From Stieleria bergensis (lineage in GTDB: Bacteria; Planctomycetota; Planctomycetia; Pirellulales; Pirellulaceae): 64,000 nucleotides of DNA. Every line of letters begins with the position of its first letter. Within the stretch, counting starts at the first letter, position 1. The translations under genes and the position numbers were made by a program. Below are positions 1 to 64,000 of the stretch, one piece after another. The stretch spans positions 372,001-436,000 of the forward strand of contig CP036272.1 of NCBI GenBank assembly GCA_007745635.1, given 5' to 3'. Under the pieces are notes generated by a model. The model was given only the letters and a program-made list of their open reading frames with translations. It ran no database searches and was not told the DNA's origin.

Positions 1-860
1 TGACACGTTTCCAAGCCCGATTTCCACAGTGATTTCAGTAAATCCTTCACTTGTGGGGTAATTTCCTCAGCCACCTCGCTCAATCGATTCATCATAGACG
101 ATTCCCACTGCTCTCGGTTGTTGGACTGTAAGGCTTGCCGAAACTTTGCCGAAGAGACGGGGTCCTTTGGAATTCGCAGCGCCGAATACACCTTGGCGGT
201 GGAAAGTGGAATCGGTGGATAAGCAATCAACAGGTAGGTTTCGCTGGGATCAAAGTCACTTGAGATCGCCAGCGGCGCCACCTTCTCTCCTCGCCCCGTT
301 GCCCAGCCCATGCAGGCTTGTTGCCCGTTTTCGCAGCTCATCGGCAGAAAGAAGGGCACGTCGCTGCCGATGCTGGCCGCGATCTGATGAAGTTCCTGAT
401 GATGATGGGTTACTTGGTGAAGCTGGGCAGCGCAGGAGATCGCATGCGCCGCGTCACTGCTCGCGCCGCCCATCCCGGCGCCCGCCGGAATGCGTTTGCC
501 CAATCGAGCTTGAAAGCCGCTGGCGATGCCAAAATGCTGGCGAAACGCTTGCAATGCTTTGACAACCAAATTCCGTTCGTCGGTGGGAATGAACAAAGCG
601 TCCTCTGGATCGGCAAGCGACGGGGACTCTGTGGTTGGCAGACCAAGTTCGCGGGCAATCTCGTTGCGACTGGGAAGCCAATTCGCTTGCAGTGACACCG
701 TGGGATCGTCGGTGCGTTGGACCTGGAGTTCATCACAGAGATCAATCGCCGCCATCACGGTGTCGATCTCGTGATAGCCGTCATCCCGTTTGGCTGGGAT
801 TTCCAGAAACAGGTTTAGCTTTGCGGGTGGCCGCGTATGAACCACGAAGTTCTCGCTCAT
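1..860 (-). CDS. ispE: 4-diphosphocytidyl-2-C-methyl-D-erythritol kinase, 3' end outside window
   Basis: IspE phosphorylates CDP-methylerythritol, the ATP-dependent step of the non-mevalonate isoprenoid pathway, in the cytoplasm. The reverse strand is open from an ATG at 860 to the window edge, giving 286 residues without a stop. It shows the GHMP-kinase marks: PPAKLNLFLEI near residues 11-21 with the conserved lysine, DDGYHEIDTVM near 26-36, and the glycine-rich ATP loop GAGMGGASSDAA near 127-138, followed by GSDVPFF. Compared with typical IspE there is extra sequence between about residues 55 and 95. The gene lies 39 nt behind pepT on the same strand, so the two may be co-transcribed. The C-terminus is missing only because the window ends. 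Family assignment is firm; the role is from family knowledge. Confidence 0.93.
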   Translation of the reverse strand, partial: MSENFVVHTRPPAKLNLFLEIPAKRDDGYHEIDTVMAAIDLCDELQVQRTDDPTVSLQANWLPSRNEIARELGLPTTESPSLADPEDALFIPTDERNLVVKALQAFRQHFGIASGFQARLGKRIPAGAGMGGASSDAAHAISCAAQLHQVTHHHQELHQIAASIGSDVPFFLPMSCENGQQACMGWATGRGEKVAPLAISSDFDPSETYLLIAYPPIPLSTAKVYSALRIPKDPVSSAKFRQALQSNNREQWESSMMNRLSEVAEEITPQVKDLLKSLWKSGLETC

Positions 861-899
861 GTGCGTTTTCGTTACAAGTTCTGTTGATCGCTGAAGGTT

Positions 900-2153
900 C
901 TATCGCGGTGCTTGTTGCGACCACAGTTCGGTGAGGACAAGCAAATGTTCTGTGGCCGTGATCATTTGGTCCAAGCAAGCGAATTCACGCACGCTATGAA
1001 TATTGTGTTGGCCACTGGAAAGGTTTGGCGTGGGCAGGCCTTTTTCTGTCAAAACGCTACCGTCGGTGCCCCCGCGAACGATCTCTGTCGTCCATGGTTT
1101 GCCCAGTTGATCAAAGGCTGCCTTTGCCAGTTCGATGGATTCGGGAAGTTTGGCCAGTCCTTCGCCCAGGTTGCGATACTGTTTTGTGATTTCCACATCG
1201 ACTTTCAGTCCCGGCCATTTGGCTTCGACTTCGGTGGCGATCTGTCGAAGTTGATCGGCGTAGGCGGCTAGGTCTTCGGCATCGAACGAACGTAAGATCA
1301 AGTCCACGGTCGCCTGGCCAACGCCGCCGCGAATGGAGTTTGCATGAAGAAAGCCTTGGCGACCGTCGGTGGTCTCGGGAGTTTGTTCGCTGCGTGGCAG
1401 GGCGGCCAGGAAATCGCCAGCCCCACGCACGGCGTTGATCATGCGATCCTTGGCGATGGCAGGGTGGATGTTGTCGCCATGAAAGGTGACAGTGGCCCCG
1501 TCAGCAGAAAAGGTTTCCACATCAATGACACCCGCGCCACCGCCATCAACGGTATAGGCGACATCTGCGCCGACTTGATCCAAGTCAATTTTGTCGGTCC
1601 CATGACCAATTTCTTCATCGCACGTGAAGATGATCTTGATGGGCCCGTGCGGTAGCGATGGGTTTTCAAGCAGCGTTTGAGCCAGTTCCATGATGATGGC
1701 GACTCCTGCTTTGTCGTCGCCGCCAAGTAGCGTCGTCCCGTCAGTGGTGATCAGCGTTGTGCCGACAAGATCATTCAACGTTGGATAGCTCTCCACTGTG
1801 ATCACTTCGCCGCTGGCCAGGGGGATGTCTCCTCCGCCATAGCTGTCAATGACTTGCGGTTGAACGTTCTCGCTGGGCGCATCAGGTGACGTGTCAACAT
1901 GAGACAACAAGGCGACAGTAGGGGCCTGTGCACGGTCTGCTGCTGAGGCTGGCAGGGTCGCATAGGCCAAAGCGTGTTCATCGACGGAGACATCTGTGGC
2001 GCCCATCGCTTGTAGTTCCTCTGCCAACAGTTCCGTCAGTTGCCGCTGTTTAGCACTGCTGGGATAAGTGCTGCTTCGCGGGTCGGCGGCGGTATCGAGT
2101 CGAGCATAACGTAGAAAACGTTCCAAAAGACGTTGGCGATTGATTTCGATCAT
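900..2153 (-). CDS. pepT: Peptidase T (tripeptide aminopeptidase, M20B)
   Basis: Cytoplasmic zinc aminopeptidase that removes the N-terminal residue of tripeptides. The 417-residue length is normal for PepT. Metal and catalytic motifs are in order: SHVDTSPD (H85, D87), GGDDKAG (D146/D147), TCDEEIGHG (E180/E181), a later YTVDGG, and SSGQHNIHS near the C-terminus that should supply the last histidine. The central dimerisation domain of M20 enzymes lies between about 205 and 320. The ATG at 2153 starts exactly where family members start. ispE follows after 39 nt on the same strand. No regulatory site was seen in the roughly 300 nt upstream. Confidence 0.95.
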   Translation of the reverse strand: MIEINRQRLLERFLRYARLDTAADPRSSTYPSSAKQRQLTELLAEELQAMGATDVSVDEHALAYATLPASAADRAQAPTVALLSHVDTSPDAPSENVQPQVIDSYGGGDIPLASGEVITVESYPTLNDLVGTTLITTDGTTLLGGDDKAGVAIIMELAQTLLENPSLPHGPIKIIFTCDEEIGHGTDKIDLDQVGADVAYTVDGGGAGVIDVETFSADGATVTFHGDNIHPAIAKDRMINAVRGAGDFLAALPRSEQTPETTDGRQGFLHANSIRGGVGQATVDLILRSFDAEDLAAYADQLRQIATEVEAKWPGLKVDVEITKQYRNLGEGLAKLPESIELAKAAFDQLGKPWTTEIVRGGTDGSVLTEKGLPTPNLSSGQHNIHSVREFACLDQMITATEHLLVLTELWSQQAPR

Positions 2154-2449
2154 GGTGATTGTTTGTTAAGCTTGCGACGTTGTTGATGGGTTCAGAGGCC
2201 GAGTGATTTTGGCCCATGCCGTAGGCTGACCCGCTGCGGTTGCCCTGCAAACAACTTAGCAATTCTGTGCTGTTTGTGCAGGGTGGATCGGATCACTGTC
2301 CGGCTGCGGTCGTTGCGTCAATGGTGTCCCGTTGCTGCCGTCACCGTGCCGGCAACACATTCACACACACATAGCTGCAGTGATCCGCGGGCGAGCCGCT
2401 GCACGACAAGACAATCAAACAACCGCGAACTTCAAGTGCAATTTGATCG

Positions 2450-3388
2450 ATGAGTGATAAGATTACCCACCTCGTGTTTGACTGCGAAAGCATCGCCGAT
2501 GGTGATTTGATTTCTGCGGTTCGGTATCCCGGTGAATCCTTGAACGCCGCCGAAGCGGTAGAGAGGCACCAAGCGGAACTGCTGGAAGAGAAGGGGGTGA
2601 CATTCATTCCCGCAACGTTTCAGATTCCGATTGCTGTTGTGATTGCTAAGGTGACGGCCGATTATCGCTTGGCCGATATTGTTTCCTTGGATGAGCCTAA
2701 ATTCCGCAGTCACGTCATCACCACGCACTTTTGGAAAGGCTGGGACCTTTATCATCGACCTCAGTGGGTCACCTTTAATGGGCGATCCTTTGATCTTCCC
2801 CTGATGGAGCTGGCCGCGTTTCGCTATGGCATCCCGATCCCAGCTTGGTTCAAAAATGACGGCTACCGATCACCACGCAACCGGTTTAGCATCGATTCGC
2901 ATTTAGACTTGCAAGAGTTACTGACCAATCACAGCGCTGTTCGGTTCAACGGCGGCCTGAACCTGGCCAGCAAAATGCTGGGGAAACCCGGCAAGATGTC
3001 GATCACCGGTGATCAAGTGCAACAGCAATGGAACGATGGCGATTTGATCGGCATCAGTGATTACTGTCGCTGTGATGTGCTGGACACCTATTTTGTGTTC
3101 CTACGCAGTATGGTGGTCACTGGAAAACTAAGCTTGGAAGATGAGCTGGCGATCACAGAAGAGACGCGGCAATGGATCGAAGCCAGAGCCGAACAGTGTC
3201 AAGCGTATCGAACTTACTTGGATCACTGGAAAGGCTGGACCGACCCGTGGGAAAGCGAGTCAGTCGAAAGCGAGAGTGAACCCAATCAGAGTGAACCCAA
3301 TCAGAGTGAGCCTAATCAGAGTGAGCCTAATCAGGGTGAGCCTAATCAGGGTGAGCCTAATCAGGGTGAGCCCAGTCAGAGTGAGTAA
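2450..3388 (+). CDS. PolB-like predicted 3'-5' exonuclease with SEPNQ repeat tail
   Basis: Predicted DnaQ-like exonuclease of the PolB-like exo2 type. The three exonuclease motifs are visible: FDCES with D11 and E13 (Exo I), NGRSFDLPL near residues 105-113 (Exo II), and YCRCDVLDTY near 204-213 (Exo III, YxxxD). The catalytic part ends near residue 265. What follows is a low-complexity acidic tail made by seven copies of a 15-bp repeat, read as SEPNQ or GEPNQ, running to the stop codon. The tail is most likely unstructured. The gene stands alone between divergently placed pepT and a convergent sulfatase gene. Substrate and pathway (repair or replication) cannot be told from the sequence. Confidence 0.85.
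   Translation: MSDKITHLVFDCESIADGDLISAVRYPGESLNAAEAVERHQAELLEEKGVTFIPATFQIPIAVVIAKVTADYRLADIVSLDEPKFRSHVITTHFWKGWDLYHRPQWVTFNGRSFDLPLMELAAFRYGIPIPAWFKNDGYRSPRNRFSIDSHLDLQELLTNHSAVRFNGGLNLASKMLGKPGKMSITGDQVQQQWNDGDLIGISDYCRCDVLDTYFVFLRSMVVTGKLSLEDELAITEETRQWIEARAEQCQAYRTYLDHWKGWTDPWESESVESESEPNQSEPNQSEPNQSEPNQGEPNQGEPNQGEPSQSE
3275..3388 (+). repeat. 15-bp tandem repeat, seven copies, in frame
   Basis: Seven consecutive 15-bp units (3275-3379) of the form AGTGARCCYAATCAG, with third-position drift, then a partial unit that contains the stop codon. Each encodes S/G-E-P-N/S-Q. The first two copies carry GAACCCAAT and the later ones GAGCCTAAT, so the array probably grew by duplication of a 3' unit. 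Confidence 0.95.
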
Positions 3389-3493
3389 CGCGCCGCTTCT
3401 AGTCGCGGACGCGTTGCGTTGGTAACTGAGCGGCTCTCTGCAAGCTTCGCCACCAGGACAAGGCTCACGCCGCTGGGGTGACTGCGTCGGTGA

Positions 3494-5461
3494 CTACTTC
3501 TTCTTTTTCGTTAGTTTGCCTTGCAGGTAATCGAGTCGGCGTTGCACTTCACTCTTGGGGCTGACTTTGAACAGGAAGTGAAACTTCGTGGTGTCGATTT
3601 CAAAGTCGTGGAAGTCATGCAGGTAAACGATTGAATTGAGGATCAACAGCGCTTCGGCATGATTCTTGTTTTCCTCATCCGATGGAGATCGTTCAATCGA
3701 TCGTCGCATGTAGCCGCTCATCGGTACATCTCGATAAGTCGGTAATTCTGGAGCGTTGACGACCAGGAATTCTGCGGCGCGGGCCACGACCAACGGCTCT
3801 CGGTCCAGCAGCAGCGGTTGGATTTTGGGGATCAGCGGAGTGGCATCTTTGCCAAGCGTGCTGCAGGCGACCAGTGCCCAATAGCGCGCCCAGGGGTCCT
3901 GCTGAGTTTCCGGATTCAGTTCCACGGCCAGTTTAGCCAGTGCTTCTTCCTTGGGCAGCAACGCCATATTGACGGTGTCAATGTAGTGCGAGATGGCAGC
4001 GATATTGGCCTGCCCCACGGTAGTTGGCTTTTGCAGGGCCTCGTCGAGTAAAACGGCTTCCGTCAAGAAGCTCAGGTCTGGCATTGACTTCAGGCGGTCA
4101 TTCAACCGTTCTCGCATCATTCGCAATTGGCGAGCGTTGGCGGGGTCGCTGGCCAGGTTGTTGATTTCATAGGGATCGCTGGAAAGATCGTACAGTCCTT
4201 CGGCTGCCTTGGGCAGAAAGAATTGTTTGGCAGGCCCGGTGAGTTTGCCTTCCTTCCAAAGCCGACGCCATTCTTGATAGGTTGGCGCGATGTAGCGATA
4301 GTTGTTTTGCAACGCGTCTGGATAGAACGGTTCAAAGTTGCGGATGTATTTCCAGTTGCCGACACGCAACGTGCGCACCAAGTCGTACTTTTCATCAAAG
4401 CGATCCGCGTAGCCGAAAGCTTGATTGCGTTTGTCGATCGAGGCGGGATCGACATCTGGCCCTAGGAAAGCGCGACCGTCAATCCCGTCGGGAATCTCGG
4501 CACCGGCGAGGTTCAGAACGGTTGGCCCAAAGTCAACAAACTGCACAAAGCCTTCGCAGGTCGTGTCAATGTCACGCCCTGGCAGGTTGCGGAAGTTTTC
4601 AGGGACGCGGATGACCAGCGGAACATGCAAGCCAGATTCGTAGGCATAGCCTTTGCTGCGAGGCATCACGCCACCGTGATCGCCAAAGTAAAAGACGAAC
4701 GTGTTTTCTAGGACACCATCGGCTTTTAACTTTTCAAGGACTTCACCCACCAACTGATCATTGCGTTTCATGCGATCGTGATAGTACGCATGGGTGTGAC
4801 GAAACAGCGGTGTGTCAGGAAAATAGGGTTGCAGCTTGATGGCCTGAGGATCGGTTTCAATGGCTGGCAATTGAGTCGTTGAAAAGTGCAGACGGCTTTC
4901 GTGTGAGTCCGTGTAGGTCTGCACATGAAAAAAGGGAGTCTCTGGAGTCGGGCGATTTCGCCAGTTGGCTTGCCGATTGGATTGGTCCCAGACGTCTTCG
5001 CTTTTCTTGGCGTTGTAATCTTCTTTGCTGTTGTTGGTCGTGTAGTAGCCCGCTTGACGCAGGTAAGCAGGAAACATCTTTAGCTTGCCAGGTAGAGTTG
5101 CCGTGTTCATCTTGCGGTGAAACTGAGTGGCAATTCGCGGTGCATAACAGCTGGTGATCAGCGTGGTGCGAGCAACAGAGCAAACCGGTGCGTTGGAAAA
5201 CGCCTTGGCGAACACGATGCCTTCTTTGGCCATCGCTTCGATGTTCGGCGTGGCGGCTCCCTGTGGATTGAACAGCCGTAGGTAATCCGCCGAGTTGTCT
5301 TCCGACATGATCCAAACGATGTTCGGTCGCTTGGCGGTCTGGGCGCTGGTCAAACCAGCTTGACCGACGATCAAAAGAGCGGCGACACATTGAAACAACG
5401 CGATCAAGGCCTTCTTATGGCTGCAGAGCTTTGGTGAATCGATTCGCAAGAGTGATACCAT
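3494..5461 (-). CDS. Secreted sulfatase family protein with HEAT-like C-terminus
   Basis: Alkaline-phosphatase-superfamily sulfatase, 655 residues from the ATG at 5461. That start is chosen because it places a signal peptide (basic start, then ALIALFQCVAALLIVG, cleavage near TSAQ) at the N-terminus; an open frame continues 48 codons upstream but looks non-coding. After RPNIVWIMSEDN (metal-binding Asp) comes the active-site stretch APVCSVARTTLIT. Here the residue two after the cysteine is Val, while the formylglycine consensus is C-x-P/A-x-R. FYFGDHGG supplies the second metal site. Residues after about 530 look like HEAT-type helical repeats, and the protein ends in four lysines. Planctomycetes carry many sulfatases for sulfated polysaccharides; the substrate here is unknown. 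Confidence 0.88.
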   Translation of the reverse strand: MVSLLRIDSPKLCSHKKALIALFQCVAALLIVGQAGLTSAQTAKRPNIVWIMSEDNSADYLRLFNPQGAATPNIEAMAKEGIVFAKAFSNAPVCSVARTTLITSCYAPRIATQFHRKMNTATLPGKLKMFPAYLRQAGYYTTNNSKEDYNAKKSEDVWDQSNRQANWRNRPTPETPFFHVQTYTDSHESRLHFSTTQLPAIETDPQAIKLQPYFPDTPLFRHTHAYYHDRMKRNDQLVGEVLEKLKADGVLENTFVFYFGDHGGVMPRSKGYAYESGLHVPLVIRVPENFRNLPGRDIDTTCEGFVQFVDFGPTVLNLAGAEIPDGIDGRAFLGPDVDPASIDKRNQAFGYADRFDEKYDLVRTLRVGNWKYIRNFEPFYPDALQNNYRYIAPTYQEWRRLWKEGKLTGPAKQFFLPKAAEGLYDLSSDPYEINNLASDPANARQLRMMRERLNDRLKSMPDLSFLTEAVLLDEALQKPTTVGQANIAAISHYIDTVNMALLPKEEALAKLAVELNPETQQDPWARYWALVACSTLGKDATPLIPKIQPLLLDREPLVVARAAEFLVVNAPELPTYRDVPMSGYMRRSIERSPSDEENKNHAEALLILNSIVYLHDFHDFEIDTTKFHFLFKVSPKSEVQRRLDYLQGKLTKKKK

Positions 5462-5908
5462 GTTGTGGGTCAAGCGTTGAGGGAGTTGTCTGGGAGACTC
5501 TTGGGGAGCACAGGGAGGTTCGTGGGGTGGCCGATGTTTGCCGGCCGATGTTTGCCGGTCAGGCGATTGGTCCACAGGATAATTGCACGACAGGCTTCTG
5601 ACCAATCACCAACAGCCGGCCAACAGGTTTTCCACATTCGCAGCGCTCGGTCCATGCGATGCCGTGCAAGTGACTAATTGTGCCCCCGCTGGTGGCCGCC
5701 TGTGGGGAGAAACTGTTGGGTTTCGGCAAAATGGTCGCTTTGCAGGGTCCCGTGGTGGCGTTCTGGTGGCAGATTGCGGCGTTTTGGAGACCGAATGTGG
5801 TGAATCGGCAAAAAACGGCTTGTCGAACTAGCTGAGTTCCAGACATAATCTGCGACCCAAAAAAGTGAATTTAGATCCACAGCTCAACCCTATCCGTTCT
5901 GAATTTCG
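5462..5908. other. Intergenic stretch between divergent sulfatase and rpmG
   Basis: About 450 nt that should hold the divergent promoters of the sulfatase gene (minus) and rpmG (plus). Open frames here are short, overlap on both strands and have no coding character. I see no RNA gene or clear promoter. A short direct repeat, tgtttgccgg, occurs twice near 5534-5556. Confidence 0.5.
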
Positions 5909-6073
5909 ATGTCAAAAAGCAAGAAAAAAGCGGAAACAGTCTTCCTCGTCTGTGAAGAAACTGGCGATTACAACTACACCCTGAAGCGTAAGCCAGGCGG
6001 TGAAAAGCTGAAATTGCGCAAGTATTCGCCTCGGTTGCGAAAGCACACCGTGCACATCGAAAAGAAGAAATAA
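5909..6073 (+). CDS. rpmG: 50S ribosomal protein bL33
   Basis: A 54-codon gene for large-subunit protein bL33, which binds near the ribosomal E site. The product begins MSKSKKKAETVFLVCEETG, continues with the family's YNYTLKRKPGGEKLKLRKYS, and ends in the basic RLRKHTVHIEKKK. Length and composition (very Lys-rich) fit the family. It has one Cys, at the position of the first member of the usual CxxC pair, so it is the zinc-free form. It stands alone, with no other ribosomal protein gene next to it. Confidence 0.95.
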   Translation: MSKSKKKAETVFLVCEETGDYNYTLKRKPGGEKLKLRKYSPRLRKHTVHIEKKK

Positions 6074-6496
6074 ATCGCCTGAGTTAAAGCGGTTTCCCAC
6101 CGTTTCTCTTGAAAATCTCTCAGCGATCAGCGATCAGCGATCAGCGATCAGCGATCAGCGGCAGCAGGGCGAGGTCCACGCCTCGTCAACCTGCGCCGGC
6201 AGGAGCGGTATCGAACCGCCCGTTTTTCTTGCGCCAAAGCTTCAGCGCCTGATTCTTGCAGAGTCTGTTTACAGAGCCGGCTTGATTGAGCAGCAGCAAA
6301 GCCCGCTTGCAGTCTCATCGCCTGGGCTTCTTCTGTGTCCGGGTTTTCCCTTCGTTGCCCGGTTGGTTTTTCCCAGCTCACCGCCGTTCGCTACATGTCG
6401 CCAGGGCGGTTCCCTGATATGCTGCATCGTGTCTAATTGGAATCGTGTCTGATTGATGGTTCGGGTTGGTTTGCAGGTGGTAGGGAGAATTCAAGG
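6074..6496. other. Intergenic stretch downstream of rpmG
   Basis: Roughly 420 nt between rpmG and recJ. It starts with a heptamer repeat array (listed separately). A weak hairpin, gcggt/accgc at 6205-6219 followed by ccgttttt, could end rpmG transcription. A 77-codon minus-strand frame at 6148-6381 is Arg-rich and has no recognisable domain, so it is not called as a gene. Confidence 0.45.
6121..6160. repeat. 7-bp tandem repeat (cagcgat), 5.7 copies
   Basis: Perfect head-to-tail copies of the heptamer cagcgat, starting 47 nt after the rpmG stop codon. No protein is encoded across it. A simple-sequence array of this kind can change copy number by replication slippage. Confidence 0.95.
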
Positions 6497-8239
6497 ATGA
6501 AGCGAAAGTGGCGTGTCGTTCCTCATGACGCACATCGAGTGGAACGCTTGATTCAAGGCTCGGGGCTGCCGGCCGTCGTGGCTCAATTGCTGGTCAGTCG
6601 CGGCATTTACGATGGTGATTCCGCCGATCAGTTTCTTTCCACCAAGTTGACCGGGTTGCGCGATCCGCAGGAATTGCCAGGTGTCCCGTTGGCGACCGAA
6701 GTGATCGGTAAAGCCATTGCTGATCAGACTCCGATCGTGATCTATGGCGATTACGACTGCGATGGGATGACCGGTTCCGCTCTGCTGTATAACGGTTTAA
6801 GCCTGTTGGGAGCGGATGTCAGCTACCATGTGCCCAATCGTTTAGAAGAAGGCTACGGCTTGAATCAGGATTCGATTCGCAAGCTGGCCGAACGTGGGAA
6901 ACGCATGATCATCAGCGTTGACTGCGGAGTGACGAGCGTCGAGTGTGCTGCACTGTGCCGAGAGCTGGGTGTTCAGTTAGTCATTACCGATCACCATACT
7001 TTGGGTGAAACGCTTCCCGATGCGGATGCGATCGTGCACCCACGCCTGCCGGGCACCTCTTATCCCTTTGGTGAATTATGTGGCGCCGGGGTGGCCTTTA
7101 AGTTAGCTTGGTCATTGTGCCAGCAAGCTGCTGGGGCCAAGAAGGTCACCGAATCGATGCGGCGGTATCTCTTGCAGTCGCTGACACTGGCAGCCATTGG
7201 AACGGTCGCCGACGTTGTTCCGCTGGTTGATGAGAATCGCATTTTGGTAGCGCAGGGACTGCGGCTCCTTGCTCAAGATCCGCCGCTGGGTCTGATCGAG
7301 TTAATGAAAGTGGCTGGACTGGATCGCAGCGGTACATTGAACACCGAGAGCATTGGATTCAGTTTGGCGCCACGGCTCAATGCTTCGGGCCGACTCGGTC
7401 AGGCACAGCTTGGTGTGGAATTGCTGACGACGGATTCGCCGGAGCGCGCCGAAGCCTTGGCTCGCTATATCAACGAACTGAATAAGAATCGAGAGACCAT
7501 TCAGCGTAGTGTCACAAAAGCGGCCCAATCGCAGGCCAAGGATCAGTTCGACATTGAAAACGATCCAGCGCTGGTGCTGGCTGGAGTTGGCTGGCACCAA
7601 GGCGTGATCGGAGTGGTAGCGGGGCGTTTAAGTGATAAGTACGGTAAGCCCGTGATCATCATTTCTTTGGATTCCGCTGGCAAGGCTGCCGTCGGTTCCG
7701 GACGCTCTGGGCCTAGCCCGATCAATATTCACGCGGCGCTTGCGGAGTGCGAGGATCGCTTGGTGCGGTTCGGTGGCCACAAGGCGGCGGCTGGTTTGAC
7801 GATTGAAGAGTCTCATCTGGAAGGCTTTCGACAGGATTTCTGCGAGGCCGTGAGCGAGCAAATTGCCAGCGCAGATTCGGTGGTTGAACTTGTCATCGAT
7901 GCCGAAGCCCCGCTGGCTCAATTGAACCTCAAGACGGTTCAACAGATTGAAACGATGGAGCCGTTCGGCGCCGGGAATCCCCGTCCCACTTTAATGTGTC
8001 AGGACGTTAGTTTGGCAGAGCCCGCTCGTCGAATGGGACCCGGTGATCGTCACTTGACCGTGCGATTTGATCAGGGCGGCAAAAAGATCCGTGGCGTGGC
8101 TTTCGGTGCCGGCGACTGGTGTGACGAGATCAATGCTTGTGAGAGTGCCTTGCAATTGGTGTACCGTCCGGTGATCAATGACTTCAACGGGTTTCGAAGT
8201 GTCGAAGTGCATCTTGTCGATTGGCGACCGAGCGATTAG
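6497..8239 (+). CDS. recJ: Single-stranded-DNA-specific exonuclease RecJ
   Basis: RecJ degrades single-stranded DNA 5' to 3' in RecF-pathway recombination and mismatch repair. The 580-residue product from ATG 6497 has the DHH-family motifs: YGDYDCDGMTG (D85, D87, D89), SVDCG, and TDHHTLG (D165-H166-H167). The DHHA1 part carries GGHKAAAG, and a C-terminal OB-like domain follows. The start is chosen over an upstream codon at 6437 because tagggagaa lies just upstream and the product then matches the usual RecJ start. It is convergent with thiE, 73 nt away. Confidence 0.95.
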   Translation: MKRKWRVVPHDAHRVERLIQGSGLPAVVAQLLVSRGIYDGDSADQFLSTKLTGLRDPQELPGVPLATEVIGKAIADQTPIVIYGDYDCDGMTGSALLYNGLSLLGADVSYHVPNRLEEGYGLNQDSIRKLAERGKRMIISVDCGVTSVECAALCRELGVQLVITDHHTLGETLPDADAIVHPRLPGTSYPFGELCGAGVAFKLAWSLCQQAAGAKKVTESMRRYLLQSLTLAAIGTVADVVPLVDENRILVAQGLRLLAQDPPLGLIELMKVAGLDRSGTLNTESIGFSLAPRLNASGRLGQAQLGVELLTTDSPERAEALARYINELNKNRETIQRSVTKAAQSQAKDQFDIENDPALVLAGVGWHQGVIGVVAGRLSDKYGKPVIIISLDSAGKAAVGSGRSGPSPINIHAALAECEDRLVRFGGHKAAAGLTIEESHLEGFRQDFCEAVSEQIASADSVVELVIDAEAPLAQLNLKTVQQIETMEPFGAGNPRPTLMCQDVSLAEPARRMGPGDRHLTVRFDQGGKKIRGVAFGAGDWCDEINACESALQLVYRPVINDFNGFRSVEVHLVDWRPSD

Positions 8240-8312
8240 CCGCCCGCACGGCGTTTGCTGATGGACACTTGCTTGGGCGCCATGAATCACTGGCTTCCAG
8301 TGGACAGTGAGT

Positions 8313-9383
8313 TCAATTGGTCACTGCGTGCAGTTGGGCAGAGAGAGATTTAGCGGTCTCGTTGGGTGCGTCACTTTTGGAGATCGCGCCGCTGACGGCA
8401 ATGCGTTCAAAGCCTGTTTGCAGGACGTCTGTCAAGTTGTTTTCGGTAATGCCACCGATGGCAAAGGCAGGGACGGGTTGTTTCTCAAGCAGTTGTGCGG
8501 CCTCTGAAAGAAACTGCGTGCCCGCAAAATCGCTGAATGATTTTGTGGTGCTGGGAAAAGTAGGGCCGCAACCGATGTAGCTGACGCCTTGCTCTATCGC
8601 TTGTTGGACTTGTTGCGTGTCGTGGGTGGACAAGCCGATCAGTTTTTCGGGGCCCAGGATCGTCCGCGCTGCTGAAACTGGTAATTCGTCTTGTCCCAGA
8701 TGAACGCCGTCGGCATTGGTGGCTGCGGCGATGTCCACTCGATCGTTAATGATCAATAGCGTGTTGGTGCGCTCAGTCGCTGCGGCCGCCGCAGTGGCAT
8801 GACGATACAGTTCGCGATCGGTGGCCTGCTTGTCGCGGAGCTGAAAGACATCCACGCCACTTTCAGCGAGCTGCTCGATCTGCTTTGCTGTGCTGGCTTC
8901 GTCTGATTGGCACTCAATCAGCAGATACAGTCGCGCTTCATTGATGCGGCTGACTCGTTGATGGCAGTGGCTTTGCAGCAGGACGTTTTGCATCAGCGAG
9001 TAACTTTGGTAACGCAGCGATTCGAACTGTTGCCCGAGCTGTGCGTCGATGGTTTTGCCATATTCCTCGAGAACACGTAGGGATTGCTGAACGCGAGCAG
9101 CGGCAGCGGCCAGCACATCGTTGGTTGTTTGTCGGTCATACTCCGACGGTAGCTGGATCGTCGTTCCCACATCGGCACGCGTATCACGGGCTTGCAACAG
9201 GGCTCCTGGGGGAAGTCGCGAGAGGGCTGCGGTGATGCCGTGGCGAATTGCCTTGGCGTCGGTTGCAAGTTGTGAATCGTCTAAGACAAAGCGTGCGTAT
9301 TCTTCTGTGGTGCGAATTCCTTCGCAGGCTCGATTTGCCGATGCGTCCAAGATACGATAGGTGCTGTGTAATTTATTAGTCAC
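8313..9383 (-). CDS. thiE: Thiamine phosphate synthase with N-terminal ThiD2-like domain
   Basis: ThiE joins HMP-diphosphate and thiazole phosphate to make thiamine phosphate. The C-terminal half (about residues 150-356) is a ThiE TIM barrel with QLRDKQ, IINDRVDIA, GVHLGQDE and GIGCGP/AIGGI-type phosphate motifs (visible as SYIGCGPTFPSTTK and FAIGGI). The first 140 residues are a helical domain starting RILDASANRACEGIRTTEEY. This matches the ThiD2-type extension found in cyanobacterial and planctomycete ThiE proteins. The start is GTG (9383), with AGGA about 9 nt upstream. No TPP riboswitch fits in the 33 nt before the divergent neighbour. Confidence 0.9.
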   Translation of the reverse strand: MTNKLHSTYRILDASANRACEGIRTTEEYARFVLDDSQLATDAKAIRHGITAALSRLPPGALLQARDTRADVGTTIQLPSEYDRQTTNDVLAAAAARVQQSLRVLEEYGKTIDAQLGQQFESLRYQSYSLMQNVLLQSHCHQRVSRINEARLYLLIECQSDEASTAKQIEQLAESGVDVFQLRDKQATDRELYRHATAAAAATERTNTLLIINDRVDIAAATNADGVHLGQDELPVSAARTILGPEKLIGLSTHDTQQVQQAIEQGVSYIGCGPTFPSTTKSFSDFAGTQFLSEAAQLLEKQPVPAFAIGGITENNLTDVLQTGFERIAVSGAISKSDAPNETAKSLSAQLHAVTN

Positions 9384-9416
9384 TGCCTGTTTCCTGTTTC
9401 ACCGACGAGGCGATCG

Positions 9417-10109
9417 ATGGTTTTAGTCATTCGAGTCATGGTTCTGATGCTGGTCTTCAACGTTGCCAGTTCAGCATGGTCACAACGTGCAAATCCTGCA
9501 TTCAGTGATCCAGAGATTGATCCCAATCTACCCAATGTTCTGCTAATTGGTGACTCCATTTCCATGGGCTACATGATTCCTGCCAGGAATGCGCTCAAGG
9601 GGAAAGCGAATGTCTTCCGCCCAAAGACGAACTGCGGACCAACAACCAAAGGGGTGGCGGAAATCGAACAATGGTTGGGAGATCGAAAGTGGGATGTGAT
9701 TCATTTCAATCACGGATTGCATGACTTGAAGTACATGGGGCCAAAGGGGCAGAACTTGGCCGACCCTCAAGCGGACGGGGCACACCAGCAGGTGCCAATG
9801 GATGAGTATCAGAAGAACCTGCGAACGATTGCCAAGAGATTAAAGCAGACCGGAGCGATCGTGATTTGGCGAGAGACCACCCCGGTGCCCAAAGGTTCCC
9901 AAGGCCGAGTGCCAGGTGATTCGGCGAAATACAACGCAGCTGCCGCAGAGGTCATCAAGGATGTCGGCGGGATTGCCACCGACCCCTTCTATGAGTTTGC
10001 TTTGTCAGTCAAAAAAGAGCAGCGGCCAGCCAACGTCCATTACACCTCTGCTGGGAGTCAGCAGCTTGGCCAGCATGTTGCTGAGGTGATTGCAAAGGCT
10101 CTCAAGTAA
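9417..10109 (+). CDS. Exported SGNH/GDSL-type hydrolase
   Basis: A 230-residue protein with a hydrophobic N-terminal signal (VMVLMLVFNVASSAWSQ). SGNH blocks are visible: LLIGDSISMGY near residue 42 with the nucleophilic serine, HFNHGLHD near 97, which replaces the usual GxND of block III, and NVHYTSAG near 208 with the catalytic histidine. It is likely a lipase, acylesterase or carbohydrate esterase acting outside the cytoplasm; the substrate is not visible. It starts 33 nt from thiE on the opposite strand and has a fair ribosome site (gagg). It lies upstream of the pilus locus, but the 560-nt gap and the riboswitch argue against co-transcription. Confidence 0.8.
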   Translation: MVLVIRVMVLMLVFNVASSAWSQRANPAFSDPEIDPNLPNVLLIGDSISMGYMIPARNALKGKANVFRPKTNCGPTTKGVAEIEQWLGDRKWDVIHFNHGLHDLKYMGPKGQNLADPQADGAHQQVPMDEYQKNLRTIAKRLKQTGAIVIWRETTPVPKGSQGRVPGDSAKYNAAAAEVIKDVGGIATDPFYEFALSVKKEQRPANVHYTSAGSQQLGQHVAEVIAKALK

Positions 10110-10403
10110 CTGGAGTCATGTTGCCGTGTTGTGTTGAAACGCGAATTGCGGAACTCATCCAGGGCGAATTGAGCATCTGCATGAGCATTTTGGTGGCGTT
10201 TCAATGCCATTTCATGCCCCGCCTTAGGGTTGTAGGTCCCGTTTAATTGTCACAACCGGTGAATCGCTACCTGTTCTCTAAACGAAGTGGCTTGCTTAGC
10301 TAGAGTTTTTTGACAGGTAGGTTTTCTGACATAGCTTTTTGGTGAGAGCGGGTCACGACGACCTGCTGCCGAGATCGGCTCAGGAAAACGAGCATTTGAT
10401 CTT

Positions 10404-10508
10404 GGACAGCCACCTCCAAAGAAAAAGGCAAACCGCTTGCAAAGGCGGGGCGCAAAGCCACGAGCCCAGTTGACAAATCATTTAAGTGAACTGGGTAGTC
10501 GGGCTGCC
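10404..10508 (+). promoter_or_regulatory. Candidate cyclic-di-GMP-I (GEMM-I) riboswitch upstream of flp
   Basis: The layout follows the GEMM-I consensus. A conserved GGCAAACC is followed by hairpin CCGCTT-GCAA-AGGCGG (about 10433-10448), six base pairs closed by a GNRA tetraloop. Next comes the conserved GGGCGCAAAGCC, close to the GGGACGCAAAGCC of the Vibrio Vc2 aptamer. A second hairpin with perfect arms CCCAGTT/AACTGGG spans about 10464-10494. An outer helix can form between cagcc (10407-10411) and ggctg (10502-10506). A second ggctg at 10540-10544 could compete for the same 5' arm. I infer that it senses c-di-GMP and controls the downstream leader ORF and flp; whether it turns them on or off is unknown. 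Confidence 0.85.
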
Positions 10509-10577
10509 TTCGGAAACTATCGAAGCTGATGTTATTGATCGGCTGCGTCAACCCACTCAAGGCACTATCAAGGAGAC

Positions 10578-10664
10578 ATGGCTGCTTCTCGTCCCGGGTA
10601 TCTATTCACGTTGAATCGACCCAAACTAAAATCGCGAAGGCAAAGCCTTCAACCGAGGAGATAA
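10578..10664 (+). CDS. 28-codon leader ORF before the Flp pilin gene
   Basis: A short frame begins ATG GCT GCT TCT with aaggag three nucleotides before it, the strongest Shine-Dalgarno in the region. The product starts MAASRPGYLF and ends in an Arg-rich tail (SRRQSLQPRR). Its TAA stop is 4 nt before the flp ATG, and the flp ribosome site gaggag lies inside it. Translation of this frame would run through the hairpin gaaggc-aaa-gccttc (about 10636-10650). It could therefore open the pilin start region or couple translation to it. No homology can be judged at this length; this is inferred from position and the ribosome site. Confidence 0.55.
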   Translation: MAASRPGYLFTLNRPKLKSRRQSLQPRR

Positions 10665-10668
10665 CACC

Positions 10669-10839
10669 ATGAAGAAGTTCGCAAAAAGCGTTGTTGAGTT
10701 TTTGAAAGAAGAAGATGGCCCAACCGCAGTTGAGTACGCCGTAATGCTGGCGTTGATCATCGTCGTTTGCTTGGGCACCATCACTCAGCTCGGAACCGCT
10801 GTCGAAGAAAACTTCGAAACAGTGACCACCGCTCTGTAA
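10669..10839 (+). CDS. flp: Flp/Fap-type pilin of the Tad pilus
   Basis: A 56-residue type IVb pilin, MKKFAKSVVEF onward. It has the prepilin cleavage context EEDG followed by PTAVEYAVMLALII, with Gly at -1, Glu at +5 and Tyr at +6, as in Flp pilins. A single hydrophobic helix follows and the tail is short, as in the family. The prepilin peptidase gene cpaA downstream should process it. The ribosome site is gaggag, 8 nt before the ATG. It is preceded by the riboswitch-like element and leader ORF and followed by two hairpin terminators, so the pilin mRNA is probably a separate, abundant transcript. Confidence 0.93.
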   Translation: MKKFAKSVVEFLKEEDGPTAVEYAVMLALIIVVCLGTITQLGTAVEENFETVTTAL

Positions 10840-10850
10840 GCCTAAGCGAG

Positions 10851-10876
10851 GCTGGCGAGTTCATCGCCGGCTTTTG
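10851..10876 (+). terminator. Intrinsic terminator or attenuator after flp
   Basis: Stem gctggcga / tcgccggc (one G-U pair) with a 5-nt loop followed by TTTT, 11 nt after the flp stop codon. Confidence 0.7.
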
Positions 10877-10891
10877 TTAGCTTGAATAAGT

Positions 10892-10945
10892 ACTCGACTG
10901 ATCGGGCACCCTCAGGGGTTGTCCCGGTCACGTCGAGTTTTTTTA
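10892..10945 (+). terminator. Second intrinsic terminator after flp
   Basis: Perfect arms actcgac (10892-10898) and gtcgagt (10932-10938) enclose a further partly paired G/C-rich stretch and run into seven or more T residues. With the preceding hairpin it forms a double terminator separating flp from cpaA. Confidence 0.85.
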
Positions 10946-11136
10946 TGCGCTCTGAGCAAGTCTCTCAGGATGCGCTCATGCGGGTCAGGATCAGCGATTG
11001 TGGCGGGAAAAAATTGGGGCACTGTCCGAAAACACACCTTGCCTTTCAAAGTGCAACGTATGGTTTCGTTGAACGCAGCTCTGTCTCGCTGCCCCTCACC
11101 CAAACACACAACTAATCATTTTTTTGCACGGGAAAC

Positions 11137-11703
11137 ATGATGGAAACACTCATTGAAGCCATTACCGAAAACTGGATCGTCTGGTTTGTCACCATTGTTC
11201 TGATCGTGGCTGCCGTCATCGACGGTGCCATTTTGAAAGTGCCTAACTGGCTGACATTCCCCTTCATCATGACCGGCTGGGTTCACTGGACGATGCAAGA
11301 AGGCATCTCTGGACTGGGCTGGAGTCTGTGGGGAACTTTCGTTGGCATGATGCTGTTGCTCGTCCTGCGAAACGTGGGCGGCATGGGAGCTGGCGACGTG
11401 AAGCTGCTGGCCGGCGTGGGTGCCTGGCTTGGTGCGGTGATCACATTATGGGCCTTTGCGGCCACAGCCATTGTCGGCGGCATCATGGCTGCCGTGATGA
11501 TCTGGCGCAGCCCCAACCCCAGTAAGCACCTGCAAATGGGGATCAAGATCCTGCAGGAATGGAAAACTGTCCGGAAGCCTTCCGAGCTGTCCAAGATCGC
11601 TCGGGAACGAAAATCCAGCATGTACCTCTTGCCGTACGGAATTCCCATGGCAATCGGTTCGATCGCATACTTCGCTTATGACGGCATGTTGATCGCATGG
11701 TGA
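11137..11703 (+). CDS. cpaA: Prepilin peptidase, CpaA/TadV type (A24)
   Basis: Inner-membrane aspartic peptidase that cleaves the leader of Flp prepilin. It has 188 residues and several membrane helices. The two catalytic aspartates are D29 in AVIDG and D87 in GGMGAGDVKLLAG, the GxGD motif of type IV prepilin peptidases. The N-terminal methyltransferase domain of PilD is absent, as usual for TadV. A soluble stretch of about 40 residues lies between the last helices. It starts about 190 nt after the double terminator and is the first of four similarly oriented pilus genes. Confidence 0.92.
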   Translation: MMETLIEAITENWIVWFVTIVLIVAAVIDGAILKVPNWLTFPFIMTGWVHWTMQEGISGLGWSLWGTFVGMMLLLVLRNVGGMGAGDVKLLAGVGAWLGAVITLWAFAATAIVGGIMAAVMIWRSPNPSKHLQMGIKILQEWKTVRKPSELSKIARERKSSMYLLPYGIPMAIGSIAYFAYDGMLIAW

Positions 11704-11945
11704 GCAATCACCAGTGGGGGGCACGATCACCAGGGCTGGTAAGCCCGATCGTCATGTGGGGCGATGCTGTTTCGGCAGCTTTTGAGTCAGCAAGTGAGAG
11801 CCGAGTGGAGGCTTGCGCAGCTTGCGTAAACTTTACCGCATTTGCCGATCTGTTTGTAGAGCCTCATGTTTGCAGGCCGATGTAATGCGAGGGTAATTGC
11901 TATCCTCGCACCAAAGCTTTTTACTCCTCCCCTAATTTAGTGATG

Positions 11946-11960
11946 CTGGAGAAACTCCAG
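11946..11960 (+). promoter_or_regulatory. Small hairpin over the cpaB ribosome-binding region
   Basis: Perfect inverted repeat ctggag-aaa-ctccag ending 7 nt before the cpaB ATG. The only Shine-Dalgarno-like sequence there (tggag) is in the 5' arm, so the hairpin could hide it. Functional meaning is inferred. Confidence 0.4.
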
Positions 11961-11967
11961 AACTGTC

Positions 11968-12984
11968 ATGCGAAACAAAACACTCGTTCTACTACTCGCT
12001 GGGATTTGCGGCACGGTCGCTGCTGTCGGGATCGGCCAATGGATGCAGGCCAACACAGGCTCTCCGAAGATGGAGACGGCTGAGATTTTGGTCATCACCA
12101 AGGCGATCAACGCAGAAGACAAGATCACAGCCGAACAGCTAAGACTAGAAGTCTGGCCAAAAGACAAAGTGCCCAAAGGGGCGTCGGCTGACTTGAAGGA
12201 TTTCGAAGGCCGCTATGCGAAAATGCCTTTGTTTCCTGGTGAAGCCCTGGTGGATGTGAAACTGATGGACAGCGTCGAGGACGACGTGGTGCCAGATGGA
12301 TACACCGTGTTGAACCTTCCGGTTGGCAACGGAGCTGCCGTGAACTTGCTGGAGCCAGGGAAAAAAGTGACGGTCACTGGATTCTTTGAGCGAGGCGATC
12401 AATTCCTGGAAACCTTCTCTGTTGACGTGCTTCGCGGGATTCGCATCTACAGCATCGACGGCATCAAGAAGTTCACCGAGGAGACGCCTCGTCCCAAATC
12501 ACCGCGAAACATTCAGCTGCTGATTCGCAAAGCCGACCAAACGGCTTTCGAGTTCGCCAAGCGTAGCGGAGACATTGAATTGGTCTTGGGGAGCACCGGG
12601 ACGGTTGAGGAAGATTTGCCGGCTGAGGAAGTCAGCACACTGGCACAGAAATTTCTAGCCAAGATTGAAGAACAACAAGAACGCGCAAGGGCTGCCCAAA
12701 CCGTCGAGGCTGCAACAACGTCGGAGCCAGTAGTAGCGGTTGCCCCGGTCGCCACAATTGAGACACCGCGAAAAGTGTTCGTGATGGAGAAGTATGTAAA
12801 CGGTCGGGTGGAACGCTACGAGTTTGCCGAAGATGGAACTATGCAGAAATTGGGTGAGACGGAAGCGGAGTCCACGCAACCGTCTTCAGACGATTCAAAT
12901 GCTGGAACAGCGCCCGGCAACACCGACGCACTGATCCAAGGAGCGGAAAGTCCTTTCTTTATTCCTTCTGGTGAAGGTAAATAA
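11968..12984 (+). CDS. cpaB: Flp pilus assembly protein CpaB/RcpC
   Basis: A 338-residue periplasmic pilus assembly factor anchored by an N-terminal signal or helix (TLVLLLAGICGTVAAVGIGQWM). An SAF-type domain follows: AEILVITKAINAEDKITAEQLRLEVWP, then PLFPGEALVDVKL, as in CpaB/RcpC. The RcpC-like region carries AVNLLEPGKKVTVTGFF and lies at about residues 120-215. After residue 225 the sequence is low-complexity and probably disordered or specific to this lineage. CpaB is thought to help the secretin or gate the pore. It lies in order after cpaA and before the secretin gene. Confidence 0.9.
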   Translation: MRNKTLVLLLAGICGTVAAVGIGQWMQANTGSPKMETAEILVITKAINAEDKITAEQLRLEVWPKDKVPKGASADLKDFEGRYAKMPLFPGEALVDVKLMDSVEDDVVPDGYTVLNLPVGNGAAVNLLEPGKKVTVTGFFERGDQFLETFSVDVLRGIRIYSIDGIKKFTEETPRPKSPRNIQLLIRKADQTAFEFAKRSGDIELVLGSTGTVEEDLPAEEVSTLAQKFLAKIEEQQERARAAQTVEAATTSEPVVAVAPVATIETPRKVFVMEKYVNGRVERYEFAEDGTMQKLGETEAESTQPSSDDSNAGTAPGNTDALIQGAESPFFIPSGEGK

Positions 12985-13208
12985 GGCAAAGACTCGCCTG
13001 CTTCAACGAAAACAATGTGACTGCTCTGATTCAAAAATCTTTCGTCAAACAACGGATCTGTTTGGCGATTGAGGTTGAATGAGACGCAAAAGGAAAACTC
13101 TTACTTACCAACGTTACTCGCAAAGAACAAATACTTTTGGCATCGCGTTTGATACCAAGAGGAATTTCGGCACCCGTTCGAAAGTTTGTTCCGCAAGGAT
13201 GCCCTGCG

Positions 13209-14762
13209 ATGGAAATGTTATGTACCGCGGTTCGCCCCGCCGCCCTCCGATTCGCGGCATGCGTGATGGTAGCCAGTTTGGCTGCTTTCGCGACTGCTCA
13301 GAATCCAGGTTCTAATCAACAGCAGATGGTTGCTGCCAGTGCTACAGCTGCACAACGAACCATCACCCAGCCTCTAGAAAGCATGGAATTGCTGGTCAAG
13401 TCCAGCACCATTTTGAAGCTGGAAAATCCCATTCCGCGATTCCAGGTTCACAATGAGGAAATCCTGGGTGCCAACCCAATTTCTCAGAACGAACTTCAGG
13501 TGTTCGCCAAAATTCCTGGAACCACGCAGATCAACCTTTGGGATACTGAAGACAATCAGTACACCGTTGATGTCACCGTGATTGCAGACGCTCGTGAAGT
13601 CGAAGGGATTCTGGTTTCCCAGCTTCCTTATGCGGCTTTGAAGGTCACACCAATCAACTCGTCCGCGGTTGTCAATGGTTACGTCACCAGTGCCGATGAC
13701 GTTGACTTGGCGATCGCAATTGTCGAGCGATTCTATCCAACCGTTGTCAACAACATTCGCGTTGTTGGCGTCCAACAGGTTCTGCTGCACACACGAATCA
13801 TGGAAGTTTCACGCACGAAACTTCGTGAACTGGGCATCGATATGACGTGGCAGAGCGGCTCGACCTTACTTGAAAGCTTGCCTTCTGGCATCACGAGTCC
13901 GACCAACGTTTTCCAAGGTACGGAATTCGAAGCATTAATCCGCGCGATGCGTCAGCAGGACTTGATCAAGTTCCTGGCTGAACCCACTGTTGTTGCCACC
14001 CATGGTCGTCCAGCACGATTCATTGTTGGTGGTTCGGTACCTTACATCGTTCCATCGGGCAATGGTAACGTGCAGGTAGAGTACCAAGAATATGGTACAT
14101 CCGTCGACTTCCTACCCTTCGTCATTGGGCCTGGCCGAGTGCGTTTGGAAGTTCGCCCCGAAGTCACCGAGCCAGATGAAGCTCGTTCGATCGTTGCTAA
14201 CAACATCAACGTTACCGCTTTCGTTAGCCGTTATGTTGACACCGCCGTGGAGCTGCAAGCTGGTCAAACCTTCGCGATTGCTGGTTTGTTGCAGAGCCGA
14301 ACCGAGGCTGAGCAGCGGATGACACCGTTCTTCGGTGAACTGCCTGTGATGGGTGCTTTGTTCCGTCGCGTTCGCGAACGTCGCAATGACTTGGAACTGT
14401 TGATCACCGTGACGCCTGAATTGGTTGACGCGATGGATCCTCATCAAGTTCCAATCGGAGCTCCCGGGTTGCACTCTACTAACCCGAACGACAAGGACAT
14501 GTACTGGAACGGTCACATCGAAGTTCCAACGTTATTGGGTGGCGATGGCTGCTCCATCGAGAACGGTTTGTACCCTTCAGCTGGAACGCAGCAGTTGCAC
14601 GAGAACGTGATGCAGCACGGTGCTGATATGCCACGCGGTAGCTTGATGAACCAGGGTCCCAAAGCTGGAGCCGAGCGGATTCCAGCCGGTGCCGTGGTTC
14701 CTAGCAGCGAGCCAACCGTGGTTGGAAAAGGGGTCACAATCGTCACTCCAGAGACGCCGTAG
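13209..14762 (+). CDS. cpaC: Outer-membrane secretin of the Tad pilus (CpaC/RcpA)
   Basis: The pore for Flp pili. The 517-residue product has a signal peptide (RFAACVMVASLAAFATAQ) and an N-terminal pilus/BON-like region (PRFQVHNEEILGANPISQNELQVFAKIPGTTQINLWD). The secretin domain runs from about residue 180, starting QQVLLHTRIMEVSRTKLRELGI, and includes FLAEPTVVATHGRPARFIVGG and ELLITVTPELVDAM, the typical C-terminal secretin motif. The frame can be opened further upstream by a TTG at 13137, but ATG 13209 puts the signal peptide near the start. The C-terminal 80 residues are low complexity. No pilotin gene was seen nearby. Confidence 0.9.
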   Translation: MEMLCTAVRPAALRFAACVMVASLAAFATAQNPGSNQQQMVAASATAAQRTITQPLESMELLVKSSTILKLENPIPRFQVHNEEILGANPISQNELQVFAKIPGTTQINLWDTEDNQYTVDVTVIADAREVEGILVSQLPYAALKVTPINSSAVVNGYVTSADDVDLAIAIVERFYPTVVNNIRVVGVQQVLLHTRIMEVSRTKLRELGIDMTWQSGSTLLESLPSGITSPTNVFQGTEFEALIRAMRQQDLIKFLAEPTVVATHGRPARFIVGGSVPYIVPSGNGNVQVEYQEYGTSVDFLPFVIGPGRVRLEVRPEVTEPDEARSIVANNINVTAFVSRYVDTAVELQAGQTFAIAGLLQSRTEAEQRMTPFFGELPVMGALFRRVRERRNDLELLITVTPELVDAMDPHQVPIGAPGLHSTNPNDKDMYWNGHIEVPTLLGGDGCSIENGLYPSAGTQQLHENVMQHGADMPRGSLMNQGPKAGAERIPAGAVVPSSEPTVVGKGVTIVTPETP

Positions 14763-14869
14763 CCTGCAAAAGGTCGCAAAGTAAGCCGCACACGATGATG
14801 GGCAGTCGTGTGCGGCATCCATGGTTTACAGGGGTATCACAAGACAATGTTTGACTGGATGATCACACC

Positions 14870-16081
14870 ATGACAAATGTCCTTCGATTGACATTGGTAG
14901 ACCCTGATGACGATAGTCGCTCAGAACTGAAATCAAAACTGCTTAGCCTGGATTCGGTTTGGTTGGAAGCGGACTGTTCCCGCTATGAGTTCTTTCCAGA
15001 AATCATGGAACAGACCACTCCCGACGTGGCCGTGATCACATTGGATAGTGATTTTGATAAAGCCACGCGACTGATCGAGCGTTGTGTGTCACTGTGTCCC
15101 GACGCAGTCATTCTTGCCGCCAGCGAAAGCACAGATGGGCATCTGATTTTGCAGGCGATGAGAGCTGGAGCCAGAGAGTTCCTAACCTTGCCACTTTCCG
15201 CCGAAGACCTGACGGCCACAATCAGTCGGGTTGCCAGCCAAAAGTTTGGTGGCGGAGAGGGTGCCGCGCGAGGCTGCGAAGTCATTGCCTGTCTTGGAGC
15301 CACTGGGGGCGTGGGCACGACCAGTGCAGCGGTCAATCTTGGCTGCATTCTTGCCTCAAGGCCAGGGAATACCGTGGCACTGATCGACTTGGATCTGGCC
15401 CTGGGTGATGCTGATGTGTTCTTGGATGCCATTCCAGATTACACGCTCGCCGATATGGTGCAAAACATCAGTCGGCTTGACATCCAATTGCTCAAGCAAT
15501 CATTGACCAAGCACAGCAGCGGTTTGTATCTGCTGCCCAGACCGGTCGAACTGCAAGACACTTCAATGGTTGACGAAGGGTCGCTACGCAAGGTCGTGGG
15601 GCTAATGAAAGCCTCGTTCACTCACCTGGTGATCGATGTTTCCAAGTACTACAGCGCTGTCGACATGGCGGCCATCGATATGGCGACTCGAATCCTCTTG
15701 GTCACCCAACTGGATTTGCCATGCTTGCGAAACGTCGTCCGATTGATGATGAACTTCGAAGAGTACGAAGGCCTGCAAGACAAAGTCAACATCGTCGTCA
15801 ACCGCGCTGGACTAGAGTCCGGCCAAATCAGCCTCAAGAAGGCGAAAGAAACCATCGGCCGAGAGGTCTTTGCACTGTTGCCGAATGACTATCGAACGAT
15901 GGTCGAGGTTCGTAATAATGGCGTTCCGTTGATCAAGCAGGCACCACGTGCTCCGCTCACGCAAGCTTATGTTGATCTAGCCGACAAGATCTCAGCTCCA
16001 CCGCCAGAAGAAGCCGGCGAGGAAGCCAAGAAGGGCGGCGAAAGCAAGTGGATCAAGTTCTTCGGCGGTTCGAAGTCATAG
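14870..16081 (+). CDS. cpaE: CpaE/TadZ-like ParA-type ATPase of the Tad pilus
   Basis: A 403-residue protein thought to place the Tad pilus machine at the cell pole. The N-terminal 125 residues are a receiver-like fold (VDPDDDSR, VAVITLDSD, AMRAGAREFLTLPL) without a clear phosphorylation site. A MinD/ParA domain follows. Its deviant P-loop GATGGVGTTSAA (143-154) has Thr where the catalytic Lys of the classical loop would be, as seen in many CpaE proteins. ALIDLDLALGDADVF is the following switch region. The last 20 residues are Lys/Glu-rich. It is the last gene of the locus: no tadA ATPase or tadB/C gene follows. Confidence 0.88.
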   Translation: MTNVLRLTLVDPDDDSRSELKSKLLSLDSVWLEADCSRYEFFPEIMEQTTPDVAVITLDSDFDKATRLIERCVSLCPDAVILAASESTDGHLILQAMRAGAREFLTLPLSAEDLTATISRVASQKFGGGEGAARGCEVIACLGATGGVGTTSAAVNLGCILASRPGNTVALIDLDLALGDADVFLDAIPDYTLADMVQNISRLDIQLLKQSLTKHSSGLYLLPRPVELQDTSMVDEGSLRKVVGLMKASFTHLVIDVSKYYSAVDMAAIDMATRILLVTQLDLPCLRNVVRLMMNFEEYEGLQDKVNIVVNRAGLESGQISLKKAKETIGREVFALLPNDYRTMVEVRNNGVPLIKQAPRAPLTQAYVDLADKISAPPPEEAGEEAKKGGESKWIKFFGGSKS

Positions 16082-16137
16082 CCTGATCCGATCGAAAGCC
16101 GCGAACGCCAAGCGAGCGTTCGCCATGCAGAATCAAT

Positions 16138-16180
16138 GAAAGCCCGTCACCTGAGTCCAGGTGGCGGGCTTTCTTGTTTG
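16138..16180 (+). terminator. Strong intrinsic terminator after cpaE
   Basis: Near-perfect 15-bp arms (gaaagcccgtcacct / aggtggcgggctttc) with a 6-nt loop, followed by ttgtttgt. It ends the pilus operon. The convergent serS gene reads towards it but has no clear T-run on its own side. Confidence 0.85.
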
Positions 16181-16241
16181 TGTCATCGACACTGCAGCGT
16201 CAGGCCGGTTGCGCCTTGCCCGTCTCGGGGCTTGAGGAATA

Positions 16242-17519
16242 CTAGCCGCCGATGGTGTCGCTGCCGACGAAGGGACGCAGCACTTGAGGGACGCTGATCG
16301 TGCCGTCAGCACGTTGGTGGTTTTCAAGGATGGCAATCATTGCGCGACCCGTGGCAACCGCCGTTCCATTTAATGTGTGCAGGAAGTGCGTCCCTTTTTC
16401 GCCGTCGATCTTGTAGCGAACATTCAGGCGGCGCGCTTGGTAGTCGGTGCAATTGCTGGTGCTGGTGACTTCGCCCCATTGACCGCCTTCGCCGCGCCCT
16501 GGCATCCAGGCTTCGAGGTCATATTTGCGGTAGGCTGGACCGCCTAGATCGCCGCTAGCCGTGTCGACGACGCGGTAAGGGATTTCCAGTGCATCGAAGA
16601 GTTCGCATTCCAGGCTTCGCATTTCTTCGTGAATCGCGGCGCTCTGGTCGGGCAGCGTGAAGGCGAACATTTCGACTTTGGTGAACTGGTGAACGCGATA
16701 CAGGCCTTTTGAGGCGCGTCCCGCCGCTCCGGCTTCGGTGCGGAAGCAGTGGCTCAGGCCGCAGACCTTGATTGGCAATTCGCTGGCCGAGACGGTTTGA
16801 CCGCTCATCATGCCACCGAGCGTGATCTCGGCGGTGGCAACTAAGTTCAGTTCCGTGTTTTCAATGCTGTAGATTTGTGTTTCTGGGCCACGTGGGTTGA
16901 ATCCTGTCCCTTTTAGGACCTCTGTGAGTGCCACGTCTGGGGTGGCAACAGGGGTGAAGCCTCGTTCGCAAAGAAAGTTGATCGCGAACTGTTGGAGAGC
17001 GAGGTCTAAACGGACCGCAGCATTTCTCAGGAAGTAGAATCCTGCACCCGCTACACGTGCACCGCCTTCAAAGTCAAACAGGTCGTGCTTTTCACCAAGT
17101 TGCAAGTGATCCAGTGGCTGAAAATCAAATCCGGGTTTTGCGGTCTTGCCGAAGCCAAGTTCTTTGGCATTATCTTCGCCGCCGGTTGGTGCGTCAGCGT
17201 GCGTGAGGTTGGGGATCAGGGTTTGGATTTCTAGGATCGTCTGGTCGAGCTCGTCGCAGGTCTTTTGCGCGTCGTCTTTTTCTTGACGCAGTTGGCGACC
17301 CTTTTCGATCAGGGCGTTGCGTTCTTCAGCGTCGCTCGCTTTGGGAATCTGCTTGCTGATTTCATTGGCTTGACGGTTGAGTTCTTGAGCCAGTTGCAGC
17401 TTTTCGAGTCGCTGCGTTTCCAGTTGGGAAATCTGCGAGACGTCACAGGAGACGCCGCGCCGTTCGCAATTGTCAGCGACAAGTTCAATGTTCTGCAGAA
17501 TGAATTTTCGATCAAGCAT
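16242..17519 (-). CDS. serS: Seryl-tRNA synthetase
   Basis: Class IIa synthetase that charges tRNA-Ser (and tRNA-Sec). The 425-residue length is typical. An N-terminal helical hairpin (about residues 30-105, rich in Gln/Glu/Lys) binds the tRNA long arm. The core has the TAEITLGGMMSG serine-pocket segment. Class II motif 2 is FRTEAGAAGRASKGLYRVHQF. Motif 3 is at the C-terminus, LNGTAVATGRAMIAILEN. The ATG at 17519 gives the canonical MLDRKFILQNIE start. It follows the M20 peptidase gene on the same strand, 77 nt away. Confidence 0.97.
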   Translation of the reverse strand: MLDRKFILQNIELVADNCERRGVSCDVSQISQLETQRLEKLQLAQELNRQANEISKQIPKASDAEERNALIEKGRQLRQEKDDAQKTCDELDQTILEIQTLIPNLTHADAPTGGEDNAKELGFGKTAKPGFDFQPLDHLQLGEKHDLFDFEGGARVAGAGFYFLRNAAVRLDLALQQFAINFLCERGFTPVATPDVALTEVLKGTGFNPRGPETQIYSIENTELNLVATAEITLGGMMSGQTVSASELPIKVCGLSHCFRTEAGAAGRASKGLYRVHQFTKVEMFAFTLPDQSAAIHEEMRSLECELFDALEIPYRVVDTASGDLGGPAYRKYDLEAWMPGRGEGGQWGEVTSTSNCTDYQARRLNVRYKIDGEKGTHFLHTLNGTAVATGRAMIAILENHQRADGTISVPQVLRPFVGSDTIGG

Positions 17520-17596
17520 GGTAAGTGGTCAACACGCGGTGTTGAGGTTGTGTCTAGAGAGGAGTGTAAGCGATGTTTGGTCAGCCTCGGCGAGGC

Positions 17597-19018
17597 TTAG
17601 CCTTGTTGGTGCTCGGCAGCAATTTGGTGCCAAAGTCGAGCGGAGGCTTCAATGCCGCGATAATAGTCGGCGATGCGGAATTTTTCGTTAGGGCTATGGG
17701 TATTGTCGTCGGACAAGCCCCAGCCAAGCAATAAGCAGTCACAATCCAGGACTTGCTGAAAGCGAGCGACGATCGGGATCGAGCCGCCTTCGCGGATCAG
17801 CACCGGGGCGGTGTCGAAGGCCGCTTCGATCGCGCTCGATGCAGCTCTGGCAAAGGGAGTCTCGATGTCGGCCAGCATGCCAGGGGCACCATGGTCGTCT
17901 TCCAATTCCCAACGAACGCCCTTTGGTGCGAGTTCGCCGAGGCGTTGTCGCAGCGCGGCAGAGAGTGCTTTGGGGCACTGGTTGGGAACCAAGCGGAAGC
18001 TCAGTTTGGCAGAGGCCACTGCGGGAATGATTGTCTTGACGCCTTCGCCTTGGTGCCCAGAGGTGATGCCATTGATGTCGAATGTGGGACGCGCCCAGCG
18101 TCGTTCGTCGGTGCTGTAGCCCGTTTCGCCAAACAGTTCGTCCACACCGATCACCGCAGCGAAGGAGGCGTCGTCATTTGGCAGGTCGTTCCACTGCTGG
18201 CGTTGCTGGTCGCTTAGCGGTTGAACGTCATCATAGTATCCGGGGATCTGGATCACGCCCTGGTCATCCACCAATCCGGCAAGCATCTTGCACAAGGCGA
18301 TTGCGGGGTTCATGACGGCGCCGCCGAATGAGCCACTGTGTAAGTCTTGGTTGGGCCCGCTGACGGCTAACTCAAACGTGGCAATGCCACGCAAGCCATA
18401 GGTGATCGCCGGTTGGCCGTCGGCGTACTGGCTGCTGTCGCTGATCACCACGCAATCACAAGCCAGTTGCTCGGCAAGATCCGGTAGCATCTGTTCGAGG
18501 CTTTCGCTGCCGACCTCTTCTTCACCTTCGATGATGAATTTGATTTGCAAGGGCAGTGTCTGGCCGCTTGCTAGCCACTGGCAGACGCTTTGCACGTGTG
18601 TCAGGACTTGTCCCTTGTCATCCGTGGCACCGCGAGCGTACAGGTTGCCGTCTCGTTCGGTCGGCTCAAAGGGGCCACTGATCCAGTCTTCCAGTGGCTC
18701 GACAGGCTGCACGTCGTAGTGGCCATAAACCAGCACGACAGGAGCCCCAGGGACGGGCGGCGTGTGAGCGATCACGATGGGGTGTCGCTGAGTTTGGATC
18801 ACGTTGACATCAAGTCCGGCGTTTCGCAGCTTGTCCGTGACCCATTGGCAGCCCGCCTGAACTTCGGCCAGTTTGCTGCTGTCGCTACTGATGCTGGGAA
18901 TCTTCAGCCACTGGACCAAGTCGTCCAGCATTGTCGCGCGTTGCTGGTGCAGAACCTGAACCAGAGCGTCAAGATCTTGAACGTTGGAGGGGGAGCCAGT
19001 GGATGAATTCGAGTTCAC
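17597..19018 (-). CDS. M20 family dipeptidase or deacylase
   Basis: Cytoplasmic zinc-dependent dipeptidase-like enzyme, 473 residues. Metal-site motifs: VLVYGHYDVQPVEPLEDW (His, Asp), GATDDKGQVL (bridging Asp), EGEEEVGSESL (catalytic Glu), then SDSSQYADGQPA and, near the C-terminus, a GGSIPIV segment. The dimerisation lid lies in the middle. I place the start at GTG 19018 because AGGA lies about 8 nt upstream and the residues before it are not conserved-looking, although the frame stays open to 19354. The substrate within the family (peptides, carnosine-like or acyl amino acids) cannot be told. Confidence 0.88.
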   Translation of the reverse strand: MNSNSSTGSPSNVQDLDALVQVLHQQRATMLDDLVQWLKIPSISSDSSKLAEVQAGCQWVTDKLRNAGLDVNVIQTQRHPIVIAHTPPVPGAPVVLVYGHYDVQPVEPLEDWISGPFEPTERDGNLYARGATDDKGQVLTHVQSVCQWLASGQTLPLQIKFIIEGEEEVGSESLEQMLPDLAEQLACDCVVISDSSQYADGQPAITYGLRGIATFELAVSGPNQDLHSGSFGGAVMNPAIALCKMLAGLVDDQGVIQIPGYYDDVQPLSDQQRQQWNDLPNDDASFAAVIGVDELFGETGYSTDERRWARPTFDINGITSGHQGEGVKTIIPAVASAKLSFRLVPNQCPKALSAALRQRLGELAPKGVRWELEDDHGAPGMLADIETPFARAASSAIEAAFDTAPVLIREGGSIPIVARFQQVLDCDCLLLGWGLSDDNTHSPNEKFRIADYYRGIEASARLWHQIAAEHQQG

Positions 19019-19553
19019 CGGTTCAGTCCTGGTGGTAAAGGGTGTTGGGGCGATCAGGTTGAAACAACCGCGCCAAAAATGTTGAATCTCGGTTCGGCGT
19101 GGCAATCGCCGTGCGTGGGGGCGAAGATTACACTGTCGAATTACGAAAAAATCGCCGATTTCTGCGCTCACCTGCTGAGGCGAGGGCGCTAAAATAAGCT
19201 GCCTCGCATGAAAGTGACAGTGGGCTCGGCCCGCCAAGCGATCACCTGTTTCCCGGTTTCGACTACGCAGCATCCTGCCGGACTGCATCATGTCCAATCC
19301 GGGTTGGCACGACCAGTCCTGTTGGGGGCGGTTTTTGCTAAGATGTGCAGCCAATCGCTTGGTGGTTGGTCCGTCTCAGGCGGTTCTGCACCGGCTTGAC
19401 GACGAAACGTATCCTCCATGGTTCCGTTGTGCCCTAAAAACTGGAGATCGGCCCACTGGGGCCCCATCCCAGTGCGAAATGTCGGCTTATCATTCGCTGA
19501 GCGATTGTATTCATTTCCTGTGTTGCCTACTCTTTTGTTTGTTCGTTCCGGCC
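19019..19553. other. Intergenic stretch before clpS
   Basis: About 535 nt between the divergent M20 peptidase and clpS genes. The clpS frame stays open upstream to 19290, but that extension has no recognisable domain. Overlapping short frames on both strands are not convincing. No RNA gene or repeat was seen. Confidence 0.45.
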
Positions 19554-19925
19554 ATGTCTCACGATCCGTTTTCAGTAGATTTCGACCAAATCGCCGTCGC
19601 CGAACCGGCTGATCGTCAGCAGAAACAAGCTCAGTCTGGGAAGAAGAAACCCAAAAAACAGCCTCGCTACCACGTGATTCTGTGGGATGATTCACACCAT
19701 ACCTATGAGTACGTGGTGATGATGATGCAGAAGCTGTTTCGCTATCCCTGGGAGAAAGGGCTGCTGATTGCCGATGAAGTTGATAAACGCGGCCGGGCCA
19801 TTTGCATGACGACCACGATGGAGCATGCCGAGCTCAAGCGGGACCAGATTCACGCGTTCGGTAAAGACGATCTGATCCCTCGCTGCAAAGGCAGCATGAG
19901 TGCGACGATCGAACCGGTCGAATAA
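19554..19925 (+). CDS. clpS: ATP-dependent Clp protease adaptor ClpS
   Basis: ClpS hands N-degron proteins to ClpA-ClpP. The 123-residue product has a poorly conserved, charged N-terminus (residues 1-45, Lys/Gln-rich), then the ClpS core: YHVILWDDSHHTYEYVVMMM, where the DD and Tyr resemble the N-degron pocket, followed by LFRYPWEKG and EVDKRGRAICMTTTMEHAELKRDQI. The start is placed at ATG 19554 because the upstream open frame has no family resemblance. It is followed 26 nt later by mtaB on the same strand, so the two are probably co-transcribed. Confidence 0.9.
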   Translation: MSHDPFSVDFDQIAVAEPADRQQKQAQSGKKKPKKQPRYHVILWDDSHHTYEYVVMMMQKLFRYPWEKGLLIADEVDKRGRAICMTTTMEHAELKRDQIHAFGKDDLIPRCKGSMSATIEPVE

Positions 19926-19951
19926 CGCCTTTAGAGTTCTCTTATCGTACT

Positions 19952-21265
19952 ATGTCGGCAAAGTTAAAAGTCACCACCCTGGGCTGTAAAGTCAACCAGT
20001 ACGAAACAGAACTGGTTCGCCAGGGATTGCAGCGCGTCGGTTTTCAAGACGCCGCCGACAGCGAGTCTGCGGATGTGTGCTTGGTCAACACCTGCACCGT
20101 CACCAATCAGGGCGACGCTAAAAGCCGGCAAGTCATTCGCCGCATGGCTCGTGAAAACCCCGACGCCAGAATCGTCGTGATGGGATGTTATGCCACGCGA
20201 GCACCCGAGGAGGTCGCCGCCCTGCCCGGGGTCGCTGAAGTGGTGACCGACAAACGCGAGCTTCCCGACTTGATGTCTCGATTCGGTGTCGTGGATGTTC
20301 CGACAGGATTGGACGGCTTCTCTGGTCGGCATCGCGCTTACGTCAAGGTTCAGGACGGTTGCTTGCTGCGTTGCAGTTACTGCATCATCCCCCATGTGCG
20401 ACCCGATCTGACGTCGCGACCGATGCAGCATATTATCGATGAAGTCAGTCGACTAACAGACGCTGGGCATCGCGAAGTTGTGTTGACTGGCATTCACCTG
20501 GGGCACTACGGAGTCGATTGGAACCGAAACAAGCCACGTGAGGAATGGACACGCCTGTCCCACTTAGTCACGGAGCTGTGCCGGCTACCCGGAGACTTTC
20601 GCATTCGACTGTCCAGCATTGAAGCCACTGAAGTCACACGCAGCTTGATCGCCGCGATGAACGAATTTCCAGAACGAATCGTGCCCCACGTTCACCTGTG
20701 CTTGCAAGCTGGCAGTGATTCTGTCTTGCGACGGATGCGACGACGCTGGGGCACGCGAATGTTTCTCGATCGCTGTCGCTTGCTGCGTGATTCGGTGGAA
20801 AATCCAGCGATCACAACGGACATCATTGCTGGTTTTCCCGGTGAAACGGAAGAGGAGTTTCAGCAGACCCTGGAGACTTGTCGCGAAGCGGGTTTCTCAA
20901 AGATCCATGCCTTTCCCTTTAGCGCCCGTCGCGGCACGCCGGCTGCCGAAATGAAGGATCAGATCCCCGGTGATGTCAAAAGCCAACGCGTGCATCGGTT
21001 GACCGAGCTGGAAAGCGAACTCCGGCAAGACTACTTCAAGTCCCTGGTCGGCAGTGAAGTTCAGGTGCTCGTCGAATCCAGCAAAACCCTAGTGCAGCTT
21101 GGTGATCCTGAGACGTCAGGTGACACCTTGGTGCGCGGGACGAGTTGCCGCTATGCACCTGCAGAGTGGACCGCCGAGTCAGCGGTTGCCGCACAACCTG
21201 GCGACTTAGTACGCGCGAAAGTCGTTGCCGGCGATTCAGAAAAAATCTTGGTCAATCCAGTTTGA
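19952..21265 (+). CDS. mtaB: tRNA (t6A37) methylthiotransferase MtaB
   Basis: Radical SAM enzyme that adds a methylthio group to t6A37 in ANN-decoding tRNAs. The 437 residues carry both iron-sulfur sites: the UPF0004 domain cysteines C12 (TLGCKVNQYE), C48 (NTCTVTN) and C79 (MGCYATR), and the radical SAM triad C137, C141 and C144 in QDGCLLRCSYCIIPHVRP. The MtaB-type KVNQYE and TNQGDAKSR support MtaB over MiaB or RimO. A C-terminal TRAM-like region follows (about 365-437). Its last 14 nt overlap the end of the convergent speA gene. Confidence 0.93.
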   Translation: MSAKLKVTTLGCKVNQYETELVRQGLQRVGFQDAADSESADVCLVNTCTVTNQGDAKSRQVIRRMARENPDARIVVMGCYATRAPEEVAALPGVAEVVTDKRELPDLMSRFGVVDVPTGLDGFSGRHRAYVKVQDGCLLRCSYCIIPHVRPDLTSRPMQHIIDEVSRLTDAGHREVVLTGIHLGHYGVDWNRNKPREEWTRLSHLVTELCRLPGDFRIRLSSIEATEVTRSLIAAMNEFPERIVPHVHLCLQAGSDSVLRRMRRRWGTRMFLDRCRLLRDSVENPAITTDIIAGFPGETEEEFQQTLETCREAGFSKIHAFPFSARRGTPAAEMKDQIPGDVKSQRVHRLTELESELRQDYFKSLVGSEVQVLVESSKTLVQLGDPETSGDTLVRGTSCRYAPAEWTAESAVAAQPGDLVRAKVVAGDSEKILVNPV

Positions 21266-23351
21266 TCGATTCCAAGGGCGTGCGATCAACGATCGGCGAA
21301 AGGTACGTGTACCCTGCCAACGCTGCTTCAAAAGCCTTGGCCATTCGCCCGGCTTGCTGCTGATCAATTCGTTCGCTGTCGATCGCGTCTTCGATGTTTT
21401 GGCCAATCCGATCCAGTAGCTCGCGGTCCTCGTATTGCACATAGCTGAGCACTTCGGACACCGTGTCACCCTTGACGATCGAGCAGATTTTCAACGCATC
21501 ATCGTGGCACTGCACGTGCACAGCATGTGTGTCGCCAAATAAGTTATGCAGATCGCCCAGGATTTCTTGGTAGGCACCAACCAGAAAGACAGCCAGCGTG
21601 TAACGTTCCTGTTCACGCAGCGGATGGACTCGTAAGGTGTCGTTGCGACCTTCTCCACAGATGAATGAGTCCACTTTCCCGTCGCTGTCGCAAGTGATGT
21701 CTCCTAGCACTGCATTGCGTGTCGGTTCTTCGGTTAAACGCCGAGTCGGCATGATGGGGAAAATTTGGTCGATTGCCCAGGCATCTGGCAGTGATTGGAA
21801 CAGTGAGAAGTTGACAAAGTAGATGTCCGATAGCATGCGGTCTAGGTGCGCAAGCTCTTCGGGGATCGTGCCGTCCCCTTTGTCTTTGGCAATCTCTCTA
21901 ACACGCTGGCAAACGGCAAAAAATAGGTTTTCAGCATCGACTCGCTGTTCTAGTGGCAAGTAGCCGCCACCGAATAAATGGATGCACATGTCGAGAGCGA
22001 CTTCTGCATCATGGAAGGTTTCCATGTGATTGGCGGGAGTCAAGTTGCGGTAGCTTTCCCAGAGCGTTTTCACGGGTTGTTCGTAGTTTTCTGGGGGGCC
22101 GCTGGGCAGGAGATTGCTGGCGTCTGCTGTGGATTCGGCTGTGGCAGGCTTGGCCCAAGTCGGTAATTCGGGAAGGCCGGGTTGAGAGACGCCTAAGGTG
22201 TCCAGGACAAGGACGCTGTGGTGAGCGGCGACGGCCCGGCCGGTTTCGGTCATCAAAATCGGGTGCGTGACGCCAGCTTCATCGCACACCCTTTTTACAT
22301 GTGAAACCACATCGTTGGCGTATTCCTGCGTGCTGTAGTTCATGCTGGATTCGCTGTCGGAATGCGTCCCAGTGTAGTCGACCCCCAGGCCGCCACCGAC
22401 ATCCAGGTAGCCCATCTTGGCGCCGCGCCGTTTGAGGTCGACGTAGATTCGTGAGGCTTCGGTGATCGCCGTTTTGACTTGGCGAATGTCGCTGATTTGG
22501 CTGCCCAGGTGAAAGTGCAAGATTTCGAAGCAGTCTGCATAGCCCTGCTCAATCATACGATCCAGCGCGTGCAACACTTGGGCGACCGTCAGGCCGAATT
22601 TGCTGCGATAGCCGCCACTGGCTTCCCAGCGGCCGCTGCCACGGGTGGCTAGTTTGACGCGGATGCCAAGCCGCGGCCGAACGCCAACTTCTTTGGCAAC
22701 GCGGAAGATCAAGTCCAGTTCGCTTGCCTTTTCGACGACGGGGAAAACTGTCCGTCCCAGTTTTTGGGCCATCATTGCTAGGCGAATGAATTCTTCATCT
22801 TTAAAGCCATTGCAAATGATGGGCAGCGTGGGGTCGCTCATCGCAATCGCTGCTAGCAGTTCTGGTTTGCTGCCTGCTTCAACGCCAAATCCCAGTTTGC
22901 GACTTTCGTCCAAGACCTGCTGGATGACTTCCCGTTGCTGGTTGACTTTGATTGGAAAGACGCACTGATACCGATTGTCGTATCGCTCTTCACGGATCGC
23001 TTGTTGAAAGCACTGATTGAGCGCGTTCAGTCGATCACGCAGGATATCGTTAAAACGGATCAGGATCGGCAGTTCCAGACCGCGATCACAAAGCCGATCC
23101 ACCAAGCGATTCAGGTCAATTTCTGGACCGGCTTGAGTGGGGCGAACCAGGATCGAGCCCTCGGGGGAGATCGAGAAGTAGGGCGCGCCCCAGCGGTTGA
23201 TGCCGTACTCTTCAGCAGCATCGTCGATGGTCCAGCCCGAGTGAGGTTGCGGTTTGTCTATTGAATGCAAGTCCTGTTCGCTGGCAGAGGAAGCTTGGTT
23301 GGTGCGCTGGTCAGCCGATGTTTGACCCTGACGAATGATCTGAGCACACAT
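21252..23351 (-). CDS. speA: Biosynthetic arginine decarboxylase
   Basis: PLP-dependent decarboxylase (fold III) that converts arginine to agmatine for polyamine synthesis. The 699-residue product carries VFPIKVNQQREV (PLP-binding lysine), GFGVEAGSKPELL, an IICNGFKDEEF segment, FEILHFHLGSQISDIR, YLDVGGGLGVDYTG (phosphate cup), and near 580-600 the GDITCDSDGKVD metal/active-site segment. It is somewhat longer than E. coli SpeA because of about 45 N-terminal residues rich in Ser/Gln. The ATG at 23351 is used. No ADC riboswitch or leader was identified. Confidence 0.94.
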   Translation of the reverse strand: MCAQIIRQGQTSADQRTNQASSASEQDLHSIDKPQPHSGWTIDDAAEEYGINRWGAPYFSISPEGSILVRPTQAGPEIDLNRLVDRLCDRGLELPILIRFNDILRDRLNALNQCFQQAIREERYDNRYQCVFPIKVNQQREVIQQVLDESRKLGFGVEAGSKPELLAAIAMSDPTLPIICNGFKDEEFIRLAMMAQKLGRTVFPVVEKASELDLIFRVAKEVGVRPRLGIRVKLATRGSGRWEASGGYRSKFGLTVAQVLHALDRMIEQGYADCFEILHFHLGSQISDIRQVKTAITEASRIYVDLKRRGAKMGYLDVGGGLGVDYTGTHSDSESSMNYSTQEYANDVVSHVKRVCDEAGVTHPILMTETGRAVAAHHSVLVLDTLGVSQPGLPELPTWAKPATAESTADASNLLPSGPPENYEQPVKTLWESYRNLTPANHMETFHDAEVALDMCIHLFGGGYLPLEQRVDAENLFFAVCQRVREIAKDKGDGTIPEELAHLDRMLSDIYFVNFSLFQSLPDAWAIDQIFPIMPTRRLTEEPTRNAVLGDITCDSDGKVDSFICGEGRNDTLRVHPLREQERYTLAVFLVGAYQEILGDLHNLFGDTHAVHVQCHDDALKICSIVKGDTVSEVLSYVQYEDRELLDRIGQNIEDAIDSERIDQQQAGRMAKAFEAALAGYTYLSPIVDRTPLESIKLD

Positions 23352-23447
23352 GCCGGGCGTTCCCCGAAAGCGAGTTAGTTGTTAGTGGCAGGTCGGCAGC
23401 TGCGCTTCGCGGTCGGTTGCGTTTCGGCAACACGATGCCTGCGACGT

Positions 23448-24428
23448 TTAGCCTGCGACGGGGCTGGGGGCATCATCTTGATAGATTTCTTTGATACGGC
23501 GATAGCTATCAAGGAAGTCGGTGATTGATCTGGTGCGGTCGTCTGCTTGCGGTTCGATCATCTTCATGATGATTCGTGCCAACGCAGGGTTTACATTTGG
23601 ACAGGTGTCTGTCAGTTCCTTCGGCTCGCGAGTGTCGTGATTCAAGGCTGCTCGGCCGGTCACGTCATCGCCTTGCCAAGGGTGCTTGTAGCCAATCATA
23701 CAGTAGAACGTCACGCCCAGCGAGAAGATGTCGACGCGTTTATCGGTGGGGCGGCGACGAACGACCTCCGGTGACATGTAAAGCGGTGTTCCCGTTCGAT
23801 TGCCCGGGGCCATATAAGGTGGTTCGGCCGGAACGGTTAAGCCAAAGTCGATCAGTTTGATGTCTTCTGAGCCGGGCAGCAGGATAAAGTTGCGCGGGCA
23901 GATATCACGGTGAATGAACTCTTGCTGATGCACGTACTTGAGTGCTTCGGCCATCGATTTGATCAGCTTCAGTCGCTTGCCAGCAAGGTGCTGTTCTTGC
24001 TTTTTTACGATCACGTTTTGCAGCACAGGGCCGCGGACGAACTCCATGATGATCACGGGGAAGCCCTTCGTTGAGACACCCACTTCGTAGGTTTCGACGA
24101 CGTTGGGGTGGTGCATTCCCAGAGCGATCTGGCCTTCGCTCGGCTTTTTGAATTGTTTAAAGCGTCCTTCAAACGCTTCAACCTTTTCGGGGTCCAGCAC
24201 TTTGACGCCTACGACTTGATTGTCGTTGTTAGAATCCTTGGCGGCAAAGAACTTGGCCATCGTACCGGTGACGGCGGTTCGTTCAAGCTGGAAGCGTCCT
24301 TCCAGGTCGATTGCCCTGCCGGATGACTTGCCGGATGACTTGCCGGATGACTTGCCGGATGACTTGCCGGATGACTTGCCGGATGACTTGCCGCCCAGCA
24401 TTGATTTAAATGAATCAAGAAGGCCCAT
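23448..24428 (-). CDS. Eukaryotic-like Ser/Thr protein kinase with (KSSG)6 linker
   Basis: A 326-residue Hanks-type kinase. After MGLLDSFKSMLGG comes a six-fold KSSG repeat. The kinase domain begins FQLERTAVTGTMAKF. The ATP lysine sits in VVGVKVLD, catalytic HRDICPRNFIL, then KLIDFG and MSPEVV. The C-terminus ends soon after the domain, so there is no transmembrane or sensor part. The ATG at 24428 is chosen (a longer frame to 24467 exists) because it lies 7 nt after the accD stop, giving a tight operon. Planctomycetes have many such kinases; the target is unknown. Its link to accD is only genomic. Confidence 0.9.
   Translation of the reverse strand: MGLLDSFKSMLGGKSSGKSSGKSSGKSSGKSSGKSSGRAIDLEGRFQLERTAVTGTMAKFFAAKDSNNDNQVVGVKVLDPEKVEAFEGRFKQFKKPSEGQIALGMHHPNVVETYEVGVSTKGFPVIIMEFVRGPVLQNVIVKKQEQHLAGKRLKLIKSMAEALKYVHQQEFIHRDICPRNFILLPGSEDIKLIDFGLTVPAEPPYMAPGNRTGTPLYMSPEVVRRRPTDKRVDIFSLGVTFYCMIGYKHPWQGDDVTGRAALNHDTREPKELTDTCPNVNPALARIIMKMIEPQADDRTRSITDFLDSYRRIKEIYQDDAPSPVAG
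24321..24392. repeat. 12-bp in-frame tandem repeat, six copies, in kinase gene
   Basis: Six identical copies of ggatgacttgcc on the plus strand, read on the minus strand as Lys-Ser-Ser-Gly. All six copies are identical at the DNA level, which points to recent expansion rather than selection on the peptide alone. Confidence 0.95.
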
Positions 24429-24435
24429 CGTGTCT

Positions 24436-25320
24436 CTATTTTCCGCAGTAATCGATTGCCCGAGCAATCTCGGTCTTTAGATTCTTTCGTTCCACAATGC
24501 GGTCGATGAAGCCATGCTCCAAAAAGAACTCGCTGGTCTGGAAACCTTCGGGAAGTTCAATGCCGATCGTCGCTTTAATCGTTCGTGGACCAGCAAAACC
24601 AATCAATGCCTTGGGTTCAGCGAAGCAGAGGTCGCCCAGTGAGGCAAAACTGGCTGCCACTCCACCCATCGTCGGGTTGGTCAACACGCTGATGAATAGT
24701 CCGCCAGCTTTGTCGTACCGAGCCAATGCTGCACTTACCTTGGCCATCTGCATCAGGGACAGGATGCCTTCATGCATGCGAGCTCCGCCACCGCTAGCAC
24801 TGATGATAATCAAAGGCAGGTTCTGTTTGGTGGAATGTTCGATCAGACGGGTCAAACGTTCACCGACGACCGATCCCATGCTGCCCATGATGAAGGCACT
24901 GTCGGTCACAGCAATCGAGACGCGGCGGGCGCGAACCATTCCCACGCCGGTGACCACGGCATCGGTTAGCCCGGTGCGTTTCTGTTCACCCACCAACCGT
25001 TCGACGTAGCGTTTGCGATCGGAGAACTCCAGTGGATCGGTCGAGCGTAATTGCTCGTTCATTGGCTCGAAGGTCCCCTCGTCGATCACCTGATTGATGC
25101 GATCGGGCGCCGAAACATAGAAGTGGTGTTCGCACTTCGGGCACACGTTCAGCCGCTGCTCAACTTCTTTCTTATAAACGCTCGCACCACATGCGGGGCA
25201 TTTCAGCCACAGGCCCTCAGGCACGCCACGCTTCTTGGGAGTGTTGGAGGGAGAGGGGGTAGATTCAGACATGGTCGGCTGTGCGGAGGAGGCGACGGCA
25301 GAAGATTCGACGTTGGCCAT
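24436..25320 (-). CDS. accD: Acetyl-CoA carboxylase carboxyltransferase subunit beta
   Basis: The beta half of the carboxyltransferase, making malonyl-CoA for fatty acid synthesis. The 294-residue product has the N-terminal zinc ribbon C41-x2-C44...C60-x2-C63. The crotonase-like domain follows: AVVTGVG, FAFMGS-type [27 protein letters not shown] (oxyanion hole and CoA site) and [13 protein letters not shown]. The start is ATG 25320; a GTG 15 nt upstream is an alternative. Residues 1-34 are Ser/Pro-rich. accA is not adjacent. The kinase gene follows after 7 nt. Confidence 0.95.
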
Positions 25321-25751
25321 AATGAGGGCAAACACACGACTAGGGGTGGACTTAAACGACGCCTGGAAAGTCTAGCTAAAAGTTCTTGAATTCTCAGCCC
25401 CAAATGCAACGGCTTAGCCTGTTCGGGTGTGGTTGTGCCGCCCGGCGGGTGTTTTTAAGCCCTGCTCTGCGTTTTTTGGCGATCATTGCTGGTTGTTTCC
25501 AGAACGCTTTTGGTTGTCCCCACAGCGATCCGGCCCGCTAGGCTGGGCGGCCACGCACTTCGTCGCTGCCCGCGTGACTTCTGTTGCCCTGAGGCTGGTT
25601 GAGGCAAAAAGTTGGGCTAAACTAGTCGCTCTCCCGCCCCTGGCTGTTTCAAGCCACCGATACAAGCTGCTGTTTTCAGCTGCCCGTTCAAACCCCTGGC
25701 AGGCACTTGCTTGCACCCCAATTGCTCTCTTGATTCGTAAGGTCATCCCCT
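25321..25751. other. Divergent intergenic region accD / FAD oxidoreductase
   Basis: About 430 nt that must hold two divergent promoters. I found no operator, riboswitch or RNA gene. Overlapping frames (for example 25427-25876) look like shadows. Confidence 0.4.
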
Positions 25752-28058
25752 ATGAGCTGTTTTTTTCAGTTGTTGAAAGCCTCCCTGCTGGCTGGTTTGA
25801 TGCTGTTGTTCACGACCGGATTTTCACCGTCCGGGGCCGTTGCACAGGAGAATCAAGGCAAGCAAATCTTTGTTGAAGCGGAGAGCTTTGCCGATCTCGG
25901 TGGCTGGAAACTGGACACTCAGTTCATCCAGCAGATGGGTTCGCCTTACTTGTTGGCTCATGGTTTGGGGAAGCCGGTGGGCGATGCGGTCACGCAAATC
26001 GATGTTCCCGCCAAGGGCGTTTACCGAGTCTGGGTGCGAACGTTTGACTGGGTCGCACGCTGGGATGCGAGTGGGCATCCAGGCAGTTTTCAGCTCTCCA
26101 TTGATGGCGATCTTTTGCCCGTCACCTTTGGAACACAGCACAAGCGTTGGGCCTGGCATGATGGTGGTGAAGTTCAATTGGATCCCGGCAAAGTCGAATT
26201 GCGATTGAAGGATCTGACGGGCTTCAATGGTCGTTGTGATTGCATTTATTTCACGCAAGATCTCGATGTACAGCCTCCTCAGCCTGGCGGAGTGATGTCA
26301 TCGTGGCGTCGCAAACAGTTGAACTTGCCCGCCGAAACGCGGCAGGTCGGTCCGTATGACGTGGTGGTTGTCGGTGGCGGTTACGCTGGGATGGGGTCGG
26401 CGATCAGCGCCGCACGCATGGGCTGCAAGGTCGCCTTGATTCAAGATCGTGGCGTGCTGGGCGGCAACGGATCGAGCGAAGTTCGCGTGTGGGCCAAGGG
26501 GAACATTCGCCGAGGTGAGTACTCTCGCATCGGCGAAATCATTGAGGAATTTGCCGACCGGGCGACCAAGTCTCCTGGCACCTATGAAGAGTTCGGCGAT
26601 TCGCTGAAAGAACAGATTGTCCGCGCTGAGGACAACATTGATCTTTTCCTGAACCAGCACGCTTTTGACGCGATCATCAAGGATCAGCACATCCAGTCCG
26701 TTGACATGCTCAATACCAAGACTGGAGAAGTGGTGCGAGTGGCGGGAGATCGATTCGTTGATTGCACTGGTCACGGTTGGCTGGGGGTCTTTGTTGATGC
26801 CGATCGTGAGATGGCTGAAGATGGACGCATGGGCATGAGCAATATGTGGGCCTGGGATGAAGCGAAAACCGCACAAGCGTTCCCTCAGACGCCTTGGGCG
26901 TTGGATTTGAAGATGCAAGATTTTCCCTACCCCCGTGATCATCATGGGCAGTGGTTCTGGGAAAGTGGTTTTGATAAAGACGCCGTCGGCGATGCCGAGG
27001 GGATTCGCGATTGGAACCTCCGCGCCGTCTTCGGTGCTTTCAATGCGATGAAAAACAGGGACGGAGCCGCCGATCACCGGAATGCCTGGCTGACTTGGGT
27101 GGCTTACGTGGGTGGGCCGCGTGAAAGCAATCGCTTGCTTGGTGATGTGGTTTTGACGCAGGAGGACGTCGTCGCCAAGCGGCAGTTTCCCGATGGCTTC
27201 GTTCCCAGTACTTGGTCAATCGATTTGCACTATCCCAAAGAACAGTATGCCAAGTCCTATCCAGACAACCCCTTCATCAGCAAGGCGGTGCATGATAATC
27301 GGGTTGATCGAACGTTCGGGTATCCCGTGCCGTATCGCTGTTTCTATAGCCGAAACATAGACAACCTCTTCATGGCCGGCCGAAACATTAGCGTGACCCA
27401 CCAAGCCTTGGGCACCGTGCGAGTGATGAAGACGTGCGGCATGATGGGTGAAGTGGTTGGCAAGGCGGCGTCCTTGTGTGTCCAGCATGACTGTTCGCCA
27501 CGCGAGGTCTATGAAAAGCACCTCGATGAGCTCAAGGAACTGCTGCGTTTACCTGGCAAGGCTCGACGAGCCAAGCCGGGAGCCCCGATCAGCATTGATC
27601 CCGGAGCGCTTCCCGAGGCACCAGCCTATGGCCCATTTACCGGCCGCGATCCCGCGAAAATGAAAGGGATCGTGGTTGACGATCGCAATGCCCAGACGGC
27701 AGGCAAGTGGTCTGCTGGTCGAACGGGTGGCAAGTACATCGGGTACAGCTATCGTTATGCGTCACCGAACAGTGGTGCATCGGCAAAGTACAGCATCAAG
27801 GTTGATCAACCGGGGCGTTACCAAGTTGGCGTTCGCAGTGCTCCGTTCGATAATCGATCGACCAGTGCCCCGGTTCAAGTGATCTGTGGTGATCAAGACG
27901 TGACCCAGCGGATCAATTACCAGGGCACCCAGGATGGCGAATTCGTTCCCGTTACCATCGTGAACGTCGCTAAAGGGCAATCCGTGCAGGTGCTGATTCA
28001 AAGTGCTGAAACCAAGGGCCTGATTCACCTGGATGCGGTTCAGTTGTTGGCTCAGTAA
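25752..28058 (+). CDS. Exported FAD-dependent oxidoreductase with golvesin-like C-terminus
   Basis: A 768-residue secreted protein with a signal peptide (LLAGLMLLFTTGFSPSGAVAQ). An N-terminal module (about 35-175) of carbohydrate-binding type is followed by an FAD-dependent oxidoreductase domain of the FAD_oxidored type: VVVVGGGYAGMGSA (FAD dinucleotide loop), VRVWAKGN, FVDCTGHGWLG and LFMAGRNISVTHQALG. The C-terminal 130 residues (KWSAGRTGGKYIG onward) resemble the xanthan lyase/golvesin module. Such proteins are common in planctomycete genomes that degrade polysaccharides. The substrate is unknown and the domain order supports only a general call. Confidence 0.82.
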   Translation: MSCFFQLLKASLLAGLMLLFTTGFSPSGAVAQENQGKQIFVEAESFADLGGWKLDTQFIQQMGSPYLLAHGLGKPVGDAVTQIDVPAKGVYRVWVRTFDWVARWDASGHPGSFQLSIDGDLLPVTFGTQHKRWAWHDGGEVQLDPGKVELRLKDLTGFNGRCDCIYFTQDLDVQPPQPGGVMSSWRRKQLNLPAETRQVGPYDVVVVGGGYAGMGSAISAARMGCKVALIQDRGVLGGNGSSEVRVWAKGNIRRGEYSRIGEIIEEFADRATKSPGTYEEFGDSLKEQIVRAEDNIDLFLNQHAFDAIIKDQHIQSVDMLNTKTGEVVRVAGDRFVDCTGHGWLGVFVDADREMAEDGRMGMSNMWAWDEAKTAQAFPQTPWALDLKMQDFPYPRDHHGQWFWESGFDKDAVGDAEGIRDWNLRAVFGAFNAMKNRDGAADHRNAWLTWVAYVGGPRESNRLLGDVVLTQEDVVAKRQFPDGFVPSTWSIDLHYPKEQYAKSYPDNPFISKAVHDNRVDRTFGYPVPYRCFYSRNIDNLFMAGRNISVTHQALGTVRVMKTCGMMGEVVGKAASLCVQHDCSPREVYEKHLDELKELLRLPGKARRAKPGAPISIDPGALPEAPAYGPFTGRDPAKMKGIVVDDRNAQTAGKWSAGRTGGKYIGYSYRYASPNSGASAKYSIKVDQPGRYQVGVRSAPFDNRSTSAPVQVICGDQDVTQRINYQGTQDGEFVPVTIVNVAKGQSVQVLIQSAETKGLIHLDAVQLLAQ

Positions 28059-28151
28059 GCCACACCGTGAGGCGGGTTGATCGGGTGTTGTGTCTTCACG
28101 CACTCGGTGCATGCTGGTGATTTGCTCGATCGCAGCGGCAGTTCTTGGCGC

Positions 28152-29195
28152 TCAGGGGATGGGCTGCGTTGGCTTGGGCACTGGATAGGGAGTCGGTGCA
28201 GCCAGCTCCAACGCCTTGGACCAACGCTGTGAGGCTTCGTTTTGCCCCATGCGACGCAGGGTGGTTGCCAATCCAATCATCGGTCCCGTCTGGAGAGGCA
28301 TCGGCAACGCTTCGACCTCTGTTTCCCAGCTTTCAAAGTCACTTTGGATCTGCACGGGAGTTTTCAGTTGCCACAACAATTGCTTGGCCAGCGTGGCAAT
28401 CGTTGGTCGCTGAGTCTGTGCGGCCAGTCGCTGCAAGGCAGATTTGGCCGCGTCGCGATAGTCCTGAGAACGCATTAGCCAGCTGGCGGCAACCAGTTTG
28501 ACCGCCAGGGAGTCACTGCCGGCAGCTTTGACCGCAGGTTGCACCAATGCCGATGTGTCCGACCAGTCCCAGACAATGGGCAGTAAGCCAAGTGTCATCG
28601 CTGGCAGCGGGCGCTGGTCTAATTGCCGGACCAATTCGATCGCCACTGAACCGCGATTGCTTTGCATCGCAGCGCGTGCGGCAAGCATGGAAAGCCACTG
28701 TTGACGCCACACAGGAGCACGCTGTCCGTTTTGCGGTTCGCTGACCGCCTTGACGATGGCGGGCAGGGCAGCGGAGAACTGTCGTTGATCATACAGAGCT
28801 AACGCCTTGATCTGATCGTCGGGTGTGTTGGCCAGACGCACATGGATGACTCGATTGGCGGCATAGGTGTCGACTTGCACTTTGCCGGGGACTTGGATCT
28901 TGGCTTGCTTGTCGTTTAATTCGAGGATCTGTCCCCGAATGCTGTTGACGGGAATTGGAAACCAGCGTTGGTTCCGCGGCGTTTGCTGGGCAGTCGCAGA
29001 GGGGGCCAAGAACAGTTGGTGCGCGGCCGATGGCGCGGTTGGTTCTTGGGCCTGCATTTGCGTGACCGGCCACGTTGTCGGCAGCGCAATGGCCAGCGTG
29101 CTAAGCAACAGCACAGCAGAGGAGAGAGGCGTGGTTGAGCTCACGTGATCGGCGCTGGTTGAATGTGTTTGGTCTGTCTTGGGTCGATCGGACAT
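28152..29195 (-). CDS. Hypothetical exported protein downstream of vWA gene
   Basis: A 347-residue protein of unknown function. It has one hydrophobic stretch near residues 27-44 (AVLLLSTLAIALPTTWPV) after a polar start, so it is a signal or anchor. The rest is Ala/Gln/Leu-rich and looks like helical repeats, with the possible repeat-like segment WLSMLAARAAMQSNRGSVAIE. A short beta-rich stretch (GQILELNDKQAKIQVPGKVQVDTY) precedes it. It sits 43 nt behind the vWA gene on the same strand, so the two are probably one transcription unit and may act together. No domain recognised. Confidence 0.7.
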   Translation of the reverse strand: MSDRPKTDQTHSTSADHVSSTTPLSSAVLLLSTLAIALPTTWPVTQMQAQEPTAPSAAHQLFLAPSATAQQTPRNQRWFPIPVNSIRGQILELNDKQAKIQVPGKVQVDTYAANRVIHVRLANTPDDQIKALALYDQRQFSAALPAIVKAVSEPQNGQRAPVWRQQWLSMLAARAAMQSNRGSVAIELVRQLDQRPLPAMTLGLLPIVWDWSDTSALVQPAVKAAGSDSLAVKLVAASWLMRSQDYRDAAKSALQRLAAQTQRPTIATLAKQLLWQLKTPVQIQSDFESWETEVEALPMPLQTGPMIGLATTLRRMGQNEASQRWSKALELAAPTPYPVPKPTQPIP

Positions 29196-29199
29196 CGCA

Positions 29200-29233
29200 G
29201 CAAGTTGCTGAGTTTTGCAAGTTGCTGAGGTTT
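29200..29233. repeat. 17-bp tandem repeat, two copies, between two genes
   Basis: Two adjacent copies of gcaagttgctgag(t/g)ttt fill most of the short gap between the vWA gene and its downstream partner. One mismatch separates the copies. Confidence 0.85.
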
Positions 29234-29238
29234 GCGAA

Positions 29239-30474
29239 TCACTGGGGCTTTTTGAGGAAGCTGTTCAGCGTTCGCACGTCGACGTACTGGTATTGACCAC
29301 CGTTCATGGCGGCCAGTTCGCGCAGGAAGCTATTGGCTGCGCCGCTGCTTTGGCTGCCGAACTCGATGGAGTGGATCGTTGTTCCGGCCGAATCCGCTCG
29401 CATCTGAACGTCGCGCAGTTCGCTGCTGCTTAAGCGAGGCATGGTGGCATCGGTCAGGAAAAAGATCACATCGGGCCGCATTCGCAGTGCCATCAGCAGG
29501 GCGGTTTTGTGCTTTGTGCCGCCGAAGGCTTTCATTGATTCGATGTAACGTTCGGCAGCTTTCAGTTCGTCGCTTTGGCCATCAATCATTTGCGTGATGC
29601 CTGAGGACGTGGGAAAGGGGCTGGCGGTATCGTTGTAAAAGATGATTTGGAACTGTTGTTTTTCGGTTAACGAATTCAGGCTGCGCGTCAGTTCGCGTTT
29701 GGCGCTGCGCAGTGGCAATCCGCTTAGTCCGTTCATGCTATCGCTGCGATCCATCACATAAACGTAGCGCCGTCCACTGCCGCTGACCCCGAACAGTTCA
29801 GCGGTGCCGGTTGGTGTGCTGGGGAGAGATTGTTCGGTTTGCGAACTGCCCAGGTCCCCGCTGCCGATCGCTGCGTCGCCAGCGATGCCGCTGCCGCCAA
29901 CTGGGGCGGGAGTGGCTTCGATGGCCGCCAGGATTCCGTCTAAGTCGAGGGCGTCATGATTGCCTGCCGGTGGTGCGGCGGCGGCCATGGTGGCTTGTTG
30001 CAAAGCCTGTTGCTCTTGCTGAGTTTGTTGTTGCTGGGCGGTCTGTGCTTCTTGGTAGACGTCGCGGTCGGGCAGCCGATGGACCACCGCAATCCCGATC
30101 GGCCGGTCTGGAGCGCCGCCGGTTCCTTTGGTGGTTTTGGCGACGGTCCACAGCAACAGGATCAAAACGATCAGGTGAAAACTGCCTGAAAGCACCATGG
30201 CGGGCCACTGCCGATGCGGCGTTTGAAGCGTTGGCTGTCGTGCGGCCTGGCCAGCTGGGAAGGGATTCACGTTGGCGGCAGGGGCGCTGGTGTTTGGCGG
30301 CGCCGTTCTCTGCTGGGGCTTGCTGGGCACTTCTTCTGGTCCCCTTGCCGGCCGTTGTGGGGCGGCCGCCTGATTTCCGCTGGCCGCCGGATTCTTCTTC
30401 GCCGCATGGGGGGCAAGTCGTGCCGATTCGGGCTTGGAGGGCGGATCTGGGCCGTCAGTGGGTGGTTCTGTCAC
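29239..30474 (-). CDS. Membrane-anchored von Willebrand factor type A protein
   Basis: A 411-residue protein. The first 90 residues are Pro/Ala/Gln-rich and probably disordered, then one membrane helix ([20 protein letters not shown]) near 93-112. After a Gln-rich linker ([18 protein letters not shown]) and a Gly-rich stretch, a vWA domain begins with [13 protein letters not shown], where D-x-S-x-S forms the MIDAS metal site. FNDTA-type YNDTASPF and [10 protein letters not shown] follow. The start is GTG (30474) and no good ribosome site is visible, so the start is uncertain. It is divergent from metK and upstream of the exported protein at 28152. Function is likely adhesion or protein assembly; not certain. 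Confidence 0.78.
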
Positions 30475-30637
30475 GAGTTGTGGGCCACAATGGGATTTTG
30501 AAGGTGCTGGTGCTTTTCAGCGAGGCCTGAGCAATTTACGTTATGCCTTGCTAATTGTACCTTTGATGGACGAGTTTGACCTACCAGAATTTAGCTTGCC
30601 CGAACTTACCTCGGAAACCAACCACGGAGACTTACCT

Positions 30638-31825
30638 GTGAGCGAAGCTCGTTTTTTGTTTACTAGCGAATCTGTCAGCATGGGGCATCCCGACAAGTTG
30701 GCTGATCGTATTTCCGATGCCATCCTCGATGCGTTGTTTGAGCAAGACCCCAATAGTCGTGTCGCCTGCGAGACCATGGTGACCACTGGTCTGGCCGTGA
30801 TCGCGGGTGAGATTTCCACGCAAGCCAAGGTCAACTACTCCGACGTTGTTCGTCAAACCATCAACGAAGTCGGTTACACCGACGATCACATGGGGATCTG
30901 TGGCGACACCTGTGCGGTCATGGTATCTCTGGACACACAGAGTCCTGACATTGCGCAGGGAGTCGATTCGGACTCCGACGCCGGTAAGGATGTTGGTGCG
31001 GGCGACCAGGGCTTGATGTTCGGTTATGCCTGTACTGAAACCCCCGAGTTGATGCCATTGCCGATTGCACTTTCGCATCGCATTATCAATCGCATCACCG
31101 AAGCTCGCTTCAATAAAGAAGTGCCTTGGTTGCGTCCGGATAATAAAAGCCAAGTGACCGTCGAATACGTTGGCAACAAGCCTGTTCGCATTGATACCGT
31201 TGTTGTCAGTGCTCAGCACGACGAAGATGTGACCAACGACGAGATCCGTCAGTTCATTATCGAGAACGTCATCGCACCTTGCCTGCCAAGCGACTTGGAC
31301 ACCAGCGACATTACCTACCACATCAACCCGACTGGTAAATTCGTCGTTGGCGGGCCTCATGGAGACTGTGGCCTGACCGGACGTAAAATCATCGTTGATA
31401 CCTACGGTGGCTGGGGACGCCACGGTGGTGGTGCGTTCAGCGGCAAGGATCCAACAAAGGTTGACCGCAGTGCTGCTTACATGGCACGCTACGTCGCCAA
31501 AAACATTGTTGCAGCCGGATTGGCCGAACGTTGTGAAGTCCAATTGGCTTACGCAATCGGTGTCAGCGAGCCGGTGAGCGTGCATGTTGACTCAGAGGGA
31601 ACCGGTACGGTGCCAGATGAGGTGCTTCGCGATCTGGTTCGCGAACACTTCCCGCTGACTCCCAGTGGCATCATTGAGCATCTTCAGTTGCGTCGACCGG
31701 TCTACAAGCCAACCACCTCCGGCGGTCACTTCGGCCGTGACGGTGAAGGCTTTACCTGGGAAAACACCGACAAGGCAGAAGCCCTTGCCGCAGCAGCGAA
31801 AGAGGCTGCCGCTGGGTCAGCCTAG
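30638..31825 (+). CDS. metK: S-adenosylmethionine synthetase
   Basis: Makes S-adenosylmethionine from methionine and ATP. The 395-residue product carries [50 protein letters not shown] and [18 protein letters not shown], all diagnostic of bacterial MetK. I place the start at GTG 30638: GGAG is about 8 nt upstream, and [13 protein letters not shown] then aligns with usual MetK starts. An in-frame ATG at 30566 would add 24 acidic residues and has no ribosome site. The gene is divergent from the vWA gene. No SAM riboswitch was recognised in the upstream 160 nt. Confidence 0.95.
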
Positions 31826-31883
31826 GCGTGTATCGATGTTGGTTTGACGCGGTGGATGATGCACGCTTGGCGGTTTCATTCAG

Positions 31884-31916
31884 CTGGGTCTCGCCAAACT
31901 GGGTCTCGCCAAACTG
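31884..31916. repeat. 15-bp tandem repeat, two copies, after metK
   Basis: Two exact copies of ctgggtctcgccaaa plus a partial third, beginning 58 nt after the metK stop. The unit resembles the repeat inside the gene at 52879 (ctgggctcaccaaag). Confidence 0.85.
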
Positions 31917-31984
31917 GGGTGCAGCAAATTGAGTCGGGCAATCGAAAAGGACGCCATGTTCTGGCGTCCCGATGGGCTCAACGA

Positions 31985-32018
31985 AAAAAAGACGGCTGGT
32001 GTGACCAGCCGTTTTTTA
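31985..32018 (+). terminator. Intrinsic terminator after metK
   Basis: Perfect 9-bp stem acggctggt / accagccgt with a GTG loop, preceded by seven A residues and followed by six T residues. The A-tract makes it work on both strands. It separates metK from the metallophosphoesterase gene. Confidence 0.95.
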
Positions 32019-32066
32019 TTGGCGATGACTTGGGGTTGTTATTCGGGGCGGATTGGAAATAGCCAC

Positions 32067-32864
32067 ATGCGCTTGCTCTGGACTTCTGATATTCATCTCA
32101 ATCACGTCGATTTTCCCACGTGGGATCAGTGGCTGTTGGCGCTTTGCGAAGCCGAGGCAGACGGCTTGCTAATCACGGGTGATATTTCCGAATCGAATGA
32201 TGTTTACTTCCAGTTGCGCCGCTTAGCAGACGCCTTTGCCAAGCCCATCTATTTCGTGCTTGGGAACCATGATTTTTATGGTTCCTCCATCGCTCGAACG
32301 CGCCAGCAAGCCAGTGCTTTGGCAAGGGAGTTGCCAGAGCTGTGCTATTTAACCGATAGCGCGCCCATTGCGATCAGCGATTCGGTTTACTTGTTGGGCG
32401 AAGATGGCTGGGGCGATGGGACGCGCGGTGACTATCAAGGTTCGCCGGTTCGGATGCAAGACTTCGAACAGATTAGCGACTTTCATCAGGTTGATCGAGA
32501 TTTGTGGCAAGGCCTGATTCAGCAGCAAGGTCAGCAGTCTGCGGCAAGGGTGAGGGCCAAGTTGAGTTCTGTCCCGGATTCTGCGCAGACGATTTATGTG
32601 GCCACGCATGTGCCACCGTTTTGCGAGGCATGTTGGTATCAAGGCAGGACAACCGACGAGAACTGGGCGCCGTTCTTTGTATGCGGCCAAGTCGGAGACG
32701 CTTTACTGGATTATGCTGCCGAGCATCCGCACATCAAGTTGGTGGTCCTCTGCGGGCACACTCATTATCGCGGCACCGCTGAGATGTTGCCGAACTTGGT
32801 GGTGCACACGGCGGCCGCTGAGTATGCGCAGCCAGAGATTGAATCCAGTCTTGAGATTCACTGA
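32067..32864 (+). CDS. Calcineurin-like metallophosphoesterase
   Basis: A 265-residue cytoplasmic metal-dependent phosphoesterase. Motifs: LLWTSDIHLNH (first Asp and His), LLITGDISES (bridging Asp), FVLGNHDFYG (Asn-His), and CGHTHYRG (GH-x-H) near residue 225. The start at ATG 32067 is forced in practice, because the longer frame to 31929 runs through the metK terminator. It is convergent with lpxI, 55 nt away. LpxH shares this fold, but an LpxI is encoded next door, so this is probably not the lipid A hydrolase. The substrate is unknown. Confidence 0.85.
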   Translation: MRLLWTSDIHLNHVDFPTWDQWLLALCEAEADGLLITGDISESNDVYFQLRRLADAFAKPIYFVLGNHDFYGSSIARTRQQASALARELPELCYLTDSAPIAISDSVYLLGEDGWGDGTRGDYQGSPVRMQDFEQISDFHQVDRDLWQGLIQQQGQQSAARVRAKLSSVPDSAQTIYVATHVPPFCEACWYQGRTTDENWAPFFVCGQVGDALLDYAAEHPHIKLVVLCGHTHYRGTAEMLPNLVVHTAAAEYAQPEIESSLEIH

Positions 32865-32919
32865 GCCAGCAAGTCCGTCGGTTTTAGATTGCCCGATCAG
32901 AGGGCGGGTCCTGAAGTGA

Positions 32920-33864
32920 TCAGGCTGAACGCTGGTGCGGCGGTTGCTGGGATTTCTGTGCTGAGTGTTGATCGCGAACGGCGACGATCGTGATGCCGAG
33001 TTGTTTTGCCATTTGGGCTGTTTCTTGTTGTTCGACAACAATGGTTTTATCGGCTTCAACCACGATGGCTGTGCCACCGCCCTCATACACTCGTTGCACG
33101 GTTTGCGGGCCGATGGTGGGGACATCGAAGCGCATGTCTTGTTCTGGCTTGCTAACTTTGACCAGCATCCAACCGCCGCGCCGGCATAATTGCCCGGTTC
33201 GCTCGATGCACTGATCCGTTCCCTCGACGGCTTCAACGGCCAGGATGGTTGAGTCCTTGACGGTTATCGATTGGCCGATGTCCATGCCGCCCATTTGCTT
33301 GGCAACCTGCCAGCCAAAATCGGCGTCTTGCTGTTGTTTCGAAGAAAGCGTTTTGCCGCAAAAGACTCCTTCGCTGATCAACAGTTGTGGTGCGAGGTCC
33401 GTCGCTGCGGCGATCTTCATGTGATGTCTCTGGTAGGTGTTGGTGACGGCGAGCAAGAGGTTGTCATCGCGCGCATCGGGACGTCGTCCCAGCAGCGCTG
33501 GAGCAAAGGTGCGAATGGCAGTCCAATCCGGGAGGTGCTTGAGAATCAAGCTGCCTTGAAAGAGCAGGTCCGACTTAAACAGTTTGCCAGCCATCGTGAC
33601 CTCTTCAACACCCTGTCGTTTGAAGAAGCGGATGTGGGCGCCGATTTTTCCGACCCCAGACCAGCGGACACCGCTGCAGATCGATTCCAGTTGTTCGCTG
33701 GCGTGGTCCTTGATGGCCACGCAATAGACATCGCGACCGTTGTTGGTGACATGCTCAGCGACTTCGATCGGGAAGCTTCCCCAGCCGGCGATCAGGCCGA
33801 TCGGTGGTCCCGTGCGCGCGGCGGCAGTTGAAAGGTTGGTGGCCTGATGTGAATCGCGCTGCAT
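32920..33864 (-). CDS. lpxI: UDP-2,3-diacylglucosamine pyrophosphatase LpxI
   Basis: LpxI hydrolyses UDP-2,3-diacylglucosamine to lipid X, the step carried out by LpxH in E. coli. The 314-residue product has the family's start GLIAGWGSFPIEVA, then GKIGAHIRFFKRQGVEEVTMAGK, RPDARDDNLL, and AVEAVEGTDQCIERTG with the conserved catalytic-region acids, ending in IVVEADKTIVVEQ. It follows lpxD by 33 nt on the same strand, so the two lipid A genes form a pair. The N-terminal 20 residues are extra compared with the core. Confidence 0.92.
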   Translation of the reverse strand: MQRDSHQATNLSTAAARTGPPIGLIAGWGSFPIEVAEHVTNNGRDVYCVAIKDHASEQLESICSGVRWSGVGKIGAHIRFFKRQGVEEVTMAGKLFKSDLLFQGSLILKHLPDWTAIRTFAPALLGRRPDARDDNLLLAVTNTYQRHHMKIAAATDLAPQLLISEGVFCGKTLSSKQQQDADFGWQVAKQMGGMDIGQSITVKDSTILAVEAVEGTDQCIERTGQLCRRGGWMLVKVSKPEQDMRFDVPTIGPQTVQRVYEGGGTAIVVEADKTIVVEQQETAQMAKQLGITIVAVRDQHSAQKSQQPPHQRSA

Positions 33865-33897
33865 TGCTCGTCCTAGCTTGCCGTTGATGGCATCCCC

Positions 33898-34980
33898 TTA
33901 GGCAGCCTCGCCTCGGCTGGAGTTTTGGGAGATTGGTTTGGTTGTGGTTTCTGGTTGATCAGACGACGGAGCAAGCTTCTGCAGTTGCTTGCGAAGTTCC
34001 TTGAGCTCTTTTCGCATCTCTGGCAGTTTGCGCTGAAGGGCGAAGATTTGCATTTGATCGCGATAGGGAATGGCCGGTGCACCCAAGTAGAATTGGTTGC
34101 CAGCGCAGTCGTCCATGACACCGGCTTTGGCGCCGATGATGGTGTGGTCTCCAAGCGTGATGTGATCTTTCAGGCCCACTTGGCCAGCCAGGGTCACATA
34201 ATCACCGGTCGTGCAGGAACCTGCGATGCCGACTTGGCTGCACAGGAGGTTATGTTTTCCGATCTGGCAGTTGTGGGCAATCATCACTTGGTTGTCGATC
34301 TTGGTGCCTTCACCGATTGTGGTCGCGCCATAGCTGCCACGGTCAATGGTGACGGAGGCTCCGATCTCGACATCGTTTTCGATCTTGACCGAACCCAGTT
34401 GGGCTTTGGCAACGTGCCGGCCGGCTTCTTGTCGATAACCAAATCCATGGGCGCCTAACACAGAACTTGCGTGGATGACCACGCGATTGGCGATCTCAGT
34501 ACGCTCGTACAGCGTGACGTGGGGATAAATCACACAGTCATCACCGATGGTGCAGGCAGCCATGATCACGACGCCAGGCATGATCTTTGTGCGCTCGCCG
34601 ATCACCACGTCTTCAGCAATGGTCGCAGTGGGATGGATTTCTGCAGTCGCAGCGACTTTGCTAAACGGGCTGCAGCCTACGCCGGGAATCTTGGGGCCCA
34701 GTGGTGGGCGGAAATGAGCGACGATTTTTTCGAACGCCAGATGCGGCTCGTTGCAGACAATTTGTGGAACGTTGATCTCGGCTTGATAGCTGCCAGTGAC
34801 GAAAGCCAGCGCTGGTTTGGCCTGAGTGTTCCAAATCGCTGCGTCAGCAGGCGAAAGGATCAGGGTGATCTCTTCAGTGGTTGATTGGCCAGCCGGATTG
34901 GCACCTCTGCACAGCAGTGAACCGTCTCCATGAAGCTCCCCGCCGACGAGCGTGGCGATTTCTTCGAGTCGAAGTTCCAT
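33898..34980 (-). CDS. lpxD: UDP-3-O-(3-hydroxyacyl)glucosamine N-acyltransferase LpxD
   Basis: Third step of lipid A synthesis. From ATG 34980 (AAGGA about 9 nt upstream) the product is 360 residues. The N-terminal uridine-binding domain (MELRLEEIATLVGGELHGD) is followed by FAKVAATAEIHPTATIAEDVVIG and about ten left-handed hexapeptide-repeat turns, including VVIHASSVLGAHGFGYR with the catalytic histidine in the usual GxHGFG-like place. The C-terminus forms a helix (LQRKLPEMRKELKELRKQL). A longer upstream frame has no likeness to LpxD. It is paired with lpxI. Confidence 0.94.
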   Translation of the reverse strand: MELRLEEIATLVGGELHGDGSLLCRGANPAGQSTTEEITLILSPADAAIWNTQAKPALAFVTGSYQAEINVPQIVCNEPHLAFEKIVAHFRPPLGPKIPGVGCSPFSKVAATAEIHPTATIAEDVVIGERTKIMPGVVIMAACTIGDDCVIYPHVTLYERTEIANRVVIHASSVLGAHGFGYRQEAGRHVAKAQLGSVKIENDVEIGASVTIDRGSYGATTIGEGTKIDNQVMIAHNCQIGKHNLLCSQVGIAGSCTTGDYVTLAGQVGLKDHITLGDHTIIGAKAGVMDDCAGNQFYLGAPAIPYRDQMQIFALQRKLPEMRKELKELRKQLQKLAPSSDQPETTTKPISQNSSRGEAA

Positions 34981-35364
34981 GGCGAAGTCCTTTTCGCGTT
35001 CTGAGCACACTCGGGAGGTCAGTCGCTGGCAGGCAGTCGGCTGAGAGTGGTGCAGTGTCTGGGTAAACTGCTGTGGCCAAACCGAACGGGCTGATCGTGG
35101 TTGCGGCCACGGGGTGAAGCGTGTTCGGGTGGGTTGCAGCAGCGGCAGGGAATGAGCCAATCACCGGTATAGCGGGTTGACGGCGTTTCACGCAAGACGA
35201 GCCCAGGTCTGAGGCCGCGAAAAATTCGGACGCTGCTGAGGGTCTCAGCCTTTTTGGCGTGTCGCCGTGGATGATTGGTCGCCGCGATTGAGCGACCGGG
35301 GGCGGCTCGCGGCTTTCTAGCCCTTGTGTTTGCTGGCAGAAGAAAGGGTTGGCAGTGCCCCGAG

Positions 35365-35904
35365 TCAGTTGCCGGACGCTCGGGATTTTCGGTTTCCAGT
35401 GACACCGATGCCCAGCGTGCACAGTGCCAGCAAGCTCGTGGCAGCGGCGGAGAACAGAGATCGATTTCTCCAGCCCTGTTTGACGTCAACTTCTGTCTGG
35501 AAGCTGTATGGAATGCGAACGTCCAGGGAGCGTTCTTCCATCGCATTGAACTCCATCACCATGTCAGCAGGCGAGGCTTGCTGGTGGTCGATTTTCCGAT
35601 CGGCCAAAAAAGACTCGGTGGTCACCGGTGCTTGACTCATCAGATACATGGTGCCGCAAAACAAAGTGACCATGCTGGCGAGGACGCAGAGCAAAAAAAA
35701 GCTGGCGAAAGCGACGTTGGATCGAGGTTGCTCGGCCTTTGGCGCCGTTGCGCCAGGGGCCTCCTGTCGGGGGAGTTTTCGAAGCTCACCTAATTTAGGG
35801 ACTTGAATCACAGCCTCGCAGCTGGGGCAGGGGATCTGTTCCCCGGCACGGGCCGGTGCAACGGGGACCTGGCTCTGGCAGTCTGGGCAAGTTAGCAGAT
35901 GCAT
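35365..35904 (-). CDS. Hypothetical zinc-ribbon membrane protein
   Basis: A 179-residue protein of unknown function. The N-terminus is a zinc ribbon: CPDCQSQVPVAPARAGEQ then CPSCEAVIQVP, two CxxC pairs. One membrane helix follows (VAFASFFLLCVLASMVTLFCGTMYL) and another hydrophobic stretch near the C-terminus (SLFSAAATSLLALCTLGIGV). Similar MJ0042-type zinc ribbons on membrane proteins are common in planctomycetes. It is upstream of lpxD on the same strand, about 385 nt away. Confidence 0.7.
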   Translation of the reverse strand: MHLLTCPDCQSQVPVAPARAGEQIPCPSCEAVIQVPKLGELRKLPRQEAPGATAPKAEQPRSNVAFASFFLLCVLASMVTLFCGTMYLMSQAPVTTESFLADRKIDHQQASPADMVMEFNAMEERSLDVRIPYSFQTEVDVKQGWRNRSLFSAAATSLLALCTLGIGVTGNRKSRASGN

Positions 35905-37306
35905 TTTAACGGTCTTGCGGGAAATAAGAGTTGGAATTGATATGCAAATGGGTGGACCCGGGCGGTCGTCGGACTAGAATCTTGTCGGTGCTTGGTCATG
36001 CCAGTGTACCTGCCACTTCTACGTCATGGCGTGTAGACCCAAGGGAATGGTTCAAACCCCATCCTGTCCGGTGACACCGCTTGGCGTCGTACATCAAAGA
36101 TGAATGTGGATCAAAGCGAATCATAGTTCTCGCATCAGGCTCCGTCAGGATGATCGGAAGGCCTCACCCCCATGGCATGAATCACTAAGTATCGCTAGGA
36201 AGGCAAAAATAACTGCGCCAACTTGTTTGGTGCGCCCATGCAAACAAACTTTTCCCACCTTATTGACCTCATAAACACCGTCCATCATCTCTGGCGGCCC
36301 CACCAATCGAAAGGAACGAGAACCCTGATGTGATCCCACCTCTGTCGCAAATCACCTTTTAGGTGTGGCGCCGATTTGGTTGTGCTGGGTTTGGTTTGAT
36401 TGCTTCTGTTTGTTGTGATCAACCGCTTCATTAGCATGACTTAGTCGAGGGCTACCCGGCTCGGGAATCAGCATTCGGCTCTTGCGAGTCACTGCACTCA
36501 GGTGCGGCGTCAAGTCAACAAGAGTCCATTGTGTTTCACATGCAGCGTTTTGGTTTCGATTGGAGTGCCCGTTGGTTCCCCTGCGATCGTGTCATCGATT
36601 GATCGGCACCGATGACTGGGGATTCACTCGTCACTGGGGGCTCACTCGATCCACCCAGGCAACGAGATCCATGGCAGGCGTTTACGAAAGTCATCACAAG
36701 TTGGTTCGTTTGTTCTTGCAGTTGTGATCGCGAACTCGTTTGGCCGGAAGCCTTTTCCAGGTGACCTCCGGTGGGTTCCAACTTCGACATGTGGCGTGAT
36801 TAAACTGGTGCAGGCTGTCGCGGGGGAATGGTGCTAAGCCAATAGGGCTTGGCCAAGATGACTTTGCAAAAAGGCGTGGTGTGAATTCGCGCACATTATG
36901 AAGAAACCTTTGAAAAGCACTAGCAGATCGCACGTTCTAGCGCTAGGTTTTCGAAGGTTACTGACGCATGAATTCCTGCGCCAATGCGTAAAGTCAACCA
37001 AGCAAGGTTAAATGGGACAACCAGAAGTTTTTTCCAATTAAGGGAGGCAGTCAGGCAAACGCTAGAGGGGTGGTAGAGTTTTGTTGGCATCACAATGTGG
37101 TGACCGCAAACCGCTATCTCAAGCAAAAACTCATCGCTGTGACTCCATCAGAGATCAGATGCCACATCGGCTGGATCATGATGTTTGGTTGCAGTGAAGT
37201 GATGTTTGTCAGGCTGCATGGTTTCCGATCAGCTCATTGCCACGCCGACCAGCGGACCATTATCGTTGATTAATAACCCCAAACATTCCTCCTGGAGTTT
37301 GTACTC
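35905..37306. other. Gene-poor 1.4-kb stretch upstream of rpoD
   Basis: No convincing gene. Frames of 60-85 codons occur on both strands (for example 36145-36339 minus), overlap each other and have no recognisable domain. A near-duplicate of about 18 bp at 36614-36649 (gactggggattcactc / cactgggggctcactc) resembles the GGCTCAC-type repeats elsewhere. It should include the rpoD promoter and a long 5' leader. I cannot exclude a small RNA. Confidence 0.5.
36614..36649. repeat. Imperfect 18-bp direct repeat
   Basis: Two adjacent imperfect copies, gactggggattcactcgt and cactgggggctcactcga, in the rpoD upstream region. Confidence 0.6.
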
Positions 37307-38869
37307 TTGTTCGATAGCCTCTTGGACGAATTCGATGACGTCGCCGTACAGTCTGCAGACATGGTATCCGGCGGTTTCCGTAAATTACCTGTTGATGAGA
37401 ATGAGGAAGATGGTGGCGTAGCAAGTGCACAAGAAGTTGCTGAAGGTGAGGTTCAGCTGTCAACTTCAGATGACATGTTTGGTGTCGATGAAGTTGAAAC
37501 TTGGTCGGACGATCCGGTGCGAATGTATTTGACGCAGATGGGTGAGATCCCTTTGCTGACTCGTCGCGAAGAGATTGAACTTGCCAAGCGTATCGAAGAA
37601 ACTCGCCGACGCTTTCGCACCAAGTTGTTTGAGAATCACTATGTCTTGCTAGAAGCTTACAAGACTTTGAAGAAGGTTTATCGAGGGCAGTTGCCGTTCG
37701 ATCGAACCGTTCAAGTCAGCGTCACTGACAGGCTAGAGAAAGAGCAGATCATTGGCCGCTTGCCACACAATCTGTTGACCTTACAGACGCTTCTCAAACG
37801 CAACCATCGCGATTGGAAGATTGCGATCAGCAAGTCGGCTTCAAAACGCCGTCGTGCAGAAGCCTGGAAGTCATTGGCGCGCCGTCGCCGTCGCGCTGTG
37901 CGACTGATCGAAGAGTTGGGTTTACGAACGCAACGCATTGAGAACCGCATTGAGTTGCTGGAGAAGTTCAGTCAGCGCTTGGATGCGATCGATGGTCTGG
38001 TCAAAGAGCAGAAGCGAACGCGTGCGGGCAAAGAACGTCGCGAAGAATTATTGCGTGAACGTCGTCAGATCCTCACTGCCTGCCAGGAGACACCGACTTC
38101 GCTGCGAAATCGCGTGAAGATGCTCGGTAGCGTTTATTCTGAGTATCAGCAAGCCAAGCGAGAACTCAGCGAAGGGAACTTGCGATTGGTGGTTTCGATT
38201 GCCAAGAAATATCGTAACCGTGGCTTGTCGTTCTTGGATCTTATTCAAGAGGGCAATGCAGGTTTGATGCGGGCGGTTGACAAGTTTGAATATCGCCGCG
38301 GTTTTAAATTCTGTACCTACGCGACTTGGTGGATCCGACAGGCGATCACTCGCGCTGTTGCGGACCAAAGTCGTACGATTCGGATTCCTGTGCACATGGT
38401 GGAAACCATGAGCCGAGTTCGCAATGTGGCACGGCAACTGTTGCAAGAACTGGGACGCGAACCCTCGATTGAGGAAACCGCTCGTCGTGCCGATGTGACC
38501 GTTGAAGAAGCTCGACGTGTGTTGACCATGAGTCGGTTCCCAATCTCGTTGGATCGGCCCGTCGGTAATAGCGAAGACAGTCAGTTTGGTGATCTGTTGC
38601 CAGACGGCGCTGCAGAAAGCCCGCAAATCGGCGCGACGCAAGAGATGCTGAAGATGCGGATTTCAAACGTGCTCAAGTCGTTGTCCTATCGCGAACGCGA
38701 GATTATTAAGCTCCGTTATGGACTCGGTGATGGGTACAGTTACACGCTGGAAGAAGTCGGCCATATCTTCAAGGTTACCAGGGAGCGGATTCGACAAATC
38801 GAAGCCAAAGCGGTTCGCAAATTGCAACAACCTAGCCGAAGCCAAGATCTCGTTGGGTTCCTTGACTGA
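37307..38869 (+). CDS. rpoD: RNA polymerase primary sigma factor (sigma-70)
   Basis: A 520-residue sigma-70. Region 1.2 is [30 protein letters not shown]. Region 2 includes [63 protein letters not shown]-type sequence, essentially canonical in 2.1-2.4. Region 3 is [14 protein letters not shown]. Region 4 is [31 protein letters not shown]. The first 60 residues are acidic and lineage-specific. The middle carries a basic helical insert (about 150-270). The start is TTG 37307, with TGGAG about 10 nt upstream; no ATG in frame is better placed. The TPR/glycosyltransferase gene starts 5 nt after the stop. Confidence 0.94.
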
Positions 38870-38874
38870 TTGCC

Positions 38875-40284
38875 ATGTTTGATATTGCTAACGCCCTCGG
38901 TGAAGGCTGGACCATCCATCAATCTGGCAAGACCGATCAGGCTTTGGCGATCTATGAGAAGGTCATTGATCAAAAGCCCAAGAACCCCGAGGCACATGTT
39001 TATCGGGGAATTGCGCTTTTCGATTTGCGCCGGTTTGATGAAGCGATTGAGGCTTATCAAACGGCGCTGAAAATTCGTGACCAGTTTCCTATCGCGTGGA
39101 ACAATCTGGGCAATGCCTTCCGGATGGTTGGCCAGATTGACCAAAGCGATCAGTGCTTTGAGACTGCGCTCAAGCAAGACCCCAAGTACCTGTCCGCGAT
39201 CAAAAACCGTGGCACGCTGTGGGTCTGGGCAGGCGAGTTAGAACGCGGTTTGACCTGGTATCAAAAAGGCTTGCAGCTCGCTCCTAAAGAACCTGAACTG
39301 CATCGCAATTTAGGGGTCATCTATTTACTGCTCGGTGATTACAAGCGTGGTTGGCCAGAATATCGCTGGCGCTGGAGCATGCCAGGCATGCAGCGGATGG
39401 CTGGCAGTTTGCCTCTGTGGAACGGTCAAGACTTGTCCGGTAAACGCTTGTTGCTGTTCCCCGAGCAAGGTCGCGGCGACGAAATTCAGTTTGTACGCAT
39501 GGCCAGTTGCCTGTCTCGCTTAGGCGCCCATGTCTACATGGTTTGCGATGAGCCGATGATTCCGCTGTTCCGTTCGGTCGCCGGTGTGGCTGGAATGCTG
39601 CCAACGGGCGAATCCATGCCGCCGATTCATTTTCAATCTTCGCTGATCGATGCTGTGGATAGTTGGTATCAGCGTTTTGGTGAGTTGCCGTACGGGTTGG
39701 ATGGTTTTAACACGCACCCGACTGCCGGTTACCTGAATGTGTCGCAACCGTTGACGGAATATTGGGGCAACTGGCTGAACGCCAATCTGCCTCGCGCCGA
39801 AGCTCCGGAGAAGTCTCCCTTGCGAGTGGGCATCGCTTGGCAAGGAAACCCCGAGCATCACGCTGACGTGTATCGCAGCATCGCATTGCAGCAGTATCGT
39901 CCGTTGGCGGAAGACCCAGAGATTGAGCTCGTGAGTCTGCAATTTGGATTTGGCAGTGAGCAGCTGGAGCAGGTTGATTTTGGAGATCAGATTCTACGCT
40001 TGCCCAAGGACACCGATGCAACGGGCGGCGCATTCACGGACACCGCTGCAGTGCTGAAAAATCTTGATCATGTGCTGACGACCGATACGTCACTGGCGCA
40101 TCTATCGGGCGCTCTTCAGGTTCCGACCACCGTCCTGCTGGGGAAGATTCCTGATTGGCGATGGCTTCAGAAAGGTGACACCACTCAGTGGTATCCTTCG
40201 ATGCGATTGGTCCGCCAAACAGATCTTGGCGATTGGGAGACGCCCGTGCAACAGGCTCACCAAGCCATCAAGGCTGGCGCTTGA
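38875..40284 (+). CDS. TPR protein with C-terminal glycosyltransferase-9-like domain
   Basis: A 469-residue protein. The N-terminal half has about four tetratricopeptide repeats: AIYEKVIDQKPKNPEAHVYRG, AIEAYQTALKIRDQFPIAWNN, CFETALKQDPKYLSAIKN, WYQKGLQLAPKEPELHRN. The second half carries the ADP-heptosyltransferase (GT9)-like marks GRGDEIQFVRMASCL, LRVGIAWQGNPEH and LTTDTSLAHLSGAL. No signal peptide was seen. It begins 5 nt after rpoD, so it is probably co-transcribed with it. This pairing with a sigma factor is odd; the role could be surface-polysaccharide or protein glycosylation. Acceptor and donor unknown. Confidence 0.83.
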   Translation: MFDIANALGEGWTIHQSGKTDQALAIYEKVIDQKPKNPEAHVYRGIALFDLRRFDEAIEAYQTALKIRDQFPIAWNNLGNAFRMVGQIDQSDQCFETALKQDPKYLSAIKNRGTLWVWAGELERGLTWYQKGLQLAPKEPELHRNLGVIYLLLGDYKRGWPEYRWRWSMPGMQRMAGSLPLWNGQDLSGKRLLLFPEQGRGDEIQFVRMASCLSRLGAHVYMVCDEPMIPLFRSVAGVAGMLPTGESMPPIHFQSSLIDAVDSWYQRFGELPYGLDGFNTHPTAGYLNVSQPLTEYWGNWLNANLPRAEAPEKSPLRVGIAWQGNPEHHADVYRSIALQQYRPLAEDPEIELVSLQFGFGSEQLEQVDFGDQILRLPKDTDATGGAFTDTAAVLKNLDHVLTTDTSLAHLSGALQVPTTVLLGKIPDWRWLQKGDTTQWYPSMRLVRQTDLGDWETPVQQAHQAIKAGA

Positions 40285-40292
40285 CCAAGTGG

Positions 40293-41021
40293 TTATTTCA
40301 CCGAGCTGGCTTCAATGCGAAACACAGCCATGTGAGTGGCTGTTCCCGGTCCTGTCCCTTCTGGGTAGCGATACTTTTCATCATCAAGCAGGAACGTGCC
40401 TTCCACAGTCACCGGGCGAGTGGTGAATTTTGCCGTCGCATCACCTGTCATTTCAACAAACACGCAATCAAACAGTAAGGCGCCTGGCCCGAAGCAGCAT
40501 TCCTGGTTGTCTCGAACCAGTACGAACTGCTTGATTCCGGAGCTTTGAAAGATGGAGCTCGGCAGCATGTAGCCGCGGAGTTTGACGTTCTTGTCGTTGA
40601 TGCGTTTAAGGCGTTTGGTCCACATCGATGAATTGAAGGCAGAGTCCTTTTCGATATCGAACTTGAGATCATCGAAGTTGATTTCGCCTTTTGCCAGTTG
40701 CGCTTCCGAACTGGGGCGGAACTCAACTGTTGGTTTATCGCTGTTTTGGGCAAACCGATCGCGAGGCGAAAGGGCGCTCTGTGGGCGTGTCGCCTGGTCA
40801 CGTTTTGCTACCTGAGCTTTTCCCTGTGTGATGGTCTCGGAAAGATCCGCTCGCTTGGGAGTGGAGTCTTCGTCTTGGCGTACCGCGTTCTCCAATGCGT
40901 TCTCCAACGCGTCGGCAGGGGCGAGATTCCAGAGGATGAACGCAGCAAGCAGCGCAAGGCTGGATGTGACTGCGGTGATGATAAGGCGTGCTGGACGGCT
41001 ACTGAGGAGCGGGCTGGCCAT
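40293..41021 (-). CDS. Hypothetical exported protein, DUF3299-like, CCFG motif
   Basis: A 242-residue protein with one N-terminal membrane segment (LIITAVTSSLALLAAFILWNLAP). After a polar linker with a degenerate repeat (ALENALENA) comes a compact domain: KNVKLRGYMLPSS, IKQFVLVRDNQECCFGPGALLFDCV and FVEMTG, which resembles the DUF3299 fold. The same module, with CCFG, occurs in the gene at 41195. No function is known for this group. Three similarly oriented genes (this one, 41195 and 41970) probably form one operon. It ends 8 nt from the convergent TPR gene. Confidence 0.65.
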   Translation of the reverse strand: MASPLLSSRPARLIITAVTSSLALLAAFILWNLAPADALENALENAVRQDEDSTPKRADLSETITQGKAQVAKRDQATRPQSALSPRDRFAQNSDKPTVEFRPSSEAQLAKGEINFDDLKFDIEKDSAFNSSMWTKRLKRINDKNVKLRGYMLPSSIFQSSGIKQFVLVRDNQECCFGPGALLFDCVFVEMTGDATAKFTTRPVTVEGTFLLDDEKYRYPEGTGPGTATHMAVFRIEASSVK

Positions 41022-41194
41022 GGAGTGATCCTGCTGGTTTCACGGCAAAATGAAGTCACGGTCAGGCAAATCAGTTACGGCTAAGTCCGTTGGCTCAGCG
41101 CTGATTGGCTTGTTTTAGCTTCCGTGACCTAACAGTATATCGGATCAGCAGGGTCTGAATCCAGAGAAACTGTTGTGGGGATTGCCGCCGCAGG

Positions 41195-41950
41195 CTATTT
41201 GAGCCGGGAGTCGGAGCCGCTAACAAGGCGGTAGAAGACTTGGTTTTCGAAGCTTGCCCGTGTCTTTGGAAACTTATTCAGCTGAAACTTGCCGATCAGT
41301 TTTCGTTTGGCCAAGTCACCCGCTTTCATGGTTTGGCCTGGCTTGAGTGTGATTTCAATCATCTCGCTGCTCTTAGGCTGACCGCCAAAACAGCAGGTTT
41401 GCAGGTCGCCGACGATGATGAACCGATTCAGCATGCCTGTGCCACTGGCTGGGTGGATGTAGCCTTTGACGAACACATCTTTGCCGTCCAGTTCAACGGA
41501 GGCTTCGGTGTACCGATCTGGCTCGCCATCGAATCGCAACATGTTGAAGCCAATTCGTTCGTAGCCTGCGGGGACCTCGGTGAGGTAGACGTAGGTGTGG
41601 AAAGACGAGCCGGTCACCAGAATGGTGAGGTTCATCATCAGCGCGAAAAAAGCCAGCCCGCGACCACTGAATTCGTTGGGGTACTTTCGAATTGACCGCA
41701 GGGAGAACAGGGCCAGCACGATGCCCAAACCTGTGAGGGCAAGGACCGGCCACATGATCGACAGATAGCCTGCAAGCGAAAATGCGCCTAGGACGGTTGC
41801 CCAGATCGCACTGCGGCTGATTGCGCGATAGGGAAACTCGTTACTCGAATCAACGTTGGTGGATTCCGAGGCGAATGCGGTTTCTAGATCGGCAAATGAC
41901 GTTTGGTTCTCTGCGCTCATCGATGCTATATCAGGGTTCGTGCCCGCCAT
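41195..41950 (-). CDS. Hypothetical membrane protein with DUF3299-like CCFG domain
   Basis: A 251-residue protein of unknown function. Residues about 45-115 hold two to three membrane helices (AIWATVLGAFSLAGYLSIMWPVLAL, GIVLALFSL, GLAFFALMMNLTILVTGSSF), resembling DUF4190-type anchors. The C-terminal domain reads GKDVFVKGYIHPASGTGML, NRFIIVGDLQTCCFGGQPK and MIEITLKPGQT. It is parallel in order to the domain in the next gene (GYMLPSS / CCFGPG), so the two genes are likely related by duplication. The start is ATG 41950; MSAENQ at 41920 is an alternative. It lies 19 nt behind the 41970 gene. Confidence 0.65.
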   Translation of the reverse strand: MAGTNPDIASMSAENQTSFADLETAFASESTNVDSSNEFPYRAISRSAIWATVLGAFSLAGYLSIMWPVLALTGLGIVLALFSLRSIRKYPNEFSGRGLAFFALMMNLTILVTGSSFHTYVYLTEVPAGYERIGFNMLRFDGEPDRYTEASVELDGKDVFVKGYIHPASGTGMLNRFIIVGDLQTCCFGGQPKSSEMIEITLKPGQTMKAGDLAKRKLIGKFQLNKFPKTRASFENQVFYRLVSGSDSRLK

Positions 41951-41969
41951 CGGGCCGTTGGCTTTGAGA

Positions 41970-43577
41970 TCAAGCTTTGGGGGGATCGAAGACGCGTCCT
42001 CCGGTCAGCACTAGGAAAATGCCGATGCAGAGTGACGCCAATCCCATGACCATTACGAGCGTAAGATTCCAAGGGTTCAGCTGGTTTGGCAAAATTCGTG
42101 AACCCAGCAATTTGGCACCTGGGATGCTAGCAACGGTGGTCAATTGGGGCGCATCATCGGAGTGGTTTCGCTTGGCGGTCGCATCGCCAGTCGCGACAAA
42201 TGAAGCGTCGGCTACCTTGAGCGACGGGCCGTTGATCGGCAATCCGCCAATTGGGCGAGCCTTGTCGGACCGAGTGTCCGAAACGAGAGCTCGTTTGGAT
42301 TTTTCGAAGCGTTCCTTGCGAGTGCGTGAGGCTTGGTCATCTTTGTCGTCACTTTTCGACCGGATTGGAATCGGGAAGAAAGCTTTTGAGCGCTGCACGG
42401 CGCCGGGGTCAATTTTCTCGAGTTCTTCGATGGCCTTTTGGGCTTCCGGCAATGGGCAGGCTCGCAGGTAATTGACCACGGGAACGCGGACCCAGTTTTT
42501 CTTTTCGTCAGCGTCTTTAAAGAGCTTGACCATGCGATTGACTTGGCTCCAGTCGTCCCACTTGGCTAGATCGGGAATCACCATATCAGCGAGCTCGGGT
42601 CGCTCAAGCACTGCGTGCAAGGATTCCACCAGTGCACTGCGTGGGATCACACCACCGTCGGTTCCATGGAAGCGAATCGCCATGATCGCCGCATAGGTTT
42701 CTTTGAACGGAGCTTTCTTGTTGGTGATGAACAGTTCGTTGATCAGCGGCAGGCCTTTTTCGCCCGCCAGTGTCAAGTAACAGGCGATCAACGCATCGAG
42801 TCCACTGGAGACACTTTTGGTCGGCGTGCGCAGTTGGGCTTCCAGCATCGGCAGGTCGTCTTTGCTGCCGCAGATTCCCAGCATGGTGAAGTACAGCCGG
42901 CGACGGTCAGCGCCGATTTCAGGGTTCTGGACCCATTCCACCAGTCGGTCGTGGTCCATCTCTGCCCCTAGTTTCATCATTTCTTCGTAGGGCGTGGAGG
43001 CGAACTCGTCGTAGGCATCGCGGGAGATCAGGCGATCGTCGTTCTCAAGAAATTTGCGGAAGTAGCGCAAACGCGACAATGGATCCTCTTTCAAATTGAT
43101 CGCACCGATGATGTATTTTTCAAAGTCTTCTGTCAGTGGCAGGCAGGACCACTGCAGTTCAGGTGGGTCGACCCCTGAAAGCAGGAACCGGCGTCCGACT
43201 TTGACATCGCCGTAGTAGATTGCGTCAATGACTTGGTCCACCTTGACCAGTTCGCCACCGCGAAGCACCTGGTGGATCTTCATTTTGACGATGCCGGTAT
43301 CCAAGTTTCGCGTCAGTTGGCTATCAACCGACGAAGCAATCACCACCGCGTCCATGGTCAGAGATTGCTGACGAATGGTTTGCTGGACAGATTCACAAAA
43401 CGGGCAGGCCTGGGACACGGCAGGCAGCAGTGTCAACAAGATCCCCAGTGCGACGGCCAACCCGCGGCCAGCAATCCCACGCCAACACAGGGCAGGCGCA
43501 TTGCGATTGAGGCGTGGTAGACTGTAGCGGTCGCGATCGAGAGGGGCTTTGGGATGAGTTTGAGCGATGTAACTCAT
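41970..43577 (-). CDS. Hypothetical exported, membrane-anchored protein with HEAT-like repeats
   Basis: A 535-residue protein of unknown function with a signal peptide (GRGLAVALGILLTLLPAVSQA) and, right after it, CPFC, a CxxC. A beta-rich stretch (DAVVIASSVDSQLTRNLDTGIVKMKIHQVLRGGELVKVDQVI) follows. Residues about 180-400 are helical and look like HEAT repeats. A Lys/Asp-rich linker leads to a C-terminal membrane helix (LTLVMVMGLASLCIGIFLVLTGG). The start is placed at ATG 43577, after upstream TTG and ATG alternatives, because it best places the signal. It heads the three-gene cluster with 41195 and 40293. Confidence 0.65.
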   Translation of the reverse strand: MSYIAQTHPKAPLDRDRYSLPRLNRNAPALCWRGIAGRGLAVALGILLTLLPAVSQACPFCESVQQTIRQQSLTMDAVVIASSVDSQLTRNLDTGIVKMKIHQVLRGGELVKVDQVIDAIYYGDVKVGRRFLLSGVDPPELQWSCLPLTEDFEKYIIGAINLKEDPLSRLRYFRKFLENDDRLISRDAYDEFASTPYEEMMKLGAEMDHDRLVEWVQNPEIGADRRRLYFTMLGICGSKDDLPMLEAQLRTPTKSVSSGLDALIACYLTLAGEKGLPLINELFITNKKAPFKETYAAIMAIRFHGTDGGVIPRSALVESLHAVLERPELADMVIPDLAKWDDWSQVNRMVKLFKDADEKKNWVRVPVVNYLRACPLPEAQKAIEELEKIDPGAVQRSKAFFPIPIRSKSDDKDDQASRTRKERFEKSKRALVSDTRSDKARPIGGLPINGPSLKVADASFVATGDATAKRNHSDDAPQLTTVASIPGAKLLGSRILPNQLNPWNLTLVMVMGLASLCIGIFLVLTGGRVFDPPKA

Positions 43578-44018
43578 GCGTGGATCAACTTGCATTCGAG
43601 GAGCTGCCAAAAAGATTGTGGGGGGGAGGCGATCGAATTCCCTCTATCATACGTTTCTCTTGGCCGAGAGGTAAGCCAGAAAGCGTTTCTCATCGAAATC
43701 GCCTCACGATCGGCTCAACCCGAACAGCCCGTTTTGCCGATACCACCCTAGACCAGGGAGATCTCCGGGTTTTGCGAGTCGTCCGTTGTGTGCGGATGGC
43801 CGTGAACGGCCCCCAAATCGCCGGCTAAGTTGACGCCGCGGTTACGAGCCGATTGGAAAAAAGCCTTCCTGTGTGCAGCTTGAACGCAGTCAAGCGTCAT
43901 CAAGCACATCCATTTCATCGAACAATTTGTCGGTCACAGCTTATTCGCGCCAAGACAGCAGCAGTTTGTCGAGTGCTAGCGAATGGTCGTTGAGGCCGAC
44001 ATGAGGGGGAAAGCAGGA
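43578..44018. other. Intergenic stretch before the small exported protein
   Basis: About 440 nt between divergent genes. No RNA gene, repeat or clear promoter was seen; overlapping short frames are probably shadows. Confidence 0.4.
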
Positions 44019-44342
44019 ATGCTTCGTCAATTGGTTTTTGTTGCCGCAGTCGCCTTTGCGGCTCTTGCTGTTTCCGGCGAAGCGTCGGCCGAGCAGCGTG
44101 CTTACGGACAAAATTGGGGTAGCAATAACCGCTACGTCGACTGGAATCGCTTTTACCACTATCCCTACGTTTACTACCCACAGAATTTTCAGGGACAGGA
44201 AGCGTATCGCAGTGCTGATAGCTTGTATCACCGCTATCGCCCTGAGATGCAGATTCCCGTCTACAACCGAAAGTGGCACAACTATTATCCCAGTCCACGT
44301 CGCTTCCACTCCGGACACCACTTCATTTTGGATGTCTTTTAA
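44019..44342 (+). CDS. Small exported Tyr/His/Arg-rich protein
   Basis: A 107-residue protein of unknown function, chosen from ATG 44019, with AGGGGG 9 nt upstream. An earlier ATG at 44001 would add six residues. The N-terminus MLRQLVFVAAVAFAALAVSGEASA is a clear signal peptide. The mature part is rich in Tyr, His and Arg: RYVDWNRFYHYPYVYYP, SLYHRYRPEM, WHNYYPSPRRFHSGHHF. It has no Cys. The composition suggests an exposed surface or matrix protein or metal binding, not an enzyme. I do not recognise the family with confidence. Confidence 0.65.
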   Translation: MLRQLVFVAAVAFAALAVSGEASAEQRAYGQNWGSNNRYVDWNRFYHYPYVYYPQNFQGQEAYRSADSLYHRYRPEMQIPVYNRKWHNYYPSPRRFHSGHHFILDVF

Positions 44343-44468
44343 TCGGCATCCCGCCGATCGCTTGGTTCTTAGCTTGGCGTGACTGGGGCGATGAGCGGTG
44401 GCTAACAACGGAGCGTCGCTGCGCACTGTCGTGCTTCGACGCTCGTTCATTCCAGCAGCAGCCCGAGC

Positions 44469-46100
44469 ATGGTTCAGCCAAGTTTTCAGAGTTCCAAATA
44501 TCGTGTGTTGCAGCGTCTGATCGACCGATCAGCCACGCCGATTTGGGCCATTGACCACACTGGCAAACTGGTATTTGTTTCCGCCGGGCTGGCAACGCAA
44601 TTACAGTTGGACAGCGAGTCGCTGATTGGGCGTCTTGCGGTGGTGTCGGGGAAGTCACCGGCAGATCCACTGGATGCTTTGGTAGCCTCGCTGGCTGCGC
44701 CTGTCGGGATCGAACAAACCCGACAAGCTTGGTTGCAAGTCCAGCCCGCCAATCGCCAACGCTCTGGCAAGACAACGATCGAGACGCTGTTTTTGTATCT
44801 TGATCAGGCCGCCGTTAGCGATGCAGGATTCGGTGCATCTGGGCTCGCTGAACTCTCCAGCACCGGGCACTCGGCGACGGGCCAACCCGATGGTGATGTT
44901 CCTCCGGTTGGATTTCCAGCTCCAGCTGCTTTCTGGGAAAGTCATCGTCCGTTTGTTCTGGCGATTGGAGGTTTTAGCGCTGCGCCACTTCCTGGTTTGG
45001 ATGTCACTCTTGCCCGGCAATTGAGACAGCAGCTTGATGCGTGGAATCAGTTGCATCATGCGCTCTCGAATCAGCTTTGTCTCGGTCGTTCACGATCTGC
45101 CCAGCGATTGCGGCGCCAGATCGAATGGGCCGTCTCGCGACGCGCGGACCTGTTGATCTCTGCCCAGGCGGGTTGTCTGGAAGAAAGCATTGCCCGTGAT
45201 ATCCAAGTTCAAAGCACAACGGACGAACCCTTTGTCACCATTGACGGTCCGTTGATGGATGCGGAGCTCTTGGATGCTTCCTTGACTCCTGCGCTGCATC
45301 ATTTATTGGATGATCCGCAGCATTTGGCGACGGTGCTGGTAAGGGGACTGGACGAGACGCCTTTAGAAGCCCAGGCTCAGTTGTGGGAACACTTGCGGCA
45401 ATCAGGTGATCGATTGAGGTTGATCGCCCTGACTTCTCCCGATCCCAAGATGGCTGCTTCGGAGGATCCCGCCTTGGTCAATGATTCTGCGCTCAATACG
45501 TTCGATTCAGGGACAGGTTCTACTGATGCCATTGGGGTCTTGCCGAAAATTGCCGATCGTTTCTGTGGGCCAACGATTGTGATTCAGCCGCTTCAAGAAC
45601 GCGTGGAGGATCTGCCGTTAATCGCGACGGCGATCCTGCAGCAGTTAAGGGTGGGCGGCGAATGCGATCTCGATCGGTTTTCCCAGGCCGCGATGGACGC
45701 GATGGTTCTGTATCCGTGGCCCAATAATTTTGTTGAACTGAAACAAGCGATCCAGCATGCGGCAAGCAAGGCGTCGGCCGCGAGCCGAAAGTCAGCCGCC
45801 GTTCGATCGATTCAGCCCGATCACTTTCCGCTGGCAATTCGATCTTATCGGCCGTCTGGCCACCCATCACCTGAAGTCTTGAAGATGGATCTTGATCATG
45901 AAGTGGCTCGCTTTGAGGCTGCTTTGATCCTCAAGACGCTTGAGCAATCTGATGGCAATCGCGCCGAAGCAGCGCGACGACTAAGTATCTCCAGGGCAAG
46001 GCTGCTTCGCAAACTGGAGACCATTGAGCAGACTCCAGCACTTCAAGCCAGTGATTGGTACCAAGGGCTGACATTTGATGGAGAGCAAAGTCGTGATTGA
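44469..46100 (+). CDS. Degenerate sigma-54-activator-like regulator (PAS, dead AAA, Fis-type HTH)
   Basis: A 543-residue protein. Residues about 10-65 are PAS-like (TPIWAIDHTGKLVFVSAGL). From about 205 the sequence follows the bacterial enhancer-binding AAA+ layout: LGRSRSAQRLRRQIEWAVSRRADLLISAQAG. But the Walker A loop (normally GESGTGKE) reads SAQAGCLEE, the GAFTGA loop is absent, and Walker B is unclear (TVLVRGLDE). PLQERVEDLPLIATAIL resembles the conserved segment after the sensor. The C-terminus (residues about 480-520, NRAEAARRLSISRARLLRKL) is an intact Fis-type helix-turn-helix. It cannot be an ordinary sigma-54 ATPase, but may bind DNA. The gene at 46078 overlaps its end. Confidence 0.75.
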   Translation: MVQPSFQSSKYRVLQRLIDRSATPIWAIDHTGKLVFVSAGLATQLQLDSESLIGRLAVVSGKSPADPLDALVASLAAPVGIEQTRQAWLQVQPANRQRSGKTTIETLFLYLDQAAVSDAGFGASGLAELSSTGHSATGQPDGDVPPVGFPAPAAFWESHRPFVLAIGGFSAAPLPGLDVTLARQLRQQLDAWNQLHHALSNQLCLGRSRSAQRLRRQIEWAVSRRADLLISAQAGCLEESIARDIQVQSTTDEPFVTIDGPLMDAELLDASLTPALHHLLDDPQHLATVLVRGLDETPLEAQAQLWEHLRQSGDRLRLIALTSPDPKMAASEDPALVNDSALNTFDSGTGSTDAIGVLPKIADRFCGPTIVIQPLQERVEDLPLIATAILQQLRVGGECDLDRFSQAAMDAMVLYPWPNNFVELKQAIQHAASKASAASRKSAAVRSIQPDHFPLAIRSYRPSGHPSPEVLKMDLDHEVARFEAALILKTLEQSDGNRAEAARRLSISRARLLRKLETIEQTPALQASDWYQGLTFDGEQSRD

Positions 46101-46536
46101 AGTTGCTGTGCTCGTTTGTGAACAGGGGCACCGCTGGAGCGATGCCGCAAAACGTTTTGCCAATCAACACCTTAAGCAGAACATCGCAAGTAACCTCTCG
46201 CTGGAGAGGCAATTGCTTTTTCAGATTCTTCCCGTCGATGCAACCGTCGTTGCTGCTGCCTTAGGTTGTTACCGTGACGCAGTCGTCGTTTGGGAAGTCA
46301 ATGCAAAGAACGTTGACCGCCGGCTGTCAAACGTGGTTCACCTTCATCGCCATGCTGCGAATCGGCTGCAGTGGCTGGCAGTCGATGATCCTTCGCGAAA
46401 GCTCTCTCAAGCTTTGCCGCACTTCATGAGCTTTGCGATTAGCGGCATCCTAACTCAGCCAATGCAAATGCAAACTGTCTTCAAGCTAACAACGGCTCAG
46501 GTGGCACGAAACGCTCGTCTCAACACGCCTGTTTAA
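46078..46536 (+). CDS. Hypothetical small protein overlapping the regulator gene
   Basis: A 152-residue frame starting at ATG 46078 inside the last 23 nt of the upstream regulator gene, in another frame, with AAGGG about 11 nt before. Such overlap suggests translational coupling. The sequence has a hydrophobic start (VVIEVAVLVC), a helical RWSDAAKRFANQHLKQ stretch and no known domain. Coding potential is supported only by length, overlap and lack of competing genes, so it may still be spurious. Confidence 0.5.
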   Translation: MESKVVIEVAVLVCEQGHRWSDAAKRFANQHLKQNIASNLSLERQLLFQILPVDATVVAAALGCYRDAVVVWEVNAKNVDRRLSNVVHLHRHAANRLQWLAVDDPSRKLSQALPHFMSFAISGILTQPMQMQTVFKLTTAQVARNARLNTPV

Positions 46537-47058
46537 TCGCGGCGTTGGTGGCTGTTGCTAGCAAATGCAGTGGCGAGTCTGCGTTGCTTTCAGAGAGCAG
46601 GGAATGCCTTGTGAACTATTTTTGAATGACTCTGCAGAGGGGGTTTTTGGCGTCTGGCCGATAGGCTGGGGGAATTTAATCGAATTCCAAGCCCTGATGG
46701 TAGAGGTTTCTGTTGCGACCGGTTCGCAATTAGCCGGATAATCGGTTCCTACGATCTGTTGGTCGATTTGTCAGGCAACGTTCGGCGCATAAAAAAGCCC
46801 CCGCAGGAATGGGGCAATATTCCTGCAGGGGACAGTTGACGACAAATGGGGCCGAATGGGGCAAATTCGGCCGATTCGCCGGTTACCTGACGAGTCAGGC
46901 AACGAGTGGAATTTTAGTGATTCCCGCATGTCTGTATGTAGGAACATTACTGCAATTGAAAAAAAATCATGAAGCCCCTCTGCAGAGCGGACACCTAGGT
47001 CTTAATCCAGCTTGCTTTTCAAATCTCGCTTTTCAAACCTCGCTAAACAAGCCTTGCT
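46537..47058. other. Intergenic stretch with a minus-strand terminator
   Basis: About 520 nt between the small ORF and the LuxR-type gene. It holds a strong hairpin-plus-T element oriented on the minus strand (listed separately). No protein-coding gene or known RNA was recognised. Confidence 0.5.
46791..46831 (-). terminator. Intrinsic terminator facing the minus strand, no obvious gene
   Basis: On the minus strand, arms cccctgcaggaat and attcctgcggggg (one bulged C) with an 8-nt loop are followed by CTTTTTT. No annotated minus-strand gene reads into it from the right, where the next gene is on the plus strand. Confidence 0.75.
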
Positions 47059-47766
47059 ATGAAATCTATTTTGATTCTCGATGCGTTTCCGATTATCCGA
47101 CAAGGGATTGCGGCGCTGTTTGTTGACCGTAGCGACTGGTTCGTGTTCGGTAGTGCTGGCAGTCTGCAACATGCCGAGCAATTGATGGAGGAGGCTCATC
47201 CAGATCTGATTTTATTGGGACTGAATCTCCCCGATGCTTCCGGCACGCATGCGATTACGCATTTAAGCATGAAGGCACCTCATTCCCGGATCGTTGCTTC
47301 CTCGCCCCGAAGCCATGATCGCTATTCCCAGCAATGTCTTGTTGCTGGAGCTCATGGGTATGTCAGCAAGACATCACTGCCGGATCATTTCATCAAGACC
47401 ATTGATGAAGTGGCGAACGAGCAAGTAGGAGATTTTGTAGATCAAATTGAGTTGCCTTCAAACAACGTCATTGGTCAATGTATCGAGTCGGCTCCACTGC
47501 CACATCCCGATCGACCTTGGGAGCATTATCAGAGTGACAAGGATGCGCCGGTCCGACCACTGGATGCGTTATCGGATCGCGAGCTGTTGGTTTTAGAGTT
47601 GATTGGATCCGGCCAGAGCACCGCCGAGATCTCTCGCTACATCGGTATCAAGCCAAAGACCGTAGACAGTTACCGTGAACGAATCAAGAAGAAGCTGTCA
47701 TTGGAGTCAACGTCAGCGCTGACTCACTATGCGATTCGTTGGGTGATCGGCTTGGAGTCAATTTAG
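47059..47766 (+). CDS. LuxR/NarL-family regulator with pseudo-receiver
   Basis: A 235-residue two-domain regulator. Residues 1-120 form a CheY-like receiver, but the phosphoacceptor site reads ILLGLNLPD with Gly54 in place of Asp, and the acidic pair at the start is DA (D8, A9) instead of DD. The lysine of GYVSKTS is kept. The C-terminal LuxR helix-turn-helix (about 170-225) reads LSDRELLVLELIGSGQSTAEISRYIGIKPKTVDSYRERIKKKL and looks intact. It therefore should bind DNA but cannot be phosphorylated in the usual way. No sensor kinase gene is next to it. Confidence 0.85.
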   Translation: MKSILILDAFPIIRQGIAALFVDRSDWFVFGSAGSLQHAEQLMEEAHPDLILLGLNLPDASGTHAITHLSMKAPHSRIVASSPRSHDRYSQQCLVAGAHGYVSKTSLPDHFIKTIDEVANEQVGDFVDQIELPSNNVIGQCIESAPLPHPDRPWEHYQSDKDAPVRPLDALSDRELLVLELIGSGQSTAEISRYIGIKPKTVDSYRERIKKKLSLESTSALTHYAIRWVIGLESI

Positions 47767-47819
47767 CCGTTGCGTCACTTCAGGAAAGCAACTCGTGTCC
47801 GATTCGCTGGTTGCACTGT

Positions 47820-47848
47820 CATTCCCAGGCATTGAGAGCCTGGGAATG
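47820..47848. other. Perfect 11-bp hairpin between convergent genes
   Basis: Arms cattcccaggc (47820-47830) and gcctgggaatg (47838-47848) with a 7-nt loop, 54 nt after the regulator stop and upstream of the convergent POT gene's stop. There is no T-run on either side, so it is not a classical terminator. It may still end transcription or protect the mRNA end. Confidence 0.6.
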
Positions 47849-47921
47849 GATCTTTCATCGCTGCGAGCCTGAGTGCGTGATCATCTGGCTCGAGCGTTAT
47901 GGGCCCGTCTCGCCCAGCTGT

Positions 47922-49997
47922 TTAGTGTTCAGCCTCAGCCTGAACTTCTTCCCGGGGCGCTCCCTCGATGTCATCATCCCCCTGGATGTAGGTCTTTTCG
48001 CGATAGAAGAAACCAACAGGGATGAAGAGTAATGAGGTGACAAAGATGCATTTGGTCCAGAACCAGAAGTATGCGGCACCATCGAGCAGCAGCTTTCCTC
48101 CAACCGCGTAATCGGTGCTGATTTTTGTTTCCTTCCCCCCGCCTCGAGCAGCGCGAAGCTCTTTCATCACCTCTTCGGTTTTATTGGCATCGCCGCCGCC
48201 GCGGACGCGAATTTGTTTGCGTTCTAGCCAGCTAAATGCATTGGGATCCTGCTCCGATTCGGTTGAGTTAGCCACTCGGCTGATGGTGCCCGTTAGGATT
48301 TGGTCCCACGCGGTGGCTTCTTCCTTGTCCGCTCCTGCAGAGTCGAGTTGGTAGGTGTCTCGCGAGGTGGTCCGGTATTGGATCGGGTTGCCGTACGCGT
48401 CGGTTATCCCGTCGAGGATGGCTGCGCCATCTTCGGTACTTGGCAGCGTTTGATTGTTGGCAAAGAACGCAGTGCTGATCTTTTCCGCAGCATCTTGCAG
48501 CGACGGTTCACATTCGCTGGTGACTTTGTCGACACCATTTTCTTCGTTGAATGTCACGATCACGTCATCGCTCGTGCCTTCCTTGCCATCGGGTCCGAGG
48601 ACGACGAAGGTGGTGTCGTCTTTCTTGACACCGGCAAAGTGTTTGTTCGAGACCTCTTCTCCAACCTTCAGCTTTGAAAACTTCAGGCCACCAACAAAGG
48701 CATTGACGGCGGGCGTTTCGATGTAACGGTTGACTTGAGATGTAAACACATTGCCCAGGGTGACGGAGAACAGGAAGACAGCCATGACCGCAGATTTCAT
48801 GGTCTTGGGAGCCTGGGTGTAGGCGAATTCCAGGCAGGTAATGGAGACCATCACCTCTGACGCGGTCAGCACTGCGTAGGCCAAGAATTGCCAGCCGATT
48901 GATGGCTCGGCACCAGCATCAATCGCCTGTTGTAGCATCGACACGATCGAGAAACCGCCGGTCATGACAAAGAGTCCGAGACTGATTTTGCGAATCGGTG
49001 TGAGCTTGAACACCTTGTCGATTGCTGGATAGATTCCGAACTGGAAGACTGGGATTAAGGCCAGGACAAGAATGGGGTTGATGGCCTGAATTTGCGATTC
49101 TAGCCACGTGAATCCCAGCCACGTCTTGTTAAGGCTTTTCGCTTGCAAGACCCAGGAGGATCCTGTCTGGTCAAAGAGGGCCCAGAAAACGGCGACAAAC
49201 ACAAAGATGCACATCAGCTTGGCGATGGCGAGAATACCGGTGGGGCTAAACGTTTCGCGAATGAAACTCGCTCCGCCGGCGGGGATGTGGACGAATTTGT
49301 TGCGTCCCATCCAGAACATCAGCGTCGCCAAGGCCATCAAGACACCTGGGATGCCAAACGCCCAGTGTGGGCCGAATTTCTGCAGCATCCAGGGAGTCAG
49401 CAGTGTGCTGATGAAGGATCCGAAGTTAATGCTAAAATAGAACCATTGATAAACCTTGGTCAGCAGATGCTTGTTTCGCTCACCAAACTGGTCGCCGACG
49501 TGAGCCGAGACGCAAGGCTTGATGCCCCCCGACCCGATCGCAATCAGTGTTAGGCCAATGGCTAGCCACCATGACGCTTCTATCGGCGGAGTCCCCATAA
49601 AGGCTAATGCCGCGTGACCAATGCAGTAAACAATGGAAAGCGACAAGATGGTGCGGTACTTGCCTAGGAAAATATCCGAAAGCAAGGCGCCGAAGATGGG
49701 AAAGAAGTAGGCTGCCGCGGTGAAATCGTGATAGTGGCGAATCGCCGTGGCTTTGGACATGCTCAGCCCTTCAGAGCTGCCCATCCAGTGCAGATAGTCC
49801 GTCATGAAAATGACGAGAATGCACTTCATTCCGTAGAAGCTAAATCGTTCGGCGGCTTCATTTCCAATGATGTACGGGATCCCGCCAGGCATGCCGTCCG
49901 TATCACTTGGTTTGACTGCGTACTTGTGCTCATCACTAGCTGGTGCAGAGTGATCGCTGCTCTCTGCTGTGGACTCATGGTTGCTTTCAGCCGACAT
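47922..49997 (-). CDS. POT/PTR2-type transporter with large periplasmic insert
   Basis: Proton-coupled oligopeptide transporter of the major facilitator fold, 691 residues. The family mark is at the start: GNEAAERFSFYGMKCILVIFMTDYL (ExxERFxYG), then 10-12 membrane helices with GIGSGGIKPCVSAHVGDQF and FYFSINFGSF. About 200 residues (roughly 440-640 of the frame) lie between the penultimate and last helices. They are acidic, hydrophilic and include GPDGKEGTSDDVIV. By topology this insert should be periplasmic. Ordinary bacterial POT proteins are about 450-550 residues without it. The start is ATG 49997 (TTG at 50009 is weaker). Substrate probably di/tripeptides; inferred. Confidence 0.85.
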   Translation of the reverse strand: MSAESNHESTAESSDHSAPASDEHKYAVKPSDTDGMPGGIPYIIGNEAAERFSFYGMKCILVIFMTDYLHWMGSSEGLSMSKATAIRHYHDFTAAAYFFPIFGALLSDIFLGKYRTILSLSIVYCIGHAALAFMGTPPIEASWWLAIGLTLIAIGSGGIKPCVSAHVGDQFGERNKHLLTKVYQWFYFSINFGSFISTLLTPWMLQKFGPHWAFGIPGVLMALATLMFWMGRNKFVHIPAGGASFIRETFSPTGILAIAKLMCIFVFVAVFWALFDQTGSSWVLQAKSLNKTWLGFTWLESQIQAINPILVLALIPVFQFGIYPAIDKVFKLTPIRKISLGLFVMTGGFSIVSMLQQAIDAGAEPSIGWQFLAYAVLTASEVMVSITCLEFAYTQAPKTMKSAVMAVFLFSVTLGNVFTSQVNRYIETPAVNAFVGGLKFSKLKVGEEVSNKHFAGVKKDDTTFVVLGPDGKEGTSDDVIVTFNEENGVDKVTSECEPSLQDAAEKISTAFFANNQTLPSTEDGAAILDGITDAYGNPIQYRTTSRDTYQLDSAGADKEEATAWDQILTGTISRVANSTESEQDPNAFSWLERKQIRVRGGGDANKTEEVMKELRAARGGGKETKISTDYAVGGKLLLDGAAYFWFWTKCIFVTSLLFIPVGFFYREKTYIQGDDDIEGAPREEVQAEAEH

Positions 49998-50181
49998 ACG
50001 GAATCCCAATTCTGATACGTGTGATTCGTTGAATGGTCAGAGCGTCCAAGGCCGCGACTCGCTGCGTGCCTAGGTGCCTGGTGTGGTAGCAGTATAAATT
50101 CGCCGACCAATCTTCGCTCCCCTGATTGCATGACTTCTTGGCGAACGCGACGAATTTACAGCAGAATACCCCGTCGCTTAC

Positions 50182-52512
50182 TTACTGGTCGCGATCCATC
50201 ATCCGAATCGAAGCGGGCAACAGGCTCAGATTGATCACCGTTCCCACAACCAGTGTGCAGGCCACCAAGGTGCCGAACGTCGCGGTGGGGATGAATTCGC
50301 TGCCCCCCAGAACACCAAAGCCGACCACCAAGGCTAGGGTCGACAAACACACTGCGACTCCGACTTGTCGCGCCGCGCTGACAACGACCACCGAAACAGG
50401 TCTGTCGGTCATGCGACGTCGCCGGTAATGTGACATCAGGTGAATCGAGGAATCAATCGAAAGCCCGACTGATACCGCAGCGATCATTGCCGCGCCCATG
50501 TTGACCTTTTCGCCAACCAGCAGAGTCACTGCTAGCACCAAGAATGCCGGCAGCAGGTTAGGGAGTAGCGCCGCGGATGCTAAACGCAGACTGCGATTTG
50601 CCAACACCATCAAGATCCAGATCAATGCTGCCGACACTCCAAAGCATCTCCATTGGTCGGCGATCAACTGGTCCACTAACTCGGTCATCATCACGTAATA
50701 ACCCGTGATCAGTGGTGCCGCGTTGGCAGTCCAGTTGGAATCCGCAGCCCATTGCGCCTGGTGCTCGTTGGCGATGCTGGCAACGCTTGCCATCAGAGCT
50801 TGCTTCTGAGCCGTTGTCAGTGCTTCGCTGGAACGCAACATGATTCGCAGTTTGCAGCGGTTCTTTGTGTCATCGGGGACGCCGTTTGCCGCCAGAGGTT
50901 TTGAGATCAACGCTCCGACGAAGGATGGCAATCGCAACCGCATCGCTTCGATTCGCGCTGTTCCATTCATCAAGCTGCCTAGTCTGGACTGGCCAAATGC
51001 TTGCGCTGCGTCGGCAACACTGATCACTTTGGTTAGCCCGTTGGGGCCAGCCAAGTCTTCACGTAGCTGTTGTTCAAGTTGATCAACCTTGGTCAGCATG
51101 CTGTCGGTCACCGGATAGGGGACGTCGAGCACCAAGTCCCAAACGCCGGCGCCTCCTAGCTTTGCTTCGACATTGCCATAGTCTTGGGCAATCGAACTGT
51201 CGGCGCGAAAGTTTCGCAAGAAGCTACTTTCTGTTTCACCATTGGCAACCAGCAGCACGGCCAAGCCCATCAGCACCAATCCCGCAGCGACAATCAAGCG
51301 GTAGTGACGCACGCAACGCGATGCGATCAGCCCACTGGCTGTTCGCAATCGAGCCGCTAACCCACCAGCAAAGCGGGGCGATTGGCGAGCCGATGGGAAT
51401 TCAGGAAGCGACAAGCAGGTGGGCCCGATCAATAGCAACGCCAAGCAGACATTGATCGCTGAGAATCCAATCATCCAGCCAAACTCTTGGACTGGAAGGA
51501 TCTCGGAGAAACCCAAGGCAAAGAAGCCGGCTGCGTCAGTCGCACAGGTCCAAAAGATTGGCAGCGCCAAGCAGCGAAAGCTTTCCAACATCGCTTGGCG
51601 AACGGAATCACCTCGGCGGCGGCGAGATTGATAACGTACCCCCAGATGGACAACCGCCGTCACGGTCACCACTGTGTCAATCGCTGTCATGATAGAAGCA
51701 ATCAACGACAGCGAGATCCCCAGCATGACCATCAACGCACGTGTCACCACAATCGACCAACCGATCACTAACGTGGTTAGCATGACCAATCGCCAGTCCC
51801 ATAGCACGATCAGCAACACCAGCGACAATAACAGAATCGTGATGATCGCTAGCGAGGCGCCGTCGGTTTCCACCAAGCTGAACGCCTGTTCAACCAGGAC
51901 TGGCTCGCCAACAAGAGAGACTTCGCTCACCCCTGGTTGTTGGGACCACCACTGCACTGCCTGATTTAGCGCCTGCAGCGTTTGGCCTTCTTGATCCGTG
52001 TTGGCAATCACCACGGCTGCGGCATATTGATAGTCCGCTGAGTGCGTGTAGCCAGCAAACAGTTTTTCCAATTCCACCGCCGCTGGGTCGTCGCCTCGCA
52101 GAAGACGTGGAATGGCATTGGGCTCCGGCGTTGATGCACCAGTGAGCAACTGCAGCGGGTTTTTAGAACTCTCCTCGGCCAGTTGATTCAACCGCTGGGG
52201 AGTCAAAACCGAGGCGACATCGGGAATGGTTGCTAAACGCTCCGCCAGTGCTTGGCAGCGTTCCATGCCCGCTTGACTGGCTAGGTCCTGGTCTCGATAC
52301 ATCAGGATCAGCACATCTTGGTCGCCGAACCAGGTTTTCATGTCCTGGTAGTCACGCAGCAGTGGGTTGTGCGCAGCGAACAGCGTGGTCACGCTGCGCT
52401 GTGACTTCAGTTGCTGAGCAATGGGGTAGGCGATCACCCAAAGGGCCACCGCCAAGCAGATTCCCAGCCACCGAGAAGTAACGATCGTTCGAATGAATGG
52501 ATGCATTGGCAT
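50182..52512 (-). CDS. RND/MMPL-superfamily membrane exporter
   Basis: A 776-residue permease with 12 predicted helices. There are two repeats, each a helix, a large periplasmic domain, then five helices. The first helix is WLGICLAVALWVIAYPIA, and the paired clusters begin ASLAIITILLLSLVLLIVLWDWR and FGVSAALIWILMVLANRS. The conserved membrane segments carry SIMTAIDTVVTVTAVVHLGV and MIAAVSVGLSIDSSIHLMSHY, the RND-type D-containing helices. It is related to hopanoid/lipid transporters (HpnN/MMPL); cargo unknown. An in-frame ATG at 52506 is an alternative start. It is divergent from the membrane protein gene at 52654. Confidence 0.85.
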   Translation of the reverse strand: MPMHPFIRTIVTSRWLGICLAVALWVIAYPIAQQLKSQRSVTTLFAAHNPLLRDYQDMKTWFGDQDVLILMYRDQDLASQAGMERCQALAERLATIPDVASVLTPQRLNQLAEESSKNPLQLLTGASTPEPNAIPRLLRGDDPAAVELEKLFAGYTHSADYQYAAAVVIANTDQEGQTLQALNQAVQWWSQQPGVSEVSLVGEPVLVEQAFSLVETDGASLAIITILLLSLVLLIVLWDWRLVMLTTLVIGWSIVVTRALMVMLGISLSLIASIMTAIDTVVTVTAVVHLGVRYQSRRRRGDSVRQAMLESFRCLALPIFWTCATDAAGFFALGFSEILPVQEFGWMIGFSAINVCLALLLIGPTCLSLPEFPSARQSPRFAGGLAARLRTASGLIASRCVRHYRLIVAAGLVLMGLAVLLVANGETESSFLRNFRADSSIAQDYGNVEAKLGGAGVWDLVLDVPYPVTDSMLTKVDQLEQQLREDLAGPNGLTKVISVADAAQAFGQSRLGSLMNGTARIEAMRLRLPSFVGALISKPLAANGVPDDTKNRCKLRIMLRSSEALTTAQKQALMASVASIANEHQAQWAADSNWTANAAPLITGYYVMMTELVDQLIADQWRCFGVSAALIWILMVLANRSLRLASAALLPNLLPAFLVLAVTLLVGEKVNMGAAMIAAVSVGLSIDSSIHLMSHYRRRRMTDRPVSVVVVSAARQVGVAVCLSTLALVVGFGVLGGSEFIPTATFGTLVACTLVVGTVINLSLLPASIRMMDRDQ

Positions 52513-52653
52513 CAGGGTTAATGCACAAAGGGATGGGCGTCAAGCGGCGGTTGCCTTCATTTCTGGCCTCTGTCGGTCAAACTTGTCTTCAAATGACTCG
52601 ATTGCAGGTAAACTAGCAAGCCAAGTGGCTTCATCATTTTTTCTGTCTGATTC

Positions 52654-54135
52654 ATGCATAAACGTTTGGTCATTGTTGCGATCCTTTTTTGCTTGCTGGT
52701 GCGAGGCGGTTTCCTGCTGGTCGCTCCCGAACCGTTTCAAAAGGACATTGATGCTTATCGAGCCATCGCACTGTGCTTGCAACAGACGGGGCAATACGGG
52801 TTGCTGCCAGCAGTTCCAGTTGAGAGCAGCGATCTGGAGGGCAAAGCCGAAGCCGCCGCCGAGAATGCATTGGCTTCGCTGGGCTCACCAAAGCTGGGCC
52901 CACCAAAGCTGGGCTCACCAAAGCCAACGGCATTCCGGCCGCCGTTGTATCCTGCTGTATTGTCTCTGTTGGTCAAAGACGGTGCCTTGTCAGTCTTCGC
53001 AGTGGCCTGTTTGCATTTGACCATGGCAGTGTTGACCGTGGTGGCAATTTTCTTTGCCATGAAAACAGTGACAGGTCACGCTGGTTTGTCTCTTGCCGCT
53101 ACGATGATGGTTAGCCTGGATCCGATTCTGCTGCAGCAGTCCTCGCTGGTCATGACTGAAACCATGGCGGCGATGTTGGTCGCAATCGTGATCTTTCTGT
53201 GGTCACAGTTAACGAGCAAACAGAAAACGCCAGGGCTGATCGGGCCATTGGCTGTTGGCTGTATCCTGGGGCTGGCTTATTTGTGCCGGCCAACATTCTT
53301 GGTTTGGGCCGCTCTGCTGATCTCGGCATTCTGGGTGCTTTGTTGGCGGGGCCAAAACACTTCTGGCCAGGCGGCTTGGCGGGGATTTCTGGCCGGTGAC
53401 GTCTTGGTCAAGCCCGTGGTCATGGGATTGCCGGTGCTGGTCATTCTGGCGGCCTGGACGGCGCGCAATCAATGGGTTTTAGGCGCCCCGGTTTGGGCGA
53501 CAACGCATGGCGGATACACGATCTTGCTGGCGAACAATGAGTCGTTCTATGACTATGTTGATGCCAGTCCCGCCCGCGCAGTACTTGGCCCACCCTGGGA
53601 TGCAGAGCCATTCTTGGATGCTTATCAGCACCGCTTTGTGGGCCAGATGCGTGCCGCCGAATTCTGGGAAACCGATTGGCAACAGACGCCCCTTGAGACG
53701 CCTGCATTCATCGATGAAGTCACTGATGACCAGGACTGCAATCAAGCGGCCAAAGCAACGATTCGCCGAAGACCAGTCACGTTTGTCACTTCCGCAGTGG
53801 TGCGAGCGATGCGGTTGTGGAGTCCCTTGCCACTGAAACGCCCGCCGGGCTTCTCGATCAAGATCGCGGGCGTTGTTGTTTGGTACCTTGTTGTCTATGC
53901 GCTGGTTCTGTACGCCATTGTGCGTCATCGCAAAGCCTTGTTCCAGCGGCAGTGGATCGCCGTGTGGCTGTTATGTCTAACACTCACCGCCGTTCACGCG
54001 GTCTACTGGAGCAATCTGCGAATGCGAGGCCCCGCGATGCCGGCGCTGTGCATGGTCGCTTGTCTGGCGTTCCTGCCAGCGAGGCGTGCACAAACCAGCC
54101 CAATGGATTCAAGCCAGCCAGCATCGCCTGGTTGA
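52654..54135 (+). CDS. Membrane glycosyltransferase-like protein (GT39/ArnT-type)
   Basis: A 493-residue multipass protein with about ten helices. A hydrophobic N-terminus (LVIVAILFCLLVRGGFLLVAP) is followed by a PEPFQKDIDAYRAIALCLQQTGQYG loop that resembles the first periplasmic loop of PMT/ArnT enzymes (the acidic DxxAY). FRPPLYPAVLSLL follows, like the RPPLYP of this family. A proline/glycine insert near residues 75-91 (LGSPKLGPPKLGSPKPT) comes from three 15-bp repeats. It probably transfers a polyprenyl-linked sugar to a lipid or protein outside the cytoplasm; acceptor unknown. It is convergent with the glycosyltransferase gene downstream. Confidence 0.75.
   Translation: MHKRLVIVAILFCLLVRGGFLLVAPEPFQKDIDAYRAIALCLQQTGQYGLLPAVPVESSDLEGKAEAAAENALASLGSPKLGPPKLGSPKPTAFRPPLYPAVLSLLVKDGALSVFAVACLHLTMAVLTVVAIFFAMKTVTGHAGLSLAATMMVSLDPILLQQSSLVMTETMAAMLVAIVIFLWSQLTSKQKTPGLIGPLAVGCILGLAYLCRPTFLVWAALLISAFWVLCWRGQNTSGQAAWRGFLAGDVLVKPVVMGLPVLVILAAWTARNQWVLGAPVWATTHGGYTILLANNESFYDYVDASPARAVLGPPWDAEPFLDAYQHRFVGQMRAAEFWETDWQQTPLETPAFIDEVTDDQDCNQAAKATIRRRPVTFVTSAVVRAMRLWSPLPLKRPPGFSIKIAGVVVWYLVVYALVLYAIVRHRKALFQRQWIAVWLLCLTLTAVHAVYWSNLRMRGPAMPALCMVACLAFLPARRAQTSPMDSSQPASPG
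52879..52923. repeat. 15-bp tandem repeat, three copies, in frame
   Basis: Three copies of ctgggctcaccaaag (the middle one with ctgggcccaccaaag), read as LGSPK or LGPPK in the first loop of the membrane protein. The unit matches the repeat after metK in most positions. Confidence 0.95.
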
Positions 54136-54172
54136 CTCACTTGGTTTCTAAGAGCATGGCACTGCAGCATGG

Positions 54173-54196
54173 CGCTGGCAGAATCAGGTGCCAGCG
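54173..54196. other. Perfect 8-bp hairpin between convergent genes
   Basis: Arms cgctggca / tgccagcg around an 8-nt loop, 37 nt after the membrane protein stop and 10 nt from the end of the convergent glycosyltransferase gene. No T-run is present. Confidence 0.5.
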
Positions 54197-54206
54197 AGGG
54201 TGGGGG

Positions 54207-55598
54207 CTAAGCAACCAGAGACTGCGTGTGCAATCGATCGGTGATGCCCATCTCTAACAAGGCGTTGCGCCCACAATGTCGTTCTGCAATCAGTGAAGCG
54301 TGTTGCGCACAGCGCTGCACGACTGCTTCACGCTCTTCCAGGAAGCGATCCAGCAAATCCGGGATTTGCGAATGCTGATCATACATCCATCCAATGGAAC
54401 CTTGTCCGCCAGCGAGTTCCACTTGTTCGGCTAGCCAGCACTGGTTGGGCACAATCACCGGCACACCGCGAATCATCATTTCAAGCAGGACGCCACTGCA
54501 GCGGTTTGCGTAGCGTTGAGGATCATAGAGGAATAAGCCAACATCAGCAGAGTCCAGCCAGTCATGGTAGGCAGCCGTCGACAGGTTGTTTGTCATGACC
54601 TCCAGTGGGCAGGACGGCGGCTGATCGTTCGGTTGCTGTTTGGCGTTTTGATAGTCGTTGTGCAGTGAGGCGGGCACCATGCGTTGCCAGCGTTTGTCTG
54701 GCATCTGCATCGAGACCAAGAGTCGTTGGTCGGCGAATCCTGTGCTTGCGACGGATTCAAGAAAGCTGCGAATCTGGCCGCGGCCTTTCTCAGCCCGTGG
54801 GAGCCCAGCCAGCACGACTCGCATTCGCTCCGAACCGTTTGGCTTGCACAATTTACTTTTCGAGCGATGAATGCGTGTGGGGTACGAGATGGCGCTGACA
54901 TCGACACCAACGCGTTGGATCTGTTGGGCCAGTCCCGGCGTTGTCGCGTGAAGATGAACGGTGTGTGGCACGAGAGCTTGGAGGCAACGGTTGACTTGAT
55001 TTCCCCAGGCTTCCCAGCGACGCTGCACGTTGCGCGATGGTGTCGGTTGATCGCAAAGTGAGAAATGAAAGATCACATGGATGGGCAGTGGAGGCACCGA
55101 GGTCTCGCGCAAGGCTTGAACGAGAGCCAGCATCACGAAGTCGTCGCCTGTATTGAGAACCAGTCGATCGTGAATCGTTGGACGCGCGTTCTTGAAGAGA
55201 TCTTTCATGCCTTCGACCCAGAGCCGCACCATCTCCTTGGGATGATGTTTCAGCCGAGTGCGATCTCGGAGCGCTGCAGCGTATTGCCGCGCTGTCTGCC
55301 CCAGGCTTGAACGATCGCCGGTCAGGACCGCGCCGTCGAAATCTCGTTCAACGGTTGAAGCCCCATCGACGCCCAGGGACCAACGCAGCATGCGCCGCAC
55401 GTTGAATGGCGTTTGCAGGTCATGCTGCCAGTTCTGAGGCGCATGAGTCGCGAAGCTTTTGTGGGTCGCAATGGCGCCCGCGTAGCCAAGCTGGTTGGCA
55501 CCATCGAGCAGCTGTGTGGCCAATTCAAAATAGTGCCCACCTTGATCTCGAAGATTGTCGTCAATGAATAGCAAACGTGTTGTTTGTTGGACATCCAT
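54207..55598 (-). CDS. Glycosyltransferase, GT4-like
   Basis: A 463-residue protein with a GT-B-like layout. The start MDVQQTTRLLFIDDNLRDQGGHYFELATQLLDGA (ATG 55598) fits a Rossmann strand with a Gly-rich HYFEL loop. The frame opens further to 55712 but that part is unlikely. Later LRVVLAGLPRAEKGRGQIRSFLE resembles the donor-domain start, and SADVGLFLYDPQRYANRCSGVLLEMMIRGVPVIVP is the characteristic nucleotide-sugar segment of GT4 enzymes. No signal or membrane helix. It is probably involved in surface polysaccharide synthesis. Confidence 0.8.
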   Translation of the reverse strand: MDVQQTTRLLFIDDNLRDQGGHYFELATQLLDGANQLGYAGAIATHKSFATHAPQNWQHDLQTPFNVRRMLRWSLGVDGASTVERDFDGAVLTGDRSSLGQTARQYAAALRDRTRLKHHPKEMVRLWVEGMKDLFKNARPTIHDRLVLNTGDDFVMLALVQALRETSVPPLPIHVIFHFSLCDQPTPSRNVQRRWEAWGNQVNRCLQALVPHTVHLHATTPGLAQQIQRVGVDVSAISYPTRIHRSKSKLCKPNGSERMRVVLAGLPRAEKGRGQIRSFLESVASTGFADQRLLVSMQMPDKRWQRMVPASLHNDYQNAKQQPNDQPPSCPLEVMTNNLSTAAYHDWLDSADVGLFLYDPQRYANRCSGVLLEMMIRGVPVIVPNQCWLAEQVELAGGQGSIGWMYDQHSQIPDLLDRFLEEREAVVQRCAQHASLIAERHCGRNALLEMGITDRLHTQSLVA

Positions 55599-55956
55599 GA
55601 GCGATACAAAATCAATCAACGTCAAAGCTTCAAACGATCCATTGAAGTTTGCGAATCGTTGCGCTAGCTTGGGAAGTCGGGCACCTGCCCGAGCGATCAT
55701 CGCTTGTAGCACTGGCTGGCTGCCGGTGCAAGATCAATCCCCTATCGAGAAGGGGGTTGGCGGAGAAGGCTGATCAAGAATCTGTGGCGATGATCGAAGC
55801 CTGAGCTTGCTGGGTGAGCTTGCTGGGTGATACAGTAAGGTCGCTCGGTCTCTTGGCGCTGGATGGCCAGTGGCCAAGCGATCGATGATGACCACTTGGC
55901 GCGTCTGAGTGTGTCTCTGAATGCAGTGTTTGTCAGCACTCCATTCCAGCGGTTTT
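55599..55956. other. Intergenic stretch downstream of the cheX-like gene
   Basis: About 360 nt between the glycosyltransferase and the last chemotaxis gene, both on the minus strand. It includes a small 13-bp duplication (55803-55828). No gene or RNA was recognised. Confidence 0.4.
55803..55828. repeat. 13-bp tandem repeat, two copies
   Basis: Two copies of gagcttgctgggt in the gap behind the chemotaxis operon, about 130 nt past the stop of its last gene. Confidence 0.7.
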
Positions 55957-56421
55957 CTAGCGCATGAACACGATGCCGTCACCGTAACGCTGAACATCCA
56001 GTTTGACCGAGATCAGGCCGCCGGCGGAAATGGCGTCGCGTGCGGGTTGGCAGTCATCGTTGAACAGAACGTCGCGTAGCACGATCCTCTGTCCGCCAGG
56101 ATTGGCAAACAGGTTCACCGCAATATTCAGAACCTCACAGAGATTGTCTTTGATGTTCTGACTGATTTCGCCCGATTCAATGGCGTCGCGAACGCCGCCA
56201 AGCGGGATTTGGGTCAAGGCAGCGCCCAGGATGCAGGTGCTGGCAATGTCGCAGCCAAAGTAAGCCGCAGGCTGATCTTCGTCATCAACATAAGTCGCCA
56301 CGGCCATGATCGTTTGTGGATCTTGGCCGGAGACTTCATTGCCGTGAACATCCAGTCCGTACAGGCTGCCAAAGAATTCACTGGCTTCAACGATACTAGG
56401 CAGGTGGGCCGTGTTGCTCAT
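55957..56421 (-). CDS. Second CheX/CheC-like protein at the end of the chemotaxis operon
   Basis: A 154-residue protein. It has an ExxN motif with E96 and N99 in NLCEVLNIAVNLFANPGG, the signature of the CheC/CheX/FliY phosphatase family, and a similar alpha/beta layout. It is only weakly like the CheX two genes upstream. No signal peptide. It follows cheY, 230 nt away across the 15-bp repeat array, so it may have its own transcript. It could remove phosphate from a CheY; this is inferred from the motif. Confidence 0.68.
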   Translation of the reverse strand: MSNTAHLPSIVEASEFFGSLYGLDVHGNEVSGQDPQTIMAVATYVDDEDQPAAYFGCDIASTCILGAALTQIPLGGVRDAIESGEISQNIKDNLCEVLNIAVNLFANPGGQRIVLRDVLFNDDCQPARDAISAGGLISVKLDVQRYGDGIVFMR

Positions 56422-56570
56422 GTTGTTCTCTTAATTCGGGAGTGCGTGGGTAATCAGTGAAGGGAGATGTTATCGGCTTCACTGAGCGTTGGTGGCTCAG
56501 TTCAAGTGCTATGCACACATGCGATGCCAGCCCGTTGGGCGAGGCTCACTGAGGAAGGCCCACCAAGTCA

Positions 56571-56660
56571 GGCTCCGCAGAGTTAGGCTCCGCTGAGTTA
56601 GGCTCCGCTGAGTTAGGCTCCGCTGAGTTAGGCTCCGCTGAGTTAGGCTCTCTAAGTCAG
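56571..56660. repeat. 15-bp tandem repeat, five copies plus partial, behind cheY
   Basis: Units of ggctccgctgagtta (first copy with one mismatch) start at 56571, 56586, 56601, 56616 and 56631; a degenerate sixth follows. The array begins at the cheY stop codon region (56652-56654), so the stop lies inside the last degenerate unit. Read on the minus strand, each unit contains TAA. Confidence 0.95.
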
Positions 56661-57014
56661 GCAGGGCTCGATGCATCGCTGGAGCGATTCGGGCGTGAAC
56701 GGTTTGGTGACCACGAAGTTCGCCCCGGCTTCGGAAGCTGTTTGCTGGGTCGCGGGGCTGCTGTCGGAAGTGATGAATCCGAACTTCAGGTCGCTATTTG
56801 TTTTGCGAACTTCGCGCAACATTTCGATGCCATTCATGTTGGGCATGTTCCAATCAGAAAGCACGAGGTTTGGTTCTTCGGAGGCGATTTTTTCCAAGCC
56901 TTCAACGCCATCGCTGGCTTCGACGGTCTCGTAGTCGCCGATGGAGAGCTGCTTCAGTGCGCGGCACACAAGCAGTCGCATGGCTTTGCTGTCGTCAACG
57001 ATTAATATTTTCAC
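56652..57014 (-). CDS. cheY: CheY-type single-domain response regulator
   Basis: A 120-residue receiver with all key residues: D7/D8 (LIVDDSK), phosphoacceptor D54 (LVLSDWNMPNMNG), a Thr/Ser at FITSDS and K104 (VVTKPF). No output domain. The start is GTG (57014). It lies in the chemotaxis operon between cheX and the cheX-like gene and is the second CheY of the cluster. Confidence 0.92.
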   Translation of the reverse strand: MKILIVDDSKAMRLLVCRALKQLSIGDYETVEASDGVEGLEKIASEEPNLVLSDWNMPNMNGIEMLREVRKTNSDLKFGFITSDSSPATQQTASEAGANFVVTKPFTPESLQRCIEPCLT

Positions 57015-57079
57015 GATGATGATCCCCTGTTTGGGTTCCCTGTGAGGTCGAGAAGTAATCCAATGAGCGAGCTATCTGA

Positions 57080-57568
57080 TCAAGTTTGTTGTCCGTCCCA
57101 AACACTTAGTTCGATGATCAGGGGTTCACGCTCACAATCATAGGAGGCAATCAGACGATTGGGGCACTCATTGTCAAAGGGTTTTCCGACACAGGGGAGT
57201 GACAGATTACAGTCACCATTGAGTACACCTTTAACGTTGCCGCCGATCACGTTCACCGCTTCGCCGAGTGCATCGACTTTTTCTTCTTCTTCCAGCTCGT
57301 TCAGGTCAATGCTAAACATGGTGGAGGCGATGCGTTCGATCAGCGTCATGCTGGCGACAACCTTGACTTCAGCATTCCACTGTCCGGAGATGCGTACGGT
57401 TGCTTGCAGCGCGTCTTCGCCAGGCCCGTCAGCACTGGGGGGCGATTGGAGTGCGGGGATACCGAGCATGATTGAAAACAGATCTTCGACCATTTGGTCT
57501 ACATCTGCCGTTTCAATCGGCATGTTCACTTGGCTGTCATCGTTAGGTTTGGTAGCAGACGGTGCCAT
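57080..57568 (-). CDS. cheX: Chemotaxis phosphatase CheX
   Basis: A 162-residue CheY-P phosphatase of the CheC/CheX family. The catalytic ExxN pair is E103 and N106 in ALGEAVNVIGGNVKGVL, followed by LSLPCVG with the family Pro. About 45 N-terminal residues are variable. The end of cheR overlaps its first 26 nt, showing a tight operon. It likely takes the place of CheZ. Confidence 0.88.
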   Translation of the reverse strand: MAPSATKPNDDSQVNMPIETADVDQMVEDLFSIMLGIPALQSPPSADGPGEDALQATVRISGQWNAEVKVVASMTLIERIASTMFSIDLNELEEEEKVDALGEAVNVIGGNVKGVLNGDCNLSLPCVGKPFDNECPNRLIASYDCEREPLIIELSVWDGQQT

Positions 57569-58358
57569 CTATCACTTTCCTCTCGTAGGGAAGGTTCATG
57601 CCGATCATGGTTTCGGCAGAGCCGATAAACAAGTGGCCATTGGGAGTTAGTACTTTGCCAATACGGTTTAAGATGCTTTGCCTCGTGGGCTGATCAAAGT
57701 AGATCAGCACATTACGAATCAGAACAATGTCGACCGCGTGGATGGGTGGGAACGGGTCGATCAAGTTCAGACGCTGATGTCGGAGCATGGAACGCAGTTC
57801 GCTTTTCACCTGCCAGCGACTTCCTCGGCGATCAAAGAATCGCACAAGGTCCCTCGCAGGCAGGCCGCGGTTGACTTCTAATTGAGAGTAGATTCCATTT
57901 CGCGATCGTTCCAGCATTTCCTCACTTAAGTCCGTAACTAAGATGTCTACATTCCACCGGTCGAGCTGGGGGAAGTGGTCACGTAAGACCATTGCCATGC
58001 TGTAGGGTTCTTGGCCACTGGAGCCAGCGGCACACCAGATTCGGATGGTGCGCGTTGCGGCATTGCGCTGCATGGCTTCCGGAATGAAGTAGGTGCGCAT
58101 GGCTTGAAACAAGTGAGCGTCTCTGTAGAAGCTTGTTTCGTTCACCGTAATGGCTTCGGCCACGCGGTCCTGAAGCGTGTGGCCGCGAGTGCCCTTCAAT
58201 TCAGTCATCAAGGTGTCGACGTTATCGAGGCCCGTGCTGACCAATACCTTCTGCAATCGTTGCTCAATCATTTGCTGTTGGCGCGGAGCGATCACGTTCC
58301 CTGATCGCTTGGCGACCAAGTGTTGCAGAAATTCGAAATCAGGAGTTGCCAGAGGCAT
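57543..58358 (-). CDS. cheR: Chemotaxis methyltransferase CheR
   Basis: Methylates glutamates on the MCP receptor using S-adenosylmethionine. The 271-residue product has the helical N-domain, then TVNETSFYRDAHLF, IRIWCAAGSSGQEPYSMAMVL (SAM-binding), IDIVLIRNVLIYFD and GHLFIGSAETM, all as in CheR. It overlaps cheX by 26 nt and follows cheB by 15 nt. Confidence 0.96.
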   Translation of the reverse strand: MPLATPDFEFLQHLVAKRSGNVIAPRQQQMIEQRLQKVLVSTGLDNVDTLMTELKGTRGHTLQDRVAEAITVNETSFYRDAHLFQAMRTYFIPEAMQRNAATRTIRIWCAAGSSGQEPYSMAMVLRDHFPQLDRWNVDILVTDLSEEMLERSRNGIYSQLEVNRGLPARDLVRFFDRRGSRWQVKSELRSMLRHQRLNLIDPFPPIHAVDIVLIRNVLIYFDQPTRQSILNRIGKVLTPNGHLFIGSAETMIGMNLPYERKVIDGTVCYQT

Positions 58359-58373
58359 TTCGTGAACCGTGTT

Positions 58374-59618
58374 CTATGACTGTTTGAGGGCTTGGAAGAC
58401 ACTGCCGGTGGAGGCGAAGATTTCACCGGCCATCTGATCAATGGACAACACTTTGTCTGCGAGACCTCGACGAACCACTTCACCAGGCATTCCCCAGACA
58501 GTGCTGGATGCCTCGTCTTGGGCAAACACCAATCCTCCGCTGCCCTTGATCTCTCGGGCTCCGTCGGCGCCATCACGGCCCATGCCTGTGAGGACAACTC
58601 CCAAGACACTTTTGCCGTACACTTTGACCGCAGATTCAAACAGCGGGTCAGCCGAAGGGCGGCAGCTATTGATGTGGTCGTACTGCTCTAAATCGATACT
58701 GACTTGCACGCCATCGCGAACCACTTTCATGTGATAGTCACCTGGCGCGATCGCGATCAATCCGGCTTGCACCACCTGGCCTTGAGTCGCTTCAACCACC
58801 GTGCGTTTGGCTTGTCGGGTCAGTCGTTCGGCCAGCAGCGGTGTGAACTCTGCAGGCATGTGCTGGACGATCAGGATCGGAGTCTGCATGGCGCTGGGCA
58901 AGGTTTCCAGGAGACACTGCAGCGCCTGAGGGCCACCGGTGGAGACCGCGATCACAACGATTTCAAACTTTTGTAGTTGACTGCGCGTTTGCAGCTTTGC
59001 GCTCTCAGTGAGTTCCTTGGCCGGTGGCGTTTCTCGCTTCAAGGCCACTGCCGCATTTGTCTTGTGCGGCGTCTGGGCTACGCTGGCGGTTTGAGCTGGA
59101 ATTCGAGTGCCGTTGTTTATCGCCTGAGCACTGCCGGGAGTGGCAACGTGTCCGTTGTCGGAGGCCGTTTTTGGCAGCGCAGTTGCTGAGGCTTGTGAAT
59201 CGCGAGTTGCCAAGTTGCCTTGCTTGATGACTTTGGGCAGCAGTTCGCTTTGTACATGGGCCAGCACCATTTCTGCGGGGCGGGTGGCGCTGGGTTTGGC
59301 AGCAAAATCACTCGCGCCGGCCGACATGGATTCCAGATTTAACTCCGCATTGCGGCTGTTCATTCGACCGTGCATGATGATCGGCAAATGAGGATGCTCC
59401 GATCTGATGCGACGCACAACGTTGGGACCACTAATGTCTTTTAACGCAACATCTACAATCAACACGTCAGGGCGTAGTTGAGCGATCTGTTCAATCGCAT
59501 GGGAGCCGCTTTCCGCTTCCCCAACAACTGCGATCCGCGCATCTGCCTCGAGCGCTTTTTTCGTCAACCGCCTCATGATTGACGATTCATCGCAGATTAG
59601 GATTTTCAGTTGATTCAT
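58374..59618 (-). CDS. cheB: Chemotaxis glutamate methylesterase CheB
   Basis: CheB removes methyl groups from the receptor and can deamidate it. From ATG 59618 the product is 414 residues. The receiver domain has D10 and phosphoacceptor D56 (VLIVDVAL). A linker of about 80 residues (Ala/Thr-rich) follows. The esterase domain has AVSTGGPQAL (catalytic Ser), VQHMPAEFTPLLAERL (His) and LTGMGRDGADG (Asp). A longer frame to 59666 adds only a hydrophobic stretch and is not used. It lies between cheY and cheR in the operon. Confidence 0.95.
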   Translation of the reverse strand: MNQLKILICDESSIMRRLTKKALEADARIAVVGEAESGSHAIEQIAQLRPDVLIVDVALKDISGPNVVRRIRSEHPHLPIIMHGRMNSRNAELNLESMSAGASDFAAKPSATRPAEMVLAHVQSELLPKVIKQGNLATRDSQASATALPKTASDNGHVATPGSAQAINNGTRIPAQTASVAQTPHKTNAAVALKRETPPAKELTESAKLQTRSQLQKFEIVVIAVSTGGPQALQCLLETLPSAMQTPILIVQHMPAEFTPLLAERLTRQAKRTVVEATQGQVVQAGLIAIAPGDYHMKVVRDGVQVSIDLEQYDHINSCRPSADPLFESAVKVYGKSVLGVVLTGMGRDGADGAREIKGSGGLVFAQDEASSTVWGMPGEVVRRGLADKVLSIDQMAGEIFASTGSVFQALKQS

Positions 59619-59699
59619 CGAGTCAATAGCAGACAAAGACAAAGGACAGATGCAAAGGGCAGTCATCAGAGCGTCGCAAGGTCGATCGCAAAGCGGTCT

Positions 59700-60089
59700 T
59701 TAGGTGGGTTCTTGCATGGGTGATTGCACTCCGATGAGCTGCAACTTTTCAACCAAGATGTCATGAGTAAAGGGTTTCATCATGAATTCGTCGACGCCAG
59801 CGAGTAGAGCACGCGCCATGCGAACGGACTCGGTTTCTGTGGTGACCATGACGAGCTTGTGGTGCTTTGTTGCCTCGTTGGCACGCACGCGTTCGACGAA
59901 TTGGAGCCCATTCATGACGGGCATGTTCCAGTCAACGAGAATGACCTCGATGTCTTGATTGTGTTCAGCTAGGAGTTCTAACCCAGCGCGTCCATCGCCC
60001 GCTTCGACGATTTCAAACCCAATCGACTTCATCGTTCGCGAAATGATCCTGCGCATCGCAGAAGAATCGTCAATGATGAGCGTTTTCAC
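59700..60089 (-). CDS. cheY: CheY-type response regulator
   Basis: A 129-residue receiver with D7/D8, phosphoacceptor D53 (VILVDWNMPVMNG), T83/T84 (VTTETES) and K105 (MMKPF), so it should be phosphorylated by CheA. The start is GTG 60089 with AAGGA about 11 nt upstream. It sits between mcp and cheB. It shares the overall fold with the second CheY of the operon, but the two are not recent copies. Confidence 0.93.
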   Translation of the reverse strand: MKTLIIDDSSAMRRIISRTMKSIGFEIVEAGDGRAGLELLAEHNQDIEVILVDWNMPVMNGLQFVERVRANEATKHHKLVMVTTETESVRMARALLAGVDEFMMKPFTHDILVEKLQLIGVQSPMQEPT

Positions 60090-60235
60090 GACGGTAACGT
60101 CCTTTGCTGGTATTCAGCGAAGCTGTAAGAGTGCTGGAGGAATGATCGACGGAAGCCTAGGCGATTCAATCGATCGTTGTTGACTCATGATTGCAGGGCA
60201 TCGCGATGGTGTTTGTGTGCGATCGATGGTCTGGC

Positions 60236-61744
60236 TTAAATGGTCGTGGTTTCTGGATGCCGCGAGAAATCTTCGCCGCCAGTTTCGCTAGCGAGCTGAG
60301 TCGCTGCACCGACAAGCTGAGTCAGTTCGTCGGCCATGGATTCGAGTTGGGACGCAGTCTCTAGGACTTGCCCTGAGCTGCCCGAAGCCCTGGCGGTGCC
60401 GGCGACTCGAGAAACGCATTGGGCGATTTCTCCGCTGCCCGTCGCAACCTCACTGATGCTGCGAGAGATTTCAGTCGTCATCTCGGTCTGCTTATCAACG
60501 GCCCCGGCGATTGCGGTTTGGCTCTCGTTGATCTGTGCGATCACGTCGCTGACGCGGCTGATTGCTTGAACCGCATCTTGCGTGTCGCCTTGAATGGTTT
60601 CGATGCGGCTGATGATGTCTTCGGTCGCTTTACTGGTTTCTTTTGCGAGTTCCTTGACCTCGTTGGCAACGACCGCGAAGCCTTTCCCAGCTTCACCCGC
60701 TCGGGCTGCCTCAATGGTCGCGTTTAGAGCCAGTAAGTTCGTTTGTTCGGCGATCGAATTGATGACCTTGATCACGTTGCCAATTTCACTGCTGCTATCG
60801 CCTAGTCGCGTGATGGTGTGGTTGGTTTGACTGGCGGCCTCAACTGCCTTTTGAGCGATTGTCACGGCGCTTGAAGCATTGCTTGAGATGTCTTTGATAC
60901 TGAGCTCAAATTGGGTGACGGCACCGGCGAGAGTCTGCGCGTTCGCGCTGACCTCTTCTGCGGCCCCACTGGCAACCATCGCGTCGTTGGAGGTTGCTTC
61001 AGAGCTGGCTGTGATTTTGGAGACAACGCCCCGCGAGAGTTGTCGCAGGCGGTTCGCAGACCGCTGAAGAGGGCCGACGGTTTCGCGGCAAACGAACCAT
61101 CCAATGGCAGCGATGAAGACTTCAACCAGCAGGAAAGCTCCAATGGAGAGCCAGATTCGCGACTGGATCATGCTGGCGACATTGGCTTCGATTTCGGCGT
61201 TGCGCTGGTTGGTGAGCTTCACGACTTCGTCAACCGCTAACCGATGCTGTTGATAGTCTTTGCGAAGAGGTCCGCGTACTAAGTTACTTGCTTTTTCCAG
61301 ATCGCCCTCTAAGCAGGCTGGGATGAATTGGGTGCGTACCAGGCGGTAGAAGTCTTCCGCCGGTTGGTGCGCGTCAATGGACTTTGCGGTGGCGATGGGG
61401 CCATCATCCAAGGTGTCTTTCCAGTGCTGGTAGCGCTCGTTGTATTGAGCTTCCAGCGTCTGACACCGTTTTGCATATTCTTCCAGTTCTGCTTTAGGAG
61501 AGCCAGCCTCAACCTCATCGACCATTTGCAGGACCACCATGTATGATTCGATGATGTAATTGGGTGGCGGCAGGATATCGCTGATGAGATCTTTGCCTTC
61601 GATGATACGTTGGTACTGAGCGCTGCCAACTTTGAAGTCCGACAGTGTTTTCCAGGCCCAGGCGCCAAACCCCAGGAAGGCAATTGCGAAACACAGCACC
61701 ATTAGCCGAAGTCGGTCACGTACGGAGAGTCCTGCTAGATTCAT
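60236..61744 (-). CDS. Methyl-accepting chemotaxis protein
   Basis: A 502-residue receptor. TM1 is about residues 13-31, the periplasmic helical sensor is about 32-195, TM2 is about 197-217, and the cytoplasmic signalling part has the hairpin tip [19 protein letters not shown] (about 333-351) and [18 protein letters not shown]. Possible methylation Glu/Gln sites flank it. No clear HAMP domain is seen between TM2 and the signalling region. It is encoded between cheW and cheY. The ligand is unknown. Confidence 0.92.
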
Positions 61745-61834
61745 GAGATTGTCCTATAACTGTTTGGATGCGTTGTGTTTGGTGGTGTCAGGCGAGTTGC
61801 CGATCAATGGGAACTGTGGAGGTGGGACGCTTCG

Positions 61835-62311
61835 TCAGGCAGCGAACTTGATCACGCAGGAAGTGTCCAGGATCAATAGGAGTTCATTCTCTAGCTTGAA
61901 CGCTCCACGGATCAGTTCGCGGGGCGGTCCTTGTAATGTTTCGGGAGGTGTTTCGAAGCGGTCGCTTTGAACAGCGATGACGTCACCGATTTCATCGACC
62001 ATCAAGCTTGTCGGGCCGTCTTCGGTTCGAATCACAACGTTCATCGCATCGGATTGTTCTTTGGTCAGTGAATCAAGTCCGAGTTGTTTGCGAAGGTCAA
62101 TTGCGCTGACAATTTGGCCTCGCAGGTTCATGAGTCCGTGCACCGAAAATGGGGCCAGGGGAACACGTGTGGTGCGTTGGCTGCGGAGGACTTCTTGGAC
62201 TTGCCGAACTGCTACACCGAACAGTAGTTCGCTGACTCGGAACGTGCAGTAAGCTTCTTGTCCGCTACTGCTTGAATCCGTTGAGGGATTTCCCTCGCCA
62301 TTGCTTGTCAT
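61835..62311 (-). CDS. cheW: Chemotaxis coupling protein CheW
   Basis: CheW links CheA to the receptor. From ATG 62311 the product is 158 residues with an 18-residue Ser-rich lead, then YCTFRVSELLFGVAVRQVQEVLR, GLMNLRGQIVSAIDLRKQLGL, MVDEIGDVIAV and the C-terminal FKLENELLLILD, as in CheW. An upstream TTG at 62332 is less likely. It follows cheA by 65 nt. Confidence 0.95.
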   Translation of the reverse strand: MTSNGEGNPSTDSSSSGQEAYCTFRVSELLFGVAVRQVQEVLRSQRTTRVPLAPFSVHGLMNLRGQIVSAIDLRKQLGLDSLTKEQSDAMNVVIRTEDGPTSLMVDEIGDVIAVQSDRFETPPETLQGPPRELIRGAFKLENELLLILDTSCVIKFAA

Positions 62312-62376
62312 CGTTCTGTGTCTCTCAATCAATGTGGGCGTTGTGGGTTTGGCGTTTGGCTGAATTCGCGATTGGT

Positions 62377-64000
62377 TTAACAGATCACGACGCCACTGGC
62401 CTGGACAACATGTTGAAGGTTGACCATTTCGGTGACGCGGTTCTTGATGATTCTGCTGTTTCCTTGAGTCTTCGTTTCGACGCTGATATCAGCGGCAACA
62501 ATGTCAACAATCTTTCCGACGACGACGCCGACGTTTTGGTCTCCCTGAGAGAAGACGACGGTGCTGATGACGGAGTCGTCTTCGTCGCCCATTGGTGCGC
62601 AGTGCAAGGGGCCGCCAGTGAGATCGATCAGCGGCAGGATTTCTCCGCGATATTGGACAACACTTTTGGAGCCCGCGTGTTCGACATTTTGGACGGGGAA
62701 TTCTTCGAGTCGAGCGACGGAGGAGAGTCGAATGGCGGCTCTGAGTCCCTCATGTGATTCGACGACGAGAAGTTCCTCTTGTTCACTGGATCTGGACATC
62801 GCGAGGGGTGGCTTTTCTCTGACCGATCGATCGCGGTGTTGGGCCAGGACATGGCTCTTTTGTGCCAGTCCCAGCACATCGAGGATTAAGGCGACGTGTC
62901 CGTCGCCCATGATCGTTGCTCCTGCGTAGGCTGGGATAGCCTTGAGGTTTTGCCCCAGGGGCTTGACGACGATTTCTTGGGTGTCAGTGATTGAATCAAC
63001 GACAAGTCCAAAGAGTTCAGAGTCGGCTCGCAGGACGACGATATTGATGTCTTCGTTACGGCGATCTTGTTTTCTTCGTTCACGAACTTCCAATTCCTCG
63101 TCCAGGTAGACCAGAGGCAGCAAGTTACCTCGCAGGCGATAAACAGGGACATTGTGGATGTACTCAATTTCATCGTTAACGCGATCGTTGCTTAATCGCA
63201 CGAGTTCCATCAAGTTGACCTGCGGGATGGCATAGTGGTCGTCGTCCACAGTGACCATGAGTGCCGGGACAATCGCCAAGGTCAATGGGATTTTGATTCG
63301 TAGTGTGGTTCCTTTTCCGGCGACGCTTTGGATATCAAGCGTGCCTCCGATCTGTTCAATATTGGTTTTGACAACATCCATCCCCACGCCTCTTCCAGAG
63401 ACATTGGTGACTTTCTGTGCTGTTGAGAAGCCGGGCAACAGGATCAGATTGATCAGTTCTCTTTCCGACATCTCGTGAGAGACATCGGCAGCGACGACAC
63501 CTTTTTCGACGGCTTTTTCTCTGATTCTCTCTGCGTTGATGCCGCCTCCGTCGTCGGCGATCTCAATGTTGACTTGGCCACCTTCGTGGAAAGCGCGTAA
63601 GGAGAGAGTGCCGAGACCTGGTTTGCCAGCAGCAATACGTTGTTCCGGGGATTCGATGCCGTGGTCGACGGAGTTGCGGACGATGTGTGTGAGCGGATCC
63701 TTGATTGCTTCTAAGACAGTCTTGTCGAGTTCGGTATCAGCGCCGAACATTTGGACTTCAACCTGTTTGCCCAGTGTGGCAGAGAGGTCGCGTACGACCC
63801 TAGGCAGTTTGCTCCAGGCATTTCGAATCGGCTGCATTCGGGTTTTCATCACTCCCTCTTGGAGTTCGGTCGTGATGAGGTTCAGTCGCTGGGAAGCTGC
63901 ATTCATGCGAGCGTCTTCCAAGCGAGAGCAGAACTGAACAATTTCATTCCGAGACAGGACCAGTTCACCGACGAGGTTCATGAGTTTGTCGAGAATTTCG
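62377..64000 (-). CDS. cheA: Chemotaxis histidine kinase CheA, N-terminus outside window
   Basis: The 3' part of CheA (about 540 residues). The dimerisation region begins EILDKLMNLVGELVLSRN. The ATPase domain has HIVRNSVDHGIES (N box), IADDGGGI (G1) and GRGVGMDVVKTN (G2). C-terminal regulation shows two CheW-like domains in tandem (RIKIPLTLAIVPALMVTV..., then from about ELLVVESHEGLRAAIRLSSVARL), the second being additional to standard CheA. The phosphotransfer (Hpt) histidine domain should lie beyond 64000. It heads the operon. Confidence 0.95.
   Translation of the reverse strand, partial: EILDKLMNLVGELVLSRNEIVQFCSRLEDARMNAASQRLNLITTELQEGVMKTRMQPIRNAWSKLPRVVRDLSATLGKQVEVQMFGADTELDKTVLEAIKDPLTHIVRNSVDHGIESPEQRIAAGKPGLGTLSLRAFHEGGQVNIEIADDGGGINAERIREKAVEKGVVAADVSHEMSERELINLILLPGFSTAQKVTNVSGRGVGMDVVKTNIEQIGGTLDIQSVAGKGTTLRIKIPLTLAIVPALMVTVDDDHYAIPQVNLMELVRLSNDRVNDEIEYIHNVPVYRLRGNLLPLVYLDEELEVRERRKQDRRNEDINIVVLRADSELFGLVVDSITDTQEIVVKPLGQNLKAIPAYAGATIMGDGHVALILDVLGLAQKSHVLAQHRDRSVREKPPLAMSRSSEQEELLVVESHEGLRAAIRLSSVARLEEFPVQNVEHAGSKSVVQYRGEILPLIDLTGGPLHCAPMGDEDDSVISTVVFSQGDQNVGVVVGKIVDIVAADISVETKTQGNSRIIKNRVTEMVNLQHVVQASGVVIC

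Follow-up and report, generated by a model that had tools for sequence, protein, structure and literature searches.

A probable c-di-GMP-I riboswitch in the long structured leader of an Flp pilin gene of Stieleria bergensis

The window, by which we mean the whole stretch of 64,000 nucleotides that was analysed, contains a gene for an Flp/Fap pilin (flp) that is followed on the same strand by further genes of the Tad type (Table 1). The pilin that the initial annotation had placed about 160 nt downstream of a candidate riboswitch is indeed a Pfam match, and the actual distance between the end of the aptamer (10512) and the start of flp (10669) is 156 nt. The aptamer thus lies in the 5′ leader of flp, with a promoter pattern further upstream. 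On the basis of this pattern at 10310-10337, transcription is estimated to start near 10344. Of 70 flp leaders, 67 have the same pattern, TTGAC[AT]-N16-TA, in their upstream region, as compared with one of 70 shuffled upstream regions, and its -35 element sits 73 to 210 nt before G20 of the aptamer. Around the -10 element, many relatives carry TGACATAGGTTTC; over window positions 10310-10344 and the flp loci of the family, this seems to be conserved to a degree uncommon in promoters, so that a regulator or sigma factor of its own may be involved.

Table 1. Features of the flp locus in the window. A1 and A2 are the two leader alignments described in the text.
Feature	Position	Strand	Details and basis
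Predicted flp promoter	10310-10337	+	-35 TTGACA 10310-10315, 16-nt spacer, -10 TAGCTT 10332-10337; motif pattern
Leader hairpin A	10347-10367	+	Double-change pairs: 4 in A1, 3 in A2; folding
Leader stem B	10369-10405	+	Double-change pairs: 2 in A1, 3 in A2 (outer 5 pairs counted)
P0, 5′ strand	10407-10417	+	CAGCCA 10407-10412, CUCC 10414-10417 (last 3 nt common to lower P1); swapped-partner tests, window MFE
c-di-GMP-I aptamer	10418-10512	+	RF03167 66.9 bits, RF01051 64.7 bits
P0, 3′ strand	10572-10584	+	GGAG 10572-10575, UGGCUG 10579-10584; conserved block, pair counts, MFE
CUUCUCG, predicted partner of flp Shine-Dalgarno	10585-10591	+	MFE of 10344-10690
Leader hairpin C, ATTCA-CGT-TGAAT	10604-10616	+	Double-change pairs: 1 in A1, 4 in A2
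Leader hairpin D, GAAGGC-AAA-GCCTTC	10636-10650	+	6/7 pairs double-change in A2; left out of A1 count
flp Shine-Dalgarno region, CGAGGAG	10654-10660	+	Ends 8 nt before ATG
flp, Flp/Fap pilin, 56 aa	10669-10839	+	Including stop (coding 10669-10836); PF04964, E 5.3e-10
Intrinsic terminator after flp	10892-10944	+	Hairpin 10892-10938 and U-run; folding
Prepilin peptidase	11137-11703	+	Pfam
CpaB/RcpC-like	11968-12984	+	Pfam: RcpC below cutoff, SAF domain above
Secretin	13137-14762	+	Pfam
TadZ-like	14870-16081	+	Pfam

Downstream of flp, a 66-nt stretch folds with -31.8 kcal/mol (z -5.7), and seven consecutive U come directly after it. Since this strong terminator ends the unit after flp, the other Tad-type genes at 11137-16081 are probably off the riboswitch transcript, and flp probably has a transcript of its own, separate from theirs except by read-through. 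The initial annotation had assigned the RNA to one pilin gene and not to the whole Tad locus. Locally the terminator bears this out, whereas a second copy in the same genome and the other genes found behind the RNA in relatives show that control is not confined to a pilin. This second copy (L002, C1:705993-706128, - strand) scored 42 bits with RF01051, which is above the cutoff, and 37.9 bits with RF03167, which is below it, and precedes a frame without a Pfam match and a CheW-domain protein. The genome also has a second Flp-like frame, below the Pfam cutoff (L161, C1:1420609-1420743, - strand), and no c-di-GMP-I match was listed at that place. GGDEF domains were detected in five of its reading frames (six matches, two of them in one frame).

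In a cmscan of the 64-kb window at gathering cutoffs, the sole Rfam match listed was c-di-GMP-I-GGC (RF03167) at 10418-10512 on the + strand, the program having omitted a single overlapping hit from that clan. Its score of 66.9 bits exceeds the cutoff of 59 (E 1.3e-13), and the alignment covered model positions 1-80 of 80. The c-di-GMP-I model (GEMM-I, RF01051) scored 64.7 bits at the same site against a gathering cutoff of 35; the covariance search that had been suggested as a check on the initial GEMM-I identification was therefore significant, and the sequence strings quoted for that identification are all present in the window. The ligand contacts of the Vc2 aptamer are G20, A47 and C92 (PMC4744006), and A47 is described as conserved and sandwiched by stacking between both guanines (PMC9049102). 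The window has CGCAAA where the RF03167 consensus has CGCGAA, and hence A instead of G at position 47. Read off the RF03167 alignment, in a numbering that we take to be that of Vc2, G20 corresponds to 10427, A47 to 10454 and C92 to 10507, so that all three RF01051 contacts are present. The name GGC presumably refers to positions 20, 47 and 92.

A47 was also found in 153 of 159 fetched family loci by a script match of the aptamer core, the remaining six having no script match, and in all 30 of the best loci from a phylum-wide search. An extra pattern match with C at position 47, located 0.4 kb past the aptamer of L116, was put down to chance. The exact G47 pattern occurred in one of 241 family genomes, which had no listed RF03167 match, compared with two genomes for a reversed control. 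Because A47 prevails in the window, family and phylum loci, and the G47 pattern does not rise above its control, we file the RNA under c-di-GMP-I; the GGC assignment was rejected in spite of a score above the RF03167 cutoff, as the G47 of the model consensus is absent. Similarly rejected was a 3′,3′-cGAMP riboswitch (GEMM-Ib), which has A at position 20, where the window aptamer has G (10427). As judged from sequence and covariance scores, 10418-10512 is a c-di-GMP-I aptamer. The canonical A47 in the window and in 153 of the 159 family loci makes c-di-GMP its likely ligand, and the pocket suggests that c-di-GMP tunes this leader directly.

The RNA is widespread among relatives. It was detected in all 14 genomes of the genus (45 matches), in 128 of 241 family genomes at E up to 0.001 (107 above cutoff), and, with RF01051, in 167 of 393 genomes drawn from the phylum. 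Motif scripts were used to sort 151 family copies, namely the 159 loci minus the six without a matched core and minus L003 and L004, which repeat L001 and L002 (L071, a repeat of L035, is included). Of these copies, 73 precede flp, 36 precede TadE/TadG-like or EEDWEL-type genes (the Tad class), 12 precede response-regulator or CheW genes (the chemosensory class), and 30 fall in no class. Among ten representative proteins, Pfam recognised CheW in two, a receiver domain in one, TadE in three and a TadG-type domain in one; three had no match, and both EEDWEL proteins were among these three. At L043, L008 and similar loci, the EEDWEL-motif protein is encoded behind the riboswitch and directly before a TadG-type gene, as confirmed by Pfam for L008.

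In addition, the best 80 of 524 flp relatives, chosen regardless of the RNA, were subjected to covariance scans. A c-di-GMP-I match was present in 31 of the 80 loci, 27 of them having it no more than about 375 nt before the matched flp, while the stretches fetched for the other 49 contained none, at least five of these having less than 400 nt upstream. The search upstream of flp in related genomes that the initial annotation had recommended thus recovered the association in a part of the loci. At the Stieleria tagensis locus L197 (1501-1668 and 2282-2381), the riboswitch follows the matched flp at a distance of about 0.6 kb; in L035, which covers the same place, it precedes another flp copy, so that of the two adjacent pilin genes only one seems to have the riboswitch. 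At L005 and L008 there is a pair of c-di-GMP-I aptamer cores, one on either strand, with about 0.9 kb between them. Genomes of family f43 (e.g. G277, G329 and G373) gave at least ten matches each in the phylum search and may hold more copies, since ten is the number of candidates scored; two f43 copies (L170, L187) precede, by eye, prepilin-type N-termini.

The leader as a whole is structured. The region 10344-10690 folds with a z-score of -4.9, and the segment 10344-10412 with a z-score of -4.3. Two alignments were used for the assessment of its helices, A1 consisting of 12 flp leaders of the genus and A2 of 12 flp leaders of other genera. In A1, 93.7% of the cells of 33 pairs were paired, as compared with at most 49.2% for a slid structure, and in A2 95.1% of the cells of 41 pairs were paired, as compared with at most 38.4%; these comparisons favour the actual structures over the slid ones, since the former were derived, with RNAalifold and by eye, from these very sequences. 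Double changes numbered 10 pairs in A1 against 4.0 in shuffles (0/500), a count that leaves out the misaligned inner P0 stem, inner B, distal P3, P1 and D, and 66 cells in A2 against 21.2 in shuffles (0/500). Taken together, helices A, B, C, D and P0 are conserved and show covariation, with D counted in A2 only. Of the 12 genus sequences, 11 have mostly pyrimidines at the CUUCUCG site, which is missing in L046. An upstream reading frame starting at the GGAG block was considered and rejected: the ATG of the window is replaced by GTG in nine of the 12 genus leaders, by GCG in L032 and by GAG in L046, and the A2 genera have no such start.

P0 appears to be a long-range helix, which joins roughly 20 nt directly 5′ of P1 to a GGAG/GGCUG block lying about 60 nt past the aptamer. 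This block, GGAGAC-N-GGCTGC (10572-10585), is conserved in 11 of 12 genus leaders, L046 deviating in the second half. A second GGCTG at 10541-10545, which had been put forward as a possible competitor that could form the switch, turned out not to be conserved in the 12-sequence genus alignment; the conserved partner is the GGCTG at 10580-10584. The pairing was tested by comparing duplex energies of cognate and swapped partners. With 21 Flp-diverse representatives, cognate partners averaged -21.81 and swapped partners -19.81 (z -3.4, 14/20000 permutations), and the cognate partner beat its own swapped average in 14 of 21 rows, whereas three control flanks from further upstream and a shuffled flank gave z-scores between -0.7 and 1.2. 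An earlier run with 42 representatives yielded 0/20000, with 52 of 70 individual leaders beating their own swapped average. When the classes were tested separately, the signal was found for flp (45 representatives, z -5.5, 0/10000), Tad (26 representatives, z -3.7, 3/10000) and chemosensory copies (9 representatives, z -2.6, 33/10000), and control flanks were not significant (z between -1.2 and 1.9). Together these data support P0 pairing by coevolution of the two strands.

For non-flp copies, in which start codons were called by script (41 loci with a confident start), the P0 5′ flank was matched to the Shine-Dalgarno (SD) sequence and start of the copy's own gene (30 representatives, z -3.7, 7/20000), while a coding-sequence window (z -0.04) and a control flank (z 0.2) gave no signal; a window upstream of the SD (z -5.1, 0/20000) was unfit as a control, as it contains the P1 3′ strand in many loci. 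In L006, L030, L052, L059 and L074, the P0 partner comprises, by eye, the SD and start of the gene under control. The flank of flp copies did not significantly match flp's own SD (47 representatives, z -1.5, 1473/20000). The best P0 partner lies at most 25 nt from C93 in 12 of 73 flp, 4 of 36 Tad and one of 12 chemosensory loci, and could there be a longer P1. Within P0, double changes are confined to A2, where they affect 2 of 12 pairs. In eight leaders that we call R. baltica-like, after one genome of the group that we take to be R. baltica SH1, the RNAalifold brackets, as we read them, assign the P0 5′ strand a closer partner segment in place of the block; a duplex search favours the block in five of the eight (L130, L142, L152, L153, L155).

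The direction of the switch was addressed by comparing free folds with folds in which P1 was enforced, both for 70 flp leaders (the 73 minus L125, L135 and L159, which lack a confident start) and for 36 of the 41 non-flp loci with a confident start. Upon enforcement of P1 in the flp leaders, SD accessibility went up in 9 and down in 10, start accessibility went up in 12 and down in 9, and P0 went up in 19 and down in 11. In the non-flp leaders, P0-SD pairing, in rounded values, increased by more than 0.1 in 15, decreased in 4 and was steady in 17, and SD accessibility rose in 8 and fell in 7. An earlier run on 69 flp leaders, with a constraint that apparently forced bases to be unpaired, gave 5 up and 2 down for the SD and 9 up and 3 down for the start, and is superseded by the comparison of the 70. 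In the window, the unconstrained fold contains P0 and lacks P1, and enforcing P1 lowered flp start accessibility from 0.65 to 0.34. In a 385-nt construct of the window, P0 dropped from 0.94 to 0.09, which looks like competition, whereas in the 347-nt leader, for which the state without P1 was set by a constraint apparently forcing bases unpaired, P0 was mostly retained together with P1; the fold model is therefore sensitive to length. Pairing of the 5′ flank with the P1 strand into an alternative hairpin was clear in a few loci only, with mean z-scores of -0.58 (Tad), -0.36 (chemosensory) and -0.15 (flp) as compared with -0.01, -0.21 and -0.21 for control segments. Since the SD and start shifts go both ways, and P0 in the window falls alongside start accessibility, the modelled folds indicate no consistent ON or OFF direction, and the test of the 70 flp leaders leaves the two nearly balanced.

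The explanation that we favour, and regard as probable when taken as a whole, is a c-di-GMP-I riboswitch in a structured flp leader of about 325 nt, with the aptamer enclosed by P0, P0 serving as a translational mask and a lean towards OFF. A masking role of P0 is most likely because its partner in the TadE/TadG-type and chemosensory copies is often the SD and start region of the gene; that P0 has no translational role in flp we consider unlikely. In flp, the masked strand would be SD-like and would adjoin the pyrimidine run CUUCUCG, which could pair with the true flp SD. Binding of c-di-GMP would lock P1, P0 and its surroundings would be rearranged so that the flp start is less free, and translation of Flp would consequently fall. 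Since the overlap of P0 and P1 has a median of 3 nt across the 70 leaders, P1 may either compete with P0 or stack on it. That flp is switched OFF is a tentative proposal, which we place just short of evenly poised; the drop in start accessibility of the window and the excess of P0-SD gains over losses in the non-flp leaders speak for it.

Conceivably, the same riboswitch is ON, with P0 masking the SD-like block in the absence of ligand and the ligand-locked P1 taking the shared 5′ nucleotides and opening P0. A sessile life with high c-di-GMP is expected to favour pili, and the overlap of P0 and P1, the unconstrained window fold and the loss of P0 in the 385-nt construct all fit this mechanism. 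It is less readily reconciled with the 347-nt leader, in which the upper P1 pairs are compatible with P0, or with the predominance of P0 gains upon P1 enforcement in both the flp and the non-flp sets. In addition, the class I switches confirmed in Clostridioides difficile are reported to have worked as OFF switches, though RNA-seq showed an increase for one gene downstream of a class I RNA (PMC6200980). We therefore regard ON as somewhat doubtful; the analogy with C. difficile gives OFF a slight lean over ON, little better than even. A c-di-GMP-I-GGC variant with another ligand, for which the slightly higher RF03167 score could be taken to speak, appears very improbable in view of A47 throughout the family loci with a matched core and of a G47 pattern that is rarer than its reversed control.

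The leader might also be mainly a protein-responsive or mRNA-stability structure, for instance one in which a GGA-binding regulator occupies the GGAG block, with the aptamer as one of several inputs. Hairpins A to D covary, though they lie outside the aptamer, and the GGAG block is conserved in the A2 genera without being a start codon there, but the P0 coevolution is confined to the flank adjacent to the aptamer and absent further upstream, and we think it improbable that such a structure dominates. Transcription termination within the leader is a mechanism by which many c-di-GMP-I switches act, and in six R. baltica-like leaders (L130, L137, L142, L152, L153, L155) a GC-rich hairpin followed by UUUUU is visible by eye just before the flp SD. 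Against this, hairpin D of the window has no U-run, and a consensus terminator scan listed no + strand terminator-like site between the aptamer and flp in the window, nor on the + strand of L152; as the strong terminator after flp was not listed either, the scan is weak evidence. Altogether, we rate termination in the leader as quite improbable.

Returning to the masked c-di-GMP-I riboswitch, we give an even chance to a broader proposal: in Pirellulaceae-type planctomycetes, a surface-attachment regulon comprising the Flp pilin, TadE/TadG-type pseudopilins and a response-regulator/CheW cluster would be under c-di-GMP-I riboswitches with a mask outside the aptamer, in which a 5′ anti-SD strand pairs across the aptamer with a 3′ SD region. 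Among the papers listed by literature searches that covered few subscription papers, no title or abstract opening reported the switch in planctomycetes, a link to flp or an enclosing anti-SD helix, which is weak evidence of novelty, and among the matches listed for planctomycetes and c-di-GMP no title concerned a c-di-GMP regulon tied to Tad pili or surface sensing. If true, the proposal would provide planctomycetes with a directly testable regulon in which c-di-GMP is linked to Tad pili and to the sensing of surfaces, and the enclosing anti-SD helix would add an expression-platform layout to a very well known riboswitch class.

Compared with known systems, the aptamer is of a known kind, and the expression platform looks to have a new layout. 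The window RNA shares the secondary structure and the pocket residues G20, A47 and C92 with the c-di-GMP-I riboswitch (RF01051; residues from PMC4744006). It differs in being set in a leader of about 325 nt and apparently enclosed by a long-range helix, the 5′ strand of which lies before the aptamer. The model that scores best, c-di-GMP-I-GGC (RF03167), has a consensus G47 that is missing in the window, which indicates that this Rfam label can fall on RNAs with an ordinary pocket. The c-di-GMP-I riboswitch Bc1 of Bacillus thuringiensis likewise combines a class I aptamer with a long expression platform; that platform is reported to have two terminator sequences (PMC11218506), whereas the scan listed none in the window leader. 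Finally, Cdi-2-4 of C. difficile also precedes a major pilin gene, pilA1, but it has a class II aptamer, controls a type IV pilin and acts through transcription read-through as an ON switch (PMC6200980).
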